Below are positions 1 to 64,000 of a stretch of DNA of 64,000 bases, in pieces (within the stretch, counting starts at the first letter, position 1; each line of letters opens with the position of its first letter). The stretch is from Sorangium aterium (GTDB lineage Bacteria; Myxococcota_A; Polyangia; Polyangiales; Polyangiaceae), in NCBI RefSeq assembly GCF_028368935.1, contig NZ_JAQNDK010000003.1, positions 1,800,001 through 1,864,000 on the forward strand. The letters run 5' to 3'. A program made the position numbers and the translations under genes. The notes under the pieces were generated by a model. The model was not told the origin of the DNA and made no database searches. It saw nothing but the letters and a program-made list of their open reading frames with translations.

Positions 1-827
1 CGGCCCAGAGCCGCAGCGCTTCCGCTGCTCAGCTGCTGGTCCGTCAGCTCGGGGCGGGCCTTCTAACGGCCTACCTCGAACCTGTCAACCCTTTCTTTCT
101 ACTGGATCGATCCGGTCGACTCGCCGGCCTGCCGTGGCCCGCCGGGCAAGTGCTCCGAAAGCGCAGCGGCTTCGCTGCTCAAGATCTCGGCTTCCGCCTG
201 CGTTTCCGCCGACGTGCGACGGTGAACTTATCTATGTTTCACGAAGGTGTCAACGGGCCCGTGGCGCGGCCGGACGGCCTCGAGCGCGCGGTCGCAGAGG
301 GCGCGGTCGCGTGGTCGCTCGGTCGCTCGGTCGCGCGATGTTGCCCGCACCGCATGAGCCTGCTTCGTCGCTCGATGCGGCGCCGAAACGTCCGAGGTAC
401 CGGCCGCCCGCCACGTCACGTGACGACAGAACCGCCCGGGGCGCGAGGACGTCGTGCCTCGTGGCGAGGCGCGCGGCACGCCACCCGCCGGACCCGGCGT
501 GCGTGCTGCCGGCCGAGCTGGCGCGCGACGACCTCGGCTCGCACGAGGACGTGACGCCGCAGGAGACCATCCCGGGCGAAAGCCCGCGGTGGGCGCTCAC
601 CGTGCGCGGGCCAGAGGCGCGTGAGCGCACCGTCGGCCGTCTGGAGCGCATACGCCCGAGCGCAAAGGAGTATGCAAAGGACTAACGAGACCTTCAATGC
701 AGTACGGCTGCGCGCACGTGCCGCGCGCGTGCATCGTTTGCGCGACGCATCCTCCTCTCCGCTGGCCTGACCTCTGCAGACACCGGCGACCCAGGTGGCA
801 CGGGGTAGGCGTCCGGGGGGAGCGGCC
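1..827. other. Leader region with no assignable gene
   Basis: Several frames are open here (for example + strand 134-685), but none shows a ribosome binding site, a domain or a composition I recognise. The open frames are low-complexity Arg-rich translations of GC-rich DNA. A short run of GTCGCTCG-like repeats lies near 310-335. The last about 45 codons of the frame ending at 685 look slightly more protein-like, but not enough to call a gene. The stretch probably holds the promoter of the lipoprotein gene starting at 828. Confidence 0.4.
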
Positions 828-2381
828 ATGACAATGCGCATCGGTGCAATCGCGGTGGGCTCAGCGGTTCTCGCGCTGGGCTGTATGGACCTGGATCAAC
901 AAGAGCCGCCACGCGAAAGCGTGGCCGCTCTCCAGAGCGGCGCGCAGCTGGAGACGGCGCGCTTCATCGAGGGTGGAACGATTCCGTACGTGCTCGGGTT
1001 CTCACCGGAGACCGGGCAGATCCTCGGCGGCTCGCACGAGCTCCTCATCCCGCTGACCGGGACGCGAGAGCCGATCGACGGCGCGAATCTGCCCACGAGC
1101 CTGCATCCGGAGCTCAGGGGGTCGTACGTGGCGCTGAGCTCGAGCCTGCTGCAAGGCCAGTCCGGGGGCCCCTTCGCCTCGCAGTGGTGGCCGCAGAACA
1201 AGAACGGCATCGCGGACCGGTGGAACTCCGCGGTCAAGGACTACGGCGATCTGACGTCCGATCCAGACAACCTCTCGCCGACCGAGAAGTACGATCTCCT
1301 GTTCTACGCGGGACAGGGCCGGTCCCTCGCTCCGCCCGCGGGCGCAATCGCGCTGGAGGTGGGCCGGGCCGAGGGGCTGCGCGCTCCCCGGGCGACGCAG
1401 GTGGCGGGGCCGACGACCTACTGGGAGCTCAAGCACCACGGCCTGTATCAAGGGGTGACCCCGGAGTACTGGTGGGGACACTGCAACGGCTGGGCGGCCT
1501 ACGTCGTCGCCGAGGACGGCGGGCCGCCGCAGCACGACATCCGCGTGAAGCTCTCGGGCGGCAAGGTGACCACGTGCGCTTCGGTCGAGACGGGGTGCAT
1601 CCTGTTCCGCACCGCCGACATCGAGGCGCTCATGACCGAGCTCTACCACAGCGACTCGGCCACGGTGTCCGGGCGGCGCTGCGAGACGCGGGAGGACCTC
1701 GTCCAGCGCGATCAGTACGGCAGGCCCGTCGATCCGGCGTGCCGCGACCTGAACCCCGGGACGATGCACATCGCCATGACCGGCCTCCTCGGGCTGGGCG
1801 CGAGCTCCATCAGCTCGCCGTCGAGCGCGCGGGCGCGGCGCGCGTTCGTCGTCGACTACACCTGGCACCGCGAGGTGTGGAGCTACCCGGTCACGTCGTT
1901 CGCCATCGACACGATGACGGAGGTGAGCGCGCAGGAGGCAGCGCGGCTCGTGTGTAACGGCGGGTTCCAGGGGGCGGATTGCTACAATTACCGGTTCAAC
2001 CCGTACGCGAGGCGCTTCGTCCGCGTCAGCGGGCGCTACGGGATGGTCTCGGACGAGGTGAGCCCCGACCAGCTCCTCCTGCCCCCCGCGCAGCGCAACG
2101 TCCCGGTCCTGAACGTGGAGCTCCACTACGTGCTCGAGCTCGACGATCGGCTGGCGGTGCTCGGCGGCGAGTGGATCAAGAACCCCTCCCTGGTCAACGG
2201 CATCAACGGCAAGCAGCTGCACCCCGACTACCTCTGGCTCCCGGTGAGGGCGCAGGGCCCAGGGGAAGACGCCGATGATCTGGGCGGCTCCACGGACAAC
2301 CCGTACATCGCGTACTCGCGCGCAAAGGCGCTGCTGAACCTGTCGCGCGCTGCCGTGACGGGGAGCAGGCCGTCGGAGTGA
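828..2381 (+). CDS. Secreted lipoprotein resembling transglutaminase elicitors
   Basis: The 517-residue product starts at the ATG at 828 rather than further upstream, because this gives a lipoprotein signal: basic MTMR, a short hydrophobic stretch and the lipobox LALGC (Cys about 17). The central part has the motif WWGHCNGWAAY around residues 215-225, with a Cys in a Trp/Gly-rich setting. This resembles the family of bacterial and oomycete proteins called transglutaminase elicitor, in which such a Cys is the likely catalytic thiol. Several Cys occur later (TTCASVETGC, RRCETR, PACRDL, LVCNGG, GADCYNY), so disulfides are likely in an exported protein. Family assignment is from motif memory only; an uncharacterised lipoprotein is the fallback. 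Confidence 0.6.
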   Translation: MTMRIGAIAVGSAVLALGCMDLDQQEPPRESVAALQSGAQLETARFIEGGTIPYVLGFSPETGQILGGSHELLIPLTGTREPIDGANLPTSLHPELRGSYVALSSSLLQGQSGGPFASQWWPQNKNGIADRWNSAVKDYGDLTSDPDNLSPTEKYDLLFYAGQGRSLAPPAGAIALEVGRAEGLRAPRATQVAGPTTYWELKHHGLYQGVTPEYWWGHCNGWAAYVVAEDGGPPQHDIRVKLSGGKVTTCASVETGCILFRTADIEALMTELYHSDSATVSGRRCETREDLVQRDQYGRPVDPACRDLNPGTMHIAMTGLLGLGASSISSPSSARARRAFVVDYTWHREVWSYPVTSFAIDTMTEVSAQEAARLVCNGGFQGADCYNYRFNPYARRFVRVSGRYGMVSDEVSPDQLLLPPAQRNVPVLNVELHYVLELDDRLAVLGGEWIKNPSLVNGINGKQLHPDYLWLPVRAQGPGEDADDLGGSTDNPYIAYSRAKALLNLSRAAVTGSRPSE

Positions 2382-2389
2382 CCCGGAGC

Positions 2390-2468
2390 GACCGCGCGCC
2401 GACGGCCTCGGTGACGGGGCGCTGACGGTCGCGGTGACCGCGCGCCGACGGCCTCGGTGACGAGGCGC
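2390..2468. repeat. Direct repeat, about 33 bp, two copies
   Basis: A 27-bp segment beginning GACCGCGCGCCGACGGCCTC at 2390 recurs perfectly at 2436, and the match continues for six more bases with one mismatch. The copies are 46 bp apart, between the stop of the lipoprotein gene and the start of the HEAT-repeat gene. It looks like a small tandem duplication; no function is apparent. Confidence 0.7.
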
Positions 2469-2524
2469 CGGCCGTCGCTTTGCCGGCGCCGCGCCGCCGC
2501 GCGCCGGTCTACGATGGCGCCGCC

Positions 2525-5500
2525 ATGGTGCACCTGGACGAGACGTTCGCCGCGGCGCTCCGCCGCGCGGACGTGCGGTGGCTCGCCGAGCACGTCGATG
2601 AAGCGCGCTGCAGCAAGGAGATGCTCCCCCGGCTCGTGAAGCACGAGGACGAGCGCGTGCGGTACCTCGGGCTCACGCGGATGGCCCAGGCCGCAGGGCG
2701 CGAGGGCAGCGCAGGGCGGCGAGAGCTCGCGGCGCTGCTCCCGCGCACGCTGGACAGGACGCCGGAGGTCGCGCTGCTCCTCGCCGGGCTCTACCGCGAG
2801 CTCTGGCCCTCCCTCCCGGATCAGCGCCTCCCGGCGTGGCGCGAGGCCTCGCTCCCCGCCGCCGTTCGCGTCGCGTGGCTCCGGACCGAGATCCTCACGC
2901 GGCCGGAGGCCGTCCGCGGCGAGCCCGCCGGCGAGCTCCTCTGCCAGGCGCTCCACGCGCTCGATCCGGCCGAGATCCCCGCCCCAGAGGCGCTCCTCCC
3001 TGAGCTCGCGGCGCGCCGCGAGCCGGTCCTCGCGGCCGCGGCGCTCGACCTCACGCGGCGCTGCCTGCATGCGGCGCTGCTCGCGCCGGAGCAGGCGCGC
3101 GCGGTGCTCGCCGCGCTGCTCGACGCGCCGGCGCCCGCGATCGTCGCCGCCGCCCTGCGCGAGCTCGCCGAGCCCTGGGCCGTCCTCGCCGGCGGGCCGC
3201 TCCCGGGCGCGCGCCTGGGGCAGCTCCTCGGCGGCGCCCCCGAGGTGGCCGCCGCCGCGCTGGAGACGGCGGCGCGCCACGGCGAGGGCGCCGCGCTCCG
3301 CGCGTTCGTCTCGCGCGAGGACGCGCCGCCGCGGCTACGGCAGCGGGCGCTCACGCTCCTCGGCGAGCACGCGACCCGCGAGGACGTCGGCGCCATCCTG
3401 AACGTCGCGGCGGGCGATCCGCTGCTGCTCGGCCCGAGCGCGATCGCCTGCCTGCGCGCGCTGCACCGGCGCGGGCACTTCCCCGCCCCGGAGCACGCGG
3501 CGGCCCTGCTCGACCTCGCCCTCGCCGATCCCACGATCGCCGCGGAGGACGTCGCGGCGGTCGCCTTCACCTGCCGGCGCGCGCTCCTGTCGGCGCTCGC
3601 CGCGGCGCCGGGCAGCGACGCGAGCTGGGCGCGCCGCGCCGAGATCATCGTCGCCATGGCGCGGCAGGGCGCGGCCGATCTCCCGCTCGGCGACGCGCTC
3701 GCCGAGAAGCTCCGCGACGCGCCGTCGCCCGCGCCCCTCCTGCGCGCGCTGGGCGCCCTGCGCCACGCAGCCGCGGAGGACGACGTGCTCGCCGCCCTGC
3801 CGCGCGCGCCCGCCGCGGCGCTGGAGGCGCTCGCCGCGCTCGGCGGCCCGCGCACGGCGGACGCGCTCCGGGCCGCGCTCGGCCAGGGCGACGCGGCGAT
3901 CGTCCCCCACCTCCGCGGCGAGCGCCATCGGGCCGTGGCGCTGCTCTGGCACCTGACGGAGGATCCGGCGGAGCGGCGCGCGCTCGTCGCCCGCCTGAAC
4001 CCACGGGACCTGCCGGCCGAGATCGCCGCCGACCTCGGCGCGCCCGAGGCGGCGGAGCTCGCCGTCCTCCAGCGCGCGGTGAAGCGGTGCACGCCCGCGG
4101 ACGCGCTCAGGGCGCTCGCGCGCGCGGGCGACGCGAGCGCCCTCCCGGCGATCGCCGATCTGCTGCTCCGGATCGCGGCGGACCTCGCCGCGGCGTGGAT
4201 CCCCGGCGGGCCAGCCCAGCCGCACGATCGCGACCTCGACACGGGCCCCGCGCGATCCGCGGAGCCGGCGATCCCGGACGATGTCGCGGAGGCGATCCGC
4301 GGCCTCGGCCGGCGGCTCCACGAGCGCCGGAAGATCCGGCCTGTCTGCCTCCTCGACGCCGCGAGCGGGAGCGCTGCCGGCGACGCGCTGCTCGCGAGCC
4401 TCGCCCTCGAGCTCCTCGACCGACCCGGCGTGTCCGCGGGCGAGCGCGCGCTCCTCGTCGACCTGCTGCGGTCGGCGCGCGGTCAGGGCGCGCGCTCCCG
4501 CGTCCCGCGCTTGCTCCGCCACCGCGATCCCCGCGTGCGCAAGCGCGTGATCGCGCTGCTCGCCGAGGACGGCGCGGAGGCGCTCTCGGCCAGCCTGACG
4601 CTCCTCACGGGCGCGGGCGACGTGCAGACGGCGCGGCAGGCGCTGCGCGCGCTCGGGGGCATGGGGGCGCGCTGGGCCTGCCCCGCCATCGCCGCGTGCC
4701 TCGATCACCCGAACATGAGCATCAAGAAGACGGCGGCCGAGGCGCTGGCGCGGGCGGGCGGGCCCGAGGCCGTGCCGAAGCTCGTCTTCTGGCTCGGCCG
4801 CCACGACAACCCGGGGCTGCGCGCGGCGCTCGAGGCCGCGCTGCGGTCGATCGTCGGGCCGGCCTGCGAGGCGACGATCCTCGCCGCCGCAGGGGCCGTG
4901 GAGGACGAGCGTGCCCGCGACCGGCTGCTCGACGCCCTGAGCGGCAAGCTGTCGGCGCAGGCGATCCGGAGCGGGCTCCGCCAGGGCTCGGCCGCGGCGG
5001 CGCGGCTGCTCGAGCGGGTGCTCGACGGCGAGATCGCCCTCGCCTCCGGGACCGCCGGCGAGCTCGCCGTGGAGCTCGAGGCGCACGGCCTCCCTGCCCG
5101 CGAGCGAGGGCGCCCCGGCGCGGCGCCTCCTCCGGACGACGCGGACGCGCTCGCTGCCGCGCTCGCCCGCGATGGCTGGGACGACGCGACGGCGCGGCGC
5201 CTGCTCGAGCGGCAGGCGGCGCTGACGCAGCGGTGGCTCGCCGCCCTGCGGACGCTCACGCCGGAGTGGCTCCGCCTGGCAGCGGGCGAGCCGGCGCTGC
5301 GCGACGCGGCGCTCCGGCTGATCGCCCGCGTGTCCACCGCCCCGTTGTCGCCCGCCGAGGCGCGCCTGTACGCCCGGCACGCCGCGGTGCTGCTCGACGG
5401 CCTCGCGGCGGCGGCGGCCGAGCTGCGCGACGGGCTGCTCCCGCTGCTCGAGGAGGCGGCGCCCGAGCTCCCGCGCGCCGAGGCGCTCGGCGTCGCGGCG

Positions 5501-7114
5501 CGCGTGCGCGGGCTCGCGCCGGCGCCGGGGGCGCGCCGATCGCCGCTCGCGCTGCTGCGGCGGTGCGGGGCGATCCTGGGGCGCGCCGACGTCGATCACG
5601 CGCTCGCGACGGCGCGCGCCGCCGCCGATCCGTGGACGGCCGAACCGGCGATCCTGCGCGAGGCGTTCGGGGCGACGGCCGAGGCGGGCGACGGCGAGGA
5701 TCCCGAGGGCGCGGCCGCGTGGCGGGCTGCGCTCCGGGCCGCGGCGCTCGAGCCGGCGGCGCTCGCGGCGCTCCGGGCGGCGCCGCGCGGCGGCCTCGGA
5801 TCGCGCGCGCAGCTCGCCGCGCTCATCGAGGTGTTCCCGGCCGCGGCCGAGGCGGCGCGGCCGGCGCTGCTCGACTGGATGGAGGCGCTCCAGCCGATCG
5901 GCGCGCCGCCCTGGACCCTCGCCGAGCAGGCGGCCGCGCCGCGCGGCGACGCGCGGGTGGCCCGGCCGTCCGATCTCGACCAGCCGCGCTCGGCCGCGCT
6001 CCGCGAGCGCCTCCTGTCGATGCTGGCCGCGCCCGCGCCCGAGCTCCGGAGCAAGGCCGCCGTCGCGCTCCTCTCGTGGCCGGAGCCCGACGCCCGCGCC
6101 GCCGCGCTGCAGGCCTACCTGCGCGGCGACATGGATGGCGTGGACCGCCCGGGGCTGCCCTCCCTGGCGCCCTCGCTGCTCGATCTCTCCGAGGGAGAGC
6201 TCCGGGGCGACCCGGCCGACGAGGCGCGCCGGGAGCGCGCGGCGCGCCTCGCGGACCTGCTGATGCCGCCGGAAGCGGAGCGCCTGTTCCCGCAGCTGCT
6301 CTCGTGGTGGGAGTCGGGCGCGCCGGCGACGCGCGCGGCGGCGGCCCAGGCGATCCGCCGCGTCGCGCCCGACGCGCGGGCGGCTCGCCTGCTCGATCAC
6401 CTCCGGCAGGGCGCGTGGGGCTACCTCGATCTGATCGCCGGCGAGCGGCTGCTCCGGACGCCGGAGCTCGAGGCCGTGGCGGAGCGCCTCCGCGCCGAGG
6501 GGCGCGCCGATCTGGCCGGGCGGCTCTCCCTCGACGACGGCCCGCTCCGGCCGCCCGGAGGGGGACGCGCGGCCGAGGACGCGCGGGCGCTGGAGGCGCT
6601 GCGCGCGCGCCCCGAGCCGTGCGCGCCCGAGGCGGGCGACCGGGGTCCGTCGCGGCACGAGCTCGTGCGGCTCGCGCGCGCAGGGGACGCGGAGCAGGCC
6701 CGCCGGGCGCTCTCGGCGCTGGCCGGGGCGCCCGACGGGGAGCTCGCGGCGCTGCTCGTGGAGCTGCTCGGCGATCGGCGTCCCCGGGTGCGGCTCCACG
6801 CGCACCGGCTGCTCCGCGACGCGGTGGATCGCGCCGCCTACCTGCGCGCGACGTGCGCGCTCCTCTCGGATCCGCTGCCGGACGTGGTCCGCTCGGCGAT
6901 CCGGATCCTCTGTTTTGCGCCATGGCCGCCCGCGCTCCCCGCGATCGTGGGCCTGCTCCTGCACCCGCACGCGGTCGTCCGCCGCGCGGCCGCGGAGGGG
7001 CTCGGGCACGTGGGCGCCCCGGCGATCCCCGCGCTCAAGGACGCGCTGGGCCGCGCGCGGCCGGACCGGCGCGAGGTCTATGCAGAGGTGATGAGGCGGA
7101 TCGAGGGGCGGTGA
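2525..7114 (+). CDS. Large HEAT/armadillo-like repeat protein
   Basis: The product has about 1,529 residues and consists almost entirely of alternating amphipathic helices rich in Ala, Leu, Arg and Glu, the signature of HEAT or ARM-like solenoids. Clear repeat units include the stretches around DPRVRKRVIALLAEDG, HPNMSIKKTAAEALARAGG and, at the C-terminus, HPHAVVRRAAAEGLGHVG. I see no signal peptide, membrane segment or catalytic domain, so it is probably a cytoplasmic scaffold. The start at 2525 (MVHLDETF) is preferred because the 15 codons before it are Arg/Pro-rich and atypical; an ATG at 2480 is possible. The partner is unknown; similar solenoids in other proteins mediate protein-protein contacts. 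Confidence 0.8.
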   Translation: MVHLDETFAAALRRADVRWLAEHVDEARCSKEMLPRLVKHEDERVRYLGLTRMAQAAGREGSAGRRELAALLPRTLDRTPEVALLLAGLYRELWPSLPDQRLPAWREASLPAAVRVAWLRTEILTRPEAVRGEPAGELLCQALHALDPAEIPAPEALLPELAARREPVLAAAALDLTRRCLHAALLAPEQARAVLAALLDAPAPAIVAAALRELAEPWAVLAGGPLPGARLGQLLGGAPEVAAAALETAARHGEGAALRAFVSREDAPPRLRQRALTLLGEHATREDVGAILNVAAGDPLLLGPSAIACLRALHRRGHFPAPEHAAALLDLALADPTIAAEDVAAVAFTCRRALLSALAAAPGSDASWARRAEIIVAMARQGAADLPLGDALAEKLRDAPSPAPLLRALGALRHAAAEDDVLAALPRAPAAALEALAALGGPRTADALRAALGQGDAAIVPHLRGERHRAVALLWHLTEDPAERRALVARLNPRDLPAEIAADLGAPEAAELAVLQRAVKRCTPADALRALARAGDASALPAIADLLLRIAADLAAAWIPGGPAQPHDRDLDTGPARSAEPAIPDDVAEAIRGLGRRLHERRKIRPVCLLDAASGSAAGDALLASLALELLDRPGVSAGERALLVDLLRSARGQGARSRVPRLLRHRDPRVRKRVIALLAEDGAEALSASLTLLTGAGDVQTARQALRALGGMGARWACPAIAACLDHPNMSIKKTAAEALARAGGPEAVPKLVFWLGRHDNPGLRAALEAALRSIVGPACEATILAAAGAVEDERARDRLLDALSGKLSAQAIRSGLRQGSAAAARLLERVLDGEIALASGTAGELAVELEAHGLPARERGRPGAAPPPDDADALAAALARDGWDDATARRLLERQAALTQRWLAALRTLTPEWLRLAAGEPALRDAALRLIARVSTAPLSPAEARLYARHAAVLLDGLAAAAAELRDGLLPLLEEAAPELPRAEALGVAARVRGLAPAPGARRSPLALLRRCGAILGRADVDHALATARAAADPWTAEPAILREAFGATAEAGDGEDPEGAAAWRAALRAAALEPAALAALRAAPRGGLGSRAQLAALIEVFPAAAEAARPALLDWMEALQPIGAPPWTLAEQAAAPRGDARVARPSDLDQPRSAALRERLLSMLAAPAPELRSKAAVALLSWPEPDARAAALQAYLRGDMDGVDRPGLPSLAPSLLDLSEGELRGDPADEARRERAARLADLLMPPEAERLFPQLLSWWESGAPATRAAAAQAIRRVAPDARAARLLDHLRQGAWGYLDLIAGERLLRTPELEAVAERLRAEGRADLAGRLSLDDGPLRPPGGGRAAEDARALEALRARPEPCAPEAGDRGPSRHELVRLARAGDAEQARRALSALAGAPDGELAALLVELLGDRRPRVRLHAHRLLRDAVDRAAYLRATCALLSDPLPDVVRSAIRILCFAPWPPALPAIVGLLLHPHAVVRRAAAEGLGHVGAPAIPALKDALGRARPDRREVYAEVMRRIEGR

Positions 7115-7133
7115 TCGAGCCAGCCGCCGCTCG

Positions 7134-7616
7134 TCAGTTCACGCGCGGCCCCGGCGCATCCCCTGGCGTCCCTCCCGGCCCGAGCTCCCCTGCCCCGGGC
7201 GCGGCCGGCGGCGACACCACGCCGCGATCGGGCTCGCCGAGGACACACGCCTCCTTCCCCTCGACGACCCTGCATCGGTAGTCGGCCGGACACTTCCCTC
7301 CGCACGGCTGCCGCACACACATCCCCGTGGCTGCGTCGCACGCCGTCCCGGTTGGACACGCCGCGTAACACGTGTCGTACACCGCGCGGTTTGCGACGGT
7401 CGACCCGGCCGCACCGGCGAGGGCGACCGCGGCGTCCGCATACCCGGTGCCGGTGACCCCGGCGCCAGAGGTCTCGTTTCGATGACCGTCGCGACCGGGC
7501 GACGTCTGAACCGCCGTCGCACCGAGCAGGAACTCGGGCGGTCCGTGCCTCGGTTTCAAACATCCCGTCAGGATTCCAACCAAGCAGCAGGAGACCAGAA
7601 GGACGGTAATTCTCAT
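7134..7616 (-). CDS. Small Cys-rich lipoprotein
   Basis: The 160-residue product begins MRITVLLVSCCLVG and has a lipobox ILTGC near residue 19, so it should be lipid-anchored. The C-terminal half holds paired cysteines (DTCYAACPTGTACD, MCVRQPCGGKCPADYRC), a disulfide-stabilised module I have seen in many small myxobacterial lipoproteins. The start at 7616 was chosen for the signal peptide; the open frame continues upstream without one. The stop lies 20 bp from the end of the HEAT-repeat gene, facing it. Function unknown. Confidence 0.65.
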   Translation of the reverse strand: MRITVLLVSCCLVGILTGCLKPRHGPPEFLLGATAVQTSPGRDGHRNETSGAGVTGTGYADAAVALAGAAGSTVANRAVYDTCYAACPTGTACDAATGMCVRQPCGGKCPADYRCRVVEGKEACVLGEPDRGVVSPPAAPGAGELGPGGTPGDAPGPRVN

Positions 7617-7710
7617 AGAACCGAGATCCTCCATACACACCGAAACGATTCCACGACAATACAGGAGCGCACTCCGGTACCATCGACGCGATGCAGGGGA
7701 GGGATACGAG

Positions 7711-8397
7711 GTGAGTGAACCTGTGCACCTAACGCCGTGGCCCACACCACTCCGCTGGGAGGTACCGCCCAGGAGCTGGAGCGCCGGGAAAGCGTCGAGC
7801 CTGACCGTCACAGCGGGCGGCAAGACCGACCTGTTCCTCGATCCGGAGCGCACCCGGGGCGCCCTGAACGCGCCGCGCCTGCTCGGGACGCCGCACGGGG
7901 ATTTCCTTGCCAGCGCGCGGGTGACGGTGGGCTTCTCGGCGGTGCGCGACGCCGGCGTGCTGCTCCTCTGGGCGCACGAGCGCTCGTGGGCGAAGCTCTG
8001 CTTCGAGCTCTCGCCGGAGGGCGCCCCGACGGTCGTCTCCGTGGTGACCCGCGGCCTGTCGGACGACCGCCGATCCTTCGAGGTCGACGCGGATCACGTC
8101 TGGCTGCGCGTCTCGCGGCTCGGGCGGGTGTGCGCGTTCCACGCCTCCACCGACGGGACGACATGGCACCTCGTCCGCAGCTTCTCGCTGGGCAGCACGG
8201 CGGAGCTCGCCGTCGGCTTCTCGGCCCAGTCGCCGGCAGGCGACGGCTGCACCGCGGTCTTCGACGACATCCGCTTCGCGCCGCGCCGGCTCGGCGACCT
8301 CCGCAGCGGAGACGCCGCGTACGGCGATGCCCTGGCGCGCGCCGGCCAGATGCCGCCGCTCACCGGGATCGCCTTGCCGCTCCCCCACGTGCTGTGA
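7711..8397 (+). CDS. DUF1349-type concanavalin-like domain protein
   Basis: The 228-residue protein starts with GTG at 7711 and matches the pattern of DUF1349 (a beta-jelly-roll fold related to concanavalin-like lectins): SARVTVGFSAVRDAGVLLLW, KLCFELSPEG, DDRRSFEVDADHVWLRVSRL, TWHLVRSFSL and VGFSAQSPAGDGC. There is no signal peptide. It is divergent from the small lipoprotein at 7134-7616, with a relatively AT-richer 95-bp gap likely to hold both promoters. The biochemical role of this family is not established; carbohydrate or glycan binding is a guess from the fold. Confidence 0.8.
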   Translation: MSEPVHLTPWPTPLRWEVPPRSWSAGKASSLTVTAGGKTDLFLDPERTRGALNAPRLLGTPHGDFLASARVTVGFSAVRDAGVLLLWAHERSWAKLCFELSPEGAPTVVSVVTRGLSDDRRSFEVDADHVWLRVSRLGRVCAFHASTDGTTWHLVRSFSLGSTAELAVGFSAQSPAGDGCTAVFDDIRFAPRRLGDLRSGDAAYGDALARAGQMPPLTGIALPLPHVL

Positions 8398-9263
8398 AGC
8401 GCGGGCCGCGCGATGGCGCGCGGCCTCTTCCGGCGCGCTCCCCCGCCGGCGCCCGTGATCGCGCACGATCCGGCGTGACGGCCGGCGTCAGGGACAGGCG
8501 AAGGCGCTCCCGGGTGTCCCTGGCACGTCGCGTCTTGTCCCTGGCACGCCGGACCTCGTCCCTGGCCCGCCATACCTCGGCCCCCGGCCCGCCATGCCTC
8601 GGCCCGGACGGCGGTCTCCGTGTCGCTGGCGCCAACGCCGCAGGTCGCCAGGGCTCCGATCGTTGTCCCTGGCCAAGATCTCCCTCTCCATATCGTTCGA
8701 CTCCGTGTCCCTGGCGGCGTTCTCCATGTCCTGTCGCCAGGCTCCATGTCCCTGGCGACCCTATCCATCGTCGATGTCGCTCGTTTCCCTGTCACTCGCG
8801 GTGTTCTCCGTGCCCCTGTCGCACGATTTTGCCCCGAGCGCCGAGATGTCTCGATATCCGAAGTGAGGCCAGTGACCGTCGGGCGACAGCGAAGAAGCCG
8901 GCGAGACCGAGCGAGCGATCGTGAACGGCTTCGTGGCAGGGACGAGGCTCGATTGCACGATGTCGGGCCCCACCCCGACAGGGAGGCGGTGGGCATATCT
9001 GATCGTTGGCAAGGACCAGTCCACCTGTTACCGGACTCCGAACATCCATCGTATGGACCTGGCGCCGGAGACCGCCATCCACTGTCACAGCCTCGGCACG
9101 AGCATCGGATGTGACAACATCCAGGACCTCTGGATCCCATCCCATCAGGCGGTCGCGCGCGGCGGGGAAGCCCGGCCGAGCGTGGCCGCCGGGTCGAGAT
9201 CGAGGCGGCGCCGTGCTCGCGGGCTGTTTCCCTCGCTCGCCGGACCCGGTACGCTCGGGATCG
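8398..9263. other. Long spacer without a convincing gene
   Basis: No frame here combines a start, a binding site and a recognisable product. The left half (8514-8832) is a decayed repeat array listed separately. The right half (about 8870-9260) shows only Arg-rich frames. The P450 promoter probably lies just before 9264. Confidence 0.5.
8514..8832. repeat. Degenerate 21-bp repeat array
   Basis: The core TGTCCCTGGC or a close variant begins at 8515, 8536, 8557, 8621, 8664, 8706, 8727, 8747, 8775, 8790 and 8811. Many steps are 20-22 bp (8515-8536-8557; 8706-8727-8747; 8790-8811). A typical unit is TGTCCCTGGCGGCGTTCTCC. On the minus strand the unit reads GCCAGGGACA..., and short frames there encode ARDME-like heptads (MENAARDTESNDME at 8687-8727; VARDMEP in another frame). 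This suggests a decayed heptad-encoding repeat. Confidence 0.6.
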
Positions 9264-10556
9264 ATGCTTGACGAGAACACCCCTCACGGGACGCCGGTCA
9301 GCGAGAGCGCGCGCCGGGTCGGCGCGCTGTTCCAGCCCTTCTCGCCGGGTTATGCGGACGACCCCGCGCTCGCCTTCTATCAGGCGGCCCACCGGGAGGC
9401 CCCGGTCGCTTACAGCGAGGCGTTCTCCGCCTACCTCGTCACGGGCCACGCCGAGCTCACGCAGGTGCTCCGCGAGCCGGTCCTGTTCTCTTCCGCGCAC
9501 ATCCTCGACCTGCCGCCGGATCTGCCGCCGGAGGTGATCGCCGAGCTCAAGCAGGGCGTCTACGAGATGCCGCCTGCGCTCTTCAACAACGACCCTCCCG
9601 GGCACACGCGCGCGCGGGCGCTGTTCTCCAAGGGGTTCACGCCGGCGAGGGTCGCCTCCCTCGAGCCGGCGATCGCCCGGGCCGCAAACGAGCTGGTGCG
9701 CGCCATGGACCTCGGCGGCGGACCGGTGGATCTGATGCAGGCGCTCGCCTTCCCGCTCCCCTTGCAGATGAGCGCCGCCCTCGTCGGGATACCGCTCGAG
9801 GACGCGCCCCTGCTCAGGGCCTGCCAGGACGAGCGGTTCACGCTCTACGATCCGACGGCCGACACGGCGCGAAAGGTGGAGGCGGCGCGGCGGTTCGTCT
9901 CCTACGAGCGCTACCTGGCCGCTCTCATCGAGCGGCGCCGCGCCGAGCCCGCCGACGACCTCATCACGGCCCTGATCGGCGCCCAGGTCGACGGCGAGGC
10001 GCCGCTGTCGGTCGACGAGATGATCTCCCATATCATCGTCCTGTTCTTCGCCGGCTACGAGACCGTCGCGAGCCTGATCGGCTCGCTCGTGCTCCGCCTG
10101 CTCGAGGCGCCCGCGCTCTGGGACGCCATCGGCGGCGACGCGGCGCTGCTCCAGGCGGCGATCGAGGAGACGCTCCGGATCGACGCGCCCGTGCAGATGG
10201 AGCCGCGGCGCGCGACGGCGCCCGCTGTCGTCGGCGGCGTCGAGATCCCCGCGGGCGCCACGGCGTTCGCCTTCTTCGGGGCGGCCAACCACGACCCCGC
10301 GGTCTTCCCGAGCCCGGAGCGGTTCGACGTGACCCGCCCCGTCGCCACCCCGCGCGGGCGGCACCTCGGCTTCGGCTGGGGGGTCCACACGTGCATCGGC
10401 GCTCCCCTCGCGCGCATCGAGGTGAGGTGCGCCGTGCAGGCGCTGCGCGCGGCGTTCCCCGGCCTGCGCCTCGCCGCCGCGGCGCGGCCCAGCTACGCGC
10501 CCAGCCTGTTCTTCCGCAAGCCAACGGCCGTGCCGGTGACGCTCGGCGCGGCGTGA
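9264..10556 (+). CDS. Cytochrome P450
   Basis: The 430-residue protein is a soluble bacterial P450 of usual length. The oxygen-activation helix I carries FFAGYETVASLIG (about residues 260-272, matching AGxxT). The K-helix has EETLR (about 299-303). The haem loop is FGWGVHTCIGAPLARIE with the axial Cys near residue 376. The start at 9264 (MLDENTPH) is preferred over longer frames because the preceding codons are Arg-rich noncoding-like. No ferredoxin, ferredoxin reductase or biosynthetic cluster lies beside it, so the substrate and redox partner cannot be inferred. It could be a stand-alone hydroxylase for xenobiotics or for a metabolite made elsewhere. Confidence 0.92.
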   Translation: MLDENTPHGTPVSESARRVGALFQPFSPGYADDPALAFYQAAHREAPVAYSEAFSAYLVTGHAELTQVLREPVLFSSAHILDLPPDLPPEVIAELKQGVYEMPPALFNNDPPGHTRARALFSKGFTPARVASLEPAIARAANELVRAMDLGGGPVDLMQALAFPLPLQMSAALVGIPLEDAPLLRACQDERFTLYDPTADTARKVEAARRFVSYERYLAALIERRRAEPADDLITALIGAQVDGEAPLSVDEMISHIIVLFFAGYETVASLIGSLVLRLLEAPALWDAIGGDAALLQAAIEETLRIDAPVQMEPRRATAPAVVGGVEIPAGATAFAFFGAANHDPAVFPSPERFDVTRPVATPRGRHLGFGWGVHTCIGAPLARIEVRCAVQALRAAFPGLRLAAAARPSYAPSLFFRKPTAVPVTLGAA

Positions 10557-10626
10557 CCGCGTCCCGGGGATCAGGAAACATCCCGATCCCGGCCGAGGGA
10601 CGGCACATGGCAGGAGGCAAAGCACC

Positions 10627-11862
10627 ATGACCAGAGATCTTCGCGCGCGTATCATGCACATCGTGGGAGCCGGCATGTTCACCGGCCTGTCGCTGGCTGT
10701 CGGCTGCCTCGATGGCGCCGTGGAGGGCACGGAGTCAGGTACGGGCGCGGGCGGTCAGGGCGGCGCTGCGGGTCAGGGCGGCGCTGCGGGTCAGGGCGGC
10801 GCTGCGGGTCAGGGCGGCGCCGGCGGTCAGAGCAGCGTCCAGACGAGGTGCTTTTCGCCGGAAGAGATCCAGGCAAACGCCGGCGGCGGGGGCGACGGGG
10901 GCAGCGGGGCCGGCGGCGCGGGTGGGAGCGCAGAGGCCTGCCCGAGCGACTACCATCCGAACCCCGTATCCTGCGTGCGCTACGAGAACGGCCGGCTGGA
11001 GGACGGCCAGTGCTGCTACGACGTCGACGACCCGGGCATCGGCGCCTGCGGCCGCCCGTTCCTCGTGGGCGGCGAGCCGCGCCTGGCCGGCGTCGAGGCG
11101 CGCGCCGACTGGGTGCTCGATCCTGCGGCGGACGACCCGATCGCGCTCGATCCCGCGACGCGCGCCGCCCTGGCGGAGGCGTGGCTCGCCGACGCGCGCC
11201 TCGAGCACGCCTCGATCGCGTCCTTCGCGCGCTTCACGCTCGATCTGCTCGCCCTCGGCGCGCCGCCGGCCCTGATCGACGCGGCGCACCGCGCCCTGTC
11301 GGACGAGCTGCAGCACGCGAGGGCGTGCTTCACGCTCGCGAGCCGCTACGCCGGCCGGCCGCTCGGCCCGGGGGCGATGGCCATGGACGGCGCGCTCGGC
11401 GCGCCCACGCTCGCCGGCGCCGCGGCCAGCGCGGTGCGCGAGGGCTGCGTGGGCGAGACGCTCGCCGCCCTCCTGGCCAGCGCGCAGCGGGACCGCGCGC
11501 GCGACCCCGAGGCGCGCCGTACCCTCGACAGGATCGCGGCCGACGAGGCCGCTCACGCCGAGCTCGCGTGGGCGTTCGTGCGCTGGGCCGTGGCGCGCGG
11601 CGGCGAGCCGGTGCGCGCGGCCGTGGCGCGCGCGTTCGACGAGGCGCTCGCCGAGGCGCGCGGCGTGCACCTCGGCGAGCGCGCCGGGATCGACGCCGCC
11701 GCATGGCGCGACCACGGCCGGCTCACCGAGGCGGAGCGGGCGCGCTGCCACCTGGGCGCCGTGCGCGACGTGATCGCGCCGTGCGCAGAGGCGCTGTTGT
11801 CCGCGCCCCTCTCCGCTCCCTCGCCGGACGCCCGCCCCGGCGCCGCGGCGTCGCCCTCGTGA
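10627..11862 (+). CDS. Gly-rich lipoprotein with a ferritin-like domain
   Basis: The 411-residue product has an N-terminal signal with lipobox LAVGC (about residue 26), then a Gly/Gln/Ala-rich linker (about 35-75) made partly of a repeated GGQGGA unit, a short Cys-containing segment, and a helical C-terminal domain. That domain shows metal-ligand-like motifs of ferritin-like four-helix bundles: EHASIASFARF (about residue 195), DELQHARACF (about 221) and DEAAHAELAW (about 308). Ferritin-like or rubrerythrin-like domains bind iron, but here the domain is exported and tethered, so iron handling or oxidative defence at the surface is inference. ATG at 10627 follows AGGAGGCAAAGCACC at 10612-10626, a good binding site. 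Confidence 0.8.
   Translation: MTRDLRARIMHIVGAGMFTGLSLAVGCLDGAVEGTESGTGAGGQGGAAGQGGAAGQGGAAGQGGAGGQSSVQTRCFSPEEIQANAGGGGDGGSGAGGAGGSAEACPSDYHPNPVSCVRYENGRLEDGQCCYDVDDPGIGACGRPFLVGGEPRLAGVEARADWVLDPAADDPIALDPATRAALAEAWLADARLEHASIASFARFTLDLLALGAPPALIDAAHRALSDELQHARACFTLASRYAGRPLGPGAMAMDGALGAPTLAGAAASAVREGCVGETLAALLASAQRDRARDPEARRTLDRIAADEAAHAELAWAFVRWAVARGGEPVRAAVARAFDEALAEARGVHLGERAGIDAAAWRDHGRLTEAERARCHLGAVRDVIAPCAEALLSAPLSAPSPDARPGAAASPS
10753..10824 (+). repeat. 18-bp tandem repeat, four copies, in-frame
   Basis: GGTCAGGGCGGCGCTGCG is repeated four times, the last copy slightly changed, inside the ferritin-like lipoprotein gene. It encodes a six-residue Gly-rich linker unit. Because the unit is a multiple of three, copy changes alter only linker length. 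Confidence 0.85.
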
Positions 11863-12167
11863 GAGGATCCAGGAGAGCATCCCTGCCCCTGCCCCTGCCC
11901 CGGTCCGCGTCGGTCGAGATCAGTCGATATCAGCCGGCGCCAGTGGACGTCAGTCGACGCCGGTCGACGTGGAGGCTCGCCGCCATGGCGCGCTCATGAC
12001 CCAGCAGTTTCAAGCAGTTGTCGACAGATCGCGGCAGAAAAAAAACATCGCTGAGCGTGTCGATCTCGGGTCCGCCCGTTCGTCGTGACGGTAGAACCAG
12101 GGCGCATCCGGTCAGTGCCGTCCGGACCACCCGCTTCGAACCAGCTCGACCCAGGAGGAGACACGAC
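11863..12167. other. Spacer with short tandem repeats, no gene
   Basis: No coding frame is convincing. It holds a short CCCTGC repeat (11881-11901), the 10-bp repeat array at 11901-11970, and the leader of the cytochrome gene, ending in the binding site AGGAGGAG before 12168. A short run of A (about 12039-12047) marks the only AT-rich spot. Confidence 0.5.
11901..11970. repeat. Seven-unit 10-bp degenerate repeat
   Basis: Seven consecutive 10-mers share the consensus C(A/G)GTCGACGT: units read CGGTCCGCGT, CGGTCGAGAT, CAGTCGATAT, CAGCCGGCGC, CAGTGGACGT, CAGTCGACGC and CGGTCGACGT. The units are in exact 10-bp register. It lies about 200 bp upstream of the cytochrome gene. Confidence 0.75.
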
Positions 12168-12740
12168 ATGCGATCCATGATCACCGCGGACCCGGCCACC
12201 AATGACGCGAGGACGACGCAGGGGCAGCCGGATCACGCGCCGCCTTCCGATCGCCGGACGAGGACACGCAGCGCGGTCGTGAGGCGCGTCTCGATGGCAG
12301 CGTGCCTGTTCGTCGCCGCGTGCGGTGGCGCGGAGGACTCCGGCGATCCGGAGCCGACCGCGTGGAAGGACATGAGCTTCGAGCAGCGCGTCACGTACAT
12401 GAACAGCGACGTCCTGCCGCGGATGAAGGAGGTGTTCGTGGCGTACGACCCGGCGTTCGAGACCATGGACTGCACGACGTGCCATGGCGCCGACGGGGCC
12501 ACGCGCGCCTACGCCATGCCGAGCCCGGCGATCGCCGTGCTACCCGACACCGAGGAGGGGTTCCTCGAGTACGTGCAAGACCCGGAGCACCCCGAGCGCG
12601 CGGAGTGGAGCACCTTCATGTTCGAGAAGGTCGTGCCCGAGATGGCCAGCCTGCTCCAGCGCGTCCAGTACGACCCCACGACCGGCAATGGCGACTTCTC
12701 GTGCAACAACTGCCACACGCTGGGGTCGGTCAAGCCGTGA
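12168..12740 (+). CDS. Di-haem c-type cytochrome-like lipoprotein
   Basis: The 190-residue product has two haem c attachment motifs, CTTCHG (about residue 104) and CNNCH (about 181). The start at 12168 is fixed by AGGAGGAG at 12153-12160. The N-terminus is unusual: about 38 polar residues precede the hydrophobic stretch MAACLFVAACGG, whose Cys could be a lipobox. An internal start at 12294, giving a short standard signal, is therefore possible. The protein would sit in the periplasm or on the outer membrane as an electron carrier. No oxidase or peroxidase gene is adjacent, so its partner is unknown. Confidence 0.8.
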   Translation: MRSMITADPATNDARTTQGQPDHAPPSDRRTRTRSAVVRRVSMAACLFVAACGGAEDSGDPEPTAWKDMSFEQRVTYMNSDVLPRMKEVFVAYDPAFETMDCTTCHGADGATRAYAMPSPAIAVLPDTEEGFLEYVQDPEHPERAEWSTFMFEKVVPEMASLLQRVQYDPTTGNGDFSCNNCHTLGSVKP

Positions 12741-13031
12741 GGCCGTCCGAGGCAGGGACGAGCGGCGCGGACCTCGGCCCCCTCGCGCCCGTCGGCGCAA
12801 CCCCGCTCTCCGGTCCGCGTCCTCTGGGATTGGCGCCTTTGCGCTGATTTCGTCGCATCCAGCGCCCTGATCCGTCAATCCAATCTCGATCGGGTCATCC
12901 TGCCCGGCCAGAGCGCCCTGCCGCTGCCGGGCCGAAAACCACAGCAGCGCCGCGGGCCCGCATGCTCGACGGCGAAAGCTCGATCGCCGGGGCGCCCGGC
13001 CCTGTATATCTCCGTCCAGAGGAGGTCTCCC

Positions 13032-13853
13032 ATGTCCGACCCGAACGAGATCGCAGAGTGCAACGCGCAGTTCCTGGCCGCCTGGATCCACTTCAGCCGC
13101 TGCCTCCCCGGCCACCGGATCGAGCAGACGGACGGCGTCTCCGCCATCCTCTCGGGCACGGGCATGGCTCTGCTCAACATCGCCACCCTCTCCTCGCCGG
13201 CCGGCAACCGCACGGATCTGGAGCGCCGCGCGCGCATCGGCGCCGAGCTCGCCCGGACCGGCGGCGTTCCCTGGTTCTTCGCGCTGTCCGACAGCTGGGC
13301 GCCCGGCGGTGACGCGGACGCGAGCGCCGAGCTCCTGGCCGGGCTCGGCTTCCAGCCTGCGGTGTCGATCATGGGCATGGTCGCCGAGGCGCTCCCCACC
13401 CCGCGGCGGGAGATCGCCGGCCTGGAGCTCAGGCGCGTGGGCGACGCCGAGACGCGCGCCGCCGTCGCCGATCTCAACTCCACCGCTTACAGCCTCCCGC
13501 TCCCCATCGGGCGCGCCGCCCTGGCCCACGAGGCGCTGTGGGACGACCGGGCGTTCGGTCGGGTCGGCTACGTGGGCGACCAGCCGGTCTGCTGCGCGGC
13601 GACGTTCATGGTGGAGGGGATCCGGTACGTGGGCTTCGTCGCCACCGCAGCCGAGCACCGGCGCAAAGGCTACGCCGAGGCGGTGATGCGCTGCTGTCTC
13701 GACGACGCGCTGAGCGCCACCGGCGCCCAGCGGACCGTCCTCCACGCGACGGACCTGGGGCGGCCCGTGTACGAAGCGATGGGCTACCACGCGGTCACGC
13801 GCTTCGCCTTCTACACGCCGCCGCCGGACTACCTGCCGCCGCCGCAGGCCTGA
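13032..13853 (+). CDS. GNAT-family N-acetyltransferase
   Basis: The 273-residue protein has a C-terminal GNAT core. The acetyl-CoA binding segment is VATAAEHRRKGYAEAVM (about residues 200-216), matching the Arg/Gln-x-x-Gly-x-Gly/Ala pattern, followed by LHATDLGRPVYEAMGY, the usual beta-strand and helix of the fold's end. The N-terminal half probably makes a second, substrate-binding lobe. The binding site AGAGGAGG lies at 13018-13025. The gene converges on the M2 peptidase gene, whose stop is only 16 bp away. Substrate unknown. Confidence 0.85.
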   Translation: MSDPNEIAECNAQFLAAWIHFSRCLPGHRIEQTDGVSAILSGTGMALLNIATLSSPAGNRTDLERRARIGAELARTGGVPWFFALSDSWAPGGDADASAELLAGLGFQPAVSIMGMVAEALPTPRREIAGLELRRVGDAETRAAVADLNSTAYSLPLPIGRAALAHEALWDDRAFGRVGYVGDQPVCCAATFMVEGIRYVGFVATAAEHRRKGYAEAVMRCCLDDALSATGAQRTVLHATDLGRPVYEAMGYHAVTRFAFYTPPPDYLPPPQA

Positions 13854-13868
13854 TCCCGCGCGCCCCGC

Positions 13869-15707
<1,839 letters not shown>

Positions 15708-15990
15708 TTCTCGCCGCTCCTCGATCGCGGACAGCTCCGGCGTAAAACCGTCCCTCCACCCCGGACGCGCAGAGGGCGCGGGGTGCGCTTCGGCGCCGCG
15801 ATCCTGGTGGGGCTCCTAAGGCCGCTCGCCGGCTCCAGCAATCCTCTCGGGCGCGCCGCGGCGAGGGCCAAGAGGCGGCAAAGTCCGCTCGATCCAGGTC
15901 ATCACGCCAGCCTGGAGGTGGCCCCTCGCCGCGAGATCGCTCAAGATCCGCCGGAGATGGGCAACCGCCCACGGAAGGGAGGAAGCAAGC

Positions 15991-16377
15991 ATGGCCGTCC
16001 AGCTCAATCACACCATCGTCCCGGCGCGTGACAAGCGGACATCCGCCGCCTTTTTGGCCGAGATCCTGGGCCTCTCGGCGCCGGTGCCGTTCGGGCACTT
16101 CTTGACGGTACGGCTCGACAACGACGTCACGCTCGACTTCATCGACACCCCTGGCGAGATCCGCTCCCAGCACCTCGCCTTCCTGGTCAGCGAGGCCGAG
16201 TTCGACGAGATCTTCGGTCGAATCCGTGAACGCCAGATCCAGTACTGGGCCGATCCCAGGGCGCAGCACCCCGGGGAGATCAACCACCATGACGGCGGGC
16301 GCGGCGTGTACTTCCCCGATCCCGACGGGCACTTCCTCGAGATCCTCACCCGCCCTTACGGCAGCGGCGGCGGATGA
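15991..16377 (+). CDS. VOC-family (glyoxalase/dioxygenase superfamily) protein
   Basis: The 128-residue protein is a single vicinal-oxygen-chelate unit: LNHTIVPARDKRTSAAFLAE at the N-terminus with the first His, SQHLAFLVS in the middle, and GVYFPDPDGHFLEILT at the end, where the final Glu is a usual metal ligand. Length matches small VOC proteins that act as dimers. The reaction cannot be told from sequence; glyoxalase-like lyase, dioxygenase or resistance functions all occur in the superfamily. A plausible binding site (GGGAGGAAG) lies at 15976-15984. Confidence 0.88.
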   Translation: MAVQLNHTIVPARDKRTSAAFLAEILGLSAPVPFGHFLTVRLDNDVTLDFIDTPGEIRSQHLAFLVSEAEFDEIFGRIRERQIQYWADPRAQHPGEINHHDGGRGVYFPDPDGHFLEILTRPYGSGGG

Positions 16378-16379
16378 GG

Positions 16380-16545
16380 GCAAGGCGACGAGCTGCGCCT
16401 TCTGGGCGAGCTCGCGCATCCGCGCGCGATCCTGCTCGTCGAAGGCGAGCAGCAGGATCGCGCGGGCAGCTTCCGGGGAGAGATCGTCCCGCTCGGGGCG
16501 GATGATGGCGGTCTCCTTCCCGGGGCCCGCTCGCGGCGACTGCAT
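16380..16545 (-). pseudogene. Relic of a small conserved protein, C-terminus lost
   Basis: Read on the minus strand from an ATG at 16545, the frame contains ERDDLSPEAARAILLLAFDE and DRARMRELAQKAQ. These resemble the core of a short, widespread family of unknown function (pattern LSP..AR.IL.L.F...D..RM.EL...) that normally continues with a Thr/Pro-Glu-rich helix for 30 or more residues. Here the similarity stops after AQKAQ, and the frame runs into sequence antisense to the VOC gene. This suggests truncation. The family match is from memory. Confidence 0.4.
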
Positions 16546-16634
16546 GGAGGGACGGCGGCACACCCCCGGTCTTCGTGGGGATCCGCCGGGTCGCGCGACG
16601 CCTGGCCGCGGGCTGCCGCCGCGTGAGGTCGCGC

Positions 16635-16680
16635 GCGGCGCGCGTGGTATCGCGCTCGGCGCGCGTGGTATCGCGCTCGC
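16635..16680. repeat. Short tandem duplication upstream of the PEGA lipoprotein
   Basis: The segment GCGCGTGGTATCGCGCTCG occurs twice in direct succession about 40-80 bp before the ATG at 16719. It may be part of a promoter region; nothing more can be said. Confidence 0.5.
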
Positions 16681-16718
16681 CATTTCCTCCCGCGCGTTTC
16701 CTGTCTAGCGTTGCGTCG

Positions 16719-17117
16719 ATGCTTCGCACCTCCACCTTCCTCGTCACCCTCGCCATCGCCGGCTGCGGCGGCGCCCCGAAGCCGCCGCAGGAGCCCCCGC
16801 AACCCGCGCCGATCGCGGCCGAACCCGAGCCGGAGCCCGAGCCGCCGCTCGACGACGCGCCGATGCTCGACGTGATCGCCGCGCAGCCGACCGAGATCCT
16901 GCTGGACGGCAAGCCCATCGGGACGACGCCGATCTCGGGGCGCAAGGTCGCGCCCGGGTCGCACGAGGTGACGTTCGTGGACCCGGAGCGCGGCAATCGG
17001 ACCATGATGGTGACGCTCGATCCCGGCGACGCGAAGACGGTCCAGTCGAACCCGCCACCTTCCCTCGTAGAGGCGAGCGGCGGCGCGACGGGCGACAAGC
17101 AGGGCGAGAAAAAGTAG
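16719..17117 (+). CDS. Small PEGA-domain lipoprotein
   Basis: The 132-residue product has a signal with lipobox AIAGC (Cys about 14), a Pro/Glu-rich spacer (about 20-45), and a PEGA-like domain: PTEILLDGKPIGTTPISGRK and APGSHEVTFVDPERG. PEGA domains are small beta-sandwiches found on surface and kinase-associated proteins, usually with structural roles. The C-terminus is a charged tail. It lies 63 bp upstream of the Old Yellow Enzyme gene, which has its own strong binding site. Confidence 0.75.
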   Translation: MLRTSTFLVTLAIAGCGGAPKPPQEPPQPAPIAAEPEPEPEPPLDDAPMLDVIAAQPTEILLDGKPIGTTPISGRKVAPGSHEVTFVDPERGNRTMMVTLDPGDAKTVQSNPPPSLVEASGGATGDKQGEKK

Positions 17118-17180
17118 CGCCAGGCATCCCGCGAGGAACGGAGGCGTGCAAAGCTGCGCCGGCTTGACAAGGAGGTCTCC

Positions 17181-18263
17181 GTGACGAGTTTATTTGAGCC
17201 CTTTCGCTTGAAGGACGTGACGCTGCGCAACCGCGTGGTCGTCTCTCCCATGTGCCAGTACTCCTCCAGGAACGGGTACGCGACCGACTGGCACCTCGTT
17301 CATCTGGGTTCGATGGCGAGGGGCGGAGTCGGCCTGGCGATCGCCGAGGCGACGGCGGTATCCCCGGAAGGCCGCATCAGCCCCGGAGACGCCGGTCTGT
17401 GGGAGGACGGGCAGATCGAGCCTCTCCAGCGGATCGTCGCGTTCGTCAAGGAGCAGGGCGCGGTCGCGGGGATCCAGCTCGCGCACGCGGGGAGGAAGGC
17501 GAGCGCCAACCGGCCCTGGGAGGGCGACGATCACCTCACGCAGGACGAGGGCGCATGGGAGACGCTGGCGCCCTCGGCGAAGGCGTTCGGAGCGAACCTC
17601 CCCAAGGTGCCGAGGGAGATGTCGAAGGCCGACATCGAGCGCGTGAAGGGCGATTTCGTCGCCGCCGCGCGGCGGGCACGCGAGGCGGGCTATCAGTGGC
17701 TCGAGCTGCACTTCGCGCACGGATATCTCGCGCACAGCTTCTACTCGCCGCTCGCCAATGCGCGCACCGACGAGTACGGGGGGTCGTTCGACAACCGGAT
17801 CCGCTTCCTGGTCGAGACGTTCGAGGCGGTGCGAAACGTCTGGCCGGAGCGCTTGCCGCTGACGATCCGCCTCTCGATCACGGACTGGGTGGACGGCGGC
17901 GTCACGGTCGAGGAGTCGATCGAGCTGACGAGGCGGCTCAAGGCCTCCGGCCTCGATCTTCTCGACGCGAGCCACGGGTTCGCCGTGCCCGATCTCTCGA
18001 AGATCCCCTGGGGCCCTGGCTTCTTGCTCCCGCACGCCGGGCGCATCCGGAAGGAGGCGGGGCTGCCGGTCGCCGCGGGGTGGTTCATCAACGAGCCCGA
18101 GCAGGCCGAAGCAGCCTTGAAGGAGGGCCAGGGGGACCTCATCGTGCTGGCGCACGCTCTCCTGGACGACCCGCACTGGGCCTATCACGCCGCCAAGAAG
18201 CTCGGAGTGGAGCAGCCGAGCCGCGTCCTCCCGCCGCCCTACGGGCACTGGCTCAAGCGCTGA
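17181..18263 (+). CDS. NADH:flavin oxidoreductase, YqjM-like Old Yellow Enzyme
   Basis: The 360-residue protein is a TIM-barrel FMN ene-reductase of the YqjM class. It shows VVVSPMCQYSSRNG with the Cys (about 27) that tunes FMN in this subgroup, DWHLVHLGSMARGGVGL, the HAGRKAS segment, and the active-site HFAHGYLAHSFYSPLANART with the EYGGSFDNR phosphate-loop signature. Such enzymes reduce activated C=C bonds of enals, enones and nitro compounds using NAD(P)H; the physiological substrate is usually unknown. GTG at 17181 is preceded by AAGGAGGT at 17169-17176, so the start is secure. Confidence 0.93.
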   Translation: MTSLFEPFRLKDVTLRNRVVVSPMCQYSSRNGYATDWHLVHLGSMARGGVGLAIAEATAVSPEGRISPGDAGLWEDGQIEPLQRIVAFVKEQGAVAGIQLAHAGRKASANRPWEGDDHLTQDEGAWETLAPSAKAFGANLPKVPREMSKADIERVKGDFVAAARRAREAGYQWLELHFAHGYLAHSFYSPLANARTDEYGGSFDNRIRFLVETFEAVRNVWPERLPLTIRLSITDWVDGGVTVEESIELTRRLKASGLDLLDASHGFAVPDLSKIPWGPGFLLPHAGRIRKEAGLPVAAGWFINEPEQAEAALKEGQGDLIVLAHALLDDPHWAYHAAKKLGVEQPSRVLPPPYGHWLKR

Positions 18264-18424
18264 ACAGGGGACGCTGGCCGTCCCCTCGTCCGCAGCTATC
18301 TTCGACCGATGGGGGATCGATGGAGCGTCCGTCGATGGTTGTGGGAAGCGCTGCGCGGGCGCGCGGTCGAGCCATCGAGGCCTGCACCCTCGGGGGTCAG
18401 CCGTTCTTGCTACAGGACGCCGGC

Positions 18425-18451
18425 CCCTCACGGGGAGCCCCGCCGTGAGGG
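18425..18451. other. Perfect 9-bp inverted repeat
   Basis: CCCTCACGG (18425-18433) pairs with CCGTGAGGG (18443-18451) around a 9-nt loop. It lies between the Old Yellow Enzyme gene and the next gene. There is no T-run, so it may be a factor-dependent terminator hairpin or an operator. Its position argues that the downstream gene starts after it, at 18510. Confidence 0.4.
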
Positions 18452-18509
18452 CTCGCACCGCCGCGCTGCCGACGATGTCATCAACTCCGACACGCCGCTG
18501 ACCGCGTTG

Positions 18510-19331
18510 ATGCTCGGGTCCCAGGAGCGTCACTGGACGACGAGCGAGCTCGATACGGTGCGCATCGACCCTCCAGGGCTCTTCGATTCGTGGTCTGTCC
18601 TCGGGGTGAGCCAGTGGTTCTGGCAGTACCAGCGCCGCAACCTGATCCTCTTCGAGCGAGGAGAGCGCCGATACGTCTACGTTCCCGCGCGGCGGGCCCT
18701 CGCGTGGGCCGTGCCGGAAGGCGTCATGCCCCCGGACGCCCTCGAGGAGCGGGCGCGCGAGGGGGCCGAGCACACGGGGCCAGTGGAGCGGATGCGCCTC
18801 GAGCACCTGCGCGGATGCGCGCTCGACAGCGCCCCTTTCGGGGCCGGATCGGCGGCGCTCGTCCAGCGCGTGCGCGGAGAGGCGCCGCCGCAGCCAGGCG
18901 ACATCGATCTCGCGACGCTCGTACACCGGGATCTGTGGAGGGCCGCCGACGCCGCGCGCCTCGATCCCCCGGCAGGCGCGTTCGGCGTGCTGGACATCCT
19001 CGCCATGTTCAAGGGGCTCGGCAGCCACGAATTCACGCTCCCGCGCGTGCTCTTCGGTGGAGAAGCCGAGCAGCTCGTCGAGGAGCGCCTCGGCGGCCGC
19101 GCACCGGGGCACGTCCGAGACGAGCTGCAGCGCGGAGCACCTGCTGCACGGCGGGGCGACGGCCCGCGGCGACTGGCGGCTGTCGTGGATCGGCATCACG
19201 CGCTCGATGGTTGCGTCGGCGGCCATGAAGCGGAGCTCGCGCTGGTCTGCCTGGAGCTGTCCGCGAGCGGGTGGGTGTACGAGCGCGAGGTGCTCTGGGC
19301 CGACGCGGAGGAAGGCGAGCCGATGAGCTGA
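18510..19331 (+). CDS. Hypothetical protein
   Basis: The 273-residue protein has no signal, membrane segment or domain I recognise. Coherent segments are PPGLFDSWSVLGVSQWFWQY, RRNLILFERGERRYVYV, a mid-part ending VLDILAMFKGLGSHEFTLPR, and ELALVCLELSASGWVYEREV near the C-terminus. The frame is open from 18309, but the preceding region contains a hairpin and atypical residues, so ATG 18510 is preferred. No gene lies in an obvious operon with it. The middle-to-end junction (about 19040-19180) is Arg/Gly-rich and could hide a frameshift, so the C-terminal third is less certain. Confidence 0.5.
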   Translation: MLGSQERHWTTSELDTVRIDPPGLFDSWSVLGVSQWFWQYQRRNLILFERGERRYVYVPARRALAWAVPEGVMPPDALEERAREGAEHTGPVERMRLEHLRGCALDSAPFGAGSAALVQRVRGEAPPQPGDIDLATLVHRDLWRAADAARLDPPAGAFGVLDILAMFKGLGSHEFTLPRVLFGGEAEQLVEERLGGRAPGHVRDELQRGAPAARRGDGPRRLAAVVDRHHALDGCVGGHEAELALVCLELSASGWVYEREVLWADAEEGEPMS

Positions 19332-19462
19332 GCTTCACGAGGATCCGCGGACCTGCGGCGGCACGCGCTGCCCGCGGCGGCACCGCGATCGCCAGCTCGG
19401 CGGCGCTCCAGCCGTTCCCTCGCCTGTCGCCAGCCATCGGTCGCCGCGCTAAGGTGCGTGCC

Positions 19463-20041
19463 ATGGGCGACGCCGCCGCCAGCCGACGCATGAGCGCCGC
19501 CGAGTACCTGGCGTGGGAGCGCGAGCAGCCCGCGAAGCACGAGTACCACCTCGGCGAGGTCTTCGCGATGGCCGGCGGCAGCCCGCGGCACAACTTCCTG
19601 TCGACCGCCGCGGGCGCAGAGCTCCGCGCGGCCGTGCGCGGCAAGGGGTGCCACGTGCTCTCGTCCGATCAACGGATCTCGGCCAAGCAGGGAGAGCGCT
19701 ACGTTTACGCGGATGCCGTCGTCGTGTGCGGCGGCGTACAGACCGAGCCAGGCACCGGCGACGTCCTCTCGAACCCAACTGCCATCGTGGAGGTGCTCTC
19801 GCGCAGCACCGAGGCATTCGATCGGGGCGAGAAGTGGGAGGGGTACCAGCGCCTCCCCTGCCTGACGGACTACCTTCTCGTCTCACCATGGCACGTGCGT
19901 ATCGAGCACTATCGACGCGAGGGGGACGGCTCCTGGCGGTATCGCGTGCTCGAGCGTGGCGACACGCTCTCCCTGGCGAACGGCGCGCAGGTCTCGGTCG
20001 ATGCCATCTACGACGGAGCCTTCGAGCTAGAAGCCGACTGA
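19463..20041 (+). CDS. Uma2-type (DUF820) endonuclease-fold protein
   Basis: The 192-residue protein matches the Uma2 pattern: MSAAEYLAWEREQPAKHEYH, GEVFAMAGGSPRHNFLS, CHVLSSDQRI, YVYADAVVVCGGVQTEPG, PTAIVEVLSRSTEAFDRGEK and YLLVSPWHVRIEHYRR. The Asp and Glu residues fit a PD-(D/E)xK nuclease-like fold. Uma2 proteins are numerous in cyanobacteria and myxobacteria, and their biological role is unknown. It precedes the Hsp70-like gene by about 60 bp on the same strand, but no functional link is known. A second Uma2 gene is at 39300. Confidence 0.85.
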   Translation: MGDAAASRRMSAAEYLAWEREQPAKHEYHLGEVFAMAGGSPRHNFLSTAAGAELRAAVRGKGCHVLSSDQRISAKQGERYVYADAVVVCGGVQTEPGTGDVLSNPTAIVEVLSRSTEAFDRGEKWEGYQRLPCLTDYLLVSPWHVRIEHYRREGDGSWRYRVLERGDTLSLANGAQVSVDAIYDGAFELEAD

Positions 20042-20103
20042 CCTCGCAGAGTTTCACCGCGGGCGGCCGGATGTGGCAGCATGGGGCCGGAGGAGACCCC
20101 ACC

Positions 20104-21651
20104 TTGCGCCTCGGGATCGATTTCGGAACCACACGGACCGTGGTCGCGTGCTGCGATCGCGGGAACTACCCTGTCGTCAGCTTCCAGGACGCGGCGGGGG
20201 ACACCGTGGATTTCTACCCCTCCGTGGCCGCCGAGCGGCGGGGGGAGCTCCGGTTCGGCTTCGACGCCCTCGCGGTCGCCTCGGACCCCGAGTGGACGGT
20301 GCTCCGGTCGTTCAAGCGCGTGCTCTCCGGTCCGCGCGCGTCGCCCGACGTCGAGGTCGAGATCGGCGGGACGAAGCTCCGGGTGCTCGATCTCTTGACC
20401 CTGTTCCTGCGGTCGCTCCGCGACGCCGTGCTGAACCGGTCGAACCGGCCCAAGAAAGACGACGACGGGCGCCTCATCTCGGTCGTGGCGACGCCGGCCA
20501 ACGCGCACGGGTCGCAGCGGTTCGTGACGCTCGACGCCTTCCGCCGCGCCGGCTTCGAGGTCATCGCGCTCCTGAACGAGCCGTCGGCCGCCGGCTTCGA
20601 GTACACGCACCGCCACCGCAGCACCATCACGTCGAAGCGCGAGCACATCGTCGTCTACGATCTCGGCGGCGGGACGTTCGACGCGTCGCTCGTCCACATG
20701 ACCGGGCGCAGCCACGACGCCGTGACGACCGCGGGCCTGAACCACCTCGGCGGCGACGACTTCGACGCCGCGCTGGCCTCGATGGCGCTCGACGCCGGCA
20801 AGCTCGAGCGCGAGGGCCTGCCCGCGCGCGCGCTCGCGGCGCTCGCGGACCAGTGCCGCGAGGCGAAGGAGCGGCTCAACCCGAACTCCCGGCGCATCGT
20901 GATCGACCTGGAGGCCTGCCTGGGCGACCTCTCGCCCGCCCGCGAGGTGACGATCGCGACCTCCGACTACTACGACCGGTGCGTGCCCCTCGTGGAGTCG
21001 ACCATCGCGGCGATGCAGCCGGTGATCGCGCGCCTCGACGCCGGCGCGGGCGAAGCGCTCGCCGACATCGCGGGGATCTACGTGGTCGGCGGCGCGAGCT
21101 CGCTGCCCGTCGTCGCGCGGACGCTGCGCGAGCGCTTCGGGCGCCGCGTCCATCGCTCCCCCTACCCCTCGGCGGCGATCGCGATCGGCCTGGCCATCGC
21201 CGTCGACGAGGACGCGGGCTTCGAGCTCTCCGACCGGCTCTCGCGCCATTTCGGGGTGTTCCGGGAGGGCAGCGGCGGGGACGAGGTGGTCTTCGACCCG
21301 ATCTTCGACCGGGAGGCGCGCATCCCGTCGAGCCACGAGGCGCCGGTGGTCTCGCGGCGCGTGTACCGGGCGGCGCACAACGTCGGCCGCTACCGGTTCG
21401 TCGAGTGCGCAGCGCTCGACCGGCTCGGCGTGCCCCACGGCGACATCACGGCGTTCAACGAAGTCGTGTTCCCCTTCGACAGGCGGCTCCGCGATCGCGC
21501 GGCCGAGCTCGGCGGGGTGACCGTCGAGCGCATGGGCAGCGAGGGGCCGCTGATCGAGGAGCAGTACGCGATCACCTCGCACGGGATCGTCGAGGTGACG
21601 ATCACCGACGTGGAGGCAGGGTACCGGCGCGTCTACCAGGTCGGGGCGTGA
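20104..21651 (+). CDS. Hsp70/DnaK-like ATPase-domain protein
   Basis: The 515-residue product has the actin/Hsp70 nucleotide-binding fold: phosphate-1 LRLGIDFGTTRTVVA at the N-terminus, AFRRAGFEVIALLNEPSAAG, phosphate-2 VVYDLGGGTFDASLVHMTG (about residues 183-201) and the adenosine motif IYVVGGASSLPVVARTLRERFG (about 325). It is shorter than DnaK (about 640), with a C-terminal part of about 170 residues that lacks a classical helical lid. It probably belongs to the divergent Hsp70 proteins of large-genome bacteria. The likely start is TTG 20104, with GGAGGA at 20089-20094; ATG 20071 in the same frame is an alternative. No DnaJ or GrpE gene is near. Confidence 0.85.
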   Translation: MRLGIDFGTTRTVVACCDRGNYPVVSFQDAAGDTVDFYPSVAAERRGELRFGFDALAVASDPEWTVLRSFKRVLSGPRASPDVEVEIGGTKLRVLDLLTLFLRSLRDAVLNRSNRPKKDDDGRLISVVATPANAHGSQRFVTLDAFRRAGFEVIALLNEPSAAGFEYTHRHRSTITSKREHIVVYDLGGGTFDASLVHMTGRSHDAVTTAGLNHLGGDDFDAALASMALDAGKLEREGLPARALAALADQCREAKERLNPNSRRIVIDLEACLGDLSPAREVTIATSDYYDRCVPLVESTIAAMQPVIARLDAGAGEALADIAGIYVVGGASSLPVVARTLRERFGRRVHRSPYPSAAIAIGLAIAVDEDAGFELSDRLSRHFGVFREGSGGDEVVFDPIFDREARIPSSHEAPVVSRRVYRAAHNVGRYRFVECAALDRLGVPHGDITAFNEVVFPFDRRLRDRAAELGGVTVERMGSEGPLIEEQYAITSHGIVEVTITDVEAGYRRVYQVGA

Positions 21652-21686
21652 GGGCGGGATCGCCTCCGCTCGCCGACACGCGGGCC

Positions 21687-21738
21687 TGCCCGCTCACGCG
21701 CCCGGGGCGGCTTGCCCGCTCACGCGCCCGGGGCGAGG
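21687..21738. repeat. 26-bp tandem duplication at a gene's 3' end
   Basis: A segment containing TTGCCCGCTCACGCGCCCGG occurs twice head to tail across the end of the PAS-PAS-STAS gene, with one or two differences. Because 26 is not a multiple of three, the second copy is read in another frame. It adds the tail VSGQAAPGA before the stop at 21694-21696. Confidence 0.75.
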
Positions 21739-23004
21739 CGAGAGGGCATACGCGATGCCCGAATCGAGCGTGGACCGCACCAGGAGCCCGCCCAGATCCG
21801 CCCCGAGCTCGACGAGCGTCCGCGCGATCGCGGGCTGGATCCCCGTCAGGAGCACCTGCGCGCCCAGCAGGTTCACCGCGCGCGCCGTCCGCACAAGCGC
21901 GCTCGCGACCTGGGCGTCGATGGTCGGCACGCCCGTAACGTCGAGGATCACCATCGAGGCCTGGTGGGCGACGATGCCCGCCAGCAGGATCTCGAGCACC
22001 TGCTGAGCCCGCGGCGCATCGATGTTGCCGATGAGCGGCATCACCACCACGCCGCGCGCGATCGGCAGCAGCGGCGTGGAGAGGGCGCGCAGCCTGGCCT
22101 CCTGCAGGTGGATGATCTCGTCCTGAAGCCGCTGAGCCTCGGCCTCGGCCGCACGGCTTTCGGTGACCTCCACGGAGATGCCGCACACCGCATGCAGCCT
22201 GCCTCGTGAATCCAGCAGCGGGAACCTGTTCGTCACGAAGGAATGGACGCGGCCCTCGAGCAGGAGCTGCTCCTCCTTGACAACCGGCGCCTCCGTCGCG
22301 ATGACCTGCCGCTCCGACTGCGCAAAAGCCTCGGCGAGCTCCGAAGGCATGACGTCGCGATCGGCGCGCCCGAGCACCGCGTCGCGGGAGATGCCCATGA
22401 GCCGCTCGAAGTGCCTGTTGACGAGCGCATAGCGGCCGTTCAGATCCTTGACGTACACGGCGCTGGGCGCGTGCTCCACGATTGCGGTGACGAATGCCGT
22501 GCTGTCCTGGTACGCCTGTTGGGCGCGCATCCTGTCGGTCACGTCGAGGTTGATCCCGATCACGTAGCGCGCGTCGCCCACGTCGGCCGCCGACATCCTG
22601 GTCTCGGTCCAGACGGTGCGGTCCTCGGTGCGCTCGAGGCCGGCGTCGGCCGTGTTGTACGCGGTCGGCGCCATGATCACGCCTCCGCCGCTCCGGATCA
22701 CCTGTTCGAAGTGGGCAGTGTATCCGCCCGCCATGGCGACAGGGTCCTCGTACATATTATGCTTGCCGACCATGGCCTCCTTCGACGGCACGGCCAGTAT
22801 CTCGCGGTTCCGCCGGTTGATGTCCACAAGTACGCCGTCGGCGCCGTAGAGGGCCGATGGGACCGGCAGGTGCTCGAAGACGCCCTGATACAGCGCCGCC
22901 TGCGCCTCCGCGGCCTGGGCGCGCTGCTCCAGCGCCTTGACCTCGCAGCGGAGCCGCTCCAGCTCCGCCTGCAGTCCCTCGATGTCCATGCCCCGCGGGA
23001 TCAT
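21694..23004 (-). CDS. PAS-PAS-STAS regulator, RsbR-like
   Basis: The 436-residue cytoplasmic protein starts at 23004 (GAAAGGG upstream), with a coiled-coil start (residues 5-35), a PAS domain (about 35-150, VFEHLPVPSALYGADGVLVD), a second PAS domain (about 160-270, IVEHAPSAVYVKDLNGRYAL), a helix, and a C-terminal STAS domain (about 300-420). The STAS part follows RsbR of the stressosome closely: VVVMPLIGNIDAPRAQQVLE, VILDVTGVPTIDAQVAS and VLLTGIQPAIARTLVELG. The residue after the conserved ID, where RsbS has its phosphoserine and RsbR a threonine, is Ala here, so phosphorylation at that site is excluded. The next gene upstream on the same strand is an AEC transporter, 368 bp away. Confidence 0.88.
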   Translation of the reverse strand: MIPRGMDIEGLQAELERLRCEVKALEQRAQAAEAQAALYQGVFEHLPVPSALYGADGVLVDINRRNREILAVPSKEAMVGKHNMYEDPVAMAGGYTAHFEQVIRSGGGVIMAPTAYNTADAGLERTEDRTVWTETRMSAADVGDARYVIGINLDVTDRMRAQQAYQDSTAFVTAIVEHAPSAVYVKDLNGRYALVNRHFERLMGISRDAVLGRADRDVMPSELAEAFAQSERQVIATEAPVVKEEQLLLEGRVHSFVTNRFPLLDSRGRLHAVCGISVEVTESRAAEAEAQRLQDEIIHLQEARLRALSTPLLPIARGVVVMPLIGNIDAPRAQQVLEILLAGIVAHQASMVILDVTGVPTIDAQVASALVRTARAVNLLGAQVLLTGIQPAIARTLVELGADLGGLLVRSTLDSGIAYALSPRPGRVSGQAAPGA

Positions 23005-23371
23005 CGGATCTACCCTTTCAACTCGCGAGTGGCCATCGCGCTCAGGTCGTGTACATTCATTATTACACGCTGGACACTTACATGTTCTGTCCAGCATTGC
23101 CAAGCCGATTTGCTAAGCTCGGCTTTCAGCGATTGGGCGCGTGGTGGCGCTCACACCTGCGCGGGACCTGCGCTCTGCGTCGAATTGGGTCGCGTCAGGT
23201 AGCTCGCTCGCGCCTGATGTAGGCACAGCGAAAACTCGCCTGCACCTGACGGGGCCCCTCGAGCCGATCTTCAAAGCTCATGGACGCGCGGTGGCGGTAT
23301 GGAATTTCGTCTCGTTTGCGACAGGCATGCTCCAGAGATCGGTGCCGATGAGCGGGGAAGCGGAGGGCGCG
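23005..23371. other. Spacer with two inverted repeats, no gene
   Basis: This AT-richer gap precedes the PAS-PAS-STAS gene. It holds the palindrome at 23069-23095 and a second hairpin, AAGCCGA (23102-23108) with TCGGCTT (23119-23125). No coding frame is supported. It is the likely promoter region of the PAS-PAS-STAS gene. Confidence 0.5.
23069..23095. promoter_or_regulatory. Palindrome upstream of the PAS-PAS-STAS gene
   Basis: GCTGGACA (23069-23076) and TGTCCAGC (23088-23095) form perfect 8-bp arms with an 11-nt spacer, 65-91 bp upstream of the start at 23004. The form fits a dimeric repressor or activator site; the binding protein is unknown. Confidence 0.4.
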
Positions 23372-24310
23372 CTACGGGACGATCCGGCGCAGCACCTCGA
23401 TCACGATCGGCAGGCTCGCCAGCGCGCCGAGCGTGGTCACGACCGCGGTGGCCGCGGCGAACTGGCCGTCGCAGCCGTACCGCGCGGCGACGATCACGGA
23501 CACCATGGACGTCGGCATGGCGGACTGCAGCACCGCCACCTCGGAGGTCGGCCGCTTCAGGCCGAGCGCGACCGCGGCGCCGAGCGCGACCGCGGGCGAA
23601 AGGAGCAGCTTCACGGCGGCGACGGCTGCGAGCGGACGCACGCGGCCGCGGAGCGAGGCAAGGTCGAGGCTGAGGCCCAGCGCGAGGAACACGAGCGTCG
23701 GGGTCGCGCTCCCGAGCGCGCCGAGCGCGTGCTCCAACCACACAGGCAGCGGGATCGGCGCCGCGTGGAGCGTGAGCCCGACGGCGATCGACAGCACGTT
23801 GGGGTGCAGGAGCACCGCGAGCAGGCCCCGCCCACCCCCGCCGCCGCCCCCGCCCATGCGCGCGGCGAGCGCGACGCCGAAGGTCCACAGGAGGAACGCC
23901 GTGACGATGCTGTCGACGAGGATCGCCGTCCCCGCCGCGCCGCCCGCGTCGCCGTAGAGGGCCAGCACGACGGGGACGCCGAGGAAGCCGGTGTTGGAGA
24001 AGCTGCCGACGAGGCCGGCGGCGCCCTGCGCGGCGCGCGGCAGCCCGAGCGCCCGCGCCACCGCGACCCCCGCGAGGGCGCACGCGAAGAGCGCGACCGT
24101 CGACGCGGCGACCGCGCCCCACGCGCCGTCACCGATGCCCGAGCGGCGGAGCACGGTGACGATCAGCGCGGGCGTGGTGACGTCGATGACCAGCCGGTGC
24201 AGCACGGCGGCGTCCGCCTGGCCGGCCCGGCCCAGCGCCCGCAGCAGCACGCCGACCCCGAGCACCGCGAAGAGGGCCAGGAGCTGCGAGATCAGGTCGC
24301 CCGACGGCAC
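23372..24310 (-). CDS. AEC-family transporter (auxin efflux carrier-like)
   Basis: The 312-residue membrane protein has about ten hydrophobic segments in two halves. Family-like features are VIDVTTPALIVTVLRRSG near the N-terminus, the NTGFLGVPVVLALYG segment with its conserved Asn/Gly pattern, and ALGLKRPTSEVAVLQSAMPT followed by SMVSVIVAARYG in the second half. AEC carriers export or take up organic anions such as malate. The start is GTG 24310. The gene is followed by an unrelated regulator and preceded by a zinc-ribbon peptide gene on the same strand. Substrate unknown. Confidence 0.85.
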   Translation of the reverse strand: MPSGDLISQLLALFAVLGVGVLLRALGRAGQADAAVLHRLVIDVTTPALIVTVLRRSGIGDGAWGAVAASTVALFACALAGVAVARALGLPRAAQGAAGLVGSFSNTGFLGVPVVLALYGDAGGAAGTAILVDSIVTAFLLWTFGVALAARMGGGGGGGGRGLLAVLLHPNVLSIAVGLTLHAAPIPLPVWLEHALGALGSATPTLVFLALGLSLDLASLRGRVRPLAAVAAVKLLLSPAVALGAAVALGLKRPTSEVAVLQSAMPTSMVSVIVAARYGCDGQFAAATAVVTTLGALASLPIVIEVLRRIVP

Positions 24311-24390
24311 GGCCGGCTTTTAGCTCGGCGGGGGGCGGCGTCCAGCGCTCTCGTCCCTCACCCGGCCTTCGTGAACGACCAGCGCCCGCG

Positions 24391-24588
24391 TCATCGCGCG
24401 CGTCGCCCCGGTGTCCCGTAGGATGGCCGCGGCGCCGCGCCGCCGTCGGCCGCGGCAGGGCAGCTCTCCGCGGTCTCGCCGGTGCAGCACTCGGCCTGGT
24501 TGGCGCCGAACATGGGGCAACGGCCGTTCACGCAGGCGGCGTGGCCATGGATATAGGCGAGCGGCGAAGTGCAGAGCGGGCAGCGCAC
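24391..24588 (-). CDS. Small zinc-ribbon protein
   Basis: The 65-residue peptide begins MRCPLCTSPLAYIHGHAACV and continues NGRCPMFGANQAECCTGE. The CPLC pair and the later Cys residues (VNGRC) make a zinc-ribbon-like site, and extra Cys residues follow. Small proteins with this arrangement occur in other myxobacteria from memory; no function is known. It sits between the AEC transporter and transketolase genes, all on the minus strand, and may be cotranscribed with them. Confidence 0.6.
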   Translation of the reverse strand: MRCPLCTSPLAYIHGHAACVNGRCPMFGANQAECCTGETAESCPAAADGGAAPRPSYGTPGRRAR

Positions 24589-24704
24589 CGCGGCAGACTA
24601 TAGCGCCGGCCGGCCGGCAGCGGAACGGGAGACGGAGACCGCGCCGGGAGCGCCGAGGAATTTGCTTCCCGGCGTTCCCGGCGGTTTCTCGCTTCTTCAG
24701 GAGG

Positions 24705-26693
24705 TCAGGGCACGAGGTCCTGCACCGCCTGCACCACCGCCTGGGCATTCATGCCCAGCCGATCCATCACGATGTCGCCGGGGGCGCTCGTACCGAAGCG
24801 GTCGATCCCCAGGGCGATCCCCTTGAAGCCGACCCACCGGTGCCAGCCGAAGGTGACGCCCGCCTCGATGGACACGCGCCGCGTGCACGCGGCGGGCAGC
24901 AAGGCCTCGCGGTAGGCGTGATCCTGGCGCGCGAACCGCTCCACGCAGGGCATCGAGACGACGCGGACGCCGGGCCCGATCCGCTTCGCGGCCTCGACCG
25001 CGTGCTGCACCTCGCTGCCCGTCGCGATCAGGATGGTCTCGAGCGCCGCCGTCTCCTTGACGAGGACATAGGCGCCGCGCCGGACGCCCTCGCGCTTCGC
25101 GGTGGCGTCGCCCGGGAGCAGCGGGACGGCCTGGCGCGTGAGCGCGAGGACCGTCGGGCCGTCGTTGCGCTCCAGCGCGGAGATCCAGGCGCCGGCCGTC
25201 TCCTCGGCGTCCGCCGGCCGGATGACGTCCAGATCGACGATGGCGCGCAGCCCGGCGACGGTCTCCACGGGCTGGTGCGTCGGCCCGTCCTCGCCCACGC
25301 CCACCGAGTCGTGCGTGAAGATGTAGATGACCGGCAGGTGCGACAGCGCTGCGAGGCGGACGCTCGGCCGCAGGTAGTCCGCGAACACGAGGAACGTCGC
25401 GCCGCTCGGCCGCAGGCCGCCGTGGTACGCGATGCCGTTCATGATCGCCCCCATGCCGTGCTCGCGGATGCCGGCGCGGATGTTCCGACCGCCGAGGTGC
25501 TCCGGATCGAAGTCGGTGCTCGAGGCGATGTAGTTGAACGTCGAGCCGTAGAGGTCGGCGCTCGACCCGATGAGCGCGGGCACCGCCTCGGCGACCGCCT
25601 GCAGCACGGTCTCGCCGGCCTTGCGCGTGGCGACCTTGGTGCCGGCGGCGAAGGCGGGGACGCGCGCGTCGAGGTCCGCCGGGAGCTTCTTCGCGAGGCC
25701 GTCGTCGAGCTGGCGGGCGAGCTCCGGGTTCTTCGCGCGCCAGGCCTGGAAGGTCGCCTCCCACGCCCCGCGCACCTTGGCGAGCTCTTCCTTGCGCGTC
25801 GCGAAGAACTGCTTCACTTCCTCGCTGACGTAGAAGTGCTCCGCGGGCAGCCCCAGGTTCTTGCGGGCCTGATCCACGAACTTGGCGCCGCCCTCGCCGT
25901 GCGCCTTCTGCGTGCCGGCGACCTCCGGGATCCCCTTGCCGATGAGGGTGTGGGCGACGACGAACTTCGGCTTTCCGCTCTTCGACGCCCGCGCCTGGCC
26001 GAGCACCCGGTGGACGGCCTCCAGATCGTTGCCCTGCTCGATGTGGAGCACCTCGAAGCCGTAGGCCTCGAAGCGCTTGGCCGTGTCCTCGCTCTGGGTC
26101 TTGATGGCCATCGCGTCGAGGGTGACGTCGTTGGCGTCGTAGATGAGGATCAGGTTGTCGAGCTTGAAATGCCCCGCGAAGGAGGCCGCCTCGGCGGCCA
26201 CGCCCTCCTGGAGGCAGCCGTCGCCGGCGAGGCAGTAGACCTGGAGATCGAAGATCGTGTGCTCCGGCGTGTTGTAACGCGCGGCCAGCATCTTGGCGGC
26301 CACCGCGTGCCCGACGGCGTTGCCCACGCCCTGGCCGAGCGGGCCCGTCGTCGCCTCGACACCCTCGGTGTAATGGTACTCCGGGTGGCCGGGCGTCTTC
26401 GACTCCCACTGCCGGAAGCGCCGGACGTCGTCGAGCGACACCGGATAGCCGGAGAGGTGCAGCCAGGCGTAGAGGAACATGCTGCCGTGGCCTGCGGACA
26501 GGACGAAACGATCGCGGTTCAACCAGTGCGGTTCGCTCGGATCGTGGCGGAGGAGGTCGCCGTAGAGCGCGGCCCCGATCTCGGCGGCCCCCAGCGGTAG
26601 GCCGAGGTGACCGGATGAGCAGGCGTGGACGGCGTCCATGGCGAGGCCGCGGGCGATCGAGGCCGCGGCGGCGAGCTTGGCGAAATCAGGCAT
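24705..26693 (-). CDS. tkt: Transketolase
   Basis: The 662-residue enzyme is full length. Thiamine diphosphate-binding residues lie in [20 protein letters not shown] (about 151-170) with the GDG...N motif extending to [10 protein letters not shown]. The N-terminal substrate region has HSSGH-like [15 protein letters not shown], and the pyrimidine-domain motif is [14 protein letters not shown] (about 464-477). It moves two-carbon units between sugar phosphates in the pentose phosphate and Calvin-type pathways. The start at 26693 (MPDFAKLA) is preferred to 26702. No transaldolase or other pathway gene is adjacent. The first transketolase residue before SSGH is Cys here (CSSGH). Confidence 0.95.
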
Positions 26694-27063
26694 GGCGCGC
26701 ACTCTAACCTACTTCGTCGCGAAGCGCGCCCCTTCGCGAGGCCCCTCAGGCCCCTAACCCCGCCGTCCGGCGCCTGGAGCGGTCCGAGCGCGCCTCGGCG
26801 CTCGCGTGACTGTCCAGGCTTTCGTGGGATGCGCGGGAGCCGCGGGGCGGAAGGCGGAGATCTGGCCGATCCGGTCATCGGCCGCCATGCGCAGACGCCC
26901 GCCGCGCGGCCCGCTGGGGCTCACGGGCCCCGGCGGGTGCTCGCGTGGCGCCGCGCGGGGACGGACCCCGGGCGGTGTCACGCGAACAGCCGCCGCCCCG
27001 CGGCGCGGGACGCAATGGCGCCGGTGCGGTCGTCACCCCCTGGCGCAGGCGCGCTCGCGTGCG
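26694..27063. other. Spacer, nothing recognised
   Basis: This gap lies between the transketolase start and the lipoprotein gene end, both minus strand. The frames are short and Arg/Pro-rich, and no hairpin or repeat stands out. It should hold the transketolase promoter near 26700-26800. Confidence 0.4.
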
Positions 27064-28866
27064 TCAGGGAGCCAGGACCGCGGCAAAGCCATCTTTGCCC
27101 GCCGCGTCGAACGGACCGGAGCCGAAGTCGGCTGTGCCCATGAAGTCGCCGACAAGCGCGATACGGCCGTCGCGATACGTCGTCATGCCTCGTATCGTGG
27201 CGCGCGTGTCCGCTGACCTGCGGCGCCAGAGCTCCGCGCCGGAAGCATCGAATTTGACGAGGGACTGTCCTCGCAGGGTGATGATGTTGCCGGCGGAGTC
27301 CGTGACCACGGCGTCGCTCGGCGCCTCTCGATGCCAGAGGTAGTCGCCGAGCGGGCTCAGCTTCACCACGAAGTGCGTATTGGCGGGGATTGGCCCACCG
27401 CCGAGATCCAGATTTCCCAGGCTGCGGCCCACGACAAGGACATTGTCCTCGGGGTCGACGGCGACGTCCTTTGCCTCTCCTCCATCGTCCGAGAATGGCA
27501 CCGGTCCGGACAGGAGCTTTCGCCAGAGCAGCGTGCCCGTAGGGGCTCGCTTCTCGACATGGAAATAGTAGGCGCAGGGACATAGCCGTTGGCCGTCCGC
27601 GTGCCCCATGGCCGCAAGGACGTTGCCGGCGCTGTCCATGGCGATCCCGCCTGGGCTTTCGAAGCTCCGATGGGAGAAACCCCACATGTACTCGCCCGCC
27701 GCATCGAATGTCCTCACGGTCATGTCGGTGTCGACGGAGCTCGGGTAGACGAACAGCGCAGCGGAGGTGCCCGCGGCGCCCACCGCGATGCCTCGCAGGT
27801 TGATCGAGAGCGGGGAGCTATCGTTGATGTATCCGCGGCTGAAGAGGTGGTTCCCGTCCGGATCGAGCTTGACGAAGAAGACGGCGTTCCGCGAGGAGTC
27901 ACTGACCCAGGGGAGCGGGCCGCCTCCGAAGTCGACAGGCCGCGGCAGCCCGTCGAAGAGGGCGCCGCCATAGTTTCCGCCGAGGAAGATATTGCCGCTC
28001 GCGTCGAGCGCGATCTTGGTTCCTGCTTCCCCGTAGGGGATGCTGCCGAATCGTTTGCTCCATATCGCATGGCCTGCCGGGTCGAGCTTGAGCACGAACA
28101 CATCCGTAGATCCTGCGCTCACGAGCGGCCCCGCCCCGAAATCGACCGTCCCCTCGAACGCGCCCGTCACATAGAGGTTGCCCGCGGCGTCCGTTGCGAC
28201 GCCGTAGGCGGCGTCAGCTCCAGCGCCGCCCAGAGCGGCGGACCACAGCGGCGGAGGCGAGCATTGCCCCGAGCCGTCGCAGTCCTCGTCGGCGTCCGTG
28301 GCGCAGTCTTCGACCGACGGCGTGACCTCGCCGGTGCACGGGCCATAGCCGGATCCGTCGGGCAGGCAGGTTTGAGCACCGACGGTGCAGAGCCCTACGC
28401 CTTGCGTTCCCGGGGGCCCCGAATAGCAGCTCAGATGCGACCCCGGCTCGCAACTCGCTGTGCCGCCACCGCCGCCCCCGGTCGCCGGCTCTCCCCCCGC
28501 GCCTCCTTGCCCGCCGCCACCGCCGGTCGCCGGCTCCCCTCCCGCGCCTCCCTGGCCTCCGCCCCCGGTCGCCGGCTCTCCCCCCGCGCCTCCCTGGCCT
28601 CCGCCCCCGGTCGCCGGCTCTCCCCCCGCGCCCCCCTGGCCTCCGCCCCCGGTCGCCGGCTCTCCCCCCGCGCCTCCCTGGCCTCCGCCCCCGGTCGCCG
28701 GCTCTCCCCCCGTGCCTCCTTGCCCGCCGCCCCCGGTCGCCGGCTCTCCCCCCGTGCCTCCTTGCCCGCCGCCACCGCCCCCGGTCGTGCAGCCGACGGT
28801 CAGCGCCATCCCGAGCATCGCAGCCCCTCTTAGCCTCTGCCACAGCCGAGCACCTCCGTGTCTCAC
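27064..28866 (-). CDS. Gly-rich lipoprotein with a beta-propeller-like (SBBP) domain
   Basis: The 600-residue product has a lipoprotein signal ending LTVGC (about residue 24), a linker of seven GGEPAT-ending units, a Cys-rich segment (SCEPGSHLSCYSG, CTVGAQTC, EDCATDADEDCDG) and a repeat domain of about 430 residues. The repeats follow the pattern AYGVATDAAGNLYVTG..., DVFVLKLDPAGHAIWSKRFG and recur several times, the SBBP-type beta-propeller repeats found in many myxobacterial surface proteins. GTG 28866 is the chosen start, preceded by AAAGGTGGAG. It would be lipid-anchored at the outer surface. Role unknown; adhesion or sensing are possibilities only. Confidence 0.78.
   Translation of the reverse strand: MRHGGARLWQRLRGAAMLGMALTVGCTTGGGGGGQGGTGGEPATGGGGQGGTGGEPATGGGGQGGAGGEPATGGGGQGGAGGEPATGGGGQGGAGGEPATGGGGQGGAGGEPATGGGGGQGGAGGEPATGGGGGGTASCEPGSHLSCYSGPPGTQGVGLCTVGAQTCLPDGSGYGPCTGEVTPSVEDCATDADEDCDGSGQCSPPPLWSAALGGAGADAAYGVATDAAGNLYVTGAFEGTVDFGAGPLVSAGSTDVFVLKLDPAGHAIWSKRFGSIPYGEAGTKIALDASGNIFLGGNYGGALFDGLPRPVDFGGGPLPWVSDSSRNAVFFVKLDPDGNHLFSRGYINDSSPLSINLRGIAVGAAGTSAALFVYPSSVDTDMTVRTFDAAGEYMWGFSHRSFESPGGIAMDSAGNVLAAMGHADGQRLCPCAYYFHVEKRAPTGTLLWRKLLSGPVPFSDDGGEAKDVAVDPEDNVLVVGRSLGNLDLGGGPIPANTHFVVKLSPLGDYLWHREAPSDAVVTDSAGNIITLRGQSLVKFDASGAELWRRRSADTRATIRGMTTYRDGRIALVGDFMGTADFGSGPFDAAGKDGFAAVLAP
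28470..28790 (-). repeat. Tandem repeat encoding Gly-rich GGEPAT linker, seven units
   Basis: Seven copies of a unit mostly 42 bp long encode GGGGQGGAGGEPAT or GGGGQGGTGGEPAT within the lipoprotein gene. The first and last units differ slightly in length (Gly number). Four adjacent units are identical at protein level, a pattern expected from slippage or unequal crossing over. Confidence 0.85.
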
Positions 28867-29431
28867 GAGCTCCACCTTTCCCTTCCGGGTACTGACGACG
28901 GGATCCCCGAGCGCCTCCCTGGTTCTGGACGCGGGAGGAGCGCAGGCCACGATGCGCTAGGTGCGCCGACGCGCGCGCACATTCATCTCGCGCGGAGCCC
29001 CCAGGCGGGCAGGAGCACAGGCCAGCGGCCGGCAGCGCTCAGGGCGCCCGAGCATGAGGAGCTCCAGCGGCTGGAGATGGGGATGGAGCGTGAGCGCCGA
29101 AAAAGCGGAGGACTCCCCGCGAAGGAAAGCAAGTGAGGCGAGCCGACACGGGACCTCGGAACGAGGCGGAAAGCGCCCATCTCATGCGTACTCATGCGTA
29201 CGTAGATGAAAGGGAGGACCTGTGTGGCTCAGCCCACCCTCTCCGCCCACCCTACGACCCTCTCCGCTTCCGCCTACAAAAGGTATGTTAAGGCTGAACA
29301 GCCCGTGGTACGAACCGAAGAAGAGAAGGTGGAATGTTTCTTGTGACGGGGCCGCCAGCTCACCGTGTACGCATTTGCTCGCTCGCTATCCGCCGGGGCA
29401 CGCCGACCGGGCGCACGAGGCTCGCTCGATC
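28867..29431. other. Divergent promoter region
   Basis: This gap separates the minus-strand lipoprotein gene from the plus-strand receiver-STAS gene. It contains a tandem 10-mer, CTCATGCGTA at 29181 and 29191, followed by AGGGAGG at 29211-29217. A frame is open from GTG 29222 into the receiver-STAS gene, but its N-terminal residues are Pro/Ser/Arg-rich and not domain-like, so it is treated as leader. Confidence 0.45.
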
Positions 29432-30439
29432 GTGCTGAGCCTGCAGAATCCCATGCAAGCGCAAGAAGCTCCGCTCTCTGGGCTCGTCCTCATCGTGGAC
29501 GATAGCGCCGACAACCTGGCCGTGCTGTCGAGCGCGCTCATTTCTGATGGCCTGGAGGTCGCCGTCGCGCGCGACGGTGAGGAGGCGATCGAGCTGGCCA
29601 GCCGGGCCCAGCCGGACCTCGTCTTGCTCGACGCTCTGATGCCCGGCCTCAGCGGGTTCGAGACGTGCCGGCGGATCAAGGCCGATCCGGCGACGCAGAG
29701 CATCCCCGTCATCTTCATGACGGCGCTCGCCGAAGCGAGGTTCAGGATCCAGGGCTTCCGGGTGGGCGCCGTCGACTATGTGACAAAGCCGTTCGAGAAG
29801 ACCGAGCTCCTGGCGCGGGTGCACACCCAGATCTCGCTCCGGCGCGCAACGCGGGCTCTCGAGGAGCGGAATACGAGGCTCACGGAGGAGATCCGGGAGC
29901 GCGCCAAGGCGGAGGAGGCGCTGGCGCAGGCCGTGCAAATGCTGCGCGACACGAACGAGCGGCTCTCGCAGCAGCTGGTGCAGAGCGAGCGCGCCGAGGC
30001 GGCCAGGGCGGCGCTGCAAGAGCAGATCATCGCGGCCCAGCGGGAGCGGCTCCTCGAGCTCTCCGCTCCGCTCATTCCGATGATCGATGGCGTCCTCGTG
30101 ATGCCCCTCATCGGCACGGTGGACGTCGAGCGTGCCGGACAAGCGGTCGAGACAGCGCTGCGCGGAGCGAGCGAGCGCACGGCGGACACTCTCATCATTG
30201 ACATCACCGGCATAAAAGCAGTAGATGAGACGGTTGCTCGCATGCTCGTGCAAGCGGCGATGGGGCTCTCGCTCCTCGGCACACGGACGATCGTCACGGG
30301 CATCCGCGCAGAGGTGGCGCAAACGCTCGTGGCGCTCGACCTGCAGCTCGATCAGCTCGTGACGAAGGCCACCCTGCAGTCGGGCGTGGAGCACGCGCTG
30401 CGGACACGCGGCCGCCGCCGGCACAGGCCCGAGCTCTGA
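29432..30439 (+). CDS. Receiver-STAS protein (RsbR-like output)
   Basis: The 335-residue protein has an N-terminal receiver domain (about residues 15-135): VLIVDDSADN acidic pocket, phospho-acceptor Asp near 66 in LVLLDALMPG, and YVTKPFEK with the conserved Lys. A coiled-coil helix (about 145-205) leads to a STAS domain (about 210-330) like RsbR: VLVMPLIGTVDVERAGQAVE, LIIDITGIKAVDETVARML and IVTGIRAEVAQTLVAL. The residue after the conserved VD is Glu, where RsbR has Thr. GTG 29432 (GAGG 11 nt upstream) or ATG 29453 are the possible starts. The hybrid kinase gene follows 64 bp later and may phosphorylate the receiver. Confidence 0.85.
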   Translation: MLSLQNPMQAQEAPLSGLVLIVDDSADNLAVLSSALISDGLEVAVARDGEEAIELASRAQPDLVLLDALMPGLSGFETCRRIKADPATQSIPVIFMTALAEARFRIQGFRVGAVDYVTKPFEKTELLARVHTQISLRRATRALEERNTRLTEEIRERAKAEEALAQAVQMLRDTNERLSQQLVQSERAEAARAALQEQIIAAQRERLLELSAPLIPMIDGVLVMPLIGTVDVERAGQAVETALRGASERTADTLIIDITGIKAVDETVARMLVQAAMGLSLLGTRTIVTGIRAEVAQTLVALDLQLDQLVTKATLQSGVEHALRTRGRRRHRPEL

Positions 30440-30503
30440 AGTACCGGAGAATTCCGTCGTTCGCCGGGCGTCTCCGCCGGACCCGAAGAGGAGCTGAACC
30501 GGG

Positions 30504-33500
30504 ATGGATCTGAGAGACTACGTTGTGGGGGACGTGATGCACGAAGGGGCCGAGACCCGCGTGTGTCGCGCGGTCCATCGTCCCTCCGGCGACAGGGTGG
30601 TGCTCAAGCTCCCCGCGGCGGCCGCGCCGAGCTCGCGCGTGACGGGGCGCATCCTGCATGAGCATCACATCCTGACACAGCTTGGAGAGGTGTCAGGGGT
30701 AGCGCGGGCGCGGGAGCTCCTGCAGCGGGGCGGCACGGCCGCGCTGGTGATCGAGGACCCCGGCCTCCGGTCGCTGGATCTAGAGCTCGCCGAGCGCGGG
30801 CGCCTGCCGGTGGAAGCGGTGCTGAGGCTGGGAGCGCTCCTCGCTCGAGCCCTCGAGGCCGTGCATGCGGCCGGCATAACGCACAAGGATATCAAACCAC
30901 AGAACGTGCTGGTCGACGCGGCGTACGCGCAGGTCAAGCTGCTCGACTTCGGCATCGCCTCGTCGCTACCGCTGGAGGCGACGGCGGCGAGCATCCCCGA
31001 AGGGCTCGAGGGGACACTGGCGTACATGTCGCCCGAGCAGACGGGCCGCACAGCGCGGGCGCTCGATCCCCGCACCGACCTGTACTCGCTCGGAGTGACG
31101 CTCTTCGAGGCGCTCTCAGGGCGGCTACCGTTCACCGAGCGCGACCCGCTCTCGCTGGTGCACGCGCACCTGGCCAAGGAGCCGCCGTCCCTCGACGAGG
31201 TCGTCCCCGATGTGCCTCCGGGCCTCGCGGCGATCGTGTCCAGGCTGCTCGCGAAGAACCCTGACCGGCGGTACCAGACGGCCAAGGGCGCAGCGGAAGA
31301 CCTGGAGCGAGCGCTGCGCATGTGGCGCGAGCGCGGCGCGGTGGAGCGCTTCACGCTCGGGGACAAGGATTTCTCGCAGAAGCTGCGGCTGCCGGACGTC
31401 CTCGTCGGGCGAGAGCACGAGCGCGATCTGCTGGGCGCGGCCTTCGCCCGCGCCGCCGAGGGCGCGGCGGAGCTCGTGCTCATCGGCGGCCCGTCCGGCA
31501 TCGGCAAGACGGCGCTCGTGCGCACCGTCTACCGGGACATCGCGCGCGCGGGGCGCGGGCTCCTGATCTCGGGCAAGCACGACCAGCTCGCGCGGTCGAC
31601 GCCCTACGCGGCCATGGCGCAAGCGTTCGGGGCGCTGATGCAGCAGTGGCTGGCGAGCCCGAAGCCGACACTGACGGCGTGGCAGGAGCGGATCAGGGCC
31701 GACGTGGGGGACAACGCCCGGCTCATCGCCGACGTGGTGCCGGAGCTCGACCTGATCATGGGCAAGCTCGCGCCGGTGCCGCCGGTGCACGGCGAGCAGG
31801 TGCTCGCCCGCCAGCGGCTGACCTGGCTGAACTTCGTGAGGGCGGTCACGACGCCGAACGCGCCGCTCGTGATGTTCCTCGACGACATGCAGTGGGCCGA
31901 CAGCGCCACGCTGGAGATCCTGAGGACGCTGCTGACCGACGCAGAGCGGAGAGACCTCCTCTTGATCGCGGCGTACCGCGACAACGAGGCGCCCCCCGAG
32001 CACCCGCTGTGGAGGCTCGTGGCGTCGGTCGAGGAGAGCGGGGCGAGGGTGTCGAGGATGTCGGTGCACCCCCTTTCGGCGGAGCACGTGCAGGCATGGA
32101 CAGCGCGGGCGCTGAGCAGCGAGGCGGCGCGGGTGGAGCCGCTCTCGCGCATCCTGTGGCAAAAGACGCGAGGAAACCCGTTCTTCATGGAGCAGCTGCT
32201 GCTGTCCCTGCACCGGCAGAGCAAGGTGGCGCGGGACCCGGAGAGCGGCGCGTGGCGCTGGGGCCAGAAGGAGATCGAGCAGGCGCAGGTGACCGACAAC
32301 GTCGTCGCCCTCCTGACGGACAAGCTGCTCGAGATGCCTGAAGCGACACAGCAGCTCCTGGGGCTCGCGGCGTGCGCGGGGCACGCTTTCCACCTCCACG
32401 ACCTGGAGCGGCTCAGCGGATGGGAGCGCGCCCGGGTGACCGGCGCGCTGTGGCCCGCCCTGCGGGAGGAGCTGGTGGTGCCGGCCGACGGAGCCTACCG
32501 GACCGCGCAGGCGCTGGGAGAGGCCGGAGCCGGAACCGGAACTGGAACTGGAACTGGAACTGGAACTGGAACTGGAACTGGAACTGGAACTGGAACTGGA
32601 ACTGGAACTGGAGAAGGAGCGCTCGACGCTGAATACCGCTTCTTGCACGACCGCGTGCAGCAGGCGAGCTACGAGCGGGCCCCGCCGGCGCAGCGCGTCC
32701 TGGCGCACCTGGAGATCGGCCGGCGGCTGTGGGCGCGGCATCGGGCGCAGGGGGGCACACCGCAAGAGCTCCTGGAGCTGGTGCGGCACCTCAACCTCGG
32801 CTCAGCGCGGATGGACTCCGCAGGCGAGCGCGAGGCGCTGGCGCGGCTGAACCTCGAGGCCGCGCGCGCCGCGAAGGCGGCGAGCTCGTACCGGCTTCTC
32901 CTGAGCCTCGCCGAGGCCGCGCGGGGCTTGCTGGGCGATGACGCATGGCGCAAGGACGCGGCGCTGTGCGCGGAGCTCGCGCTCGAGCAGATCGAGGCGG
33001 CCTTTCTGCTGCGGGAGTTCGACGACGTCGAGGCGCGGTGCGCGCGGCTGCTCGCCATGCCGCTGCCGGCGCTCACCAGGCTCTCGGCGCAGGAGCTCCG
33101 CGTCCGCAGCGCCCAGGCGGCGGGCCAGTTCGCGCGAGGGGTCGAGCTCGGGCTCGCCGCGCTCGCGGAGCAGGACATCGCGTTTCCGGGCACCGACGAC
33201 GCGCGCAGCGCCGCGCTCCTCGAGGAGTCCGCCGAGCTGGATCGATGGTTCGAGCGCGACCCGGACGCGTTCGAGCGGATGCCCCTCGATCCCTCCCCGG
33301 AGCAGGTGATCATCGATGCGCTGACCATGCACCTCATGGTGTGTGCGGCGATCGGCGGTCAACCGCTGCTGTCCGGGCTCGTGATCGCCCGCGCCGTGCT
33401 GAGGGTGCGAGAGCGGCGCGCGCTCACGCCGGTCTCTCCCTTCATCATCGTTTGCTTCGCGAACGTCTGGTCGCTCACCACGGGCATGTACCGTCGCGCT

Positions 33501-36500
33501 GCGAGCTGGGTCGGCCCTGGAGTGCGCGCGGCCGAGCGCGTCGCGTCGCCCTTTCTGGCAGAGTGTCTGTCCTTCCACGGGCAGTACACGGCCTACTCCC
33601 GCCCCGCGGATGAAATGGCGCCCATCTTCGAGCGAACCTGCGCGACCGGCCTGAAGGTCGGCTCGTTCCAGGGGGCGAGCTGGGGGCTGGAAGGCGACCT
33701 GTTCTATTACCGAGTGTGGCGTGGCCAGCCGCTCGGGCAGCTCGAGGCGCACCGGGCGGCGCGCTGGGGGTTGATGCAGCGCGCGGGGACCGCGCTCGGG
33801 ACGCACTATTTCGAGGCGATCGCGTCGTGGTGCGACCTCTTGACGACCGCCGACGGCGCGGGGAGGCTGCTGTCGGGCGAGCCGCTCTCACGAGGATCGC
33901 GCTCCTTCCTGGCGGACGGAGACGGGATGGCAGCCGAGCTGGCTCGCATCCTCGAGGCGCACCTGTTCCTCGTCGCCGGCGCGTACCCGAAGGCGCTCGC
34001 GCGGGCACGGGAGGCCGAGCAGTTCCGCGTGTCCATCTTCGGCTTTCCTCCGGTCACGGACATACCGCTCTGGCTCGCGCTCGCGGCCGCGAGGTGCTGG
34101 CCGACAGCCACGGACGCGGCGGAGCGGGCCGGGCTCCGCGAGGACATCGAGCGAGGCCTCGCGCGGCTGAGGTACTTCGCCGAAGGGAGCGCGGACAATT
34201 TCCTCCACAAGCTGCGCCTCCTCGAGGCCGAGCACGCCCGCGTGCAGGGCAAGACCGACGAGGCCATGGCCAGGTACGACGAGGCCATCGAGCTCTCGCG
34301 CGAGCAGCGATTCTTTCCTATCGAAGCCCTGGCCGCTCAGCTCTGCGCCGAGTTTCACCTCGAGGCGGGCAGGCGCCGTATCGCCGCGCTGTACCTGCGC
34401 GAGGCCAGGGACGCCTATGCTCGCTGGGAAGCGCACGCCGTGGTGGCCCACCTGGAGGCGAGGTGGCCCGCCCTGCTCCGTGCGCCTGTCCAGCCCGCGA
34501 CGGCGGAGCGCCGCCGCACGACGGGCGTCGCTACGCTGACCACCACGGGAGTCACGGGCGGCGCGCAGCTCGACGTGAACACCGCGGTCCGCGCGGCGCG
34601 GGCGCTGTCGAGCGAGCTCGACCCGGAGCGGGTCGTCGGGCGTCTGATGGAGCTCGTGCTGGAGAGCGCGGGGGCGCAGCGCGGCGTCCTGCTGCTGGGC
34701 GAAGGCGAAGAGCTCTCGGTCGTGGCGCGGCTCTCGGTGGAGGGAGGCCGCATCGAGACGGGCCTGTCCGAGCCGCTCTCGCAGAGCAGCGAGGTGGCGA
34801 GGACGGTGGTGCACTACGTGGCGCGCACGAACGAGCCGGTCGTGGTGGACGACGCCAGGTCGGACGCGCGCTTCGCGGCCGATCCGCACCTGGCCTCGCG
34901 CCCCGTGCTCTCGCTCCTCTCGCTTCCCTTGTCGCATCGAGGGCGCCTCCTCGGCGTGCTCTACCTCGAGCATCGCGAGGTGCCTGCGGCGTTCCCCGAA
35001 CGGCGGGTGGAGCTCCTGTCGGTGCTCGCCGCGCAGGCCGCCATCGCCGTCGAGAACGCCCTCCTGTACCGGGACCTGGAGGCCAAGATCAAGGAGCGCA
35101 CCGTCGAGCTCCGCATCGCCAAGGAGGCCGCGGAGCGCGCCAGCCAGGCCAAGAGCGACTTTCTCTCCAGCATGAGCCACGAGCTGCGAACGCCGCTCAA
35201 CGGGATCATGGGTTATGCCCAGATCCTGGAGCGAACGCCCGACGTCCCGCCGGCGTGGCGGGAGGGCCTGCGGGTCATCCAGAAGTCGAGCGAGCACCTG
35301 CTCTCGCTCATCAATGACCTGCTGCACCTGGCCAAGATCGAGGCGGGGAAGATGGACTCCGTCCTGACGGAGTTCCGGTTGCCTGCGCTCGTGCGGACCG
35401 TGGTCGACCTGTGCCGGGTGCGCGCCGAAGCGAAGGCGATCACATTCTCCCACGACCTTCGCGGACCTGCGCTTCAGGCCGTCTGCGCCGACGAGAAGCG
35501 GCTGATGCAGGTGCTCTTGAACCTCCTCGGCAATGCCATCAAGTTCACGGAGCGGGGAAGCGTGGCCCTCCATGTCGAGGTGCTGGAGGAGACCGTCCCG
35601 GCAGGGCGGATGGTGCGGTTCCGGGTCGAGGATACGGGTCCTGGGATCGCCCCGGAGCACCTGTCGCGCATCTTCGAGCCCTTCGAGCAGGTGGGGGAGC
35701 AGAGCGCGAAGAGCGAGGGCACAGGGCTTGGCCTCGCCATCACGAAGAAGCTCGTGCAGCAGATGGGTGGTGCGATCGAGGTGCAAAGCGAGGTCGGCGC
35801 GGGCAGCGTCTTTACGGTGACGCTTCCGCTCGCCGAGGCGCAGCTCGCGACGAGCCCAGGCGAAGCCAGGGGGTGGGACACGATCGTGGGCTATCAGGGG
35901 GAGCGCCGCGCGGTGCTCATCGTGGACGACAATCCCGACAATCGCGCGGTGGTACGCGAGCTCCTCGGCCCGCTCGGCTTCGAGCTGTGCGAGGCGGACG
36001 GCGGTGAGGCGGCGCTGCGCATGGCGGCGCTGCGCGCGCCGGCGCTCATCCTGCTGGACGTGTACATGAAGGACATGGACGGCTACGAGACCGCGCGTCG
36101 CCTCAGGTTCATGCCCGAGCTCCGGCAGGTCGTCATCCTGGCCTCGTCGGCGAGCGTATCCGAGGCCGAGCGGCAGCAGTGCGCCAGCGCCGGCTGCGAT
36201 GACTTCTTGCCCAAACCGATCGTGGCGAGCGCGCTCCTCGACAAGATATCGCGGTTGCTTGGCATCGAGTGGCTTCGCCGCGATGAAGCCCCCGCTCGGG
36301 ACGCGCCGGCGGAGGAGCTTGAAGGCGACGGACACCTCGCGCCGCCTCCGGCCGAAGAGCTGGCGATCCTGTCGGCGCTCGCGAAGAAGGGGCTCGTCCA
36401 CAAGATCCTGGAGGAGGCGGAGCGGATAGCGCAGCACGATCCGCGGCTCAGACCTTGGATCGAGCAGCTCACGACGCTGGCACGCAGCTACCAGACCCGG

Positions 36501-36584
36501 AAGCTGCGGGACTTCGTCGGCGCGTACGGCCCAAACGGCGCGGGCGGCGCCGATGGCCGCGCGGAACCGCAAGAATCGACGTAG
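30504..36584 (+). CDS. Giant hybrid: Ser/Thr kinase, AAA ATPase, GAF, histidine kinase, receiver
   Basis: The 2,026-residue protein has, in order: a protein kinase domain (about 10-275; THKDIKPQN with catalytic Asp near 129, [24 protein letters not shown]); a predicted AAA-type ATPase (P-loop GPSGIGKT near 329, Walker [13 protein letters not shown]); a helical TPR-like region interrupted by a 13-unit Gly-Thr repeat (about 677-702); a GAF domain (about 1355-1520); a histidine kinase ([18 protein letters not shown], His about 1560; [23 protein letters not shown]); and a receiver ([10 protein letters not shown], Asp about 1850). A short helical tail ends it. This is the known Ser/Thr-kinase plus histidine-kinase ('PknB-AAA-GAF-HK') layout. 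The binding site AGGAG at 30488-30492 supports the start. It follows the receiver-STAS gene closely. Confidence 0.93.
32532..32609 (+). repeat. Hexanucleotide microsatellite, 13 units, in-frame
   Basis: GGAACC at 32532 is followed by twelve perfect GGAACT units ending at 32609. They encode (Gly-Thr)13 inside the giant kinase gene. Gain or loss of units keeps the frame and changes only the linker length. Confidence 0.95.
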
Positions 36585-36647
36585 CGAGCGGCCCAGGTCG
36601 GGGGACGGTGCCAAGGGTGGCGGGCGAGAGCCGCCGGGTCGCCGTCG

Positions 36648-37769
36648 TTACCCCGACCTGGGGCGGGTCGCCCGTTCGAGCAGCCGCTGGACCGTCGCTG
36701 TCTGCAGATCGCGCGTCTGGGCCGTGAGCGAATAGAGCATCGCCTCGCGGAAGAGGCGCTGCGCGGCGTGGTCGAGGAGGTTGGCGCTGCCTCCGGTCGC
36801 AGCGACCGCGGCGTGCGCGGCCCTGACGCCCAGATCGATGCACCAGGCGCGAACGCGGACCGCGTGCTCTGCCTGGCCCTCCGCCTCCGGCCGGTCCGCC
36901 CATGCATCGACCTCGGCGCGGGCGGACTCCCTCTCTTCCTCGAACGCCCGCGCGGCGTCCGCCAGGCGCGCGCTGCCGCGGCGCTCCGCCAGGTCCGCGA
37001 GCAGGGCCGCGGCGGCGCCGGCGGCGCCCAGGGAGAGCGCCGACGGCGTGAGCAGGCCCGCGGCGTCGCGGGCGGCCTGCTGCTCGCGCGTCAGGGTCGT
37101 GATCACCTGCTCGGGGCCGACGCGCAGATCGCGCAGCGTCAGCGACACCGTGGCCGAGGCGTTCATCGCGCTCAGGCGGAGCGGCGGCGATGCCTCGATG
37201 GAGTTCCCCGCCTCCAGCGGCGTCAGGACGTACATCAGGCGACCATCGGGGAGCGCGCCGGCGATGACCGCATCGTCGGCGATCCCATGGCCGGTCAACC
37301 AGGGCACGGTGCCGTCGAAGCGGAACCGGTCGCCGTCGGGCTCGACATTGACCATCGGCGGGCCCGGGCGGCGGACGTGCGAAAAGCCGACGGTGCAAAA
37401 CCGCTCGCCGGCGGCGAAACGAGGCAGGACGCGCTCCTTGAGCGCCTCGTTGTCGCCGCGCGCGATGAGCGGGCACGCGGCGGCGTGCTGCATGTGGACG
37501 AACGCCGTCACACCGCAGGCACCGGCGAGGATCTCCAGGACCTCGCGCGCGACGTGCGGCGGGGCGCCGTGGCCGCCGTAGCATGCGGGCGTCGCGGTCC
37601 CGAGGAGACCTGCGTCCGCGAGCGCGCGGAGGTGCTCTCGGGGAACCGCCGCGGCCTGATCCGTGGCGTTCGCCGAAGGGGCGAGCACGAGCGTCGCGAG
37701 CCGGCGGGCGCGCTCGATCAGCGCGGCGGAGCCGGCCGTGGCAGGCGGCGTGGGCGATCCGGGGGACAT
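36648..37769 (-). CDS. Acyl-CoA dehydrogenase-like flavoprotein
   Basis: The 373-residue protein has the three-part acyl-CoA dehydrogenase layout: an N-terminal helical part (REHLRALADAGLLGTATPAC, GGHGAPPHVAREVLEIL), a middle beta part (FCTVGFSHVRRPGPPM, RFRFDGTVPWLTGHGIADDA), and a C-terminal helical part. The end has a nucleotide-like turn region (TGGSANLLDHAAQRLFREAM). A canonical catalytic Glu in the usual LEELA-type loop is not evident, so it may be a non-canonical member, for example a flavin monooxygenase of the related group that acts on small substrates. The start at 37769 (MSPGSPTP) has no clear binding site. It converges with the giant kinase gene. Confidence 0.75.
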   Translation of the reverse strand: MSPGSPTPPATAGSAALIERARRLATLVLAPSANATDQAAAVPREHLRALADAGLLGTATPACYGGHGAPPHVAREVLEILAGACGVTAFVHMQHAAACPLIARGDNEALKERVLPRFAAGERFCTVGFSHVRRPGPPMVNVEPDGDRFRFDGTVPWLTGHGIADDAVIAGALPDGRLMYVLTPLEAGNSIEASPPLRLSAMNASATVSLTLRDLRVGPEQVITTLTREQQAARDAAGLLTPSALSLGAAGAAAALLADLAERRGSARLADAARAFEEERESARAEVDAWADRPEAEGQAEHAVRVRAWCIDLGVRAAHAAVAATGGSANLLDHAAQRLFREAMLYSLTAQTRDLQTATVQRLLERATRPRSG

Positions 37770-37946
37770 GCGAAGGGAGTGTAGGCCGCGGCAGCGAGGC
37801 GACCCAGGAGATCGGCGCATCGCGGCCGAGGCACGTGCCCCCACCTGCTGGGAGGCTGCAGCCTCCTCGCAGCGGAGCCGAGGCGGCGCGCCAGGGTCGA
37901 GGCGGAGCGCGCGTCCCGGAGGTGTTCATCAGGCGATTCGAGCGAA

Positions 37947-38555
37947 TCAGGTGATTCGGGCGAAGAGGAGCGCGAGCGCGCACAGCATGATGCAGATGCC
38001 GAAGATCTTCCCGACGTGCCGCCCGTTCCCGAGGATCTCCACCATCACGCGGCCCGCCACGACATAGATCATGAAGCAGGCGAAGCCGATGGTGACGATG
38101 GGGACGCCCATCGCGATCACGCCGCCCGCCGCGCTCCGCCCCACGAACTGGGGAAAGAGGGCGGCGAAGAACACGATCGCCTTGGGGTTGACGACGGCGA
38201 ACATGAAGCCGTCGCGGACGTGCTGCCACGACGACCCGGACCGCGCCGCGACCTCACGATCGCTCCCGGAACTGGCGATGCCCATCAGCGTCCAGCCGAT
38301 ATAGAAGATGTACAGCGCCCCCACGAGCTTCATGCCGAGCAAGAGCGAGCTCGACAGGCCGCCGACCTCGAGGATCATGACGTAGGAAGCGACCGCCTGG
38401 ACGATCGTCGCCGCGATGTTTCCGGCCCCGGAGAGCGCCCCTGCCCCCCAGCCGTGGTTGGCGCCCTTGGCGAGCGCGAGCAGCATCGATGGGCTCGGGA
38501 TGATGGACGCGACGAAGATGGCCATGCAGCAGGCCAGCAGCACCTCAGCGCTCAC
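37947..38555 (-). CDS. LysE-family amino-acid exporter
   Basis: The 202-residue membrane protein has about six hydrophobic segments. Family marks are FVASIIPSPSMLLALAKGAN near the N-terminus (the conserved GPxx-like turn), WTLMGIASS and the NPKAIVFFAALFPQFV motif about residue 122. LysE-type carriers export amino acids or related compounds. No amino-acid gene is adjacent. The next gene on the minus strand is the acyl-CoA dehydrogenase-like gene, 177 bp downstream, probably a separate unit. Confidence 0.9.
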   Translation of the reverse strand: MSAEVLLACCMAIFVASIIPSPSMLLALAKGANHGWGAGALSGAGNIAATIVQAVASYVMILEVGGLSSSLLLGMKLVGALYIFYIGWTLMGIASSGSDREVAARSGSSWQHVRDGFMFAVVNPKAIVFFAALFPQFVGRSAAGGVIAMGVPIVTIGFACFMIYVVAGRVMVEILGNGRHVGKIFGICIMLCALALLFARIT

Positions 38556-39299
38556 CCGCCGACAGGTGGATGCTATCGGGCTTCATCCAGGGATCGATGG
38601 TGTTCCTGGCGACGTGGTCGAACCTGCTATGCAGCAGCATCGAGGCTCCTTCTGTGCTGGTGGGCGACAACTCCGCGGTTCCGGCGCCCGGCCGTCCGGG
38701 GCCGCAGCGACGCGCCGCGCGCTGCTCCGGGGCTGTTGAGCAAGCGTCGGACCAGCGGTGTTCGTCGTCCGATTTCGACGAGAAAGCCCGTCCCGGCGGC
38801 CAGAAACACACCTCGCCCAACCAGGGGTTCAAGGCGCGCCGATAGGAGATAGGCAACACATTGCCCGGTCGAGCAATAGCCTGTCATGCGGCAGGAGCGA
38901 CCCGCCGCTCGGCCGTTGAGTTTCAGCTCTCCTGGGCAGCTCGCTCGCCCGACGACCGAGGCTCGCGAGCGTCCTCCCTCACCGGACGCGACGCGACCCC
39001 TCCCGCGCCCGCAAACCTCACCGGCGCCGCCGCTGAGGGCGGCCCCCTCGCGCGACCGGACGCGAGCGAGCTGAGCTTGAGCGCGCGGCGCGCGGTGCCA
39101 CCACGCGCCGGCGTGCCGCAGCGACGGACGCTGCGCTGGCCGGACAGGACGAACGCAGGCACGCTGGCGGGGACTCCGCCGGATGGTGGATTTCGAAATG
39201 AGCGTCCCCGGGATCCGCAAGCTATCGAGCGGCTACGCGGACACGTCGAGGTACGCCGCGGACCTTGCTGCGGGGGGGATCCTCCGGCAGGCTTCCGGG
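38556..39299. other. Spacer without a supported gene
   Basis: Several frames cross this 744-bp gap on both strands, but they are Arg/Pro-rich and give no domain. The Uma2 frame is open from 39183 through part of it; its first 39 residues there lack Uma2 character, so the start is put at 39300. No repeat or clear hairpin was seen. Confidence 0.4.
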
Positions 39300-40055
39300 A
39301 TGACGTCCCTCGCCTTCGCGATGCCGGCGGAGATCGTCGACCCGAGCGTCGTCGCCCCGCCGGGCGATCTGTACAGCAACGAGCCGCCGATGGAGAGCTA
39401 CCAGCACCTCGTCCAGATGATCCTGCTGCTCGAGAGCCTGGAGCTCTTCTGGAAGGACCGGGCCGACTTCTTCGCCGCGGGGAACCTGACCATCTACTTC
39501 AGCCCCAAACAGCTCAAGACCGAGCACTTCCGGGGCCCTGATTTCTTCGTCGTGCTCGGCACCGAGCGGAGGCCGCGCAAGAGCTGGGTCGTCTGGGAAG
39601 AAGACGGCCGGTATCCGAACGTGATCGTGGAGGTGCTCTCGGAGAGCACCGAGAGCACCGATCGCGGCCTCAAGAAGCAGATTTACCAGGACGTCTTCCG
39701 GACGCCGGACTACTTCTGGTTCCATCCGGAGACGCTCGAGCTCTCGGGCTTCCACCTCGTCGACGGGCAGTACGAGCCGCTCTCCCCCGATGCTTCCGGA
39801 CGGCTCTGGAGCGCTCAGCTCGAGCTCTTCCTTGGCGTCGAGGAGGGGCAGCTTCGCTTCTTCACCCCCGAGGGCGAGCTCGTGCCCGCAGGCAAGGAGC
39901 TCGCGAAACGGGCCGAGTCCGCCGAGCAGCGCGCCGAGTCCGCCGAGCAACGCGCCGAGTCCGCCGAACAGCGGGCCGAGTCCGCCGAGCAGCAGGCAAT
40001 GCGGTTGGCGGCGAGGCTCCGGGAGCTCGGCGTCGATCCCGACACGCTCAAGTAG
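39300..40055 (+). CDS. Uma2-type protein with a C-terminal heptad tail
   Basis: The 251-residue protein has a Uma2 (DUF820) core: MTSLAFAMPAEIVDP at the start, GDLYSNEPPMESYQHLVQMI, ELFWKDRADFFAAGN, GPDFFVVLGTERRPRKSWV, PNVIVEVLSESTESTDRG and YFWFHPETLELSGFHL. This is the second subtype of the family, with an Asp/Glu nuclease-like core. The tail (about 205-250) is a coiled coil built of four AESAEQR heptads followed by AMRLAARLRELGVDPD, which may form dimers. The role of Uma2 proteins is unknown. ATG 39183 is an alternative start. Confidence 0.8.
   Translation: MTSLAFAMPAEIVDPSVVAPPGDLYSNEPPMESYQHLVQMILLLESLELFWKDRADFFAAGNLTIYFSPKQLKTEHFRGPDFFVVLGTERRPRKSWVVWEEDGRYPNVIVEVLSESTESTDRGLKKQIYQDVFRTPDYFWFHPETLELSGFHLVDGQYEPLSPDASGRLWSAQLELFLGVEEGQLRFFTPEGELVPAGKELAKRAESAEQRAESAEQRAESAEQRAESAEQQAMRLAARLRELGVDPDTLK
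39912..39995 (+). repeat. 21-bp heptad repeat, four units, in-frame
   Basis: GCCGAGTCCGCCGAGCAGCG with small synonymous changes is repeated four times in the 3' part of the Uma2 gene. It encodes AESAEQR, a coiled-coil heptad. Expansion by recombination would lengthen the coil without frameshift. Confidence 0.85.
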
Positions 40056-40099
40056 CGTTCGGATCCCGCGCTCCTCTCGCTCCTCCTGTGAAGAAAGCG

Positions 40100-40705
40100 A
40101 TGAAGCTCTATTTCAGCCCTGGCGCCTGCTCGCTCTCTCCGCACATCGCGCTGCGCGAGGCCGGCCTCCCGTTCGAGCTCGAGCAGGTCCACCTCGGCAC
40201 GAAGAAGACAAGGTCGGGCGCCGACTTCACCTCGATCAACCCCAAGGGCTACGTGCCCGCGCTCGAGATCGAGGGCGGCGAGGTGCTCACCGAGGGGCCG
40301 GTGATCGTCCAGTACATCGCCGATCGGAGGCCCGAGTCGGGGCTCGCCCCCCCGGCCGGCACCCTGGACCGCTACCGGCTGCAGGAGTGGCTGAGCTTCA
40401 TCAGCACCGAGCTGCACAAGCAGTTCTCGCCGCTCTTCAAGCCGAGGGCGCCGGACGAGCAAAAGAACGCGGCGAGGGCGCTCCTCGGTCGGCGCTTCGC
40501 CTTCGTGGCGCGCCGCCTCGAGGACACGACGTACCTCCTCGGCGAGCGGTTCACGGTGGCGGACGCGTACCTCTATACCGTGATGACGTGGACGAGGTTC
40601 GCGGGCGTCGATCTCGGCGGATGGCCCGTCCTCGGCCGCTACAGGGAGCGCGTCGGCGCCCGCCCTGCAGTGCAGGCCGCCATCGAGGCCGAGCGGAGGC
40701 GGTAG
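40100..40705 (+). CDS. gstA: Glutathione S-transferase, beta-class-like
   Basis: The 201-residue enzyme begins MKLYFSPGACSLSPHIALRE, the N-terminus of beta-class bacterial transferases with Cys10 in the active site. The thioredoxin-like half follows with FTSINPKGYVPALE and LTEGPVIVQYIAD (cis-Pro loop). The all-helical half has FTVADAYLYTVMTW. It conjugates glutathione to electrophiles or reduces peroxides in the cytoplasm. ATG 40100 is preferred over GTG 40088 because it gives the family's usual start. The Uma2 gene ends 45 bp upstream; the DUF4336 gene begins 66 bp downstream. Confidence 0.92.
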   Translation: MKLYFSPGACSLSPHIALREAGLPFELEQVHLGTKKTRSGADFTSINPKGYVPALEIEGGEVLTEGPVIVQYIADRRPESGLAPPAGTLDRYRLQEWLSFISTELHKQFSPLFKPRAPDEQKNAARALLGRRFAFVARRLEDTTYLLGERFTVADAYLYTVMTWTRFAGVDLGGWPVLGRYRERVGARPAVQAAIEAERRR

Positions 40706-40770
40706 GCATCCTTCGGTCCCTGGGGATACGCGCCTTGACGCAACGATCACGCGCGACTTTGCATGACGGC

Positions 40771-41478
40771 ATGCTGCAGGCGATCGCCGAGGACGTGTGG
40801 GCGTACGAGAGGGACTTCCGGCTGCCGTTCGGCGATCTGCCAGCGCGCACGACGGTCGTGAGGCGGGCCGACGGCGGGATCGTCATCCACTCGCCGCTGG
40901 CGTTCGATGACGACACCGCCCGGGAGATCGACGCGCTCGGCGAGGTGCGCGCCCTCGTCGCCCCGAGCTGCCTCCACCACGTCTTCTTGAGGGCCGCGAC
41001 CGAGCGCTGGCCGCGCGCGAGCGTGCTCGGGGCGCCCGGGCTCGAGAAGAAGCTCTCCGGCCTTCGCTTCACCCCGCTGCCCCGATCCGGCGCCGCGCCG
41101 GAGATCGGCGACGATCTCGACGTCCGCCTCATCGAGGGCGCACCGTACATCGCGGAGCACGTGTTCCTGCACGCGCGGTCGCGGACGCTCATCGTGACGG
41201 ATCTCCTCTTCAACGTGCATGAGGCCCGCAGCTTCGCCATGAAGGTCTTCCTCTGGGTCGGCGGCGTGTGGAGGAAGACCGCCCAGGACCACGTGTGGCG
41301 CGTGCTCGTGAGGGACCGCGCCGCGGCGGCGCGCAGCGTCGCCGACGTCCTCGCGTGGGACTTCGAGCGCGTCGTCGTCGCCCACGGCGACGTCATCGAA
41401 GGCGAGGCGAAGGACCGGACGCGCAGCGCGCTCGCGTGGATCGGCGCCGGTGCTGGCCGGCTCCTGCCTGGGAGATGA
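40771..41478 (+). CDS. DUF4336 (metallo-beta-lactamase-like) protein
   Basis: The 235-residue protein shows the DUF4336 pattern: MLQAIAEDVWAYERDFRLPF, IVIHSPLAFDDDTAREIDAL, LVAPSCLHHVFLRAATERWP, YIAEHVFLHARSRTLIVTDL and DVLAWDFERVVVAHGDVIEG. The His residues in CLHH, the Asp in TDLLF and the His in AHGD resemble the metal-binding positions of the metallo-beta-lactamase fold, but the full HxHxDH motif is absent. Activity unknown. It overlaps nothing and may be transcribed with the glutathione transferase. The small membrane protein gene faces it, with 6 bp between stops. Confidence 0.78.
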   Translation: MLQAIAEDVWAYERDFRLPFGDLPARTTVVRRADGGIVIHSPLAFDDDTAREIDALGEVRALVAPSCLHHVFLRAATERWPRASVLGAPGLEKKLSGLRFTPLPRSGAAPEIGDDLDVRLIEGAPYIAEHVFLHARSRTLIVTDLLFNVHEARSFAMKVFLWVGGVWRKTAQDHVWRVLVRDRAAAARSVADVLAWDFERVVVAHGDVIEGEAKDRTRSALAWIGAGAGRLLPGR

Positions 41479-41484
41479 GCGCTC

Positions 41485-41883
41485 TCAGGCGGCCACCTGC
41501 GCGCGGCGCAGCCCGATGACCTGCGCCTCCGCGAAGAGCGCGACGGCGAGCGCCTGCGCCGCGACGAACGCATAGCCGATCGCCGTCGGCTCGAACCAGC
41601 CGAGCGCGAGGAGGAGCATGCTGTCGACGACCCAGAGCGCGTTCGCGACGACGACGGCGACGACGGCCCCCCGGGCCGGACGCTCGCGCGTGCCGAGCCA
41701 TGCGACGAGCGCCGCGAACGGGAGCAGGCTCGCTCCAGCCCAGCGGAACAGCGGCTCGGGGAGGCCAGTCAGGCCGGCGAGGGGCGCCGCGGCGGCGAGC
41801 ATGAGGAGGCCTGTGGCGCCGCTGAGGGCCGCGTCGGCGAGGAGGGCGCGGCGGAGGAAGCGAGGAGAGATCACGAACGACAT
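41485..41883 (-). CDS. Small four-helix membrane protein
   Basis: The 132-residue protein has four predicted membrane segments: about 10-32 (RALLADAALSGATGLLML), 42-60, 68-92 and 97-120. It begins MSFVISPRFLRR with AAAGGAGC upstream, so the start at 41883 is good. I recognise no family. It is divergent from the MmyB-type regulator gene, and the palindrome at 42022-42038 lies between the two starts, so it is a likely target of that regulator. Confidence 0.7.
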   Translation of the reverse strand: MSFVISPRFLRRALLADAALSGATGLLMLAAAAPLAGLTGLPEPLFRWAGASLLPFAALVAWLGTRERPARGAVVAVVVANALWVVDSMLLLALGWFEPTAIGYAFVAAQALAVALFAEAQVIGLRRAQVAA

Positions 41884-42021
41884 GGTGGGCTCCTTTCGTT
41901 GCGGTCGGGGGCTCATCGCCCCTCGGTGGGCGGGACCTGCGGGGCAGCGCGCGCGCGGCGCGCCGGGTGTCCACAGCGCCCCTGACACCGCTCACCTTGG
42001 GGCGCCCTCGGCATGGGGTCG

Positions 42022-42038
42022 ATTACCTCCCAGGTAAT
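42022..42038. promoter_or_regulatory. Perfect palindrome, candidate operator
   Basis: ATTACCT, CCC, AGGTAAT is a perfect inverted repeat with 7-bp arms. It lies 37 bp upstream of the MmyB-type regulator start (42075) and 139 bp from the start of the divergent membrane protein gene (41883). Its AT-rich arms stand out in GC-rich DNA. Autoregulation by the neighbouring regulator is the simplest reading. Confidence 0.6.
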
Positions 42039-42074
42039 GGGCGTCATTTCCCGGCGTGCTAGGGTCGACTCGCG

Positions 42075-42923
42075 ATGACGAGCTCACACCCGCCGATCGG
42101 GGGTCTCCTGCGCGAGTGGCGCCAGCGCCGTCGAATGAGCCAGCTCGACCTCGCCTGCGAGGCCGACATCTCGACACGCCACCTGAGCTTCCTCGAGACC
42201 GGCCGCGCGCAGCCGAGCCGCGAGATGGTGATCCACCTGGCGGAGCGCCTCGATGTGCCCTTGCGCGACCGCAACCAGCTCCTCGTGGCGGCGGGGTACG
42301 CGCCACTCTATCCGGAGCGCAGCCTCGGCGATCCCGCGCTCGCGGCGGCGCGCAGGGCGGTCGATCTGGTGCTCGCCGGCCACGAGCCCTATCCGGCGGT
42401 CGCCATCGATCGGCACTGGACCCTCGTCGCCGCGAACGGCGCGATCGGCCCATTCCTGGCCGGCGCCGACGCCGCCCTCCTCCAGCCCCCGATCAACGTG
42501 CTGCGCCTGAGCCTGCACCCAGGGGGCCTCGCGCCGCGCATCGAGAACTCGACCGAGTGGCGCGCGCACCTCCTCTCGCGCCTGCGCCGTCAGATCGACG
42601 TGAGCTCCGATCCCGCCCTCGTGACGCTCTTCGAAGAGCTCATCCGCTATCCATCGCCGGAAGGATCGAGGCGCCCTGAGCCCGCCCGCGAGCCCGACCC
42701 GGTCACCATCGCGGTGCCGCTCCGGCTCAGGACGGAGGACGGTATCCTGAGCTTCCTCAGCGCGACCATGGTCTTCGGCACGCCGATCGACGTCACCCTG
42801 TCCGAGCTCGCGGTCGAGTCGTTCTTCCCCGCGGACCAGGCGACCGCGGAGGCGCTGCGCGCGACGGCGCGACGCCGAGGACAACGGCCCTCTGCAGAGG
42901 AATCGCATCGAATCCCGCTCTGA
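42075..42923 (+). CDS. XRE-type regulator with MmyB-like ligand domain
   Basis: The 282-residue protein has an N-terminal helix-turn-helix (about 8-65): GGLLREWRQRRRMSQLDLAC, ADISTRHLSFLETGRAQPS and MVIHLAERLDVPLRDRNQLL. The rest matches the MmyB-type ligand-binding domain: AAGYAPLYPERSLGDPALAA, HEPYPAVAIDRHWTLVAANG, LRLSLHPGGLAPRIENSTEW and LRTEDGILSFLSATMVFGTP. Such regulators often control one divergent gene encoding an enzyme or membrane protein. The neighbour across the palindrome is the small membrane protein. Ligand unknown. Confidence 0.9.
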   Translation: MTSSHPPIGGLLREWRQRRRMSQLDLACEADISTRHLSFLETGRAQPSREMVIHLAERLDVPLRDRNQLLVAAGYAPLYPERSLGDPALAAARRAVDLVLAGHEPYPAVAIDRHWTLVAANGAIGPFLAGADAALLQPPINVLRLSLHPGGLAPRIENSTEWRAHLLSRLRRQIDVSSDPALVTLFEELIRYPSPEGSRRPEPAREPDPVTIAVPLRLRTEDGILSFLSATMVFGTPIDVTLSELAVESFFPADQATAEALRATARRRGQRPSAEESHRIPL

Positions 42924-43015
42924 GGGCGCGCGCCGCGCGCGCATCGACCAGCCGCGCTCCCCTGGGCAGCGCGGAGAGCGCTCCCGGTGCGTCGCGATGC
43001 GCAACGCTGAGAGCG

Positions 43016-44476
43016 CTACCGGTGCATCGCGATGTCGTTGCGGGGAAAGGGCTTGATGCGTCGGGTGTGCCGCCCAGTGGACGGAGCGGTCTTGATCCGC
43101 CCGGGGGATCGCGCGGGCCGCGCGGTGGGCTTCTTCTTCGTTGTCGACCGCGAGGCCTCGCTGGCGGGCGCGCTCTCGGGCTGCGCCGCCGCGGCCTGGA
43201 CCGGCTCCTGGAGCTCCGGCGCGAGCAGCGGTCGGGGTGCCTCCACGACGCTGGCGAGGAGCGTCGCCTCGGTCGAGCTCGCCAGCCCGGCGCCGCGGGG
43301 GGCGACGGCGGCGAGCGCGGCGTTGTCGGCTGCGGGCGCGGCGAACCGGACGCCGAAGAACAGGCTGGCGCCGGCCAGCACGGCGCCTAGCGCGGCGGCC
43401 GCCGCCATCCGCGCGGATGGCCTTTTGCGCTTCTTGCGGCCCGACGCCGTGCCCAGGACCGCGGTCGTGCCATCACCGCCGTCGTCCTCGCAGAGATCCG
43501 CCTCGACCACCGGTATCGACGGGGACGTCATGACAGGGTTGCGCCGGGTGACCACGCCGTCCTGCGAGCTCACGGGCGGCGCCTCGACCACGCTCTCCGC
43601 ACCCGCCGGAGCCGGCGTCTCGGTGCCCCACTTGCGCGACGACAGCGCCCGCTCCAGCGCGTCGGCCATCTCCTTCGCCGACCCGAAGCGCGCGCTCGGA
43701 TCCTGCTGAAGGGCCCTCGCCATCCATTCGTCGACGGCGGCCGGCACGTCGATCCGGTGCGCGCTGGGCGGCGTGAACCGCCCCCTGTGCACGGCGAGCG
43801 TGAGCGCCGCGAGCGTCTCTCCGGAGAACGGGGTCCGCCCCGTCATCGCATGATAGGCAACGACGCCGAGCGACCAGAGATCCGCGCGGAAATCGAGATC
43901 CCTCGGGGTGACGAGCTGCTCCGGGCTCATGTAGAGCGGCGTCCCGACCACGTTCCCCGTCGAGGTGACCCGCAGGTCCCGGACCCGCTTGGCGATACCG
44001 AAGTCAAGCACCTTGACGAAGATCTCCCCATCCACCTGGGTCAGGAACAGGTTGTCCGGCTTGATGTCGCGGTGGACGATGCCGAGCCGGTGCGCCTGCC
44101 CCAGCGCCTTGGCCGCTTGCGCCACGATACGCGCCACCTCGCCGAGCGGCAGCCGGCCCTGGCGGCTGATACGGACCCTCAGGTCCTCGCCGCGGAGGAG
44201 CTCCATCGCGATGTACGGCATGCCCTCCGCCGTCAAGCCGTGATCGAGGACCTGCGCGACGTGCGGGCTCGTGATCTGCGCCGCAGCGACCGCCTCTCGC
44301 CGGAACCGCTCGACGTAGCCCGGGTCGTCCGCGTACTCGGGCGACATGAACTTCACGGCTACCTGAGCCTTCAGCGGAAGCCGATCGGCAACCCAGATGC
44401 TCCCCATCCCGCCGCGCCGGAGGATGCGCACGAGCCTCAGCGAAGGCGTCACCATCTGTCCGGTGTGCAGGGGCAT
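43016..44476 (-). CDS. Membrane-anchored Ser/Thr protein kinase
   Basis: The 486-residue protein has an N-terminal kinase domain (about 10-275): RRGGMGSIWVADR with the glycine-rich loop, VAVKFMSPEYA with the catalytic Lys, IVHRDIKPDNLFLTQ with the Asp, KVLDFGIAKR and DLWSLGVVAYHAMTGRTPFS. A Pro-rich spacer follows, then one membrane segment (about 365-385, MAAAAALGAVLAGASLFFG) and a C-terminal part of about 100 residues rich in Ala, Pro and Lys/Arg. AAGGAG about 10 nt upstream of ATG 44476 fixes the start. It could phosphorylate cytoplasmic targets in response to an outside signal; targets unknown. Confidence 0.93.
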   Translation of the reverse strand: MPLHTGQMVTPSLRLVRILRRGGMGSIWVADRLPLKAQVAVKFMSPEYADDPGYVERFRREAVAAAQITSPHVAQVLDHGLTAEGMPYIAMELLRGEDLRVRISRQGRLPLGEVARIVAQAAKALGQAHRLGIVHRDIKPDNLFLTQVDGEIFVKVLDFGIAKRVRDLRVTSTGNVVGTPLYMSPEQLVTPRDLDFRADLWSLGVVAYHAMTGRTPFSGETLAALTLAVHRGRFTPPSAHRIDVPAAVDEWMARALQQDPSARFGSAKEMADALERALSSRKWGTETPAPAGAESVVEAPPVSSQDGVVTRRNPVMTSPSIPVVEADLCEDDGGDGTTAVLGTASGRKKRKRPSARMAAAAALGAVLAGASLFFGVRFAAPAADNAALAAVAPRGAGLASSTEATLLASVVEAPRPLLAPELQEPVQAAAAQPESAPASEASRSTTKKKPTARPARSPGRIKTAPSTGRHTRRIKPFPRNDIAMHR

Positions 44477-45466
44477 ACCTCTGCTACTCCTTCTCGCACT
44501 CGCACAAGCTCGAGCCGGTGGTTCCGTCAGCTCCAGCCGAAAATCGCCCGAATGGCGTAAATAGATCACTACGACGCCTTCATTGCCTCTGCAAGAGAAA
44601 CAAAGTGCTCTCCGCCACGTCCGTCACGTGTGTCAGCTCTAGTCAGCTCTAGGCAGTTCTAGGTGCGCGTCGCGCACCCGCGCACACTGAAGCCGACCCG
44701 TCTCTTGCATCCCCCAGGAGCCCAGGGGCCGCGGAGAACTCCTATGCGAGACGGCCACGGGGACGGACATCCACCGTGCGCTGATGTCGGCGGATGAGCG
44801 CATGTCGAGCGCCAGCTTCGTCCAGCCGGTCGAGGGCGCCCGTCGCCGCGAGCGGCGGCGCCGAACAACGGAGTTGAAGGTAGGCCACCCGATCATCAGG
44901 TGGGGAGCGCGGGAACAAGCGTGCCTGTCGTGCGGCCATGGCCCGCGATCCGCTGTGGCTTCATCCATGGGCTCACCTCGCGGCGTCAGGTGAGCCCGCC
45001 CGGGGGGCGCGAGGGCTCATCGCCTCTTGACTTCGAAAAAAGTCTTTCATTTTGCCTCCACAACCACCGTCCGGGCAGCATGGAGGGTGGCGCTCGTGTC
45101 TTCAATCCAGCGCGAGAGTCACGTGGACGGGGCGAGACCCATTGGGGGTCGACATCGTCCGACATCGGAGGGCGGGCCTGTCCAGCTCCACGCGGGGCGC
45201 GCTCGCGCCTCCCTGGATCACGCACCGCGACAGGCGGGTTGTCCCCTGGAGGAGGATTGAAGCCTCTCGTCTTCTGGGTGCCGGCTCACTGAAAGAGTTC
45301 ACCCAGCCGAGGACGGCCTGGACGCCCACGGAGCTCGCGCGTACGCCGGCGGAGGAAATCCACCCGCGCCGAGACTGAAGCTGATGCGTAGGGGTGCGAT
45401 AAAAAATGAAGCGCGGGTGTCATCCATGGTTGCGTCTACGCGCGCAGGCGTAGAATCGCCGGAACC
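44477..45466. other. Long spacer before the cyclase gene
   Basis: No frame in this 990-bp gap is convincing. Near 44632-44660 there is a short direct repeat, GTCAGCTCTA followed by (G)GCAGTTCTA-like copies. A near-perfect inverted repeat around GGTGAGCCCGCCCGG lies at 44990. AT-rich patches occur at 44560-44620 and 45030-45070. A small palindrome just before the cyclase gene is listed separately. Confidence 0.4.
45435..45454. promoter_or_regulatory. Palindrome next to the cyclase start
   Basis: TCTACGC (45435-45441) pairs with GCGTAGA (45448-45454). The pair ends 12 bp before the start codon at 45467. It could be an operator overlapping the promoter or an RNA hairpin masking the start; sequence alone cannot tell. 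Confidence 0.35.
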
Positions 45467-47791
45467 ATGAGCCGATCCCCCTCCGACAAGGACGCGCCCA
45501 AAAAGGCAACGGTCAGCCCCGTGCCGTCGCGAGGGACCCCGCCGGAGACGATCCCGTCGCGCGCCAGCGCCAGCAGCAGCAGCGCCCTGCCGTCGGCGCC
45601 GCCCCTGACACGGAGCAGCGCCGGCAGCGGCAGCGCCCTGCCGCCGGCGCCCGCCTCGAACCGCGGGGGCAGCACCCTCCCGCCTCCTCAGCAGCACGCG
45701 CCGCCCCCGGCGCGCGGCAGCCATTTCCCGGCCGACGCGCGCGTGCGGCGGGATCGACCGAGCGTCCCGCTCTCTCCGCACGGCGCGTATGCGTCGCAGG
45801 AGGCGCGCGGCTGGCGAGAGCGGCCGACCGCCGCGGCCGCCGCCGCGGCGCGCGCCGGCTATACCTTGCAGGATCCGTTCGATCGGTGGGACCCGTCCGA
45901 GGGCTCCCCCGCTGCGCCAGCGACCCAGCCGCCCGAACCGCCGAGCTCGCGGATCCCGGAGGCGTCGCGCCACGAAGACGCCGGCCGCGGCCACGCGCCG
46001 GCCTCGTCGCCGGGCAAGCGCACGGCGACCGGCGGGCTGCCCGCCGCGCACCAGCCGGCGGCGTCGGCCAGGCCGTCCGCGGGGCGCGAGCCGCAGCGGC
46101 TCCACGAGCCGCACGGCGGAGGCCACGATCCGTACACGCCCATCAACCAGATCCTCGGCTACACGCGCCTGCTCGTGGCGTCGCTGCAGGGCAAGGTCGC
46201 GCCGCAGCACATCGAGGACATCCGCAACATCGAGCTCGCGTCGCGCAAGCTGCTCACCATCGTGCAGGCGATGGAGAACGGCGACGAGGACGCGCCCTCG
46301 AGCGTGAAGGTCAGCATCCCCTCTCCGCACGAGGAGCCCGCTGTCCACGCCGAGATCGAGGGCAGCGGGCGCGGCACCATCCTCGTTGTCGACGACAGCC
46401 GAGGCAACCGCGACGTCCTCTGTCGGGTGCTGCAGAACAACGGCTACCGCACCGCGTCCGCCGAGGACGGACCCCGCGCGCTGGGGCTCGCCGCGCGCGA
46501 GCGCTTCGACGCCGTGCTGCTCGACGTGAACATGCCCGGCATCAGCGGCCTCGGCGTGCTCTCGGCCCTGCGCCAGAGCCGGTCGCAGGCCGAGCTCCCG
46601 GTGATCATGGTGACCACGCGCGGCGCGAGCGAGGACGTCGTCGAGTCGCTCAAGCTCGGCGCCAACGACCACGTGACGAAGCCGATCGACTTCGACATCC
46701 TGCTCGGGCGGCTCGACACGCAGCTCACGCTGAAGCGCTCGCGCGAGCAGCTCTCGCAGCTCGCGGCGGAGCTGTCGGTCAAGAGCGAGTTCATCCGCAA
46801 GACGTTCGGCCGCTACCTGAGCGACGACGTGGTGAACCGCCTGCTCTCCTCGCCCGAGGCCCAGCTCCTCGGCGGCGAGGAGCGCGAGGTGACCATCATG
46901 ATGACGGACCTCCGCAGCTTCACGACGATGACCGAGAACATGCCGCCCGACGTCGTCATGCGGCTCCTGAACGGCTACCTCGGCGAGATGGCGCGCATCA
47001 TCGTCGCGCGCGGCGGCACGATCATCGAGTTCATCGGCGACGCGATCCTCGCGCTCTTCGGCGCGCCGTTCCCGGCGGGCGACGACACCCGCCGCGCGGT
47101 CGCCTGCGCGCTGGAGATGCAGATGGCGATGGACGCGGTGAACGAGAAGAACAGCGCCGAGGGCCTGCCGACGCTGCAGATGGGCATCGCGCTCAACACC
47201 GGCCCGGTCGTCGTCGGCAACATCGGCTCCGAGGCGCGCACGAAATACGGCGTGGTCGGCGCCCAGGTGAACCTGACGTCCCGCATCGAGTCGTGCACGG
47301 TGGGCCGCCAGATCCTGATCGCGGACACCACGCGCCGCGCCGCGGGCGCGGGCCTCCTGCTCGGCCAGAGCCACGCGCTGGCCGTCAAGGGGTTCTCGAA
47401 CCGTGTGCTGGTCCACGAGGTCCTGGGCCTCGACAACCCCGAGCGGCTCTACCTGCCCGAGCGGCGGGTCGAGATCCTCTCGCTCTCGTCGCCGCTGCCG
47501 GTCGTGTGCGCGCGCCTCGCGGGCAAGCGGGTGGAGGGCGAGCCGCAGTCCGCCTTCATCCTCGGGCTCTCCCCCTTCGGCGCCGTGCTGCGGCTGCATC
47601 CCCGGCCCGCGCCCTTCACGAATCTCCAGATCCACCCGTCCGGCCCGCTCGCCGAGCAGCTCGGCGGCGAGCTGCACGCGAAGGTGATCGAGCTCGACGC
47701 GCGCGCCGACGACGTCGTGCGCATCCACTTCACGTCGTCACCGCCGGGGCTCGCGGCGTTCGTTCAGAAGCTGCACCGCGCCGAGGCATAG
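45467..47791 (+). CDS. Receiver-adenylate/guanylate cyclase
   Basis: The 774-residue protein has a long disordered Ser/Pro/Ala-rich N-terminus (about 1-220), a short helical piece like a histidine-kinase dimer helix but without the usual ELRTP motif (about 220-270, DPYTPINQILGYTRLLV), a receiver (about 300-420: ILVVDDSRGNRD, AVLLDVNMPG with Asp near 352, DHVTKPIDF), and a class III cyclase domain (about 470-625: VTIMMTDLRSFTTM, FIGDAILALFGAP, ALNTGPVVVGNIG, VNLTSRIES). The C-terminal 130 residues may be a PilZ-like beta-barrel. It should make cAMP or cGMP under phosphorelay control. No receiver partner is encoded next to it. Confidence 0.9.
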   Translation: MSRSPSDKDAPKKATVSPVPSRGTPPETIPSRASASSSSALPSAPPLTRSSAGSGSALPPAPASNRGGSTLPPPQQHAPPPARGSHFPADARVRRDRPSVPLSPHGAYASQEARGWRERPTAAAAAAARAGYTLQDPFDRWDPSEGSPAAPATQPPEPPSSRIPEASRHEDAGRGHAPASSPGKRTATGGLPAAHQPAASARPSAGREPQRLHEPHGGGHDPYTPINQILGYTRLLVASLQGKVAPQHIEDIRNIELASRKLLTIVQAMENGDEDAPSSVKVSIPSPHEEPAVHAEIEGSGRGTILVVDDSRGNRDVLCRVLQNNGYRTASAEDGPRALGLAARERFDAVLLDVNMPGISGLGVLSALRQSRSQAELPVIMVTTRGASEDVVESLKLGANDHVTKPIDFDILLGRLDTQLTLKRSREQLSQLAAELSVKSEFIRKTFGRYLSDDVVNRLLSSPEAQLLGGEEREVTIMMTDLRSFTTMTENMPPDVVMRLLNGYLGEMARIIVARGGTIIEFIGDAILALFGAPFPAGDDTRRAVACALEMQMAMDAVNEKNSAEGLPTLQMGIALNTGPVVVGNIGSEARTKYGVVGAQVNLTSRIESCTVGRQILIADTTRRAAGAGLLLGQSHALAVKGFSNRVLVHEVLGLDNPERLYLPERRVEILSLSSPLPVVCARLAGKRVEGEPQSAFILGLSPFGAVLRLHPRPAPFTNLQIHPSGPLAEQLGGELHAKVIELDARADDVVRIHFTSSPPGLAAFVQKLHRAEA

Positions 47792-48023
47792 CGGCTCTCC
47801 CCACAGGCAGGCTCGTTCACATCGAACCCGTGCTCCTGAAGGGGCCGTATCGGCTCGGCGACCGGCTCTCCTCGGCTCCGAGGACATCGCCCTGCGCGTG
47901 ACCCAGGGCGAAGCGCCCCTGGGAGAGCACCTTTGCTTCGAACGAGCGCCTCGCCTACGCTCCGCCCTCGCAGCGCAACACGGCCCCTTCACGCGGACCC
48001 ATACACCGAGGTAGCAGACGCCC

Positions 48024-48857
48024 ATGCCTTCCCTGACCGTTGCGGGCCCTGTGGGCGCGCTCCACATCGTCGATCATCCGGCCGCCGTCCCTCGCCCCGA
48101 CGCAGGCGCCGGCTCCTCGCGCGAGGCGCTGCCGGTCGTGCTCGTGCACGGGATGGTCGGCCACGCCGGCTTCTGGGAGGCGACGCTCGCGCACGTCGCC
48201 GGCCGACGGCGCGCATTGGCGCTCGATCTCCGGGGACACGGCGCGTCGGAGCCCCCGCCCGACGCGGACTACACGCCCGCCGCCTGCGCGGCCGACGTGC
48301 TCGCGGCCCTCGACGCCCTGGCGCTCCCCCGCGTGGCGCTCGTCGGCCACAGCTACGGCGCGCTCGTGGCGCTCGCCGCCGCGGCCGCCCATCCGGAGCG
48401 GGTCGCGCGCCTCCTGCTCGCAGACCCGCCCCGGGATTTCACGCAGATCCCGGCGGAGGTCCAGGCGCAGCACTTCCCGCCCTACCTCGCCGCCCTCGCG
48501 GCGGACGGCTGGCGTGACACCGCCGTTGCCACCTTCAACGAGGCGCTCGCGGGCAGCACGCCCGCGACCCGGGAGACGGTGCTGGCGCGCGTCGCCGCCA
48601 CGCCGCACGACCGGATGCTCGGCATGTCCCGGCATTTGCTGGAGTTCGAGGCGGTGAACGCGCTGGACCGCTACCTCGCCGCGCCGGGCGCCCGCGCCCA
48701 CGCCATCGTCGCCCCCTCGAACGCATGGCCGCAAAGCCTCCACGCGCTGAGGCCCGCGCTCACGGCGGTCGTGCTGCCGGAGACCAGCCACTGGCTGATG
48801 CTCGACGCGCCGGCGGCGTTCGCCGCCGAGCTCGAGGCGTGGCTGGACGCCGCCTGA
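48024..48857 (+). CDS. Alpha/beta hydrolase
   Basis: The 277-residue enzyme has the alpha/beta hydrolase fold with an oxyanion loop VVLVHGMVGHAGFWEATLAH, LALDLRGHGASEP, the nucleophile elbow VALVGHSYGALVALA (Ser about 111) and a catalytic His in PETSHWLMLDAPAAFA near the end. Asp is probably the one in the late strand before it. Substrate is unknown; esters, lactones or C-C bonds are all possible. It is about 230 bp downstream of the cyclase gene on the same strand but need not be cotranscribed. Confidence 0.9.
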   Translation: MPSLTVAGPVGALHIVDHPAAVPRPDAGAGSSREALPVVLVHGMVGHAGFWEATLAHVAGRRRALALDLRGHGASEPPPDADYTPAACAADVLAALDALALPRVALVGHSYGALVALAAAAAHPERVARLLLADPPRDFTQIPAEVQAQHFPPYLAALAADGWRDTAVATFNEALAGSTPATRETVLARVAATPHDRMLGMSRHLLEFEAVNALDRYLAAPGARAHAIVAPSNAWPQSLHALRPALTAVVLPETSHWLMLDAPAAFAAELEAWLDAA

Positions 48858-49331
48858 CGGAGCGCTCGCGCCCCCTCATCCCCCTCTCTCTTTCTCTCTC
48901 CTCCGCCCTGCGTGCCTCTACGGTCCCCTCGCCTCTCCTCTCCTCGCTTATCGGAGGGAGAAGCCCGGATTACGGCACTCCCGCTCTCCGGCTCAGCTCC
49001 GCCCTCGCTTCCCCGCGGCGAGCTCGCCGAACCGCTCGAGGTAGCCGCCGAACCGGTCCAGCACCTCCCGCTCGGTGAGCCCGAACTCGTCATCGCACGC
49101 AGCGCCGATCGCCCCATCCGCGCCCCGACCGCGTCGAGCGCGCGGAACGGCGTCGACACGCGGTACGGATGGGGGGTCGATCTCGTGGGTCCGCGCATGC
49201 GCCTGCCTCAGGGTAGGCGCGCGCCGCACGGAGGGATGGCGCCGACCGGGCGCACGCGGGCCGGGCGGCGGCCGCGCCGCGAGCGCCTCGCGGTCCTTTT
49301 CTGCGGGGCGCTCCCGGCCCACACTGCCGCC
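48858..49331. other. Spacer holding a frameshifted small minus-strand frame
   Basis: The left part (48858-48990) is low-complexity CT-rich sequence with no gene. The right part contains the broken small frame listed at 48993-49198. The methyltransferase start lies at 49332. Confidence 0.4.
48993..49198 (-). pseudogene. Frameshifted small protein, unknown function
   Basis: From ATG 49198 the minus strand reads MRGPTRSTPHPYRVSTPFRA, LDAVGARMG, then shifts. Restoring one G in the run at 49112-49115 joins it to CDDEFGLTEREVLDRFGGYL, ERFGELAAGKRGRS and the stop at 48993-48995, giving a plausible 68-residue protein. The downstream piece is charged and helical and looks like real coding sequence. 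I do not recognise the protein, and it may instead be an accident of the long MFS-linked frame. Confidence 0.35.
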
Positions 49332-51233
49332 ATGCACGACGACAGCGCCCCCCGGCTCTCCGCGCTCACCGAGAGGACCCTGGCTCACTACGACGATCAC
49401 GCCCTGTCGTTCTGGGAGGGCACGCGCGATCACGACGTCTCGCAGAACCGCGCCGCGCTGCTCGCGGCCCTGGAGGGGGCAAGTCCGTTCACGATCCTCG
49501 ATCTCGGCTGCGGCCCCGGGCGCGATCTCGCGGCGTTCCGCGCGGACGGGCACACTCCGGTCGGGCTCGACGGGTCCGCGCGGTTCGTCGAGATGGCGCG
49601 GCGACACGCGGGCTGCGAGGTGCTCCACCAGGACTTCCTGCGCCTCGACCTCGAAGCCGGGCGCTTCGACGGGATATTCGCCAACGCGTCGCTGTTCCAC
49701 GTGCCGAGCAAGGAGCTGCCGCGCGTGCTCCGCGAGCTCCACGCCGCGCTCCGCCCGCGCGGCGTCCTCTTCAGCTCGAACCCGCGGGCGACGATCGGGA
49801 GGGGTGGTCGGGCGACCGGTACGGCTGTTATTGGTCGCTCGAGCGGTGGCGGGAGCACGTGACCGCCGCCGGGTTCGAGGAGATCGATCACTACTATCGA
49901 CCGGCGGGCCGGCCGCGCGAGCAGCAGCCGTGGCTGGCGACGGTGTGGCGCAAGCGCTGATCCCTCGGCGCGAGCAGCTCCCGGGAAATCGCCCCGGATC
50001 GGGAGGAGACACGCCGGCGCCCGCGGTCAGTGCGCCCTGATCGCCTGCGGGCGCGCGGGCGGCGGGGGCGCGGGACGCGGGCCCGCGGATGACCGCCGGG
50101 CCCAGCGCGACGATCACGAGGGCCAGCGCCACGACGAGGGCGAGGCCGCCGCGCAAGGTGAGGCGATCGGAGACCAGGCCGATGGCCGGAGGGCCGACGA
50201 GAAAGCCGCCGTACGACAGGGTGGCGAGCGTCGCCAGCGCCTTGCCGGGCGCGACGCCGGGGGCGCTCGCCCCGGCGCGGAAGACCAGCGGCACCACGAC
50301 GGACAGGCCGGCGCCCACGCACCCGAACCCCAGCAGCATGGCGACAGGGGCGTTGGCGAGCAGCGCCGCGCCGAGCCCGCCCGCGACAACGACCCCGGCC
50401 GCGCGCACGACCCTATCGGCGCCGAACCGCTGCGTCAGCCCGTCCCCGGAGAACCGCCCGAGGAGCATCGCCAGCGAGAACGCGGCGTAGCCGGTCGCCG
50501 CGAAGGCCGCGGTGGTGTGGAGCTCGTCGCGGAGGTAGACGGCCGACCAGTTGGCCATCGCGCCCTCACCCACGGACGAGCAGAAGGCGACGAGGCCGAG
50601 CAGGAGGAGCCCTGTCGAGCGTGCGGCCCCGGGGGCGGCCGCGGTCGCGGGCTCGGGGCGCGCGTCGGCCGAGAGCGCCCCGCCCTCGCGCGCGACGGCC
50701 ACGGCGAGGACGGCGGCGACGGCGACGAGGTGCGCCGAGGGCGACAGCGCGCGGTCGGCCGCGAGCGCGCCAAGGGCCGCCCCGATCAGCCCGCCGAGGC
50801 TGAACATGCCGTGCACCGACGCGAGGATGGGCCGACCGGAGCGCCGCTCGACCTCGACGGCCTGCGCGTTCATCGCGACGTCCATGAGGCCGTTGCACAC
50901 GCCGAGCAGCAGGAGGGCCGCGACGAGCGCGGCGAAGGAAGGGGCCAGCGCGGGCAGGGGCAGCGCCGCGCACAGGAGCAGGGCCGAGACCCGGGTGATG
51001 CGCCGGCTCCCGAAGCGGGCGACGAGCGGCCCGGCGGCGCGGAAGGCGAGCATCGCGCCGCAGGCGAGGCCGAGGAGGGCGAGGCCGAGCAGGCCGTCGC
51101 GCAGCCCGAGCCGCTCGCGGACCGCAGGGACACGCGCGGCCCAGGACGCGAAGGCGATGCCGTTCGCCACGAACATGACCGAGACGGCGCGGCGGGCGCG
51201 CGCGACGTCGTCAACGACCGCGAGGGAGCCCAT
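48993..51233 (-). CDS. MFS transporter with an anomalous long C-terminal extension
   Basis: The first about 395 residues (51233 to about 50045) are a 12-helix major facilitator: ANGIAFASWAARVPAVRERL, GLRDGLLGLALLGLACGAML, GVCNGLMDVAMNAQAVEVER, VHGMFSLGGLIGAALGAL and GEGAMANWSAVYLRDELHTT. After VIVALGPAVIRG the frame continues without a stop to 48993, giving about 350 further residues antisense to the methyltransferase and with no membrane character. This is probably not translated as such: a nearby stop in another frame (TGA at 50027-50029) hints at an indel. The transporter resembles the YbjJ/fucose-permease-like group, but the substrate is unknown. It is divergent from the DeoR-type regulator. 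Confidence 0.7.
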   Translation of the reverse strand: MGSLAVVDDVARARRAVSVMFVANGIAFASWAARVPAVRERLGLRDGLLGLALLGLACGAMLAFRAAGPLVARFGSRRITRVSALLLCAALPLPALAPSFAALVAALLLLGVCNGLMDVAMNAQAVEVERRSGRPILASVHGMFSLGGLIGAALGALAADRALSPSAHLVAVAAVLAVAVAREGGALSADARPEPATAAAPGAARSTGLLLLGLVAFCSSVGEGAMANWSAVYLRDELHTTAAFAATGYAAFSLAMLLGRFSGDGLTQRFGADRVVRAAGVVVAGGLGAALLANAPVAMLLGFGCVGAGLSVVVPLVFRAGASAPGVAPGKALATLATLSYGGFLVGPPAIGLVSDRLTLRGGLALVVALALVIVALGPAVIRGPASRAPAARAPAGDQGALTAGAGVSPPDPGRFPGSCSRRGISACATPSPATAAARAAGPPVDSSDRSPRTRRRSRAPATARATNNSRTGRPTTPPDRRPRVRAEEDAARAERGVELAEHARQLLARHVEQRRVGEYPVEAPGFEVEAQEVLVEHLAARVSPRHLDEPRGPVEPDRSVPVRAERREIAPGAAAEIEDRERTCPLQGREQRGAVLRDVVIARALPERQGVIVVVSQGPLGERGEPGGAVVVHGGSVGRERPAEKDREALAARPPPGPRAPGRRHPSVRRAPTLRQAHARTHEIDPPSVPRVDAVPRARRGRGADGAIGAACDDEFGLTEREVLDRFGGYLERFGELAAGKRGRS
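49332..49960 (+). pseudogene. Class I SAM methyltransferase, frameshifted
   Basis: From ATG 49332 the product begins MHDDSAPRLSALTERTLAHY and shows motif I TILDLGCGPGRDLAAFR (about residue 60) and HVPSKELPRVLRELHAALRP, followed by RGVLFSSNPR, a typical small-molecule methyltransferase. At the run GGG (49786-49788) the frame is lost and would stop at 49862. Adding one G restores GDDREGWSGDRYGCYWSLER and GFEEIDHYYRPAG, ending WLATVWRKR at the stop 49958-49960. The 629-bp length is one short of a multiple of three. Either a recent inactivating mutation or a base-calling error is likely. Confidence 0.7.
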
Positions 51234-51337
51234 CACGGCACCCCCCGCGCAGGACCAGGCGAGCCGCTGGCGCACCGCCGCGGCCCGGGGAAGGCCGTCC
51301 GGAGGACGGCGTTGAAAGTTGGAGGCTCCCCGGAAGG

Positions 51338-51428
51338 TTCGTGCATTTTCGTGAACATCAGGGAAAGATCATGGGGCCGGAAGGGACCGGAGCAAGCAAC
51401 TTCGTGCACAAACAGGAACAATCGTGCA
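51338..51428. promoter_or_regulatory. Four TTCGTGCA-like repeats between MFS and DeoR genes
   Basis: TTCGTGCA occurs at 51338 and 51401, TTCGTGAA at 51348, and ATCGTGCA at 51421 overlapping the GTG start of the DeoR-type gene. Spacings are 10, 53 and 20 bp, close to whole helical turns. Direct repeats containing TTCG are typical of DeoR/GlpR binding regions. They are likely operators for autoregulation and for the divergent MFS gene. Confidence 0.5.
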
Positions 51429-52224
51429 AAACAACGCAGACACCTCCGGCTTGATGGTGGCCGAGCGGCGCCAGCATATTCTCGCAGTACTGGAACGCGA
51501 CGGGAAGGTGGTGGCGGCAGAGCTGAGCCGTGCTTTCGGGGTCTCGGAGGACACGATCCGGCGCGATCTGCGCGAGATGGCGAACGAGGGGCTCTTGCAG
51601 CGGGTTCACGGCGGCGGCCTGCCGGTCTCGCGGGTGAACCCGAGCTTCCCTGCGCGCGAGCGGCAGCGGCCGAAGGCCAAGGAAGAGCTCGCGCGGGCCG
51701 CGGCGACGTTGATCAAGCGGGGTCAGGTGGTGTTCATCGACAGCGGGACGACCAACGTGGCCGTGGCGCGCCACCTCCCGCGCGATCTCGAGGCGACGGT
51801 CGTGACCAACAGCCCTCCCGTCGCCATCGCGCTCTCGGAGCACCCGCGGGTGGAGGTGGTCCTGCTGGGCGGGCGCGTGCGCAAGGATCCGCTGGCCGCC
51901 GCCGACGGGGTGACCATCGCGGGGGTGCGCCAGATCCGGGCGGACCTCTGCTATCTGGGGGTGTGCACGCTCGATCCCACGTTCGGCGTCACCACGCTGG
52001 ATCTGGACGAGTCGTACGTGAAGCGGGCGATGGTGGAGGCCTCCGCCGAGGTCGTCGCGCTGGTGACCGCGGACAAGCTGGGCACCGTGTCACCGTACGT
52101 GGTCGCGCCGCTGAGCGAGCTCACATGGCTGTTCACCGAGCGCGGCGTGTCGCAGGAGGCGCTCGCGCCCTACCGGGCCGCGGGCGTCACCGTCACGCAG
52201 GACCTCGAGGCGGAGCCGGCCTAG
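51424..52224 (+). CDS. DeoR/GlpR-family transcriptional repressor
   Basis: The 266-residue protein has the DeoR helix-turn-helix (about 13-65): ERRQHILAVLERDGKVVAAE, LSRAFGVSEDTIRRDLREMA, GLLQRVHGGGLPV. The sensor domain follows with VVFIDSGTTNVAVARHLPRD (phosphosugar-binding DSGTT), EVVLLGGRVRKDPLAAADG and ALVTADKLGTVSPYVVAPLS. Such regulators repress sugar or sugar-phosphate genes until a phosphorylated sugar binds. GTG 51424 is the start. The adjacent MFS transporter and nearby xylanase and GH16 genes make sugar-linked control plausible. Confidence 0.9.
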   Translation: MQNNADTSGLMVAERRQHILAVLERDGKVVAAELSRAFGVSEDTIRRDLREMANEGLLQRVHGGGLPVSRVNPSFPARERQRPKAKEELARAAATLIKRGQVVFIDSGTTNVAVARHLPRDLEATVVTNSPPVAIALSEHPRVEVVLLGGRVRKDPLAAADGVTIAGVRQIRADLCYLGVCTLDPTFGVTTLDLDESYVKRAMVEASAEVVALVTADKLGTVSPYVVAPLSELTWLFTERGVSQEALAPYRAAGVTVTQDLEAEPA

Positions 52225-52312
52225 TCCAGCGGGTCAGAGATCCTGCCACGATTTCTGGGAGGCGCAGGCTCGCTCTGGCCATGCCGAGCTCGAGGTCCCT
52301 GGACGCCTCGGC

Positions 52313-53332
52313 TCATTTTTTCACGACGAACTTCGCCGTCGTGAACTTGACTGTCCCGCTGTTGTTCTGGGACTCGACCAGCAGCTTGATCTCGTGCAGA
52401 TTCCCCAGGGAAAGGCCGAGCGCTTCCCACTTGGTGAAGTGTTCGGAGACGGAGATGGTGCCGCACGTGCGAGCCGTCCGCCGGATGCTGAAATATTGAT
52501 CGAACGTCGCGCTCGCGCCCGTGATGGCCGGCTTGTTCACGCGGGTCTTCTTCCACACGTCGTAGGTCTCACCATCGGCAGTGAGCGTTCCTACCTCGTC
52601 CCGCGGCGTCCCGTCGGAAGAGAAGCCTGCCGGCTTTTCGCTGCCCCAGTCGTCGAGGATGTAGAACTCGCGCAGCGGGTTGACGGTCCAGCCGTAGATG
52701 CCGATGTACGTCAAGCCGCCGTCCTCCTCCGTCTTGGTATGCGCGAACTCCGCCGATACGGTGCCGATCTGGGTGTGCTTCTGGGTCTGGTTGAAGTCGA
52801 GCCCGACGCGCGCCAAGAAATCCTCGACGTTGTTCCATTCCGCACTGAACGCGGCGTCGACGCCGTGCACGGTCATGCAGCCCTTCCCGCCTCCCTCCGC
52901 CCAGAGCTCATAACCATAACCATTGCCCGCATTGCCTCGGCTGTTCGAGCAATACTCCCTGCCTCCGGTCAGGGGTGTCGCTGGCGGGCAGGTGTTCGCG
53001 CCGCTGCCCGTGGACCCGCCGCCCTCGCCGGTGGACCCGCCGTCGCCGGTGGATCCACCTCCACCCGTCGCTCCGCCCGCACCCGGGGGTCCACCGCTGC
53101 TGCTCCCGCCGCCGCTCCCCGTGACGCCTCCGGTAGTAGCGGAGGCAGCGCCCGTGCCCCCGGCGCCCGGTTGACCACCGCTTCCGCTCGCGCCGGTGGA
53201 TCCTGCGATCGATCCGCCGCTCCCGTCTTCGTCCTTCCCTTCCCCGGAGCCGGAACAGCCCGTGAACGCCGCGGCAGCCAGGCAAGCGGCGAGTGTACCC
53301 AGCGACCAGCGGGACGAGACGAGAATCTTCAT
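52313..53332 (-). CDS. GH11 endo-1,4-beta-xylanase lipoprotein
   Basis: The 339-residue product has a signal with a lipobox-like AAFTGC (Cys about 24), a Gly/Ser/Thr-rich linker (about 30-120) and a family 11 xylanase domain. Its jelly-roll marks are NAGNGYGYELWAEG, LTYIGIYGWTVNPLREFYIL (nucleophile Glu about 222), DQYFSIRRTARTCGTISVSE, HFTKWEALGLSLG and LLVESQNNSG (acid/base Glu about 320). It should cut xylan outside the cell. The start at 53332 gives the signal peptide. It lies downstream of the GH16 gene on the same strand and beside the DeoR-type regulator gene, which it faces. Confidence 0.9.
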   Translation of the reverse strand: MKILVSSRWSLGTLAACLAAAAFTGCSGSGEGKDEDGSGGSIAGSTGASGSGGQPGAGGTGAASATTGGVTGSGGGSSSGGPPGAGGATGGGGSTGDGGSTGEGGGSTGSGANTCPPATPLTGGREYCSNSRGNAGNGYGYELWAEGGGKGCMTVHGVDAAFSAEWNNVEDFLARVGLDFNQTQKHTQIGTVSAEFAHTKTEEDGGLTYIGIYGWTVNPLREFYILDDWGSEKPAGFSSDGTPRDEVGTLTADGETYDVWKKTRVNKPAITGASATFDQYFSIRRTARTCGTISVSEHFTKWEALGLSLGNLHEIKLLVESQNNSGTVKFTTAKFVVKK

Positions 53333-53604
53333 GGTTGGAGCATGCCAGGGGTTGCACATGGTGATCAAGCGAGGCGAACCCTTGGAAGGTTGGCTCGTCG
53401 TCGGGTCGCCGCTCTGACAGAAGTTTCCAGACCTGTGGAAACATTCTCGCCGAGGCGCGCAGCCGTTCGGCGTAGGTGTCACCGGCGGTCGCGAGCCCCC
53501 GCGCGCCGCGCAGGAGCGCGATCTGCACGGCGTCGAACCCCATCATCGTCACGGCGCCGTGAACCAGGAGAGTCTGTCTGTATCCGAAGGGAGCGATCTC
53601 CGCT

Positions 53605-55341
53605 CTAAGGCACCGTGTCCCGACGGGAGATCGACGAAGACCGAAGGCTAGTTATCTTCGCGTCGACCTCGGCGGACGACAGGATCGCGTCCTCGGCGAA
53701 GTAGACCCAGTCGACGTCCTCGTTGTATGTCCGCGAGCTGCCCTTCGCGGCGTCGAGCTCATCGTACCAGAGGTTGAAGAAGATGAATTGATCCACTTCT
53801 GGAGCGTACATGGAACCGTGCGTCGCGCGATGCACTCCATCGATGTAATAGCTGATGGAGGCGCTGGTGACCTGGACAACGAGCGTGTGAAAGCCGTTGA
53901 AGTTCGCGGAGACCGAGTTCGAGACGTTCACGTCCGACGTCTCCCACGAGGTCAGCCACATCGTGCTCGTGTTGCCCTGGCCCCAACCGCCGTTGGGCAT
54001 GTACTCGAAATCCTGCTCCGAGTAGTCCGGGTCGCCGGCGGCCCACTCGGTCAAGGTGAAGAAGGTCTCGACGGGCTTGTCGGCGTAAAAGCGCGTGCCG
54101 GACAGCGGGGTGTCGTTGAACTTGACCCTCGCAGCGTAGGTGCCGAAGCGGAACTTCTGGGCATGGGTGATCACCTCGGCCTGCGACGTGGTCCCTCCGG
54201 TGCCGCTCGTGCTCGCCTTGAGACGCATCAGCTTGTTCGTGGAGCTCTGCGGGTCAGCGACCATCGAAACGTTGGATTCCAGCCACGCCGCGCCGCTCAC
54301 GCCCGGCGCCCCCGACCAGCTCCGCACCGACCACCAGCTCGTGAAGTTGGCGTCGCTGGTCCCGTTGTAGCTGAAATCGTCGAAGAACTCGGCCGTGACC
54401 GCGCTGCCGGCCCGGGTCGTCGCGCTCGCCTGATTGGAGGCGGCAGACGCGCCGCCCGCGTTCAGGGCCGTGACCTTGTAATAGTAGGTGGTCGACGCCG
54501 CCAGGCCGGTGCTGTTGTAGCTGGTAGAGGTCACGCCGCTGGCGATGCGGTTCCCCGCGCCAGGCGTGAAACCCGACGTGGTCGATCGGTAGACGTCATA
54601 GCTCGTCGCACCGCTGCTCGCCGCCCAGCTCAGGGAGATCGCGCTTGCGCTCGACGCCGTGGCCGTCAGGGAGATCGGCGCCGGAGGCGGCGACACGCTG
54701 CCGCTCGGCGGCGTACCGCTGCGCAAGCCGCCCGTGGGCGCGGAGCCGGCGTCGTGCACGGTGATACGGCTAGAGTTGGAGAAGGTCGTCTGGCTTCCAT
54801 ACGAGTAATCGTCGGTCTCGACGACGTTCGTGTTGAACTCGATCCCGAGGTCGATCGGCTGGGTCGTCGCCCCCGCAGCCAGGCTTCCGGCGGCGCTGGT
54901 GAAGCCGATCTGCACGTAGCGATCGGCGCCCGTGTAGGACACGGTCCCGGTCGTCAGCGTAACTCGACTGCAGCCAGGGCTCCACCACCAGCACGCCGGG
55001 GTCACGGTCGTCGCGCTGTCTTTCGTGAACCAGTAGCGTATGACGATGCTGCTCAGCGGTATCGAGACAGCGGTGTTGTTGCGGATTTTTATCCCGGCCT
55101 CGATGATGGAGTCGTTCGGCGCGGCGGCGTCATAGTTGCTGTAATGAACGGTAAAGTCGGCCGCTCCGGCGAGGCTATCGCTCGAGTGACCGCAAGTCGA
55201 GAGCGCGATGAAGATGCTCAAGCACGCAAGGCGGAGGGCGCGAGCCCGCAAGAAAACGGCCGTCCTTTCGAGGAACGTCACACCTTGGCGCCGGCCAGTC
55301 CGCCTCGTCTGCTCGGCAGCATGTAGATATCTCGAGTTCAT
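53605..55341 (-). CDS. CBM3-Fn3-GH16-type secreted beta-glucanase
   Basis: The 578-residue product has a basic N-terminus (MNSRYLHAAEQTRRTGRR) and a hydrophobic segment (about 36-50) acting as signal, then a family 3 cellulose-binding-like module (about 62-200: SIIEAGIKIRNNTAVSIPLS, SIVIRYWFTKD), a fibronectin-type domain (about 220-310: ISLSWAASSGATSYDVYRST) and a GH16-like catalytic domain (about 320-570). The catalytic motif fits ExDxE, SEQDFEYMP (about 440), in the usual concanavalin-like fold, with FYIDGV-like ISYYIDGVHRATHGSM. It should cut beta-1,3/1,4-glucans. AAAGGAGC upstream of 55341 fixes the start. A 272-bp gap follows before the xylanase gene. Confidence 0.85.
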   Translation of the reverse strand: MNSRYLHAAEQTRRTGRRQGVTFLERTAVFLRARALRLACLSIFIALSTCGHSSDSLAGAADFTVHYSNYDAAAPNDSIIEAGIKIRNNTAVSIPLSSIVIRYWFTKDSATTVTPACWWWSPGCSRVTLTTGTVSYTGADRYVQIGFTSAAGSLAAGATTQPIDLGIEFNTNVVETDDYSYGSQTTFSNSSRITVHDAGSAPTGGLRSGTPPSGSVSPPPAPISLTATASSASAISLSWAASSGATSYDVYRSTTSGFTPGAGNRIASGVTSTSYNSTGLAASTTYYYKVTALNAGGASAASNQASATTRAGSAVTAEFFDDFSYNGTSDANFTSWWSVRSWSGAPGVSGAAWLESNVSMVADPQSSTNKLMRLKASTSGTGGTTSQAEVITHAQKFRFGTYAARVKFNDTPLSGTRFYADKPVETFFTLTEWAAGDPDYSEQDFEYMPNGGWGQGNTSTMWLTSWETSDVNVSNSVSANFNGFHTLVVQVTSASISYYIDGVHRATHGSMYAPEVDQFIFFNLWYDELDAAKGSSRTYNEDVDWVYFAEDAILSSAEVDAKITSLRSSSISRRDTVP

Positions 55342-55776
55342 GATTGTCAATCGTGCTCCTTTCGCGCCCGCATCGCGCAACGTCGCCGAGCCGTGGTCGA
55401 CTTCCAGCCTCGTGTCGAGCGGCGTCCGCTTCGCGCAGAAATTCAGCGTATGGACGCTCTTGCTGCGCCACGTGGCGAAGCACAGCGTGTGCCAGCGCTG
55501 AGCAGCGCCGAATTGGGCTTCGAAGCGACAGGTTCAACGGAGCATTGCCGGGAGTGTGTGCGAGGGCGATCTCGGCGATCCCTCGGGTGCGATCTCTGGG
55601 GCAAAGGGGCGATCGACGGGATCGCACCCGCCGTCATGGGGTCGCACAGCGGCTCGGGGGTTCAAATGCTGGATAACTTCAACAAAGCTGCCCTATGGAT
55701 CTTCTTTGATCCATCCATGCACGAACGTCGCGCGGCCTCACGTGACGTCGGCGCGGAGGCCTGCTGAGATGGCAGC
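55342..55776. other. Divergent intergenic region
   Basis: This lower-GC gap separates the GH16 gene (minus) from the FHA/sigma-54 activator gene (plus). I see no supported coding frame. It should contain both promoters. I looked for a GG-N10-GC sigma-54 element and found no convincing one. Confidence 0.4.
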
Positions 55777-57174
55777 ATGCCTCCGTTGAGCGACGACGAT
55801 GCCGCCTCCACCGAACTCCTGCCCGGGCCGGTGCGCCCCGCTACGGCCACGGCCGAGAGCTTCGCCCTCTCCGTCATGGCGGGCCCGGACGAGGGCCGCC
55901 GGTTCACGGTGGCGCCGGGGCTGCCCTCGCGCGTGCTCGCCGGCACGAGCCCCGCCTGCGACATTCCCCTCACCGACCGGCTCGTTTCGCGCCGCCACGC
56001 CGCCTTCGAGCTCGCCGGCGCCCGGCTCCGCGTCACCGACCTCGGATCGACGAACGGCACCTTCGTCCAGGGGATCCGCGTCGGCGACGCGTACCTCCAG
56101 GGCAGCGAGCTCGTCCGGATCGGCGAGACGGTGCTCCGCGTCGAGGCGCTCGGCCTCACGCAGGCGGCCGAGCTGTCGCCCGCCGTGCAGTTCGGCAGGC
56201 TCCTAGGCGCCAGCGAGGAGATGCGACGGCTCTATCCGCTGTGCGAGCGCCTGGCGGCCTCGAGCGTCCCCGTCGTCATCGAGGGCGAGACGGGGACCGG
56301 CAAGGAGGTGCTCGCGGAGGCGCTCCACGAGCAGGGGCCGCGGGCGGCCGGGCCGTTCGTGGTCTTCGACTGCACCGCGGTGCCGCCGACGCTCGTGGAG
56401 TCGGCGCTTTTCGGGCACGAGCGCGGCGCCTTCACCGGCGCGAACGAGACGCGCCGCGGCGTCTTCGAGGAGGCGCACGGCGGCACGCTGCTGCTCGACG
56501 AGATCGGCGATCTCGACCTCAGCCTGCAGGCCAAGCTGCTGCGCGCGATCCAGCGATCGGAGGTGCAGCGCGTCGGCTCGAGCCGCTGGATCCGCGTGGA
56601 CATCCGGGTGCTCGCGGCGACGCGGCGCGATCTCGAGCGTGAGATCCAGGCGGGTCGGTTCCGGGACGATCTGTTCTTCCGGCTCGCGGTGGCCCGGATC
56701 GAGCTGCCGCCGCTGCGCAAGCGGCGGGGCGACGTCACGGTGCTCGCGCACCACTTCTTTCAGCAGCTCGCGGGCCGCGGCGCGCCCTTCCCCCAGGGGT
56801 TCGGCGAGCGGCTGGAAGACTACGACTGGCCGGGCAACGTGCGCGAGCTCTACAACGCCGTGGCGCGGCGCGTGGCGCTCGGCGAGGCCGCGCCGATCGA
56901 GACAACCCGGGCCGGGCTGGCCTCCCCGGGCGCGCCGGCCCCGGCCTCCACGCGCGGAGGCGCGGAGCCCGGGACATCCGGCGACATCGTCGAGGAGATC
57001 CTCGCGCTGAACCTGCCCCTGCCGCGCGCGCGGGAGCGGATCGTCGATCACTTCGAGCGGCGCTACGTGCAGCGCGTCCTCGCGCAGCACGGGGGCAACG
57101 TCAGCAACGCGGCGGCCGCGTCGGGCATCGCGCGGCGGTACTTCCAGATCCTGCGCGCACGGCGCTCCACCTGA
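55777..57174 (+). CDS. FHA-domain sigma-54 activator (enhancer-binding protein)
   Basis: The 465-residue protein has an N-terminal FHA domain (about 30-125: SVMAGPDEGRRFTVAPG, DRLVSRRHAAFELAG, VTDLGSTNGTFVQG), which binds phosphothreonine; a sigma-54 AAA+ domain (about 145-380: Walker A GETGTGKE near 170, GAFTGA near 218, LLLDEIGDLDLSLQAKLLRA, EDYDWPGNVRELYNAVARR); and a Fis-like helix-turn-helix end (HGGNVSNAAAASGIARRYFQ). The FHA domain couples it to a Ser/Thr protein kinase, as in Myxococcus development; several kinase genes are in the window. It may control the adjacent polysaccharidase genes. Confidence 0.93.
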   Translation: MPPLSDDDAASTELLPGPVRPATATAESFALSVMAGPDEGRRFTVAPGLPSRVLAGTSPACDIPLTDRLVSRRHAAFELAGARLRVTDLGSTNGTFVQGIRVGDAYLQGSELVRIGETVLRVEALGLTQAAELSPAVQFGRLLGASEEMRRLYPLCERLAASSVPVVIEGETGTGKEVLAEALHEQGPRAAGPFVVFDCTAVPPTLVESALFGHERGAFTGANETRRGVFEEAHGGTLLLDEIGDLDLSLQAKLLRAIQRSEVQRVGSSRWIRVDIRVLAATRRDLEREIQAGRFRDDLFFRLAVARIELPPLRKRRGDVTVLAHHFFQQLAGRGAPFPQGFGERLEDYDWPGNVRELYNAVARRVALGEAAPIETTRAGLASPGAPAPASTRGGAEPGTSGDIVEEILALNLPLPRARERIVDHFERRYVQRVLAQHGGNVSNAAAASGIARRYFQILRARRST

Positions 57175-57684
57175 CACCCGCGGCGCCGGCGCGCGGGACG
57201 ACAGGCGCGCGAAAGGCGCGCGACAGGCCGCGGATGAGCTCCAGGCGGCCCGAGAGCGCCGGATCGCCGGGGGCGATCCAGGAGTTCCCACGCTCGCGAT
57301 CGAGGCGATCGCGGTGCGATCTCCCCGATCGCCCACGCGCGCCCCCGGCTCGCCGAGCGCGATCGCCGCGCGTCGGCTCCAGGAAGAGCTCAGCGACGGG
57401 CTGCCGCGAAGCCGCGCGCCCATCGTCGGGGCCATCATCACGACTGGTACATCGCTTGCTCTTCCGGGAAACAGAAGCAGCGCAGCAGTAGCAGCAGCGC
57501 AGTTGCATCGGGCCACGACGACCCAGCCGCGCTCGGTACCACGATGTCCCCATCAACGGGTGGTGATCGAGGGCGAGCCCAGCGGCGAGTCACGGCCCAG
57601 CGGCGCCGGATCGCAGCATGGCAATGCTGCGTCCGGCGAGACCACCATCGGCGATCGTTCATCTCTCGTCGAAGAAAGGCCACC
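57175..57684. other. Spacer before the chitinase-like gene
   Basis: A plus-strand frame is open from 57544 but lacks a signal and is Arg-rich until 57685. The site GAAAGG at 57674-57679 precedes ATG 57685. No repeat or hairpin stands out. Confidence 0.4.
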
Positions 57685-59163
57685 ATGTCTCTCCATCTTT
57701 CTAAGATTGCTCCCAGGCTTTCACTTCTCCTCGTCGCCTTCACCGCGAGCGGGCTCGGATGCCTTGCTTCCAGTCCGCAGGAGGAGCTCGAGGTGGATCA
57801 GAACGAATCCGCCGCGTGCGCAGACTTTCCGGAGTGGCAGGAGGGTCAGCCGTATGCCGCGGGGGACATCGTGAATTACGAGGGGTCGGCCTACATCGCC
57901 AAGTACGACAATCCCGGCTTCATCCCGACCGTCAGCACGTACTTCTGGGAGCCATACTCCGGCTGCAGCGACAGCTCCGAGCCCACCGAGGGCTCCAGCT
58001 CCGAGCCCACCGAGGGCTCCAGCTCCGAGCCCACCGAGGGCTCCAGCTCCGAGCCCACCGAGGGCTCCAGCTCCGAGCCCACCGAGGGCTCCAGCTCCGA
58101 GCCCACCGAGGGCTCCAGTTCCGAGCCCACCGAGGGCTCCAGCCCCGAGCCCACCGAGGGCTCGTGCAGCTATCCGCAATGGCAAGAGGGTCAGCCGTAT
58201 GCCGCGGGGGACATCGTGAATTACGAGGGGTCGGCCTACATCGCCAAGTACGACAATCCCGGCTTCATCCCGACCGTCAGCACGTACTTCTGGGAGCCGT
58301 ACTCCGGCTGCAGCGACAGCCCCGGCGACGACGGCAGACCCCGCGCGGCCTTTGGGCTCCCCCAAAAGGTCGTCGCTGGCTACTACCCCAACTGGACGGA
58401 AGCGCCCGTCCGCATCCGGGACATCAACAGCAATTACAACGTGATCTATCTCTTTGCCGCGAAGCCCTTCGGAGGATCGCCCGGCACCACGGGCGCCGTC
58501 TACTGGGAGGCGCCGGGTGATGGCAAGGGAGCAGCGACGAACCTGAACGCCGACATCGAGTACGCACGGACGATCCAGGATCGCAGGATCATCCTCTCCG
58601 TCGGCGGCGCCAAAAATGGTATGAGCTTCCCGACACGCAAGAAGTCGGAGACGTTCGTCAATAGCGTGATCGGGATCTACGACCGCCTGGGTGGGTTCGA
58701 CGGCCTCGACTGGAACACCTTCGAGGCCGATCAGGCCCCCGACACCTCCGAGATGATCTGGATCAGCCAGGAGCTGAAGCGGCGCATCCCCGGCTTCATC
58801 ATCACCGCGCCTCCGGCCCCCTGGAACAGCCGCGACAAGACGTTTTGCCAGCAGATGGTGGACGCCGGCGCCTTGGACTACGCGGCCCCGCAGTACTACG
58901 ATGGCCCCGAGCTCGCCGAGCAGTCTTACATCGTGAACAGCGTGAACGAGTGGGTCTCGCTGCTCGGTCCGACGCACGTCGTCGTGGGGTTCGGGATCTC
59001 GGACCGGCAATACTACATGTCGATCGACGAGGCGATCCCCACGTGGAATCAAGTCGAGAGCAACCACCCGGCGCTCCGCGGCGTGTTCGACTGGGAGATC
59101 AACATCGACGAGAGCAAGGGGTGGCAGTTCGCCAACGGCGTGGGACCTCTCGTCACGGACTGA
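57685..59163 (+). CDS. GH18-type chitinase-like lipoprotein with duplicated CBM5/12 modules
   Basis: The 492-residue product has a signal with lipobox-like ASGLGC (Cys about 26), a chitin-binding-type module (about 50-97, WQEGQPYAAGDIVNYEGSAY and FIPTVSTYFWEPYSG), a linker of eight SEPTEG units, a near-identical second module (about 165-212), and a GH18-like TIM barrel (about 230-480: VVAGYYPNWTEA, IILSVGGAKNGMSF). The usual DGxDxDxE motif appears as FDGLDWNTFEAD (about 347-358), so the Glu may be shifted by one position and the middle Asp is Asn. Activity may be changed or lost. It probably binds and degrades chitin or related glycans at the surface. Confidence 0.82.
   Translation: MSLHLSKIAPRLSLLLVAFTASGLGCLASSPQEELEVDQNESAACADFPEWQEGQPYAAGDIVNYEGSAYIAKYDNPGFIPTVSTYFWEPYSGCSDSSEPTEGSSSEPTEGSSSEPTEGSSSEPTEGSSSEPTEGSSSEPTEGSSSEPTEGSSPEPTEGSCSYPQWQEGQPYAAGDIVNYEGSAYIAKYDNPGFIPTVSTYFWEPYSGCSDSPGDDGRPRAAFGLPQKVVAGYYPNWTEAPVRIRDINSNYNVIYLFAAKPFGGSPGTTGAVYWEAPGDGKGAATNLNADIEYARTIQDRRIILSVGGAKNGMSFPTRKKSETFVNSVIGIYDRLGGFDGLDWNTFEADQAPDTSEMIWISQELKRRIPGFIITAPPAPWNSRDKTFCQQMVDAGALDYAAPQYYDGPELAEQSYIVNSVNEWVSLLGPTHVVVGFGISDRQYYMSIDEAIPTWNQVESNHPALRGVFDWEINIDESKGWQFANGVGPLVTD
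57835..58320 (+). repeat. 141-bp CBM module duplication flanking a 24-bp repeat linker
   Basis: The segment 57835-57975 recurs at 58180-58320 with only two synonymous differences (CAG/CAA and CCA/CCG). Between the copies, about 57978-58165, are eight units of a 24-bp repeat GAGCCCACCGAGGGCTCCAG, encoding SEPTEGSS. The high identity implies recent duplication or gene conversion. Confidence 0.95.
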
Positions 59164-59246
59164 AGCGGGATCGCGTGGAGCGCGCGGCGATTCCGCCCGC
59201 CGATCGCGGACAGCGCGCGCTCCCCTTGATTGAAGGAGATCTGCGC

Positions 59247-60065
59247 CTATCGGTAGAAGGCGACATCGTCGATCCTGATATCGAACGCCAGCTCCTTGTC
59301 GAAGAAGAACTCGATGGCCCAGAGCCGCTCCAGGGCGGGCGCCAACAACTGCTTACCGTAGGGCTCCTGCTTGAGGCACTCCACCGGAATCTTGAAGTGC
59401 TTCCAGTCGCTCTCCAGCATGACCGGCTTGTGGAAGTGATTGTTGCATTCCCCCTCTGCGTCGTTGCAGATGCCCCCCATGTGATAGGTCTGCTGATCGA
59501 TGAAAAGCACCTTCATTTTCCTGGTGGAGCCCTCCTCGGCGCGGGCCCAGAACGTGAGGCCACGGTACTCGGACGCGTCGTAGTAGGCCTCGTCGTCCAG
59601 ATGGAAGCCGACGCCGGCTCCCCAGAGGAGGAAGCCGTCATCGGCGCTCGTGTGCACGGCCTTGGTGCTGGCGCCGCGCGGAGGGTCAAGGGTGCTCACG
59701 AGGTCCGCCGGGTCCGCAGGCTCCTGCGTTCCTTCCGGTGACTCGTCGTTGTCCTCGAACCAGAACCCTGCCCAAGGGTTCGCCCCGTTCCCTCCGGAGA
59801 TCCGGGTATCTCCGTCTTCCATGTCGTCGATCGTCGACAGGGCGAGGGTCTCCCCGGGAAGCACCGCGAGGATCTCGCATGGATCCCCCGCGTCGTCGCC
59901 ACCGCTCCCGACCGCTGAGCCCGCCGCGCCGCCGCCTGCGGAGATCTGGTCCTCAGGCTCGTAGACCTTGTCGAAGCCGAAGAGCTGCGCACATCCGAGC
60001 CCGAGCAACGCCATCGCACATCCGCCGGCGCACCGAACGAAAGCCAGCATCGTCTTCATTTTCAT
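59247..60065 (-). CDS. Lipoprotein with a carbohydrate-binding-like domain
   Basis: The 272-residue product begins MKMKTMLAFVRCAGGCAMAL with lipobox-like LLGLGC (Cys about 25), a Gly/Ala-rich linker (about 40-60), and a beta-sandwich-like domain: TIDDMEDGDTRISGGNGANP, WAGFWFEDNDESP, YRGLTFWARAEEGSTRKMKV, DWKHFKIPVECLKQ and AIEFFFDKELAFDIRIDDVA. This arrangement is like the CBM11/CIA30 galactose-binding-like fold. It may bind glycans at the surface next to the chitinase-like gene, which it faces. No catalytic part was seen. The start at 60065 gives a signal but has no clear binding site. Confidence 0.65.
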   Translation of the reverse strand: MKMKTMLAFVRCAGGCAMALLGLGCAQLFGFDKVYEPEDQISAGGGAAGSAVGSGGDDAGDPCEILAVLPGETLALSTIDDMEDGDTRISGGNGANPWAGFWFEDNDESPEGTQEPADPADLVSTLDPPRGASTKAVHTSADDGFLLWGAGVGFHLDDEAYYDASEYRGLTFWARAEEGSTRKMKVLFIDQQTYHMGGICNDAEGECNNHFHKPVMLESDWKHFKIPVECLKQEPYGKQLLAPALERLWAIEFFFDKELAFDIRIDDVAFYR

Positions 60066-60320
60066 GTGAAATTTCGAGAGGTTTTGGTCGCGGAGGATAT
60101 CAGGGTGGCCGCCGAAATGGAATGATGCCCCCATCGAGTCATACGGCTGTCACCGATCAGTCAGCGAGCGACCACCGGCCATTCCGCCGCGCGATGGCGC
60201 AGATCGACGGAGCGCGCCCTAGATCTTTACTGGAATACTGTAAACAGCGCTTCGATCCGTCAGTTCCTGAGTGCAGGCGTCGCGTACGCTGGTGTATAAG
60301 TTCGCCTGCTGGTGGAACCC

Positions 60321-61736
60321 ATGTCGCTGAGTCTGGACGACGGGATGCTGTTTGCTGGCAGGTACCGCGTGGTGCGCGGAATCGCCAGCGGCGCGATGGG
60401 CGCGGTCTACGAGGTTCTGCACATCGAGACGGAGCGCCGGCGGGCGCTCAAAGTGATGCACTCGCACCTCGCCGACAACCCCGAGTTCCAAGCCCGGTTC
60501 AAGCTGGAGGCGCGCGTCGCCGCGCGCATCGAGAGCGACCACATCGTGGAGGTGTTCGACGCCGGGATCGACGCCGAGACCGGCAAGCCGTTCCTCGTGA
60601 TGGAGCTGCTCCGCGGCACGCTGCTCAACGAGCGCCTCCGCCACGCAGGGCGCCTGCCGCCGGAAGAGGCCGTCGCCTTCCTGCGCCAGACCGCCGTCGC
60701 CCTCGACAAGACACACGCCGCCGGGGTCGTCCACCGCGACCTCAAGCCTGCCAACCTCTTCCTGGCCGAGACCGACGACGGGGCGCCGCGAATCAAGGTG
60801 CTCGACTTCGGCATTGCCAAGCTCGTCGTCGAGACGGCGACGGACTCGGCGGCGACCGCGGTCCTCGGCACGCCGCTCTACATGGCGCCCGAGCAATTCA
60901 GCGGCGAGTCGGTCTCGCGGGCTGCCGACATCTTCGCCCTCGGCATGATCGCGTACACGCTCCTCGTCGGCAAAGCGTACTGGCTGAACGACAGGCGGAA
61001 GTACGACAGTGCGCTCGCCTTCGCGACCCTCGCCGTGAACGGCCCGAAGGAGCCCGCGTCCGCGCGCGCGGACGCCGAGGGGGTGAAGCTGCCCCCGGCC
61101 TTCGACGCGTGGTTCACCAAGGTGACGGCCCGCGCCCCCGAGGCGCGCTTCGCCACCGCTTCGGCCGCAGTCGAGGCGCTCGCCGAGGTCTTCGACCTGC
61201 CCGCCGCGCCGGTGCGATCATCGCGCCTGCTCTCCGCGGAGGCGCCGAGCGGAGGTGGACCCCCGATCTCCCGCTCCTCGTCGCCGCCGAGCGGCGTCCA
61301 GCTCCCGGCCGCCGCCGTGGTGACCGCGCTGCCTCCGACGAAGCAACGGAGCCGAGCCGCGATCACCGTCGCGGTGCTCGTCCTCCTCGGGGGCGGCGTT
61401 GGCGCCTTCGCCTCGCTGAGCCGCGGCGCGCTCCCCGCCGACAGGAGCGCGGAGCCCGCGCAGACCGCGGGGGACGCGCGCTCGCCCGCCTCCGCGCCCC
61501 CTGAAGTCCATCCGACGCCGCCTCTCCCCGAGGCCTCGGCGACAGCCACGGCGCCGGGCGTCGCGACGCCCGCTCCCGCGGCCTCCGTGCCGGTGGGCGA
61601 GGGCAGCCGCGCGCTCGCCCCCGCGACGGGGGCGGCGAGCGCGTCGCCGCCGCCGGCGCTCGGCTCACGGCGCAGGCTCGCGCCGGCCAGGTCGGCCGCA
61701 GAGCCGAGCCCTGAGGTGCTGTACAAGCCGGACTGA
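60321..61736 (+). CDS. Membrane-anchored Ser/Thr protein kinase
   Basis: The 471-residue protein has a kinase domain (about 12-280): GIASGAMGAVYEVLHIETER, RALKVMHSHLA with the catalytic Lys, VVHRDLKPANLFLAETDDGA with the Asp, IKVLDFGIAK and TPLYMAPEQFSG. A Pro/Ser-rich spacer follows, then one membrane segment (about 340-360, AAITVAVLVLLGGGVGAFAS) and a Pro/Ala-rich outside part of about 100 residues. ATG 60321 is preferred over GTG 60312. A secreted protein gene follows 47 bp later on the same strand and is probably cotranscribed. Confidence 0.92.
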   Translation: MSLSLDDGMLFAGRYRVVRGIASGAMGAVYEVLHIETERRRALKVMHSHLADNPEFQARFKLEARVAARIESDHIVEVFDAGIDAETGKPFLVMELLRGTLLNERLRHAGRLPPEEAVAFLRQTAVALDKTHAAGVVHRDLKPANLFLAETDDGAPRIKVLDFGIAKLVVETATDSAATAVLGTPLYMAPEQFSGESVSRAADIFALGMIAYTLLVGKAYWLNDRRKYDSALAFATLAVNGPKEPASARADAEGVKLPPAFDAWFTKVTARAPEARFATASAAVEALAEVFDLPAAPVRSSRLLSAEAPSGGGPPISRSSSPPSGVQLPAAAVVTALPPTKQRSRAAITVAVLVLLGGGVGAFASLSRGALPADRSAEPAQTAGDARSPASAPPEVHPTPPLPEASATATAPGVATPAPAASVPVGEGSRALAPATGAASASPPPALGSRRRLAPARSAAEPSPEVLYKPD

Positions 61737-61783
61737 GCACGATGGCAGGGCGGACACTTCTTTGCCAGGAGCGAGCGGGAACG

Positions 61784-62815
61784 ATGGTATTTGGCGGCTC
61801 ACTCATGCGCTTCTCCTGGCTCCGGTCCATCTGCCTTGGCGTGCTGGGCGTCGCCGTCGCGGCGCCGGCCAGCGCGCAGGCGCTCGCCGTCGCGGAATCG
61901 CACTTCGACCGCGGGCGCGCCGACATGCTGGCAGGCCGGTACGAGACCGGCTGCCCTGCCCTCGCCGAAAGCCAGCGTCTCGATCCTCGCCCGGGGCGGC
62001 TATTCACGCTCGCCGAGTGCGAGGCCAAATGGGGGCGTATCGCGACAGCGGTCGCGCGCTACAACGACTATCTCGCGATGGTCGATCGCATGAGTGAGGC
62101 CGAGCGAGCCAAGCAATCGGCGCGACAGAAGATCGCGCTCGGGCAGCGCAGCGCGCTCGCGCCGCTCGTGCCGCAGCTCACGCTGTCGCTGCCGCCGGGC
62201 GCGCCGGCGGGGACGCGCGTACAGTGCGACGGCATGACGCTGGAGCAACCCTCGCTCGGCGTCGCGCTCCCCGTCGATCCCGGAGAGCACGTCGTGACGA
62301 CGCAGGCGCCGGGATCGCCCGCGACCGAGACGCGATTCACGATCGACCGGTCGGAGTCGAAGGCGATCGTGCTCGAGGTGAAGCCACCGGCGGCCGCCAA
62401 GCCGCCGCCCGTCAAACCGCCAGCGCCAGCGCCAGCGCGGGCGCCGGATCAGGGGCCCAGCGGCCTGCGGGTGGTCACCTATGTGGCGGGCGGGCTCGGC
62501 GTGGCCGGGCTGATCGTCGGATCGGTGACCGGGTGGATGGCGCTCGACGCGAGCGGCGTCGCGGCCGACAACTGCAGGGATGTGAGCCCCGACCGGGCGC
62601 GATGCAAACCCGACGGGCTCGACGCTGGCAACCGCGCGAAGCGGCTTGGGCTGGTGAGCACGATCGGCTTCGGCGCTGGCGTGGCGCTCGCCGGCGCGTC
62701 GGCGCTGGTCTTCCTGCTGGAGCCATCCCCGCGCCGCCAGCCGGCGCCCGAGGTGAGCTGGGAGCTGACGGCGGGCCAGGCCGGTGGCGGCGTCGTGGTG
62801 CGCGGCCGCTGGTGA
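61784..62815 (+). CDS. Secreted or membrane protein with TPR-like N-terminus, kinase neighbour
   Basis: The 343-residue product begins MVFGGSLMRFSWLRSICLGV with a cleavable signal (PASAQA). An N-terminal helical part (about 33-125: AESHFDRGRADMLAGRYETG, AECEAKWGRIATAVARYNDY) looks TPR-like. A beta part follows (PPGAPAGTRVQCDG, VDPGEHVVTTQAPGSP) resembling a PEGA unit. A Pro/Ala-rich spacer leads to two hydrophobic segments (about 226-248 and 288-308). AGGAG at 61767-61771 supports ATG 61784; 61742 and 61805 are alternatives. In myxobacteria such proteins often follow a kinase gene, suggesting a shared envelope sensing function, but this is inference. Confidence 0.75.
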   Translation: MVFGGSLMRFSWLRSICLGVLGVAVAAPASAQALAVAESHFDRGRADMLAGRYETGCPALAESQRLDPRPGRLFTLAECEAKWGRIATAVARYNDYLAMVDRMSEAERAKQSARQKIALGQRSALAPLVPQLTLSLPPGAPAGTRVQCDGMTLEQPSLGVALPVDPGEHVVTTQAPGSPATETRFTIDRSESKAIVLEVKPPAAAKPPPVKPPAPAPARAPDQGPSGLRVVTYVAGGLGVAGLIVGSVTGWMALDASGVAADNCRDVSPDRARCKPDGLDAGNRAKRLGLVSTIGFGAGVALAGASALVFLLEPSPRRQPAPEVSWELTAGQAGGGVVVRGRW

Positions 62816-63173
62816 CGCGGCTCGCGCGCGCCGCCGCCGGGCCATGATCCGGCCAGCACGCCACGCCCGGGATAGGGGATCGCTGCGTGGAGCTGTGTGC
62901 AAGGCTCGTTTGCGATTGTCATCATCGTCCCGACGAATCGCAACGGTTCAACGCCGCGGAGCAGTCCTCCCAGGGATCTGTCTCGCGATCGACGAGAGAT
63001 TTCAACGCAAGGACGCCAAGAGCGCGAAGGCGCAAACCTGCACCAAAATTGTTCTTTTGCGTCTTTGCGCCTTTGTGCCTTTGCGTTCAAATCTCTCTCC
63101 GGATCCGTGGCCGGACTCCGCGTGGGTGGAACTGGCGCCTCTCACCAAGGTGAGCTCACGGCGTCCACGGGCG
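62816..63173. other. Spacer containing a large palindromic repeat
   Basis: There is no supported gene between the secreted protein gene and the end of the CadD-like gene, which face each other. The palindromic repeat at 62994-63098 occupies the middle and may serve as a bidirectional terminator. Confidence 0.5.
62994..63098. repeat. Imperfect long palindrome of the CGCAAAGGCGCAAAG type
   Basis: The left arm (62994-63036) begins GAGAGATTTCAACGCAAGGA and the right arm (63055-63098) contains CTTTGCGCCTTTGTGCCTTT and ends TTGCGTTCAAATCTCTC. The arms are complementary over about 40 positions with some mismatches. On one strand it reads NAKAQRRKDAK. This kind of A-rich repeat is known to recur in unrelated bacterial genomes, from memory. 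It is strikingly AT-rich for this window. Confidence 0.85.
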
Positions 63174-63809
63174 CTACCCTGCACGGACGAGCACGAGGGC
63201 GTCGGACAGGATCCAGAGCCCGAAGCCGATCAACACGAACGGCAGCGCCGAACGGCCGTAACGCCGGATGCGCGTGCCCAGGATCGGGTGGTTGACAAGT
63301 CGGTGTCCGAGCGCGCACCAGGCGCCGGTCATGGCCGCGAACACGGCAGCATGAAGCGGGATGTGCGCCGGGGAGCTGGAGAACAGCGGGATATAAACGC
63401 CGAGGTTGTCCCCGCCGTTCGCGAGGGTCACACTCGCCACGGCGATCACCTTGAAGCGCGACGCGCTGCCATGGTGCTCGCGCGCGCTGTCTGCTGCGTC
63501 TGCTTCGTCCGCCACGCCTGCTTCCCTCGCCCTGGAGCCCCGCCGGAGCGCCCAGAGGCCGCGCAGGCCGAGCGCGAGGGGAGCCAGGCCGAGCAGGCCG
63601 ATCCATCCGTCCGGCACGCGGACCGCGAGCAGCGCACACGCGACGCTCGCGATCACGAGCGCCGCATTGCCCAAGAACTGGCCGGCCATCACCTGGGCGG
63701 GGGTAAAGCCTGGATCCGCGAAGAAGGCCGAGAGAAGGAGGATGTCATCGATGTTCGTGGACACGAACACGACGACGCTCACCCCGAGGATCGGAAGGAT
63801 CTGCTCCAT
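63174..63809 (-). CDS. CadD-like cadmium/cation resistance transporter
   Basis: The 211-residue membrane protein has about five or six hydrophobic segments. It shows VVVFVSTNIDDILLLSAFFA (conserved NIDD acidic start), TPAQVMAGQFLGNAALV, and VTLANGGDNLGVYIPLFSSS in the second half, all characteristic of the CadD family. It may export cadmium or another divalent cation. Residues about 85-110 form a polar loop (SRAREAGVADEADAADSARE) which is variable in the family. The start at 63809 gives MEQILPIL; no strong binding site was seen. No CadC-type regulator gene is adjacent in the window. Confidence 0.88.
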   Translation of the reverse strand: MEQILPILGVSVVVFVSTNIDDILLLSAFFADPGFTPAQVMAGQFLGNAALVIASVACALLAVRVPDGWIGLLGLAPLALGLRGLWALRRGSRAREAGVADEADAADSAREHHGSASRFKVIAVASVTLANGGDNLGVYIPLFSSSPAHIPLHAAVFAAMTGAWCALGHRLVNHPILGTRIRRYGRSALPFVLIGFGLWILSDALVLVRAG

Positions 63810-63992
63810 GGCGCGCCCGCGGACGTACCACCTCCCGCGGCGCGCGTCCCCTCGGCGGGGCGCCGGCGCCGCTCCGAACCGCCCGGCGCTGGAGCCCACC
63901 CGGGCCTGCAGAGGTAGACCGTAATCACCGGAGCGACGGCGCGTCTGCGCAGGCGACAGGAGACGAGCCACGAGCTCGTGTAAGGAGAAGCC

Positions 63993-64000
63993 ATGGCGAC
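63993..64000 (+). CDS. 5' end of a gene cut by the window edge
   Basis: ATG at 63993 follows TAAGGAGA at 63981-63988, a strong ribosome binding site. Only Met-Ala and part of the next codon are visible. The gene lies divergent from the CadD-like gene. Nothing can be said of its product. Confidence 0.5.

Follow-up and report, generated by a model that had tools for sequence, protein, structure and literature searches.

Two RsbR-like genes and a hybrid kinase gene

The 64,000-nucleotide stretch of the Sorangium aterium genome analysed here (the window) encodes two RsbR-like proteins, both found at the coordinates at which they had been predicted from the sequence alone. The PAS-PAS-STAS protein (P0001; 21694..23103, minus strand; 469 aa from a TTG start) is conserved among its relatives from near residue 36-40 onwards. 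Its N-terminus matches PAS families only in Pfam; the second PAS domain (PAS_4, residues 209-317) lies at 22153..22479 and the STAS domain of RsbR type (residues 346-436) at 21796..22068, both on the minus strand, and the first PAS domain is predicted solely from the AlphaFold model. The receiver-STAS protein (P0002; 29222..30439, plus strand) is conserved from the ATG at 29453 onwards, its probable start, which gives a form of 328 aa. In its receiver domain (29486..29821, plus strand) the acidic pair, the phospho-Asp, the Thr and the Lys are all present, and the Asp at 29630..29632 (plus strand; residue 60 of the 328-aa form) is presumably the phospho-acceptor, a role carried over from the response-regulator family. 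An unbroken helix of 89 residues (29798..30064, plus strand), predicted by AlphaFold, would link the receiver to the STAS domain of RsbR type (30074..30346, plus strand; residues 285-375). An N-terminal sensor joined by a helical linker to STAS is the architecture of both proteins according to Pfam and the AlphaFold models. At 30504..36584 (plus strand) follows a hybrid kinase gene, which adjoins the receiver-STAS gene in relatives as well; its product, with Ser/Thr kinase, AAA, GAF, HisKA, HATPase and receiver domains, is the proposed phosphodonor.

Loss of both classical phosphosites

RsbR is the nearest solved structure for both STAS domains in phmmer and Foldseek searches. That of the PAS-PAS-STAS protein aligns without gaps over 128 residues to the RsbR chain 9o3o (phmmer, E 2.4e-29), and the AlphaFold models of both STAS domains match Listeria RsbR 7b0u in Foldseek, at 1.9 A over 134 columns and 2.1 A over 129 columns. 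The Thr columns 175, 209 and 241 in the chain numbering of 9o3o are designated sites A, B and C, site A being Thr171 of B. subtilis RsbR (Thr175), site B Thr205 of B. subtilis (Thr209) and site C Thr237/Thr241 (Listeria). Site B directly follows Ile/Val-Asp and is the column of the RsbS serine, as the original prediction had stated, as well as of RsbR Thr205/Thr209.

The alignment to 9o3o, AlphaFold and Foldseek also bear out the two residues named there for this position, Ala in the PAS-PAS-STAS protein (Ala397, codon GCC, 21913..21915, minus strand) and Glu in the receiver-STAS protein (Glu336, codon GAG, 30227..30229, plus strand); in both AlphaFold models the residue is predicted to begin the helix after the conserved Asp. 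The threonine in AQTLV and ARTLV, previously taken for the second RsbR threonine, proved to be site C (Thr429, 21817..21819, minus strand; Thr368, 30323..30325, plus strand) and not the second classical site. The remaining classical site, A, is Ala363 (22015..22017, minus strand) and Val302 (30125..30127, plus strand), respectively. Both classical RsbR phosphosites are gone in both window proteins, and the site C Thr is kept. As neither protein has Thr/Ser at site A, they are classed as RsbR-like and not as canonical RsbR. The joint loss of A and B is a stronger fact than the prediction had offered.

Site states across the RsbR-like family

Four genomes were compared, the window genome (G000), G060, G061 and G056, the last as a sample in which 56 of 98 STAS matches were read and 54 of these are RsbR-like. 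In this order, Thr/Ser occupies site B in 33/72, 38/83, 31/90 and 25/54 RsbR-like domains, both A and B in 21/72, 24/83, 18/90 and 15/54, and neither in 28/72, 37/83, 53/90 and 23/54, where the 72 domains of the window genome count one gene twice as two contigs overlap. With 39/72 domains devoid of Thr/Ser at site B in the window genome, loss of B, or of A and B, is not peculiar to the two window proteins; it is common in the approximately 70-member family of the same genome. Elsewhere in the family, Val, Gly, Pro, Ile, Met and Gln are among the residues found at site B.

The states of A and B go together: of the 19 orthogroups whose members all carry Thr/Ser at A, 16 do so at B as well, versus 8/46 others, and no member of 27/65 orthogroups has Thr/Ser at either site. 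An independent-pairs test gave on average 3.1 changes together and 0.8-0.9 apart, which is not significant, so shared ancestry may underlie the association. The subfamily with a Trp in the first strand, to which the operon RsbR belongs, has only Thr/Ser at site B in 16/24 orthogroups, versus 8/41 others (p = 0.0004, a descriptive value that ignores kinship).

The receiver-STAS clade and its kinase neighbour

Throughout the 18 homologues of the receiver-STAS protein, the acidic pair, phospho-Asp, Thr and Lys are intact, site B is without Thr/Ser and a stretch of a kinase gene lies within the 1.5-kb flanks (18/18 each); site A carries Thr/Ser in 4/18. In three genomes, a kinase gene is a neighbour of 8/8 receiver-STAS genes versus 10/176 other RsbR-like genes. 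The pairing of the genes and the intact receiver suggest that the input of the receiver-STAS protein would be phosphorylation of its receiver Asp by the neighbouring hybrid kinase. The earlier proposal that sensing is done by the N-terminal domains only gains ground from this for the receiver-STAS protein, and from the fact that site B cannot be phosphorylated in either protein here, so that input must come via the N-terminal domain. A histidine kinase that acts through a receiver on partner switching, as proposed here, is known from RsbK/RsbY of B. cereus and RsfS/RsfR of M. smegmatis (PMC10950880, excerpt), although in those systems the fusion partner of the receiver is a PP2C phosphatase and here an RsbR-type STAS domain.

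A general rule by which the presence of a receiver entails lack of Thr/Ser at site B was rejected, as 3 of the 11 receiver-containing STAS proteins of three genomes have Ser at B, and over 245 rows the site B state shows no association with the presence of a receiver (p = 0.37). The three proteins with Ser at B have longer N-terminal regions; the rule is valid solely within the receiver-coil-STAS clade.

A probable role as phospho-blind subunits in a mixed stressosome

The core genes of a stressosome are present in the window genome, in two rsbS/rsbT clusters with RsbT-like and RsbX-like neighbours. RsbT is assigned by HATPase family and gene order, the candidate having no PDB match at E 0.01 in phmmer. 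The operon RsbR has Ser at A, Thr at B and Thr at C, all kept in 4/4 genomes; the Ser of the operon RsbS is kept in 4/4 genomes and that of RsbS2 in the 3/3 genomes read. In its residues at A and B, the operon RsbR resembles V. vulnificus RsbR (Ser199, Thr233; PMC9237108, excerpt).

We consider it probable, at roughly 0.6, that the window proteins belong to a mixed stressosome as phospho-blind sensors of the RsbR family and that His-Asp phosphotransfer drives the receiver-STAS protein. Both would have lost the two classical RsbT target sites, as in YtvA, in a family which appears to split roughly into members that keep Thr/Ser at A and B and phospho-blind members without both. The sensor domain would act on the STAS core via the helical linker, and RsbT priming, release and damping would be left to other subunits, the operon RsbR and RsbS, whose residues are in place. 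Assembly of the window proteins with RsbS into a stressosome is putative.

Precedents exist in the RsbR paralogues YtvA of B. subtilis (Glu168/Glu202) and Lmo0799/RsbL of Listeria (His163/Glu197), which like the window proteins are without both phosphoacceptor Thr residues (PMC3019169, excerpt); YtvA (2mwg) is also the top Foldseek match of the AlphaFold model of the PAS-PAS-STAS protein. YtvA differs in its LOV photosensor, where the window proteins have a PAS-PAS or receiver sensor, Ala/Ala or Val/Glu at the two sites and a site B that varies between orthologues. With RsbRA-D of B. subtilis and RsbR of Listeria and Vibrio, the window proteins share the C-terminal STAS domain, the N-terminal sensor, the helical linker and the third Thr (site C), but not the two classical phosphoacceptors.

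In B. subtilis, signalling persists upon T171A plus S59A substitution with RsbRA as the only co-antagonist, and RsbRA T171A nearly abolishes signalling when all four RsbR proteins are present (PMC3944199). By analogy with the latter, a subunit lacking site A could act as a brake instead of being neutral.

Alternatively, many of the paralogues, including the window pair, might belong to separate complexes, for partner switching or sensing, that do without RsbT phosphorylation. Neither window gene is near either of the two rsbS/rsbT clusters, only 2 RsbS-like STAS matches were recognised in the window genome versus 72 RsbR-like ones, and eight of its STAS matches reside in frames of >1,500 aa; however, the closest solved structure for the window STAS domains is RsbR itself and the RsbR paralogue genes of B. 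subtilis are likewise scattered (PMC9765535, excerpt), and we regard such complexes as unlikely.

Turnover of site B between orthologues

The substitutions at site B are not constant among the orthologues of either window protein. The closest orthologue of the PAS-PAS-STAS protein (G060, 88.6% identity) has Thr at site B, a state named beforehand as refuting the prediction, and Ala at site C, and the receiver-STAS orthologues of five genomes (76-100% identity) have Glu, Glu, Glu, Ala and Ala at site B. Over 114 orthologous pairs from three genomes, site B differs in 36 (rank 5 of 128 STAS columns), site A in 29 (rank 14) and site C in 10 (rank 71), the mean STAS column difference being 0.119. 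Since loss is common in the family and site B varies freely between sister species, the site gives the impression of a switch on which selection has been relaxed, not of one jammed on or off; in phospho-blind members it would drift among Ala, Thr, Glu, Val, Gly and others.

It is still less probable than separate complexes that this turnover is adaptive, in that lineages tune the damping or stoichiometry of sensors in a mixed complex by swaps of Thr, Ser, Ala and Glu. Fast change at site B (17/40 pairs in a further comparison) directly after an Asp that changed in 1/40 would agree with tuning, as would the increased sigma-B-dependent transcription of unstressed Listeria upon substitution of T209 or T241 by Ala (PMC9237128, excerpt) and the core composition altered by T209A and T209E, with RsbR:RsbS dimers at 23:7 and 15:15, opposite shifts (PMC12154155). 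Yet columns 48, 105, 128, 67, 54 and 40 of the STAS domain are as variable, and relaxed constraint is the simpler account.

That Glu locks the receiver-STAS protein in a phospho-like state and Ala the PAS-PAS-STAS protein in an unphosphorylated one, with permanently opposite actions, as originally predicted, would fit these opposed core ratios and the proposal that Glu at both sites of YtvA mimics phosphate (PMC3019169, excerpt), but is very improbable, as orthologues at 76-89% identity have Ala in place of Glu or Thr in place of Ala, further residues (Val to Gln, above) occur at site B in the family, and the Listeria T209A strain, when assayed under stress and in infection, resembles the phosphomimetic ones (PMC12154155).

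Sites B and C are in contact in Listeria innocua RsbR (PMC9237128, excerpt). Site B is constant in 27/33 orthogroups in which C is always Thr versus 15/32 otherwise (p = 0.004; one non-1:1 orthogroup left out); coupling is not claimed, as the always-Thr class also diverges less overall (0.097 vs 0.144) and the independent-pairs test gave no correlated change.

Phospho-blind sensor subunits, the reading preferred here, would bear on a current debate, namely whether RsbR phosphorylation is the switch of the stressosome or a mere modulator (PMC3944199; PMC9237128, excerpt; PMC12154155). Approximately 70 natural RsbR variants in one genome, 28/72 without either classical phosphosite, constitute a ready mutational series, in which paralogues and orthologues that differ at these residues are comparable within one complex, and the receiver-STAS and hybrid kinase pair offers a testable route for two-component signals into the stressosome. 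A wider but doubtful picture is that of a hub in which a minority of sensors (21/72) are phosphoswitches, the residue at the damping site of the larger phospho-blind class sets a lineage-tunable gain, and one clade brings in two-component signals by receiver-STAS and a Ser/Thr-His hybrid kinase.

In the open-licence literature, no survey of these phosphoacceptor residues in myxobacteria was found, and the excerpt of the Sorangium cellulosum account of COG1366 proteins (PMC2887360) makes no mention of them. According to the same excerpt, S. cellulosum has 71 COG1366 proteins, and its authors knew in 2010 of no prokaryotic genome with more. Strain So ce26 belongs to the same genus as the window genome.

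Loss of the classical phosphosites in two RsbR-like proteins

The PAS-PAS-STAS protein (window 21694-23103, minus strand; its first PAS domain comes from the predicted model only) and the receiver-STAS protein (29222-30439, plus strand) both possess STAS domains of the RsbR type, as indicated by phmmer matches to RsbR chains (E about 1e-27 to 1e-31) and by Foldseek, in which both predicted structures match the RsbR of 7b0u. When the columns are numbered by chain 9o3o, in agreement with the Listeria sites named in PMC12154155 and PMC9237128, site A falls at 175 (B. subtilis Thr171), site B, to which the RsbS serine aligns, at 209 (Thr205) and site C at 241 (Thr237). Sites A, B and C are occupied by Ala363, Ala397 and Thr429 in the PAS-PAS-STAS protein and by Val302, Glu336 and Thr368 in the receiver-STAS protein; both classical sites, A and B, are gone from both proteins. 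The original prediction had located site B correctly and its substitutions are real, but the AQT and ART motifs it took for the second classical site are site C, and the loss extends further than proposed, as site A is affected in both proteins. An Hsp70-family gene (20113-21648, plus strand; Pfam HSP70, E 2.9e-38) is convergent with the PAS-PAS-STAS frame and its frame stops 42 bases short of it. A Gly/Ala-rich repeat protein (GGEPATGGGGQGG) with an SBBP beta-propeller match is encoded at 27064-28950 (minus strand), and in comparison genome G060 (locus L258) two adjacent copies of such a protein are found upstream of the receiver-STAS gene.

Whether relatives carry Thr at site B, a question raised with the original prediction, is answered by the closest PAS-PAS-STAS orthologue (G060, 88.6% identity), with Ala, Thr and Ala at A, B and C; in relatives at 57% and 52% identity, site B is Glu and Ala, respectively, and site A is Ala. 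Receiver-STAS orthologues show Glu (85%), Ala (79%), Glu (78%) and Ala (76%) at site B, the codons GAG and GCG differing by a single base, and Val or Ala at site A. That Glu and Ala freeze the two proteins in opposite states, as had been suggested, is unlikely, since orthologues exchange these residues. Among reciprocal-best pairs of the window's own genome (G000) and G060 (at least 70% identity), site B differs in 17 of 40, tied first of 128 columns, and the preceding Asp in 1 of 40. Of 114 orthologous pairs from three genomes (pairs that share members and are not independent), 36 differ at B, 29 at A and 10 at C, which ranks these columns 5th, 14th and 71st, with a mean column difference of 0.119; a FastTree phylogeny of 245 domains requires at least 87 changes at site B and at least 92 at site A. 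The variability of site B equals that of the fastest columns, of which relaxed constraint is the simplest reading; adaptive tuning of the site is a less likely alternative.

Extent of the loss and the conserved core

An expansion of COG1366 in Sorangium cellulosum was already reported in 2010 (PMC2887360). The 13.5 Mb genome G000 has 76 STAS matches, 72 of them RsbR-like after two RsbS-like, one RsbV-like and one SulP-like match were set aside, the latter two labels being our own reading. Contigs C1 and C3 overlap by at least 6,536 identical bases (L089 1-6536 at the start of C1, L090 3741-10276 at the end of C3), so that one long STAS-containing gene enters the count twice. Site B of all 76 matches is occupied by T24 A17 S13 E7 V3 G3 P3 I2 Q2 M1 D1. 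Among the RsbR-like domains of G000, G060, G061 and G056 (G061 from the same genus as G000; G056 from another genus, with 56 of 98 matches read and 54 RsbR-like), Thr/Ser is present at site A in 32/72, 32/83, 24/90 and 21/54, at site B in 33/72, 38/83, 31/90 and 25/54, at both in 21/72, 24/83, 18/90 and 15/54 and at neither in 28/72, 37/83, 53/90 and 23/54, respectively. STAS matches in open frames above 1,500 aa number 8 to 12 in each of these genomes. Of the 19 orthogroups in which every member has Thr/Ser at A, 16 also have it in every member at B, versus 8 of the 46 others (p = 7e-7); as an independent-pairs test of the two sites was not significant (on average 3.1 changes together, 0.8-0.9 apart), shared ancestry may account for the association.

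The core locus on contig C3 comprises rsbR (PAS-STAS), rsbS, a HATPase gene resembling rsbT, a SpoIIE-family gene at the rsbX position and another HATPase gene. At a second locus, rsbT-like and SpoIIE-family genes accompany a second rsbS, whose product RsbS2 (L097 2770-3339, minus strand) has a long acidic C-terminal tail and in G060 shows 96.9% identity over 160 aa, the second highest among 51 reciprocal-best pairs. The nearest matches of both RsbS proteins are 6jhk (RsbS) and the 2vy9 STAS protein, which we take to be Moorella MtS. The RsbS serine is kept in all four genomes, that of RsbS2 in three of three read, and the operon RsbR has Ser, Thr and Thr at A, B and C in all four. The V. vulnificus RsbR has the same Ser/Thr pair at A and B (PMC9237108).

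Proposed phospho-blind sensors and a probable receiver-STAS/hybrid kinase pair

According to PMC9237128, sigma-B-dependent transcription in unstressed Listeria is raised by T209A or T241A, and residues 209 and 241 are in contact; a preprint (PMC12154155) gives Listeria cores with RsbR:RsbS ratios of 23:7 for T209A and 15:15 for T209E, with T209A resembling phosphomimetics in assays. In B. subtilis, signalling persists in T171A plus S59A with RsbRA as the only co-antagonist, and T171A is almost null when all four co-antagonists are present (PMC3944199). On a subunit devoid of A and B, RsbT can exert neither its known priming nor its known damping action; as the outcome of T171A differs with the co-antagonist set, the effect of such a phospho-blind subunit may depend on the mixture. 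Because orthologues swap site B, we favour the reading that the PAS-PAS-STAS and receiver-STAS proteins would be phospho-blind sensors conformationally coupled to the core, whose phosphate chemistry would be borne by the operon RsbR and RsbS. A known example is YtvA, with Glu at both A and B (PMC3019169). The chief points of interest are the series of natural variants that differ at sites A and B and the receiver-STAS/hybrid kinase pair.

Searched at E 1e-62, 317 genomes of the class yielded 17 receiver-STAS homologues in 12 genomes, to which a weaker match (L115 of genome G019) was added. The DD, D, T and K residues of the receiver are intact in all 18; site B is E10 A6 V1 G1, hence Thr/Ser in 0/18, site A is Thr/Ser in 4/18 and site C is T13 A4 E1. 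Ser does occur at B in three longer STAS proteins that contain a receiver; the absence of Thr/Ser is accordingly a rule of this clade and not of receiver-bearing proteins in general. Within the flanking 1.5 kb, all 18 have a kinase gene stretch: in 13 the Ser/Thr-kinase portion with which the hybrid kinase begins, in 5 its histidine-kinase part. With the STAS frame masked in three genomes, and 61 of 245 rows removed for having fewer than 1,500 unmasked bases, a kinase neighbour is found at 8/8 receiver-STAS versus 10/176 other RsbR-like genes; in the five Sorangium-group orthologues, the kinase gene is downstream on the same strand. We take the receiver-STAS protein and the hybrid kinase as a functional pair, in which the kinase would transfer phosphate to the receiver Asp and the signal, judging from the predicted model, might be relayed to the STAS domain by a helix of 89 residues. 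Inside the hybrid kinase (window 30504-36584, plus strand), an alternating Gly-Thr run is possibly a length-variable repeat.
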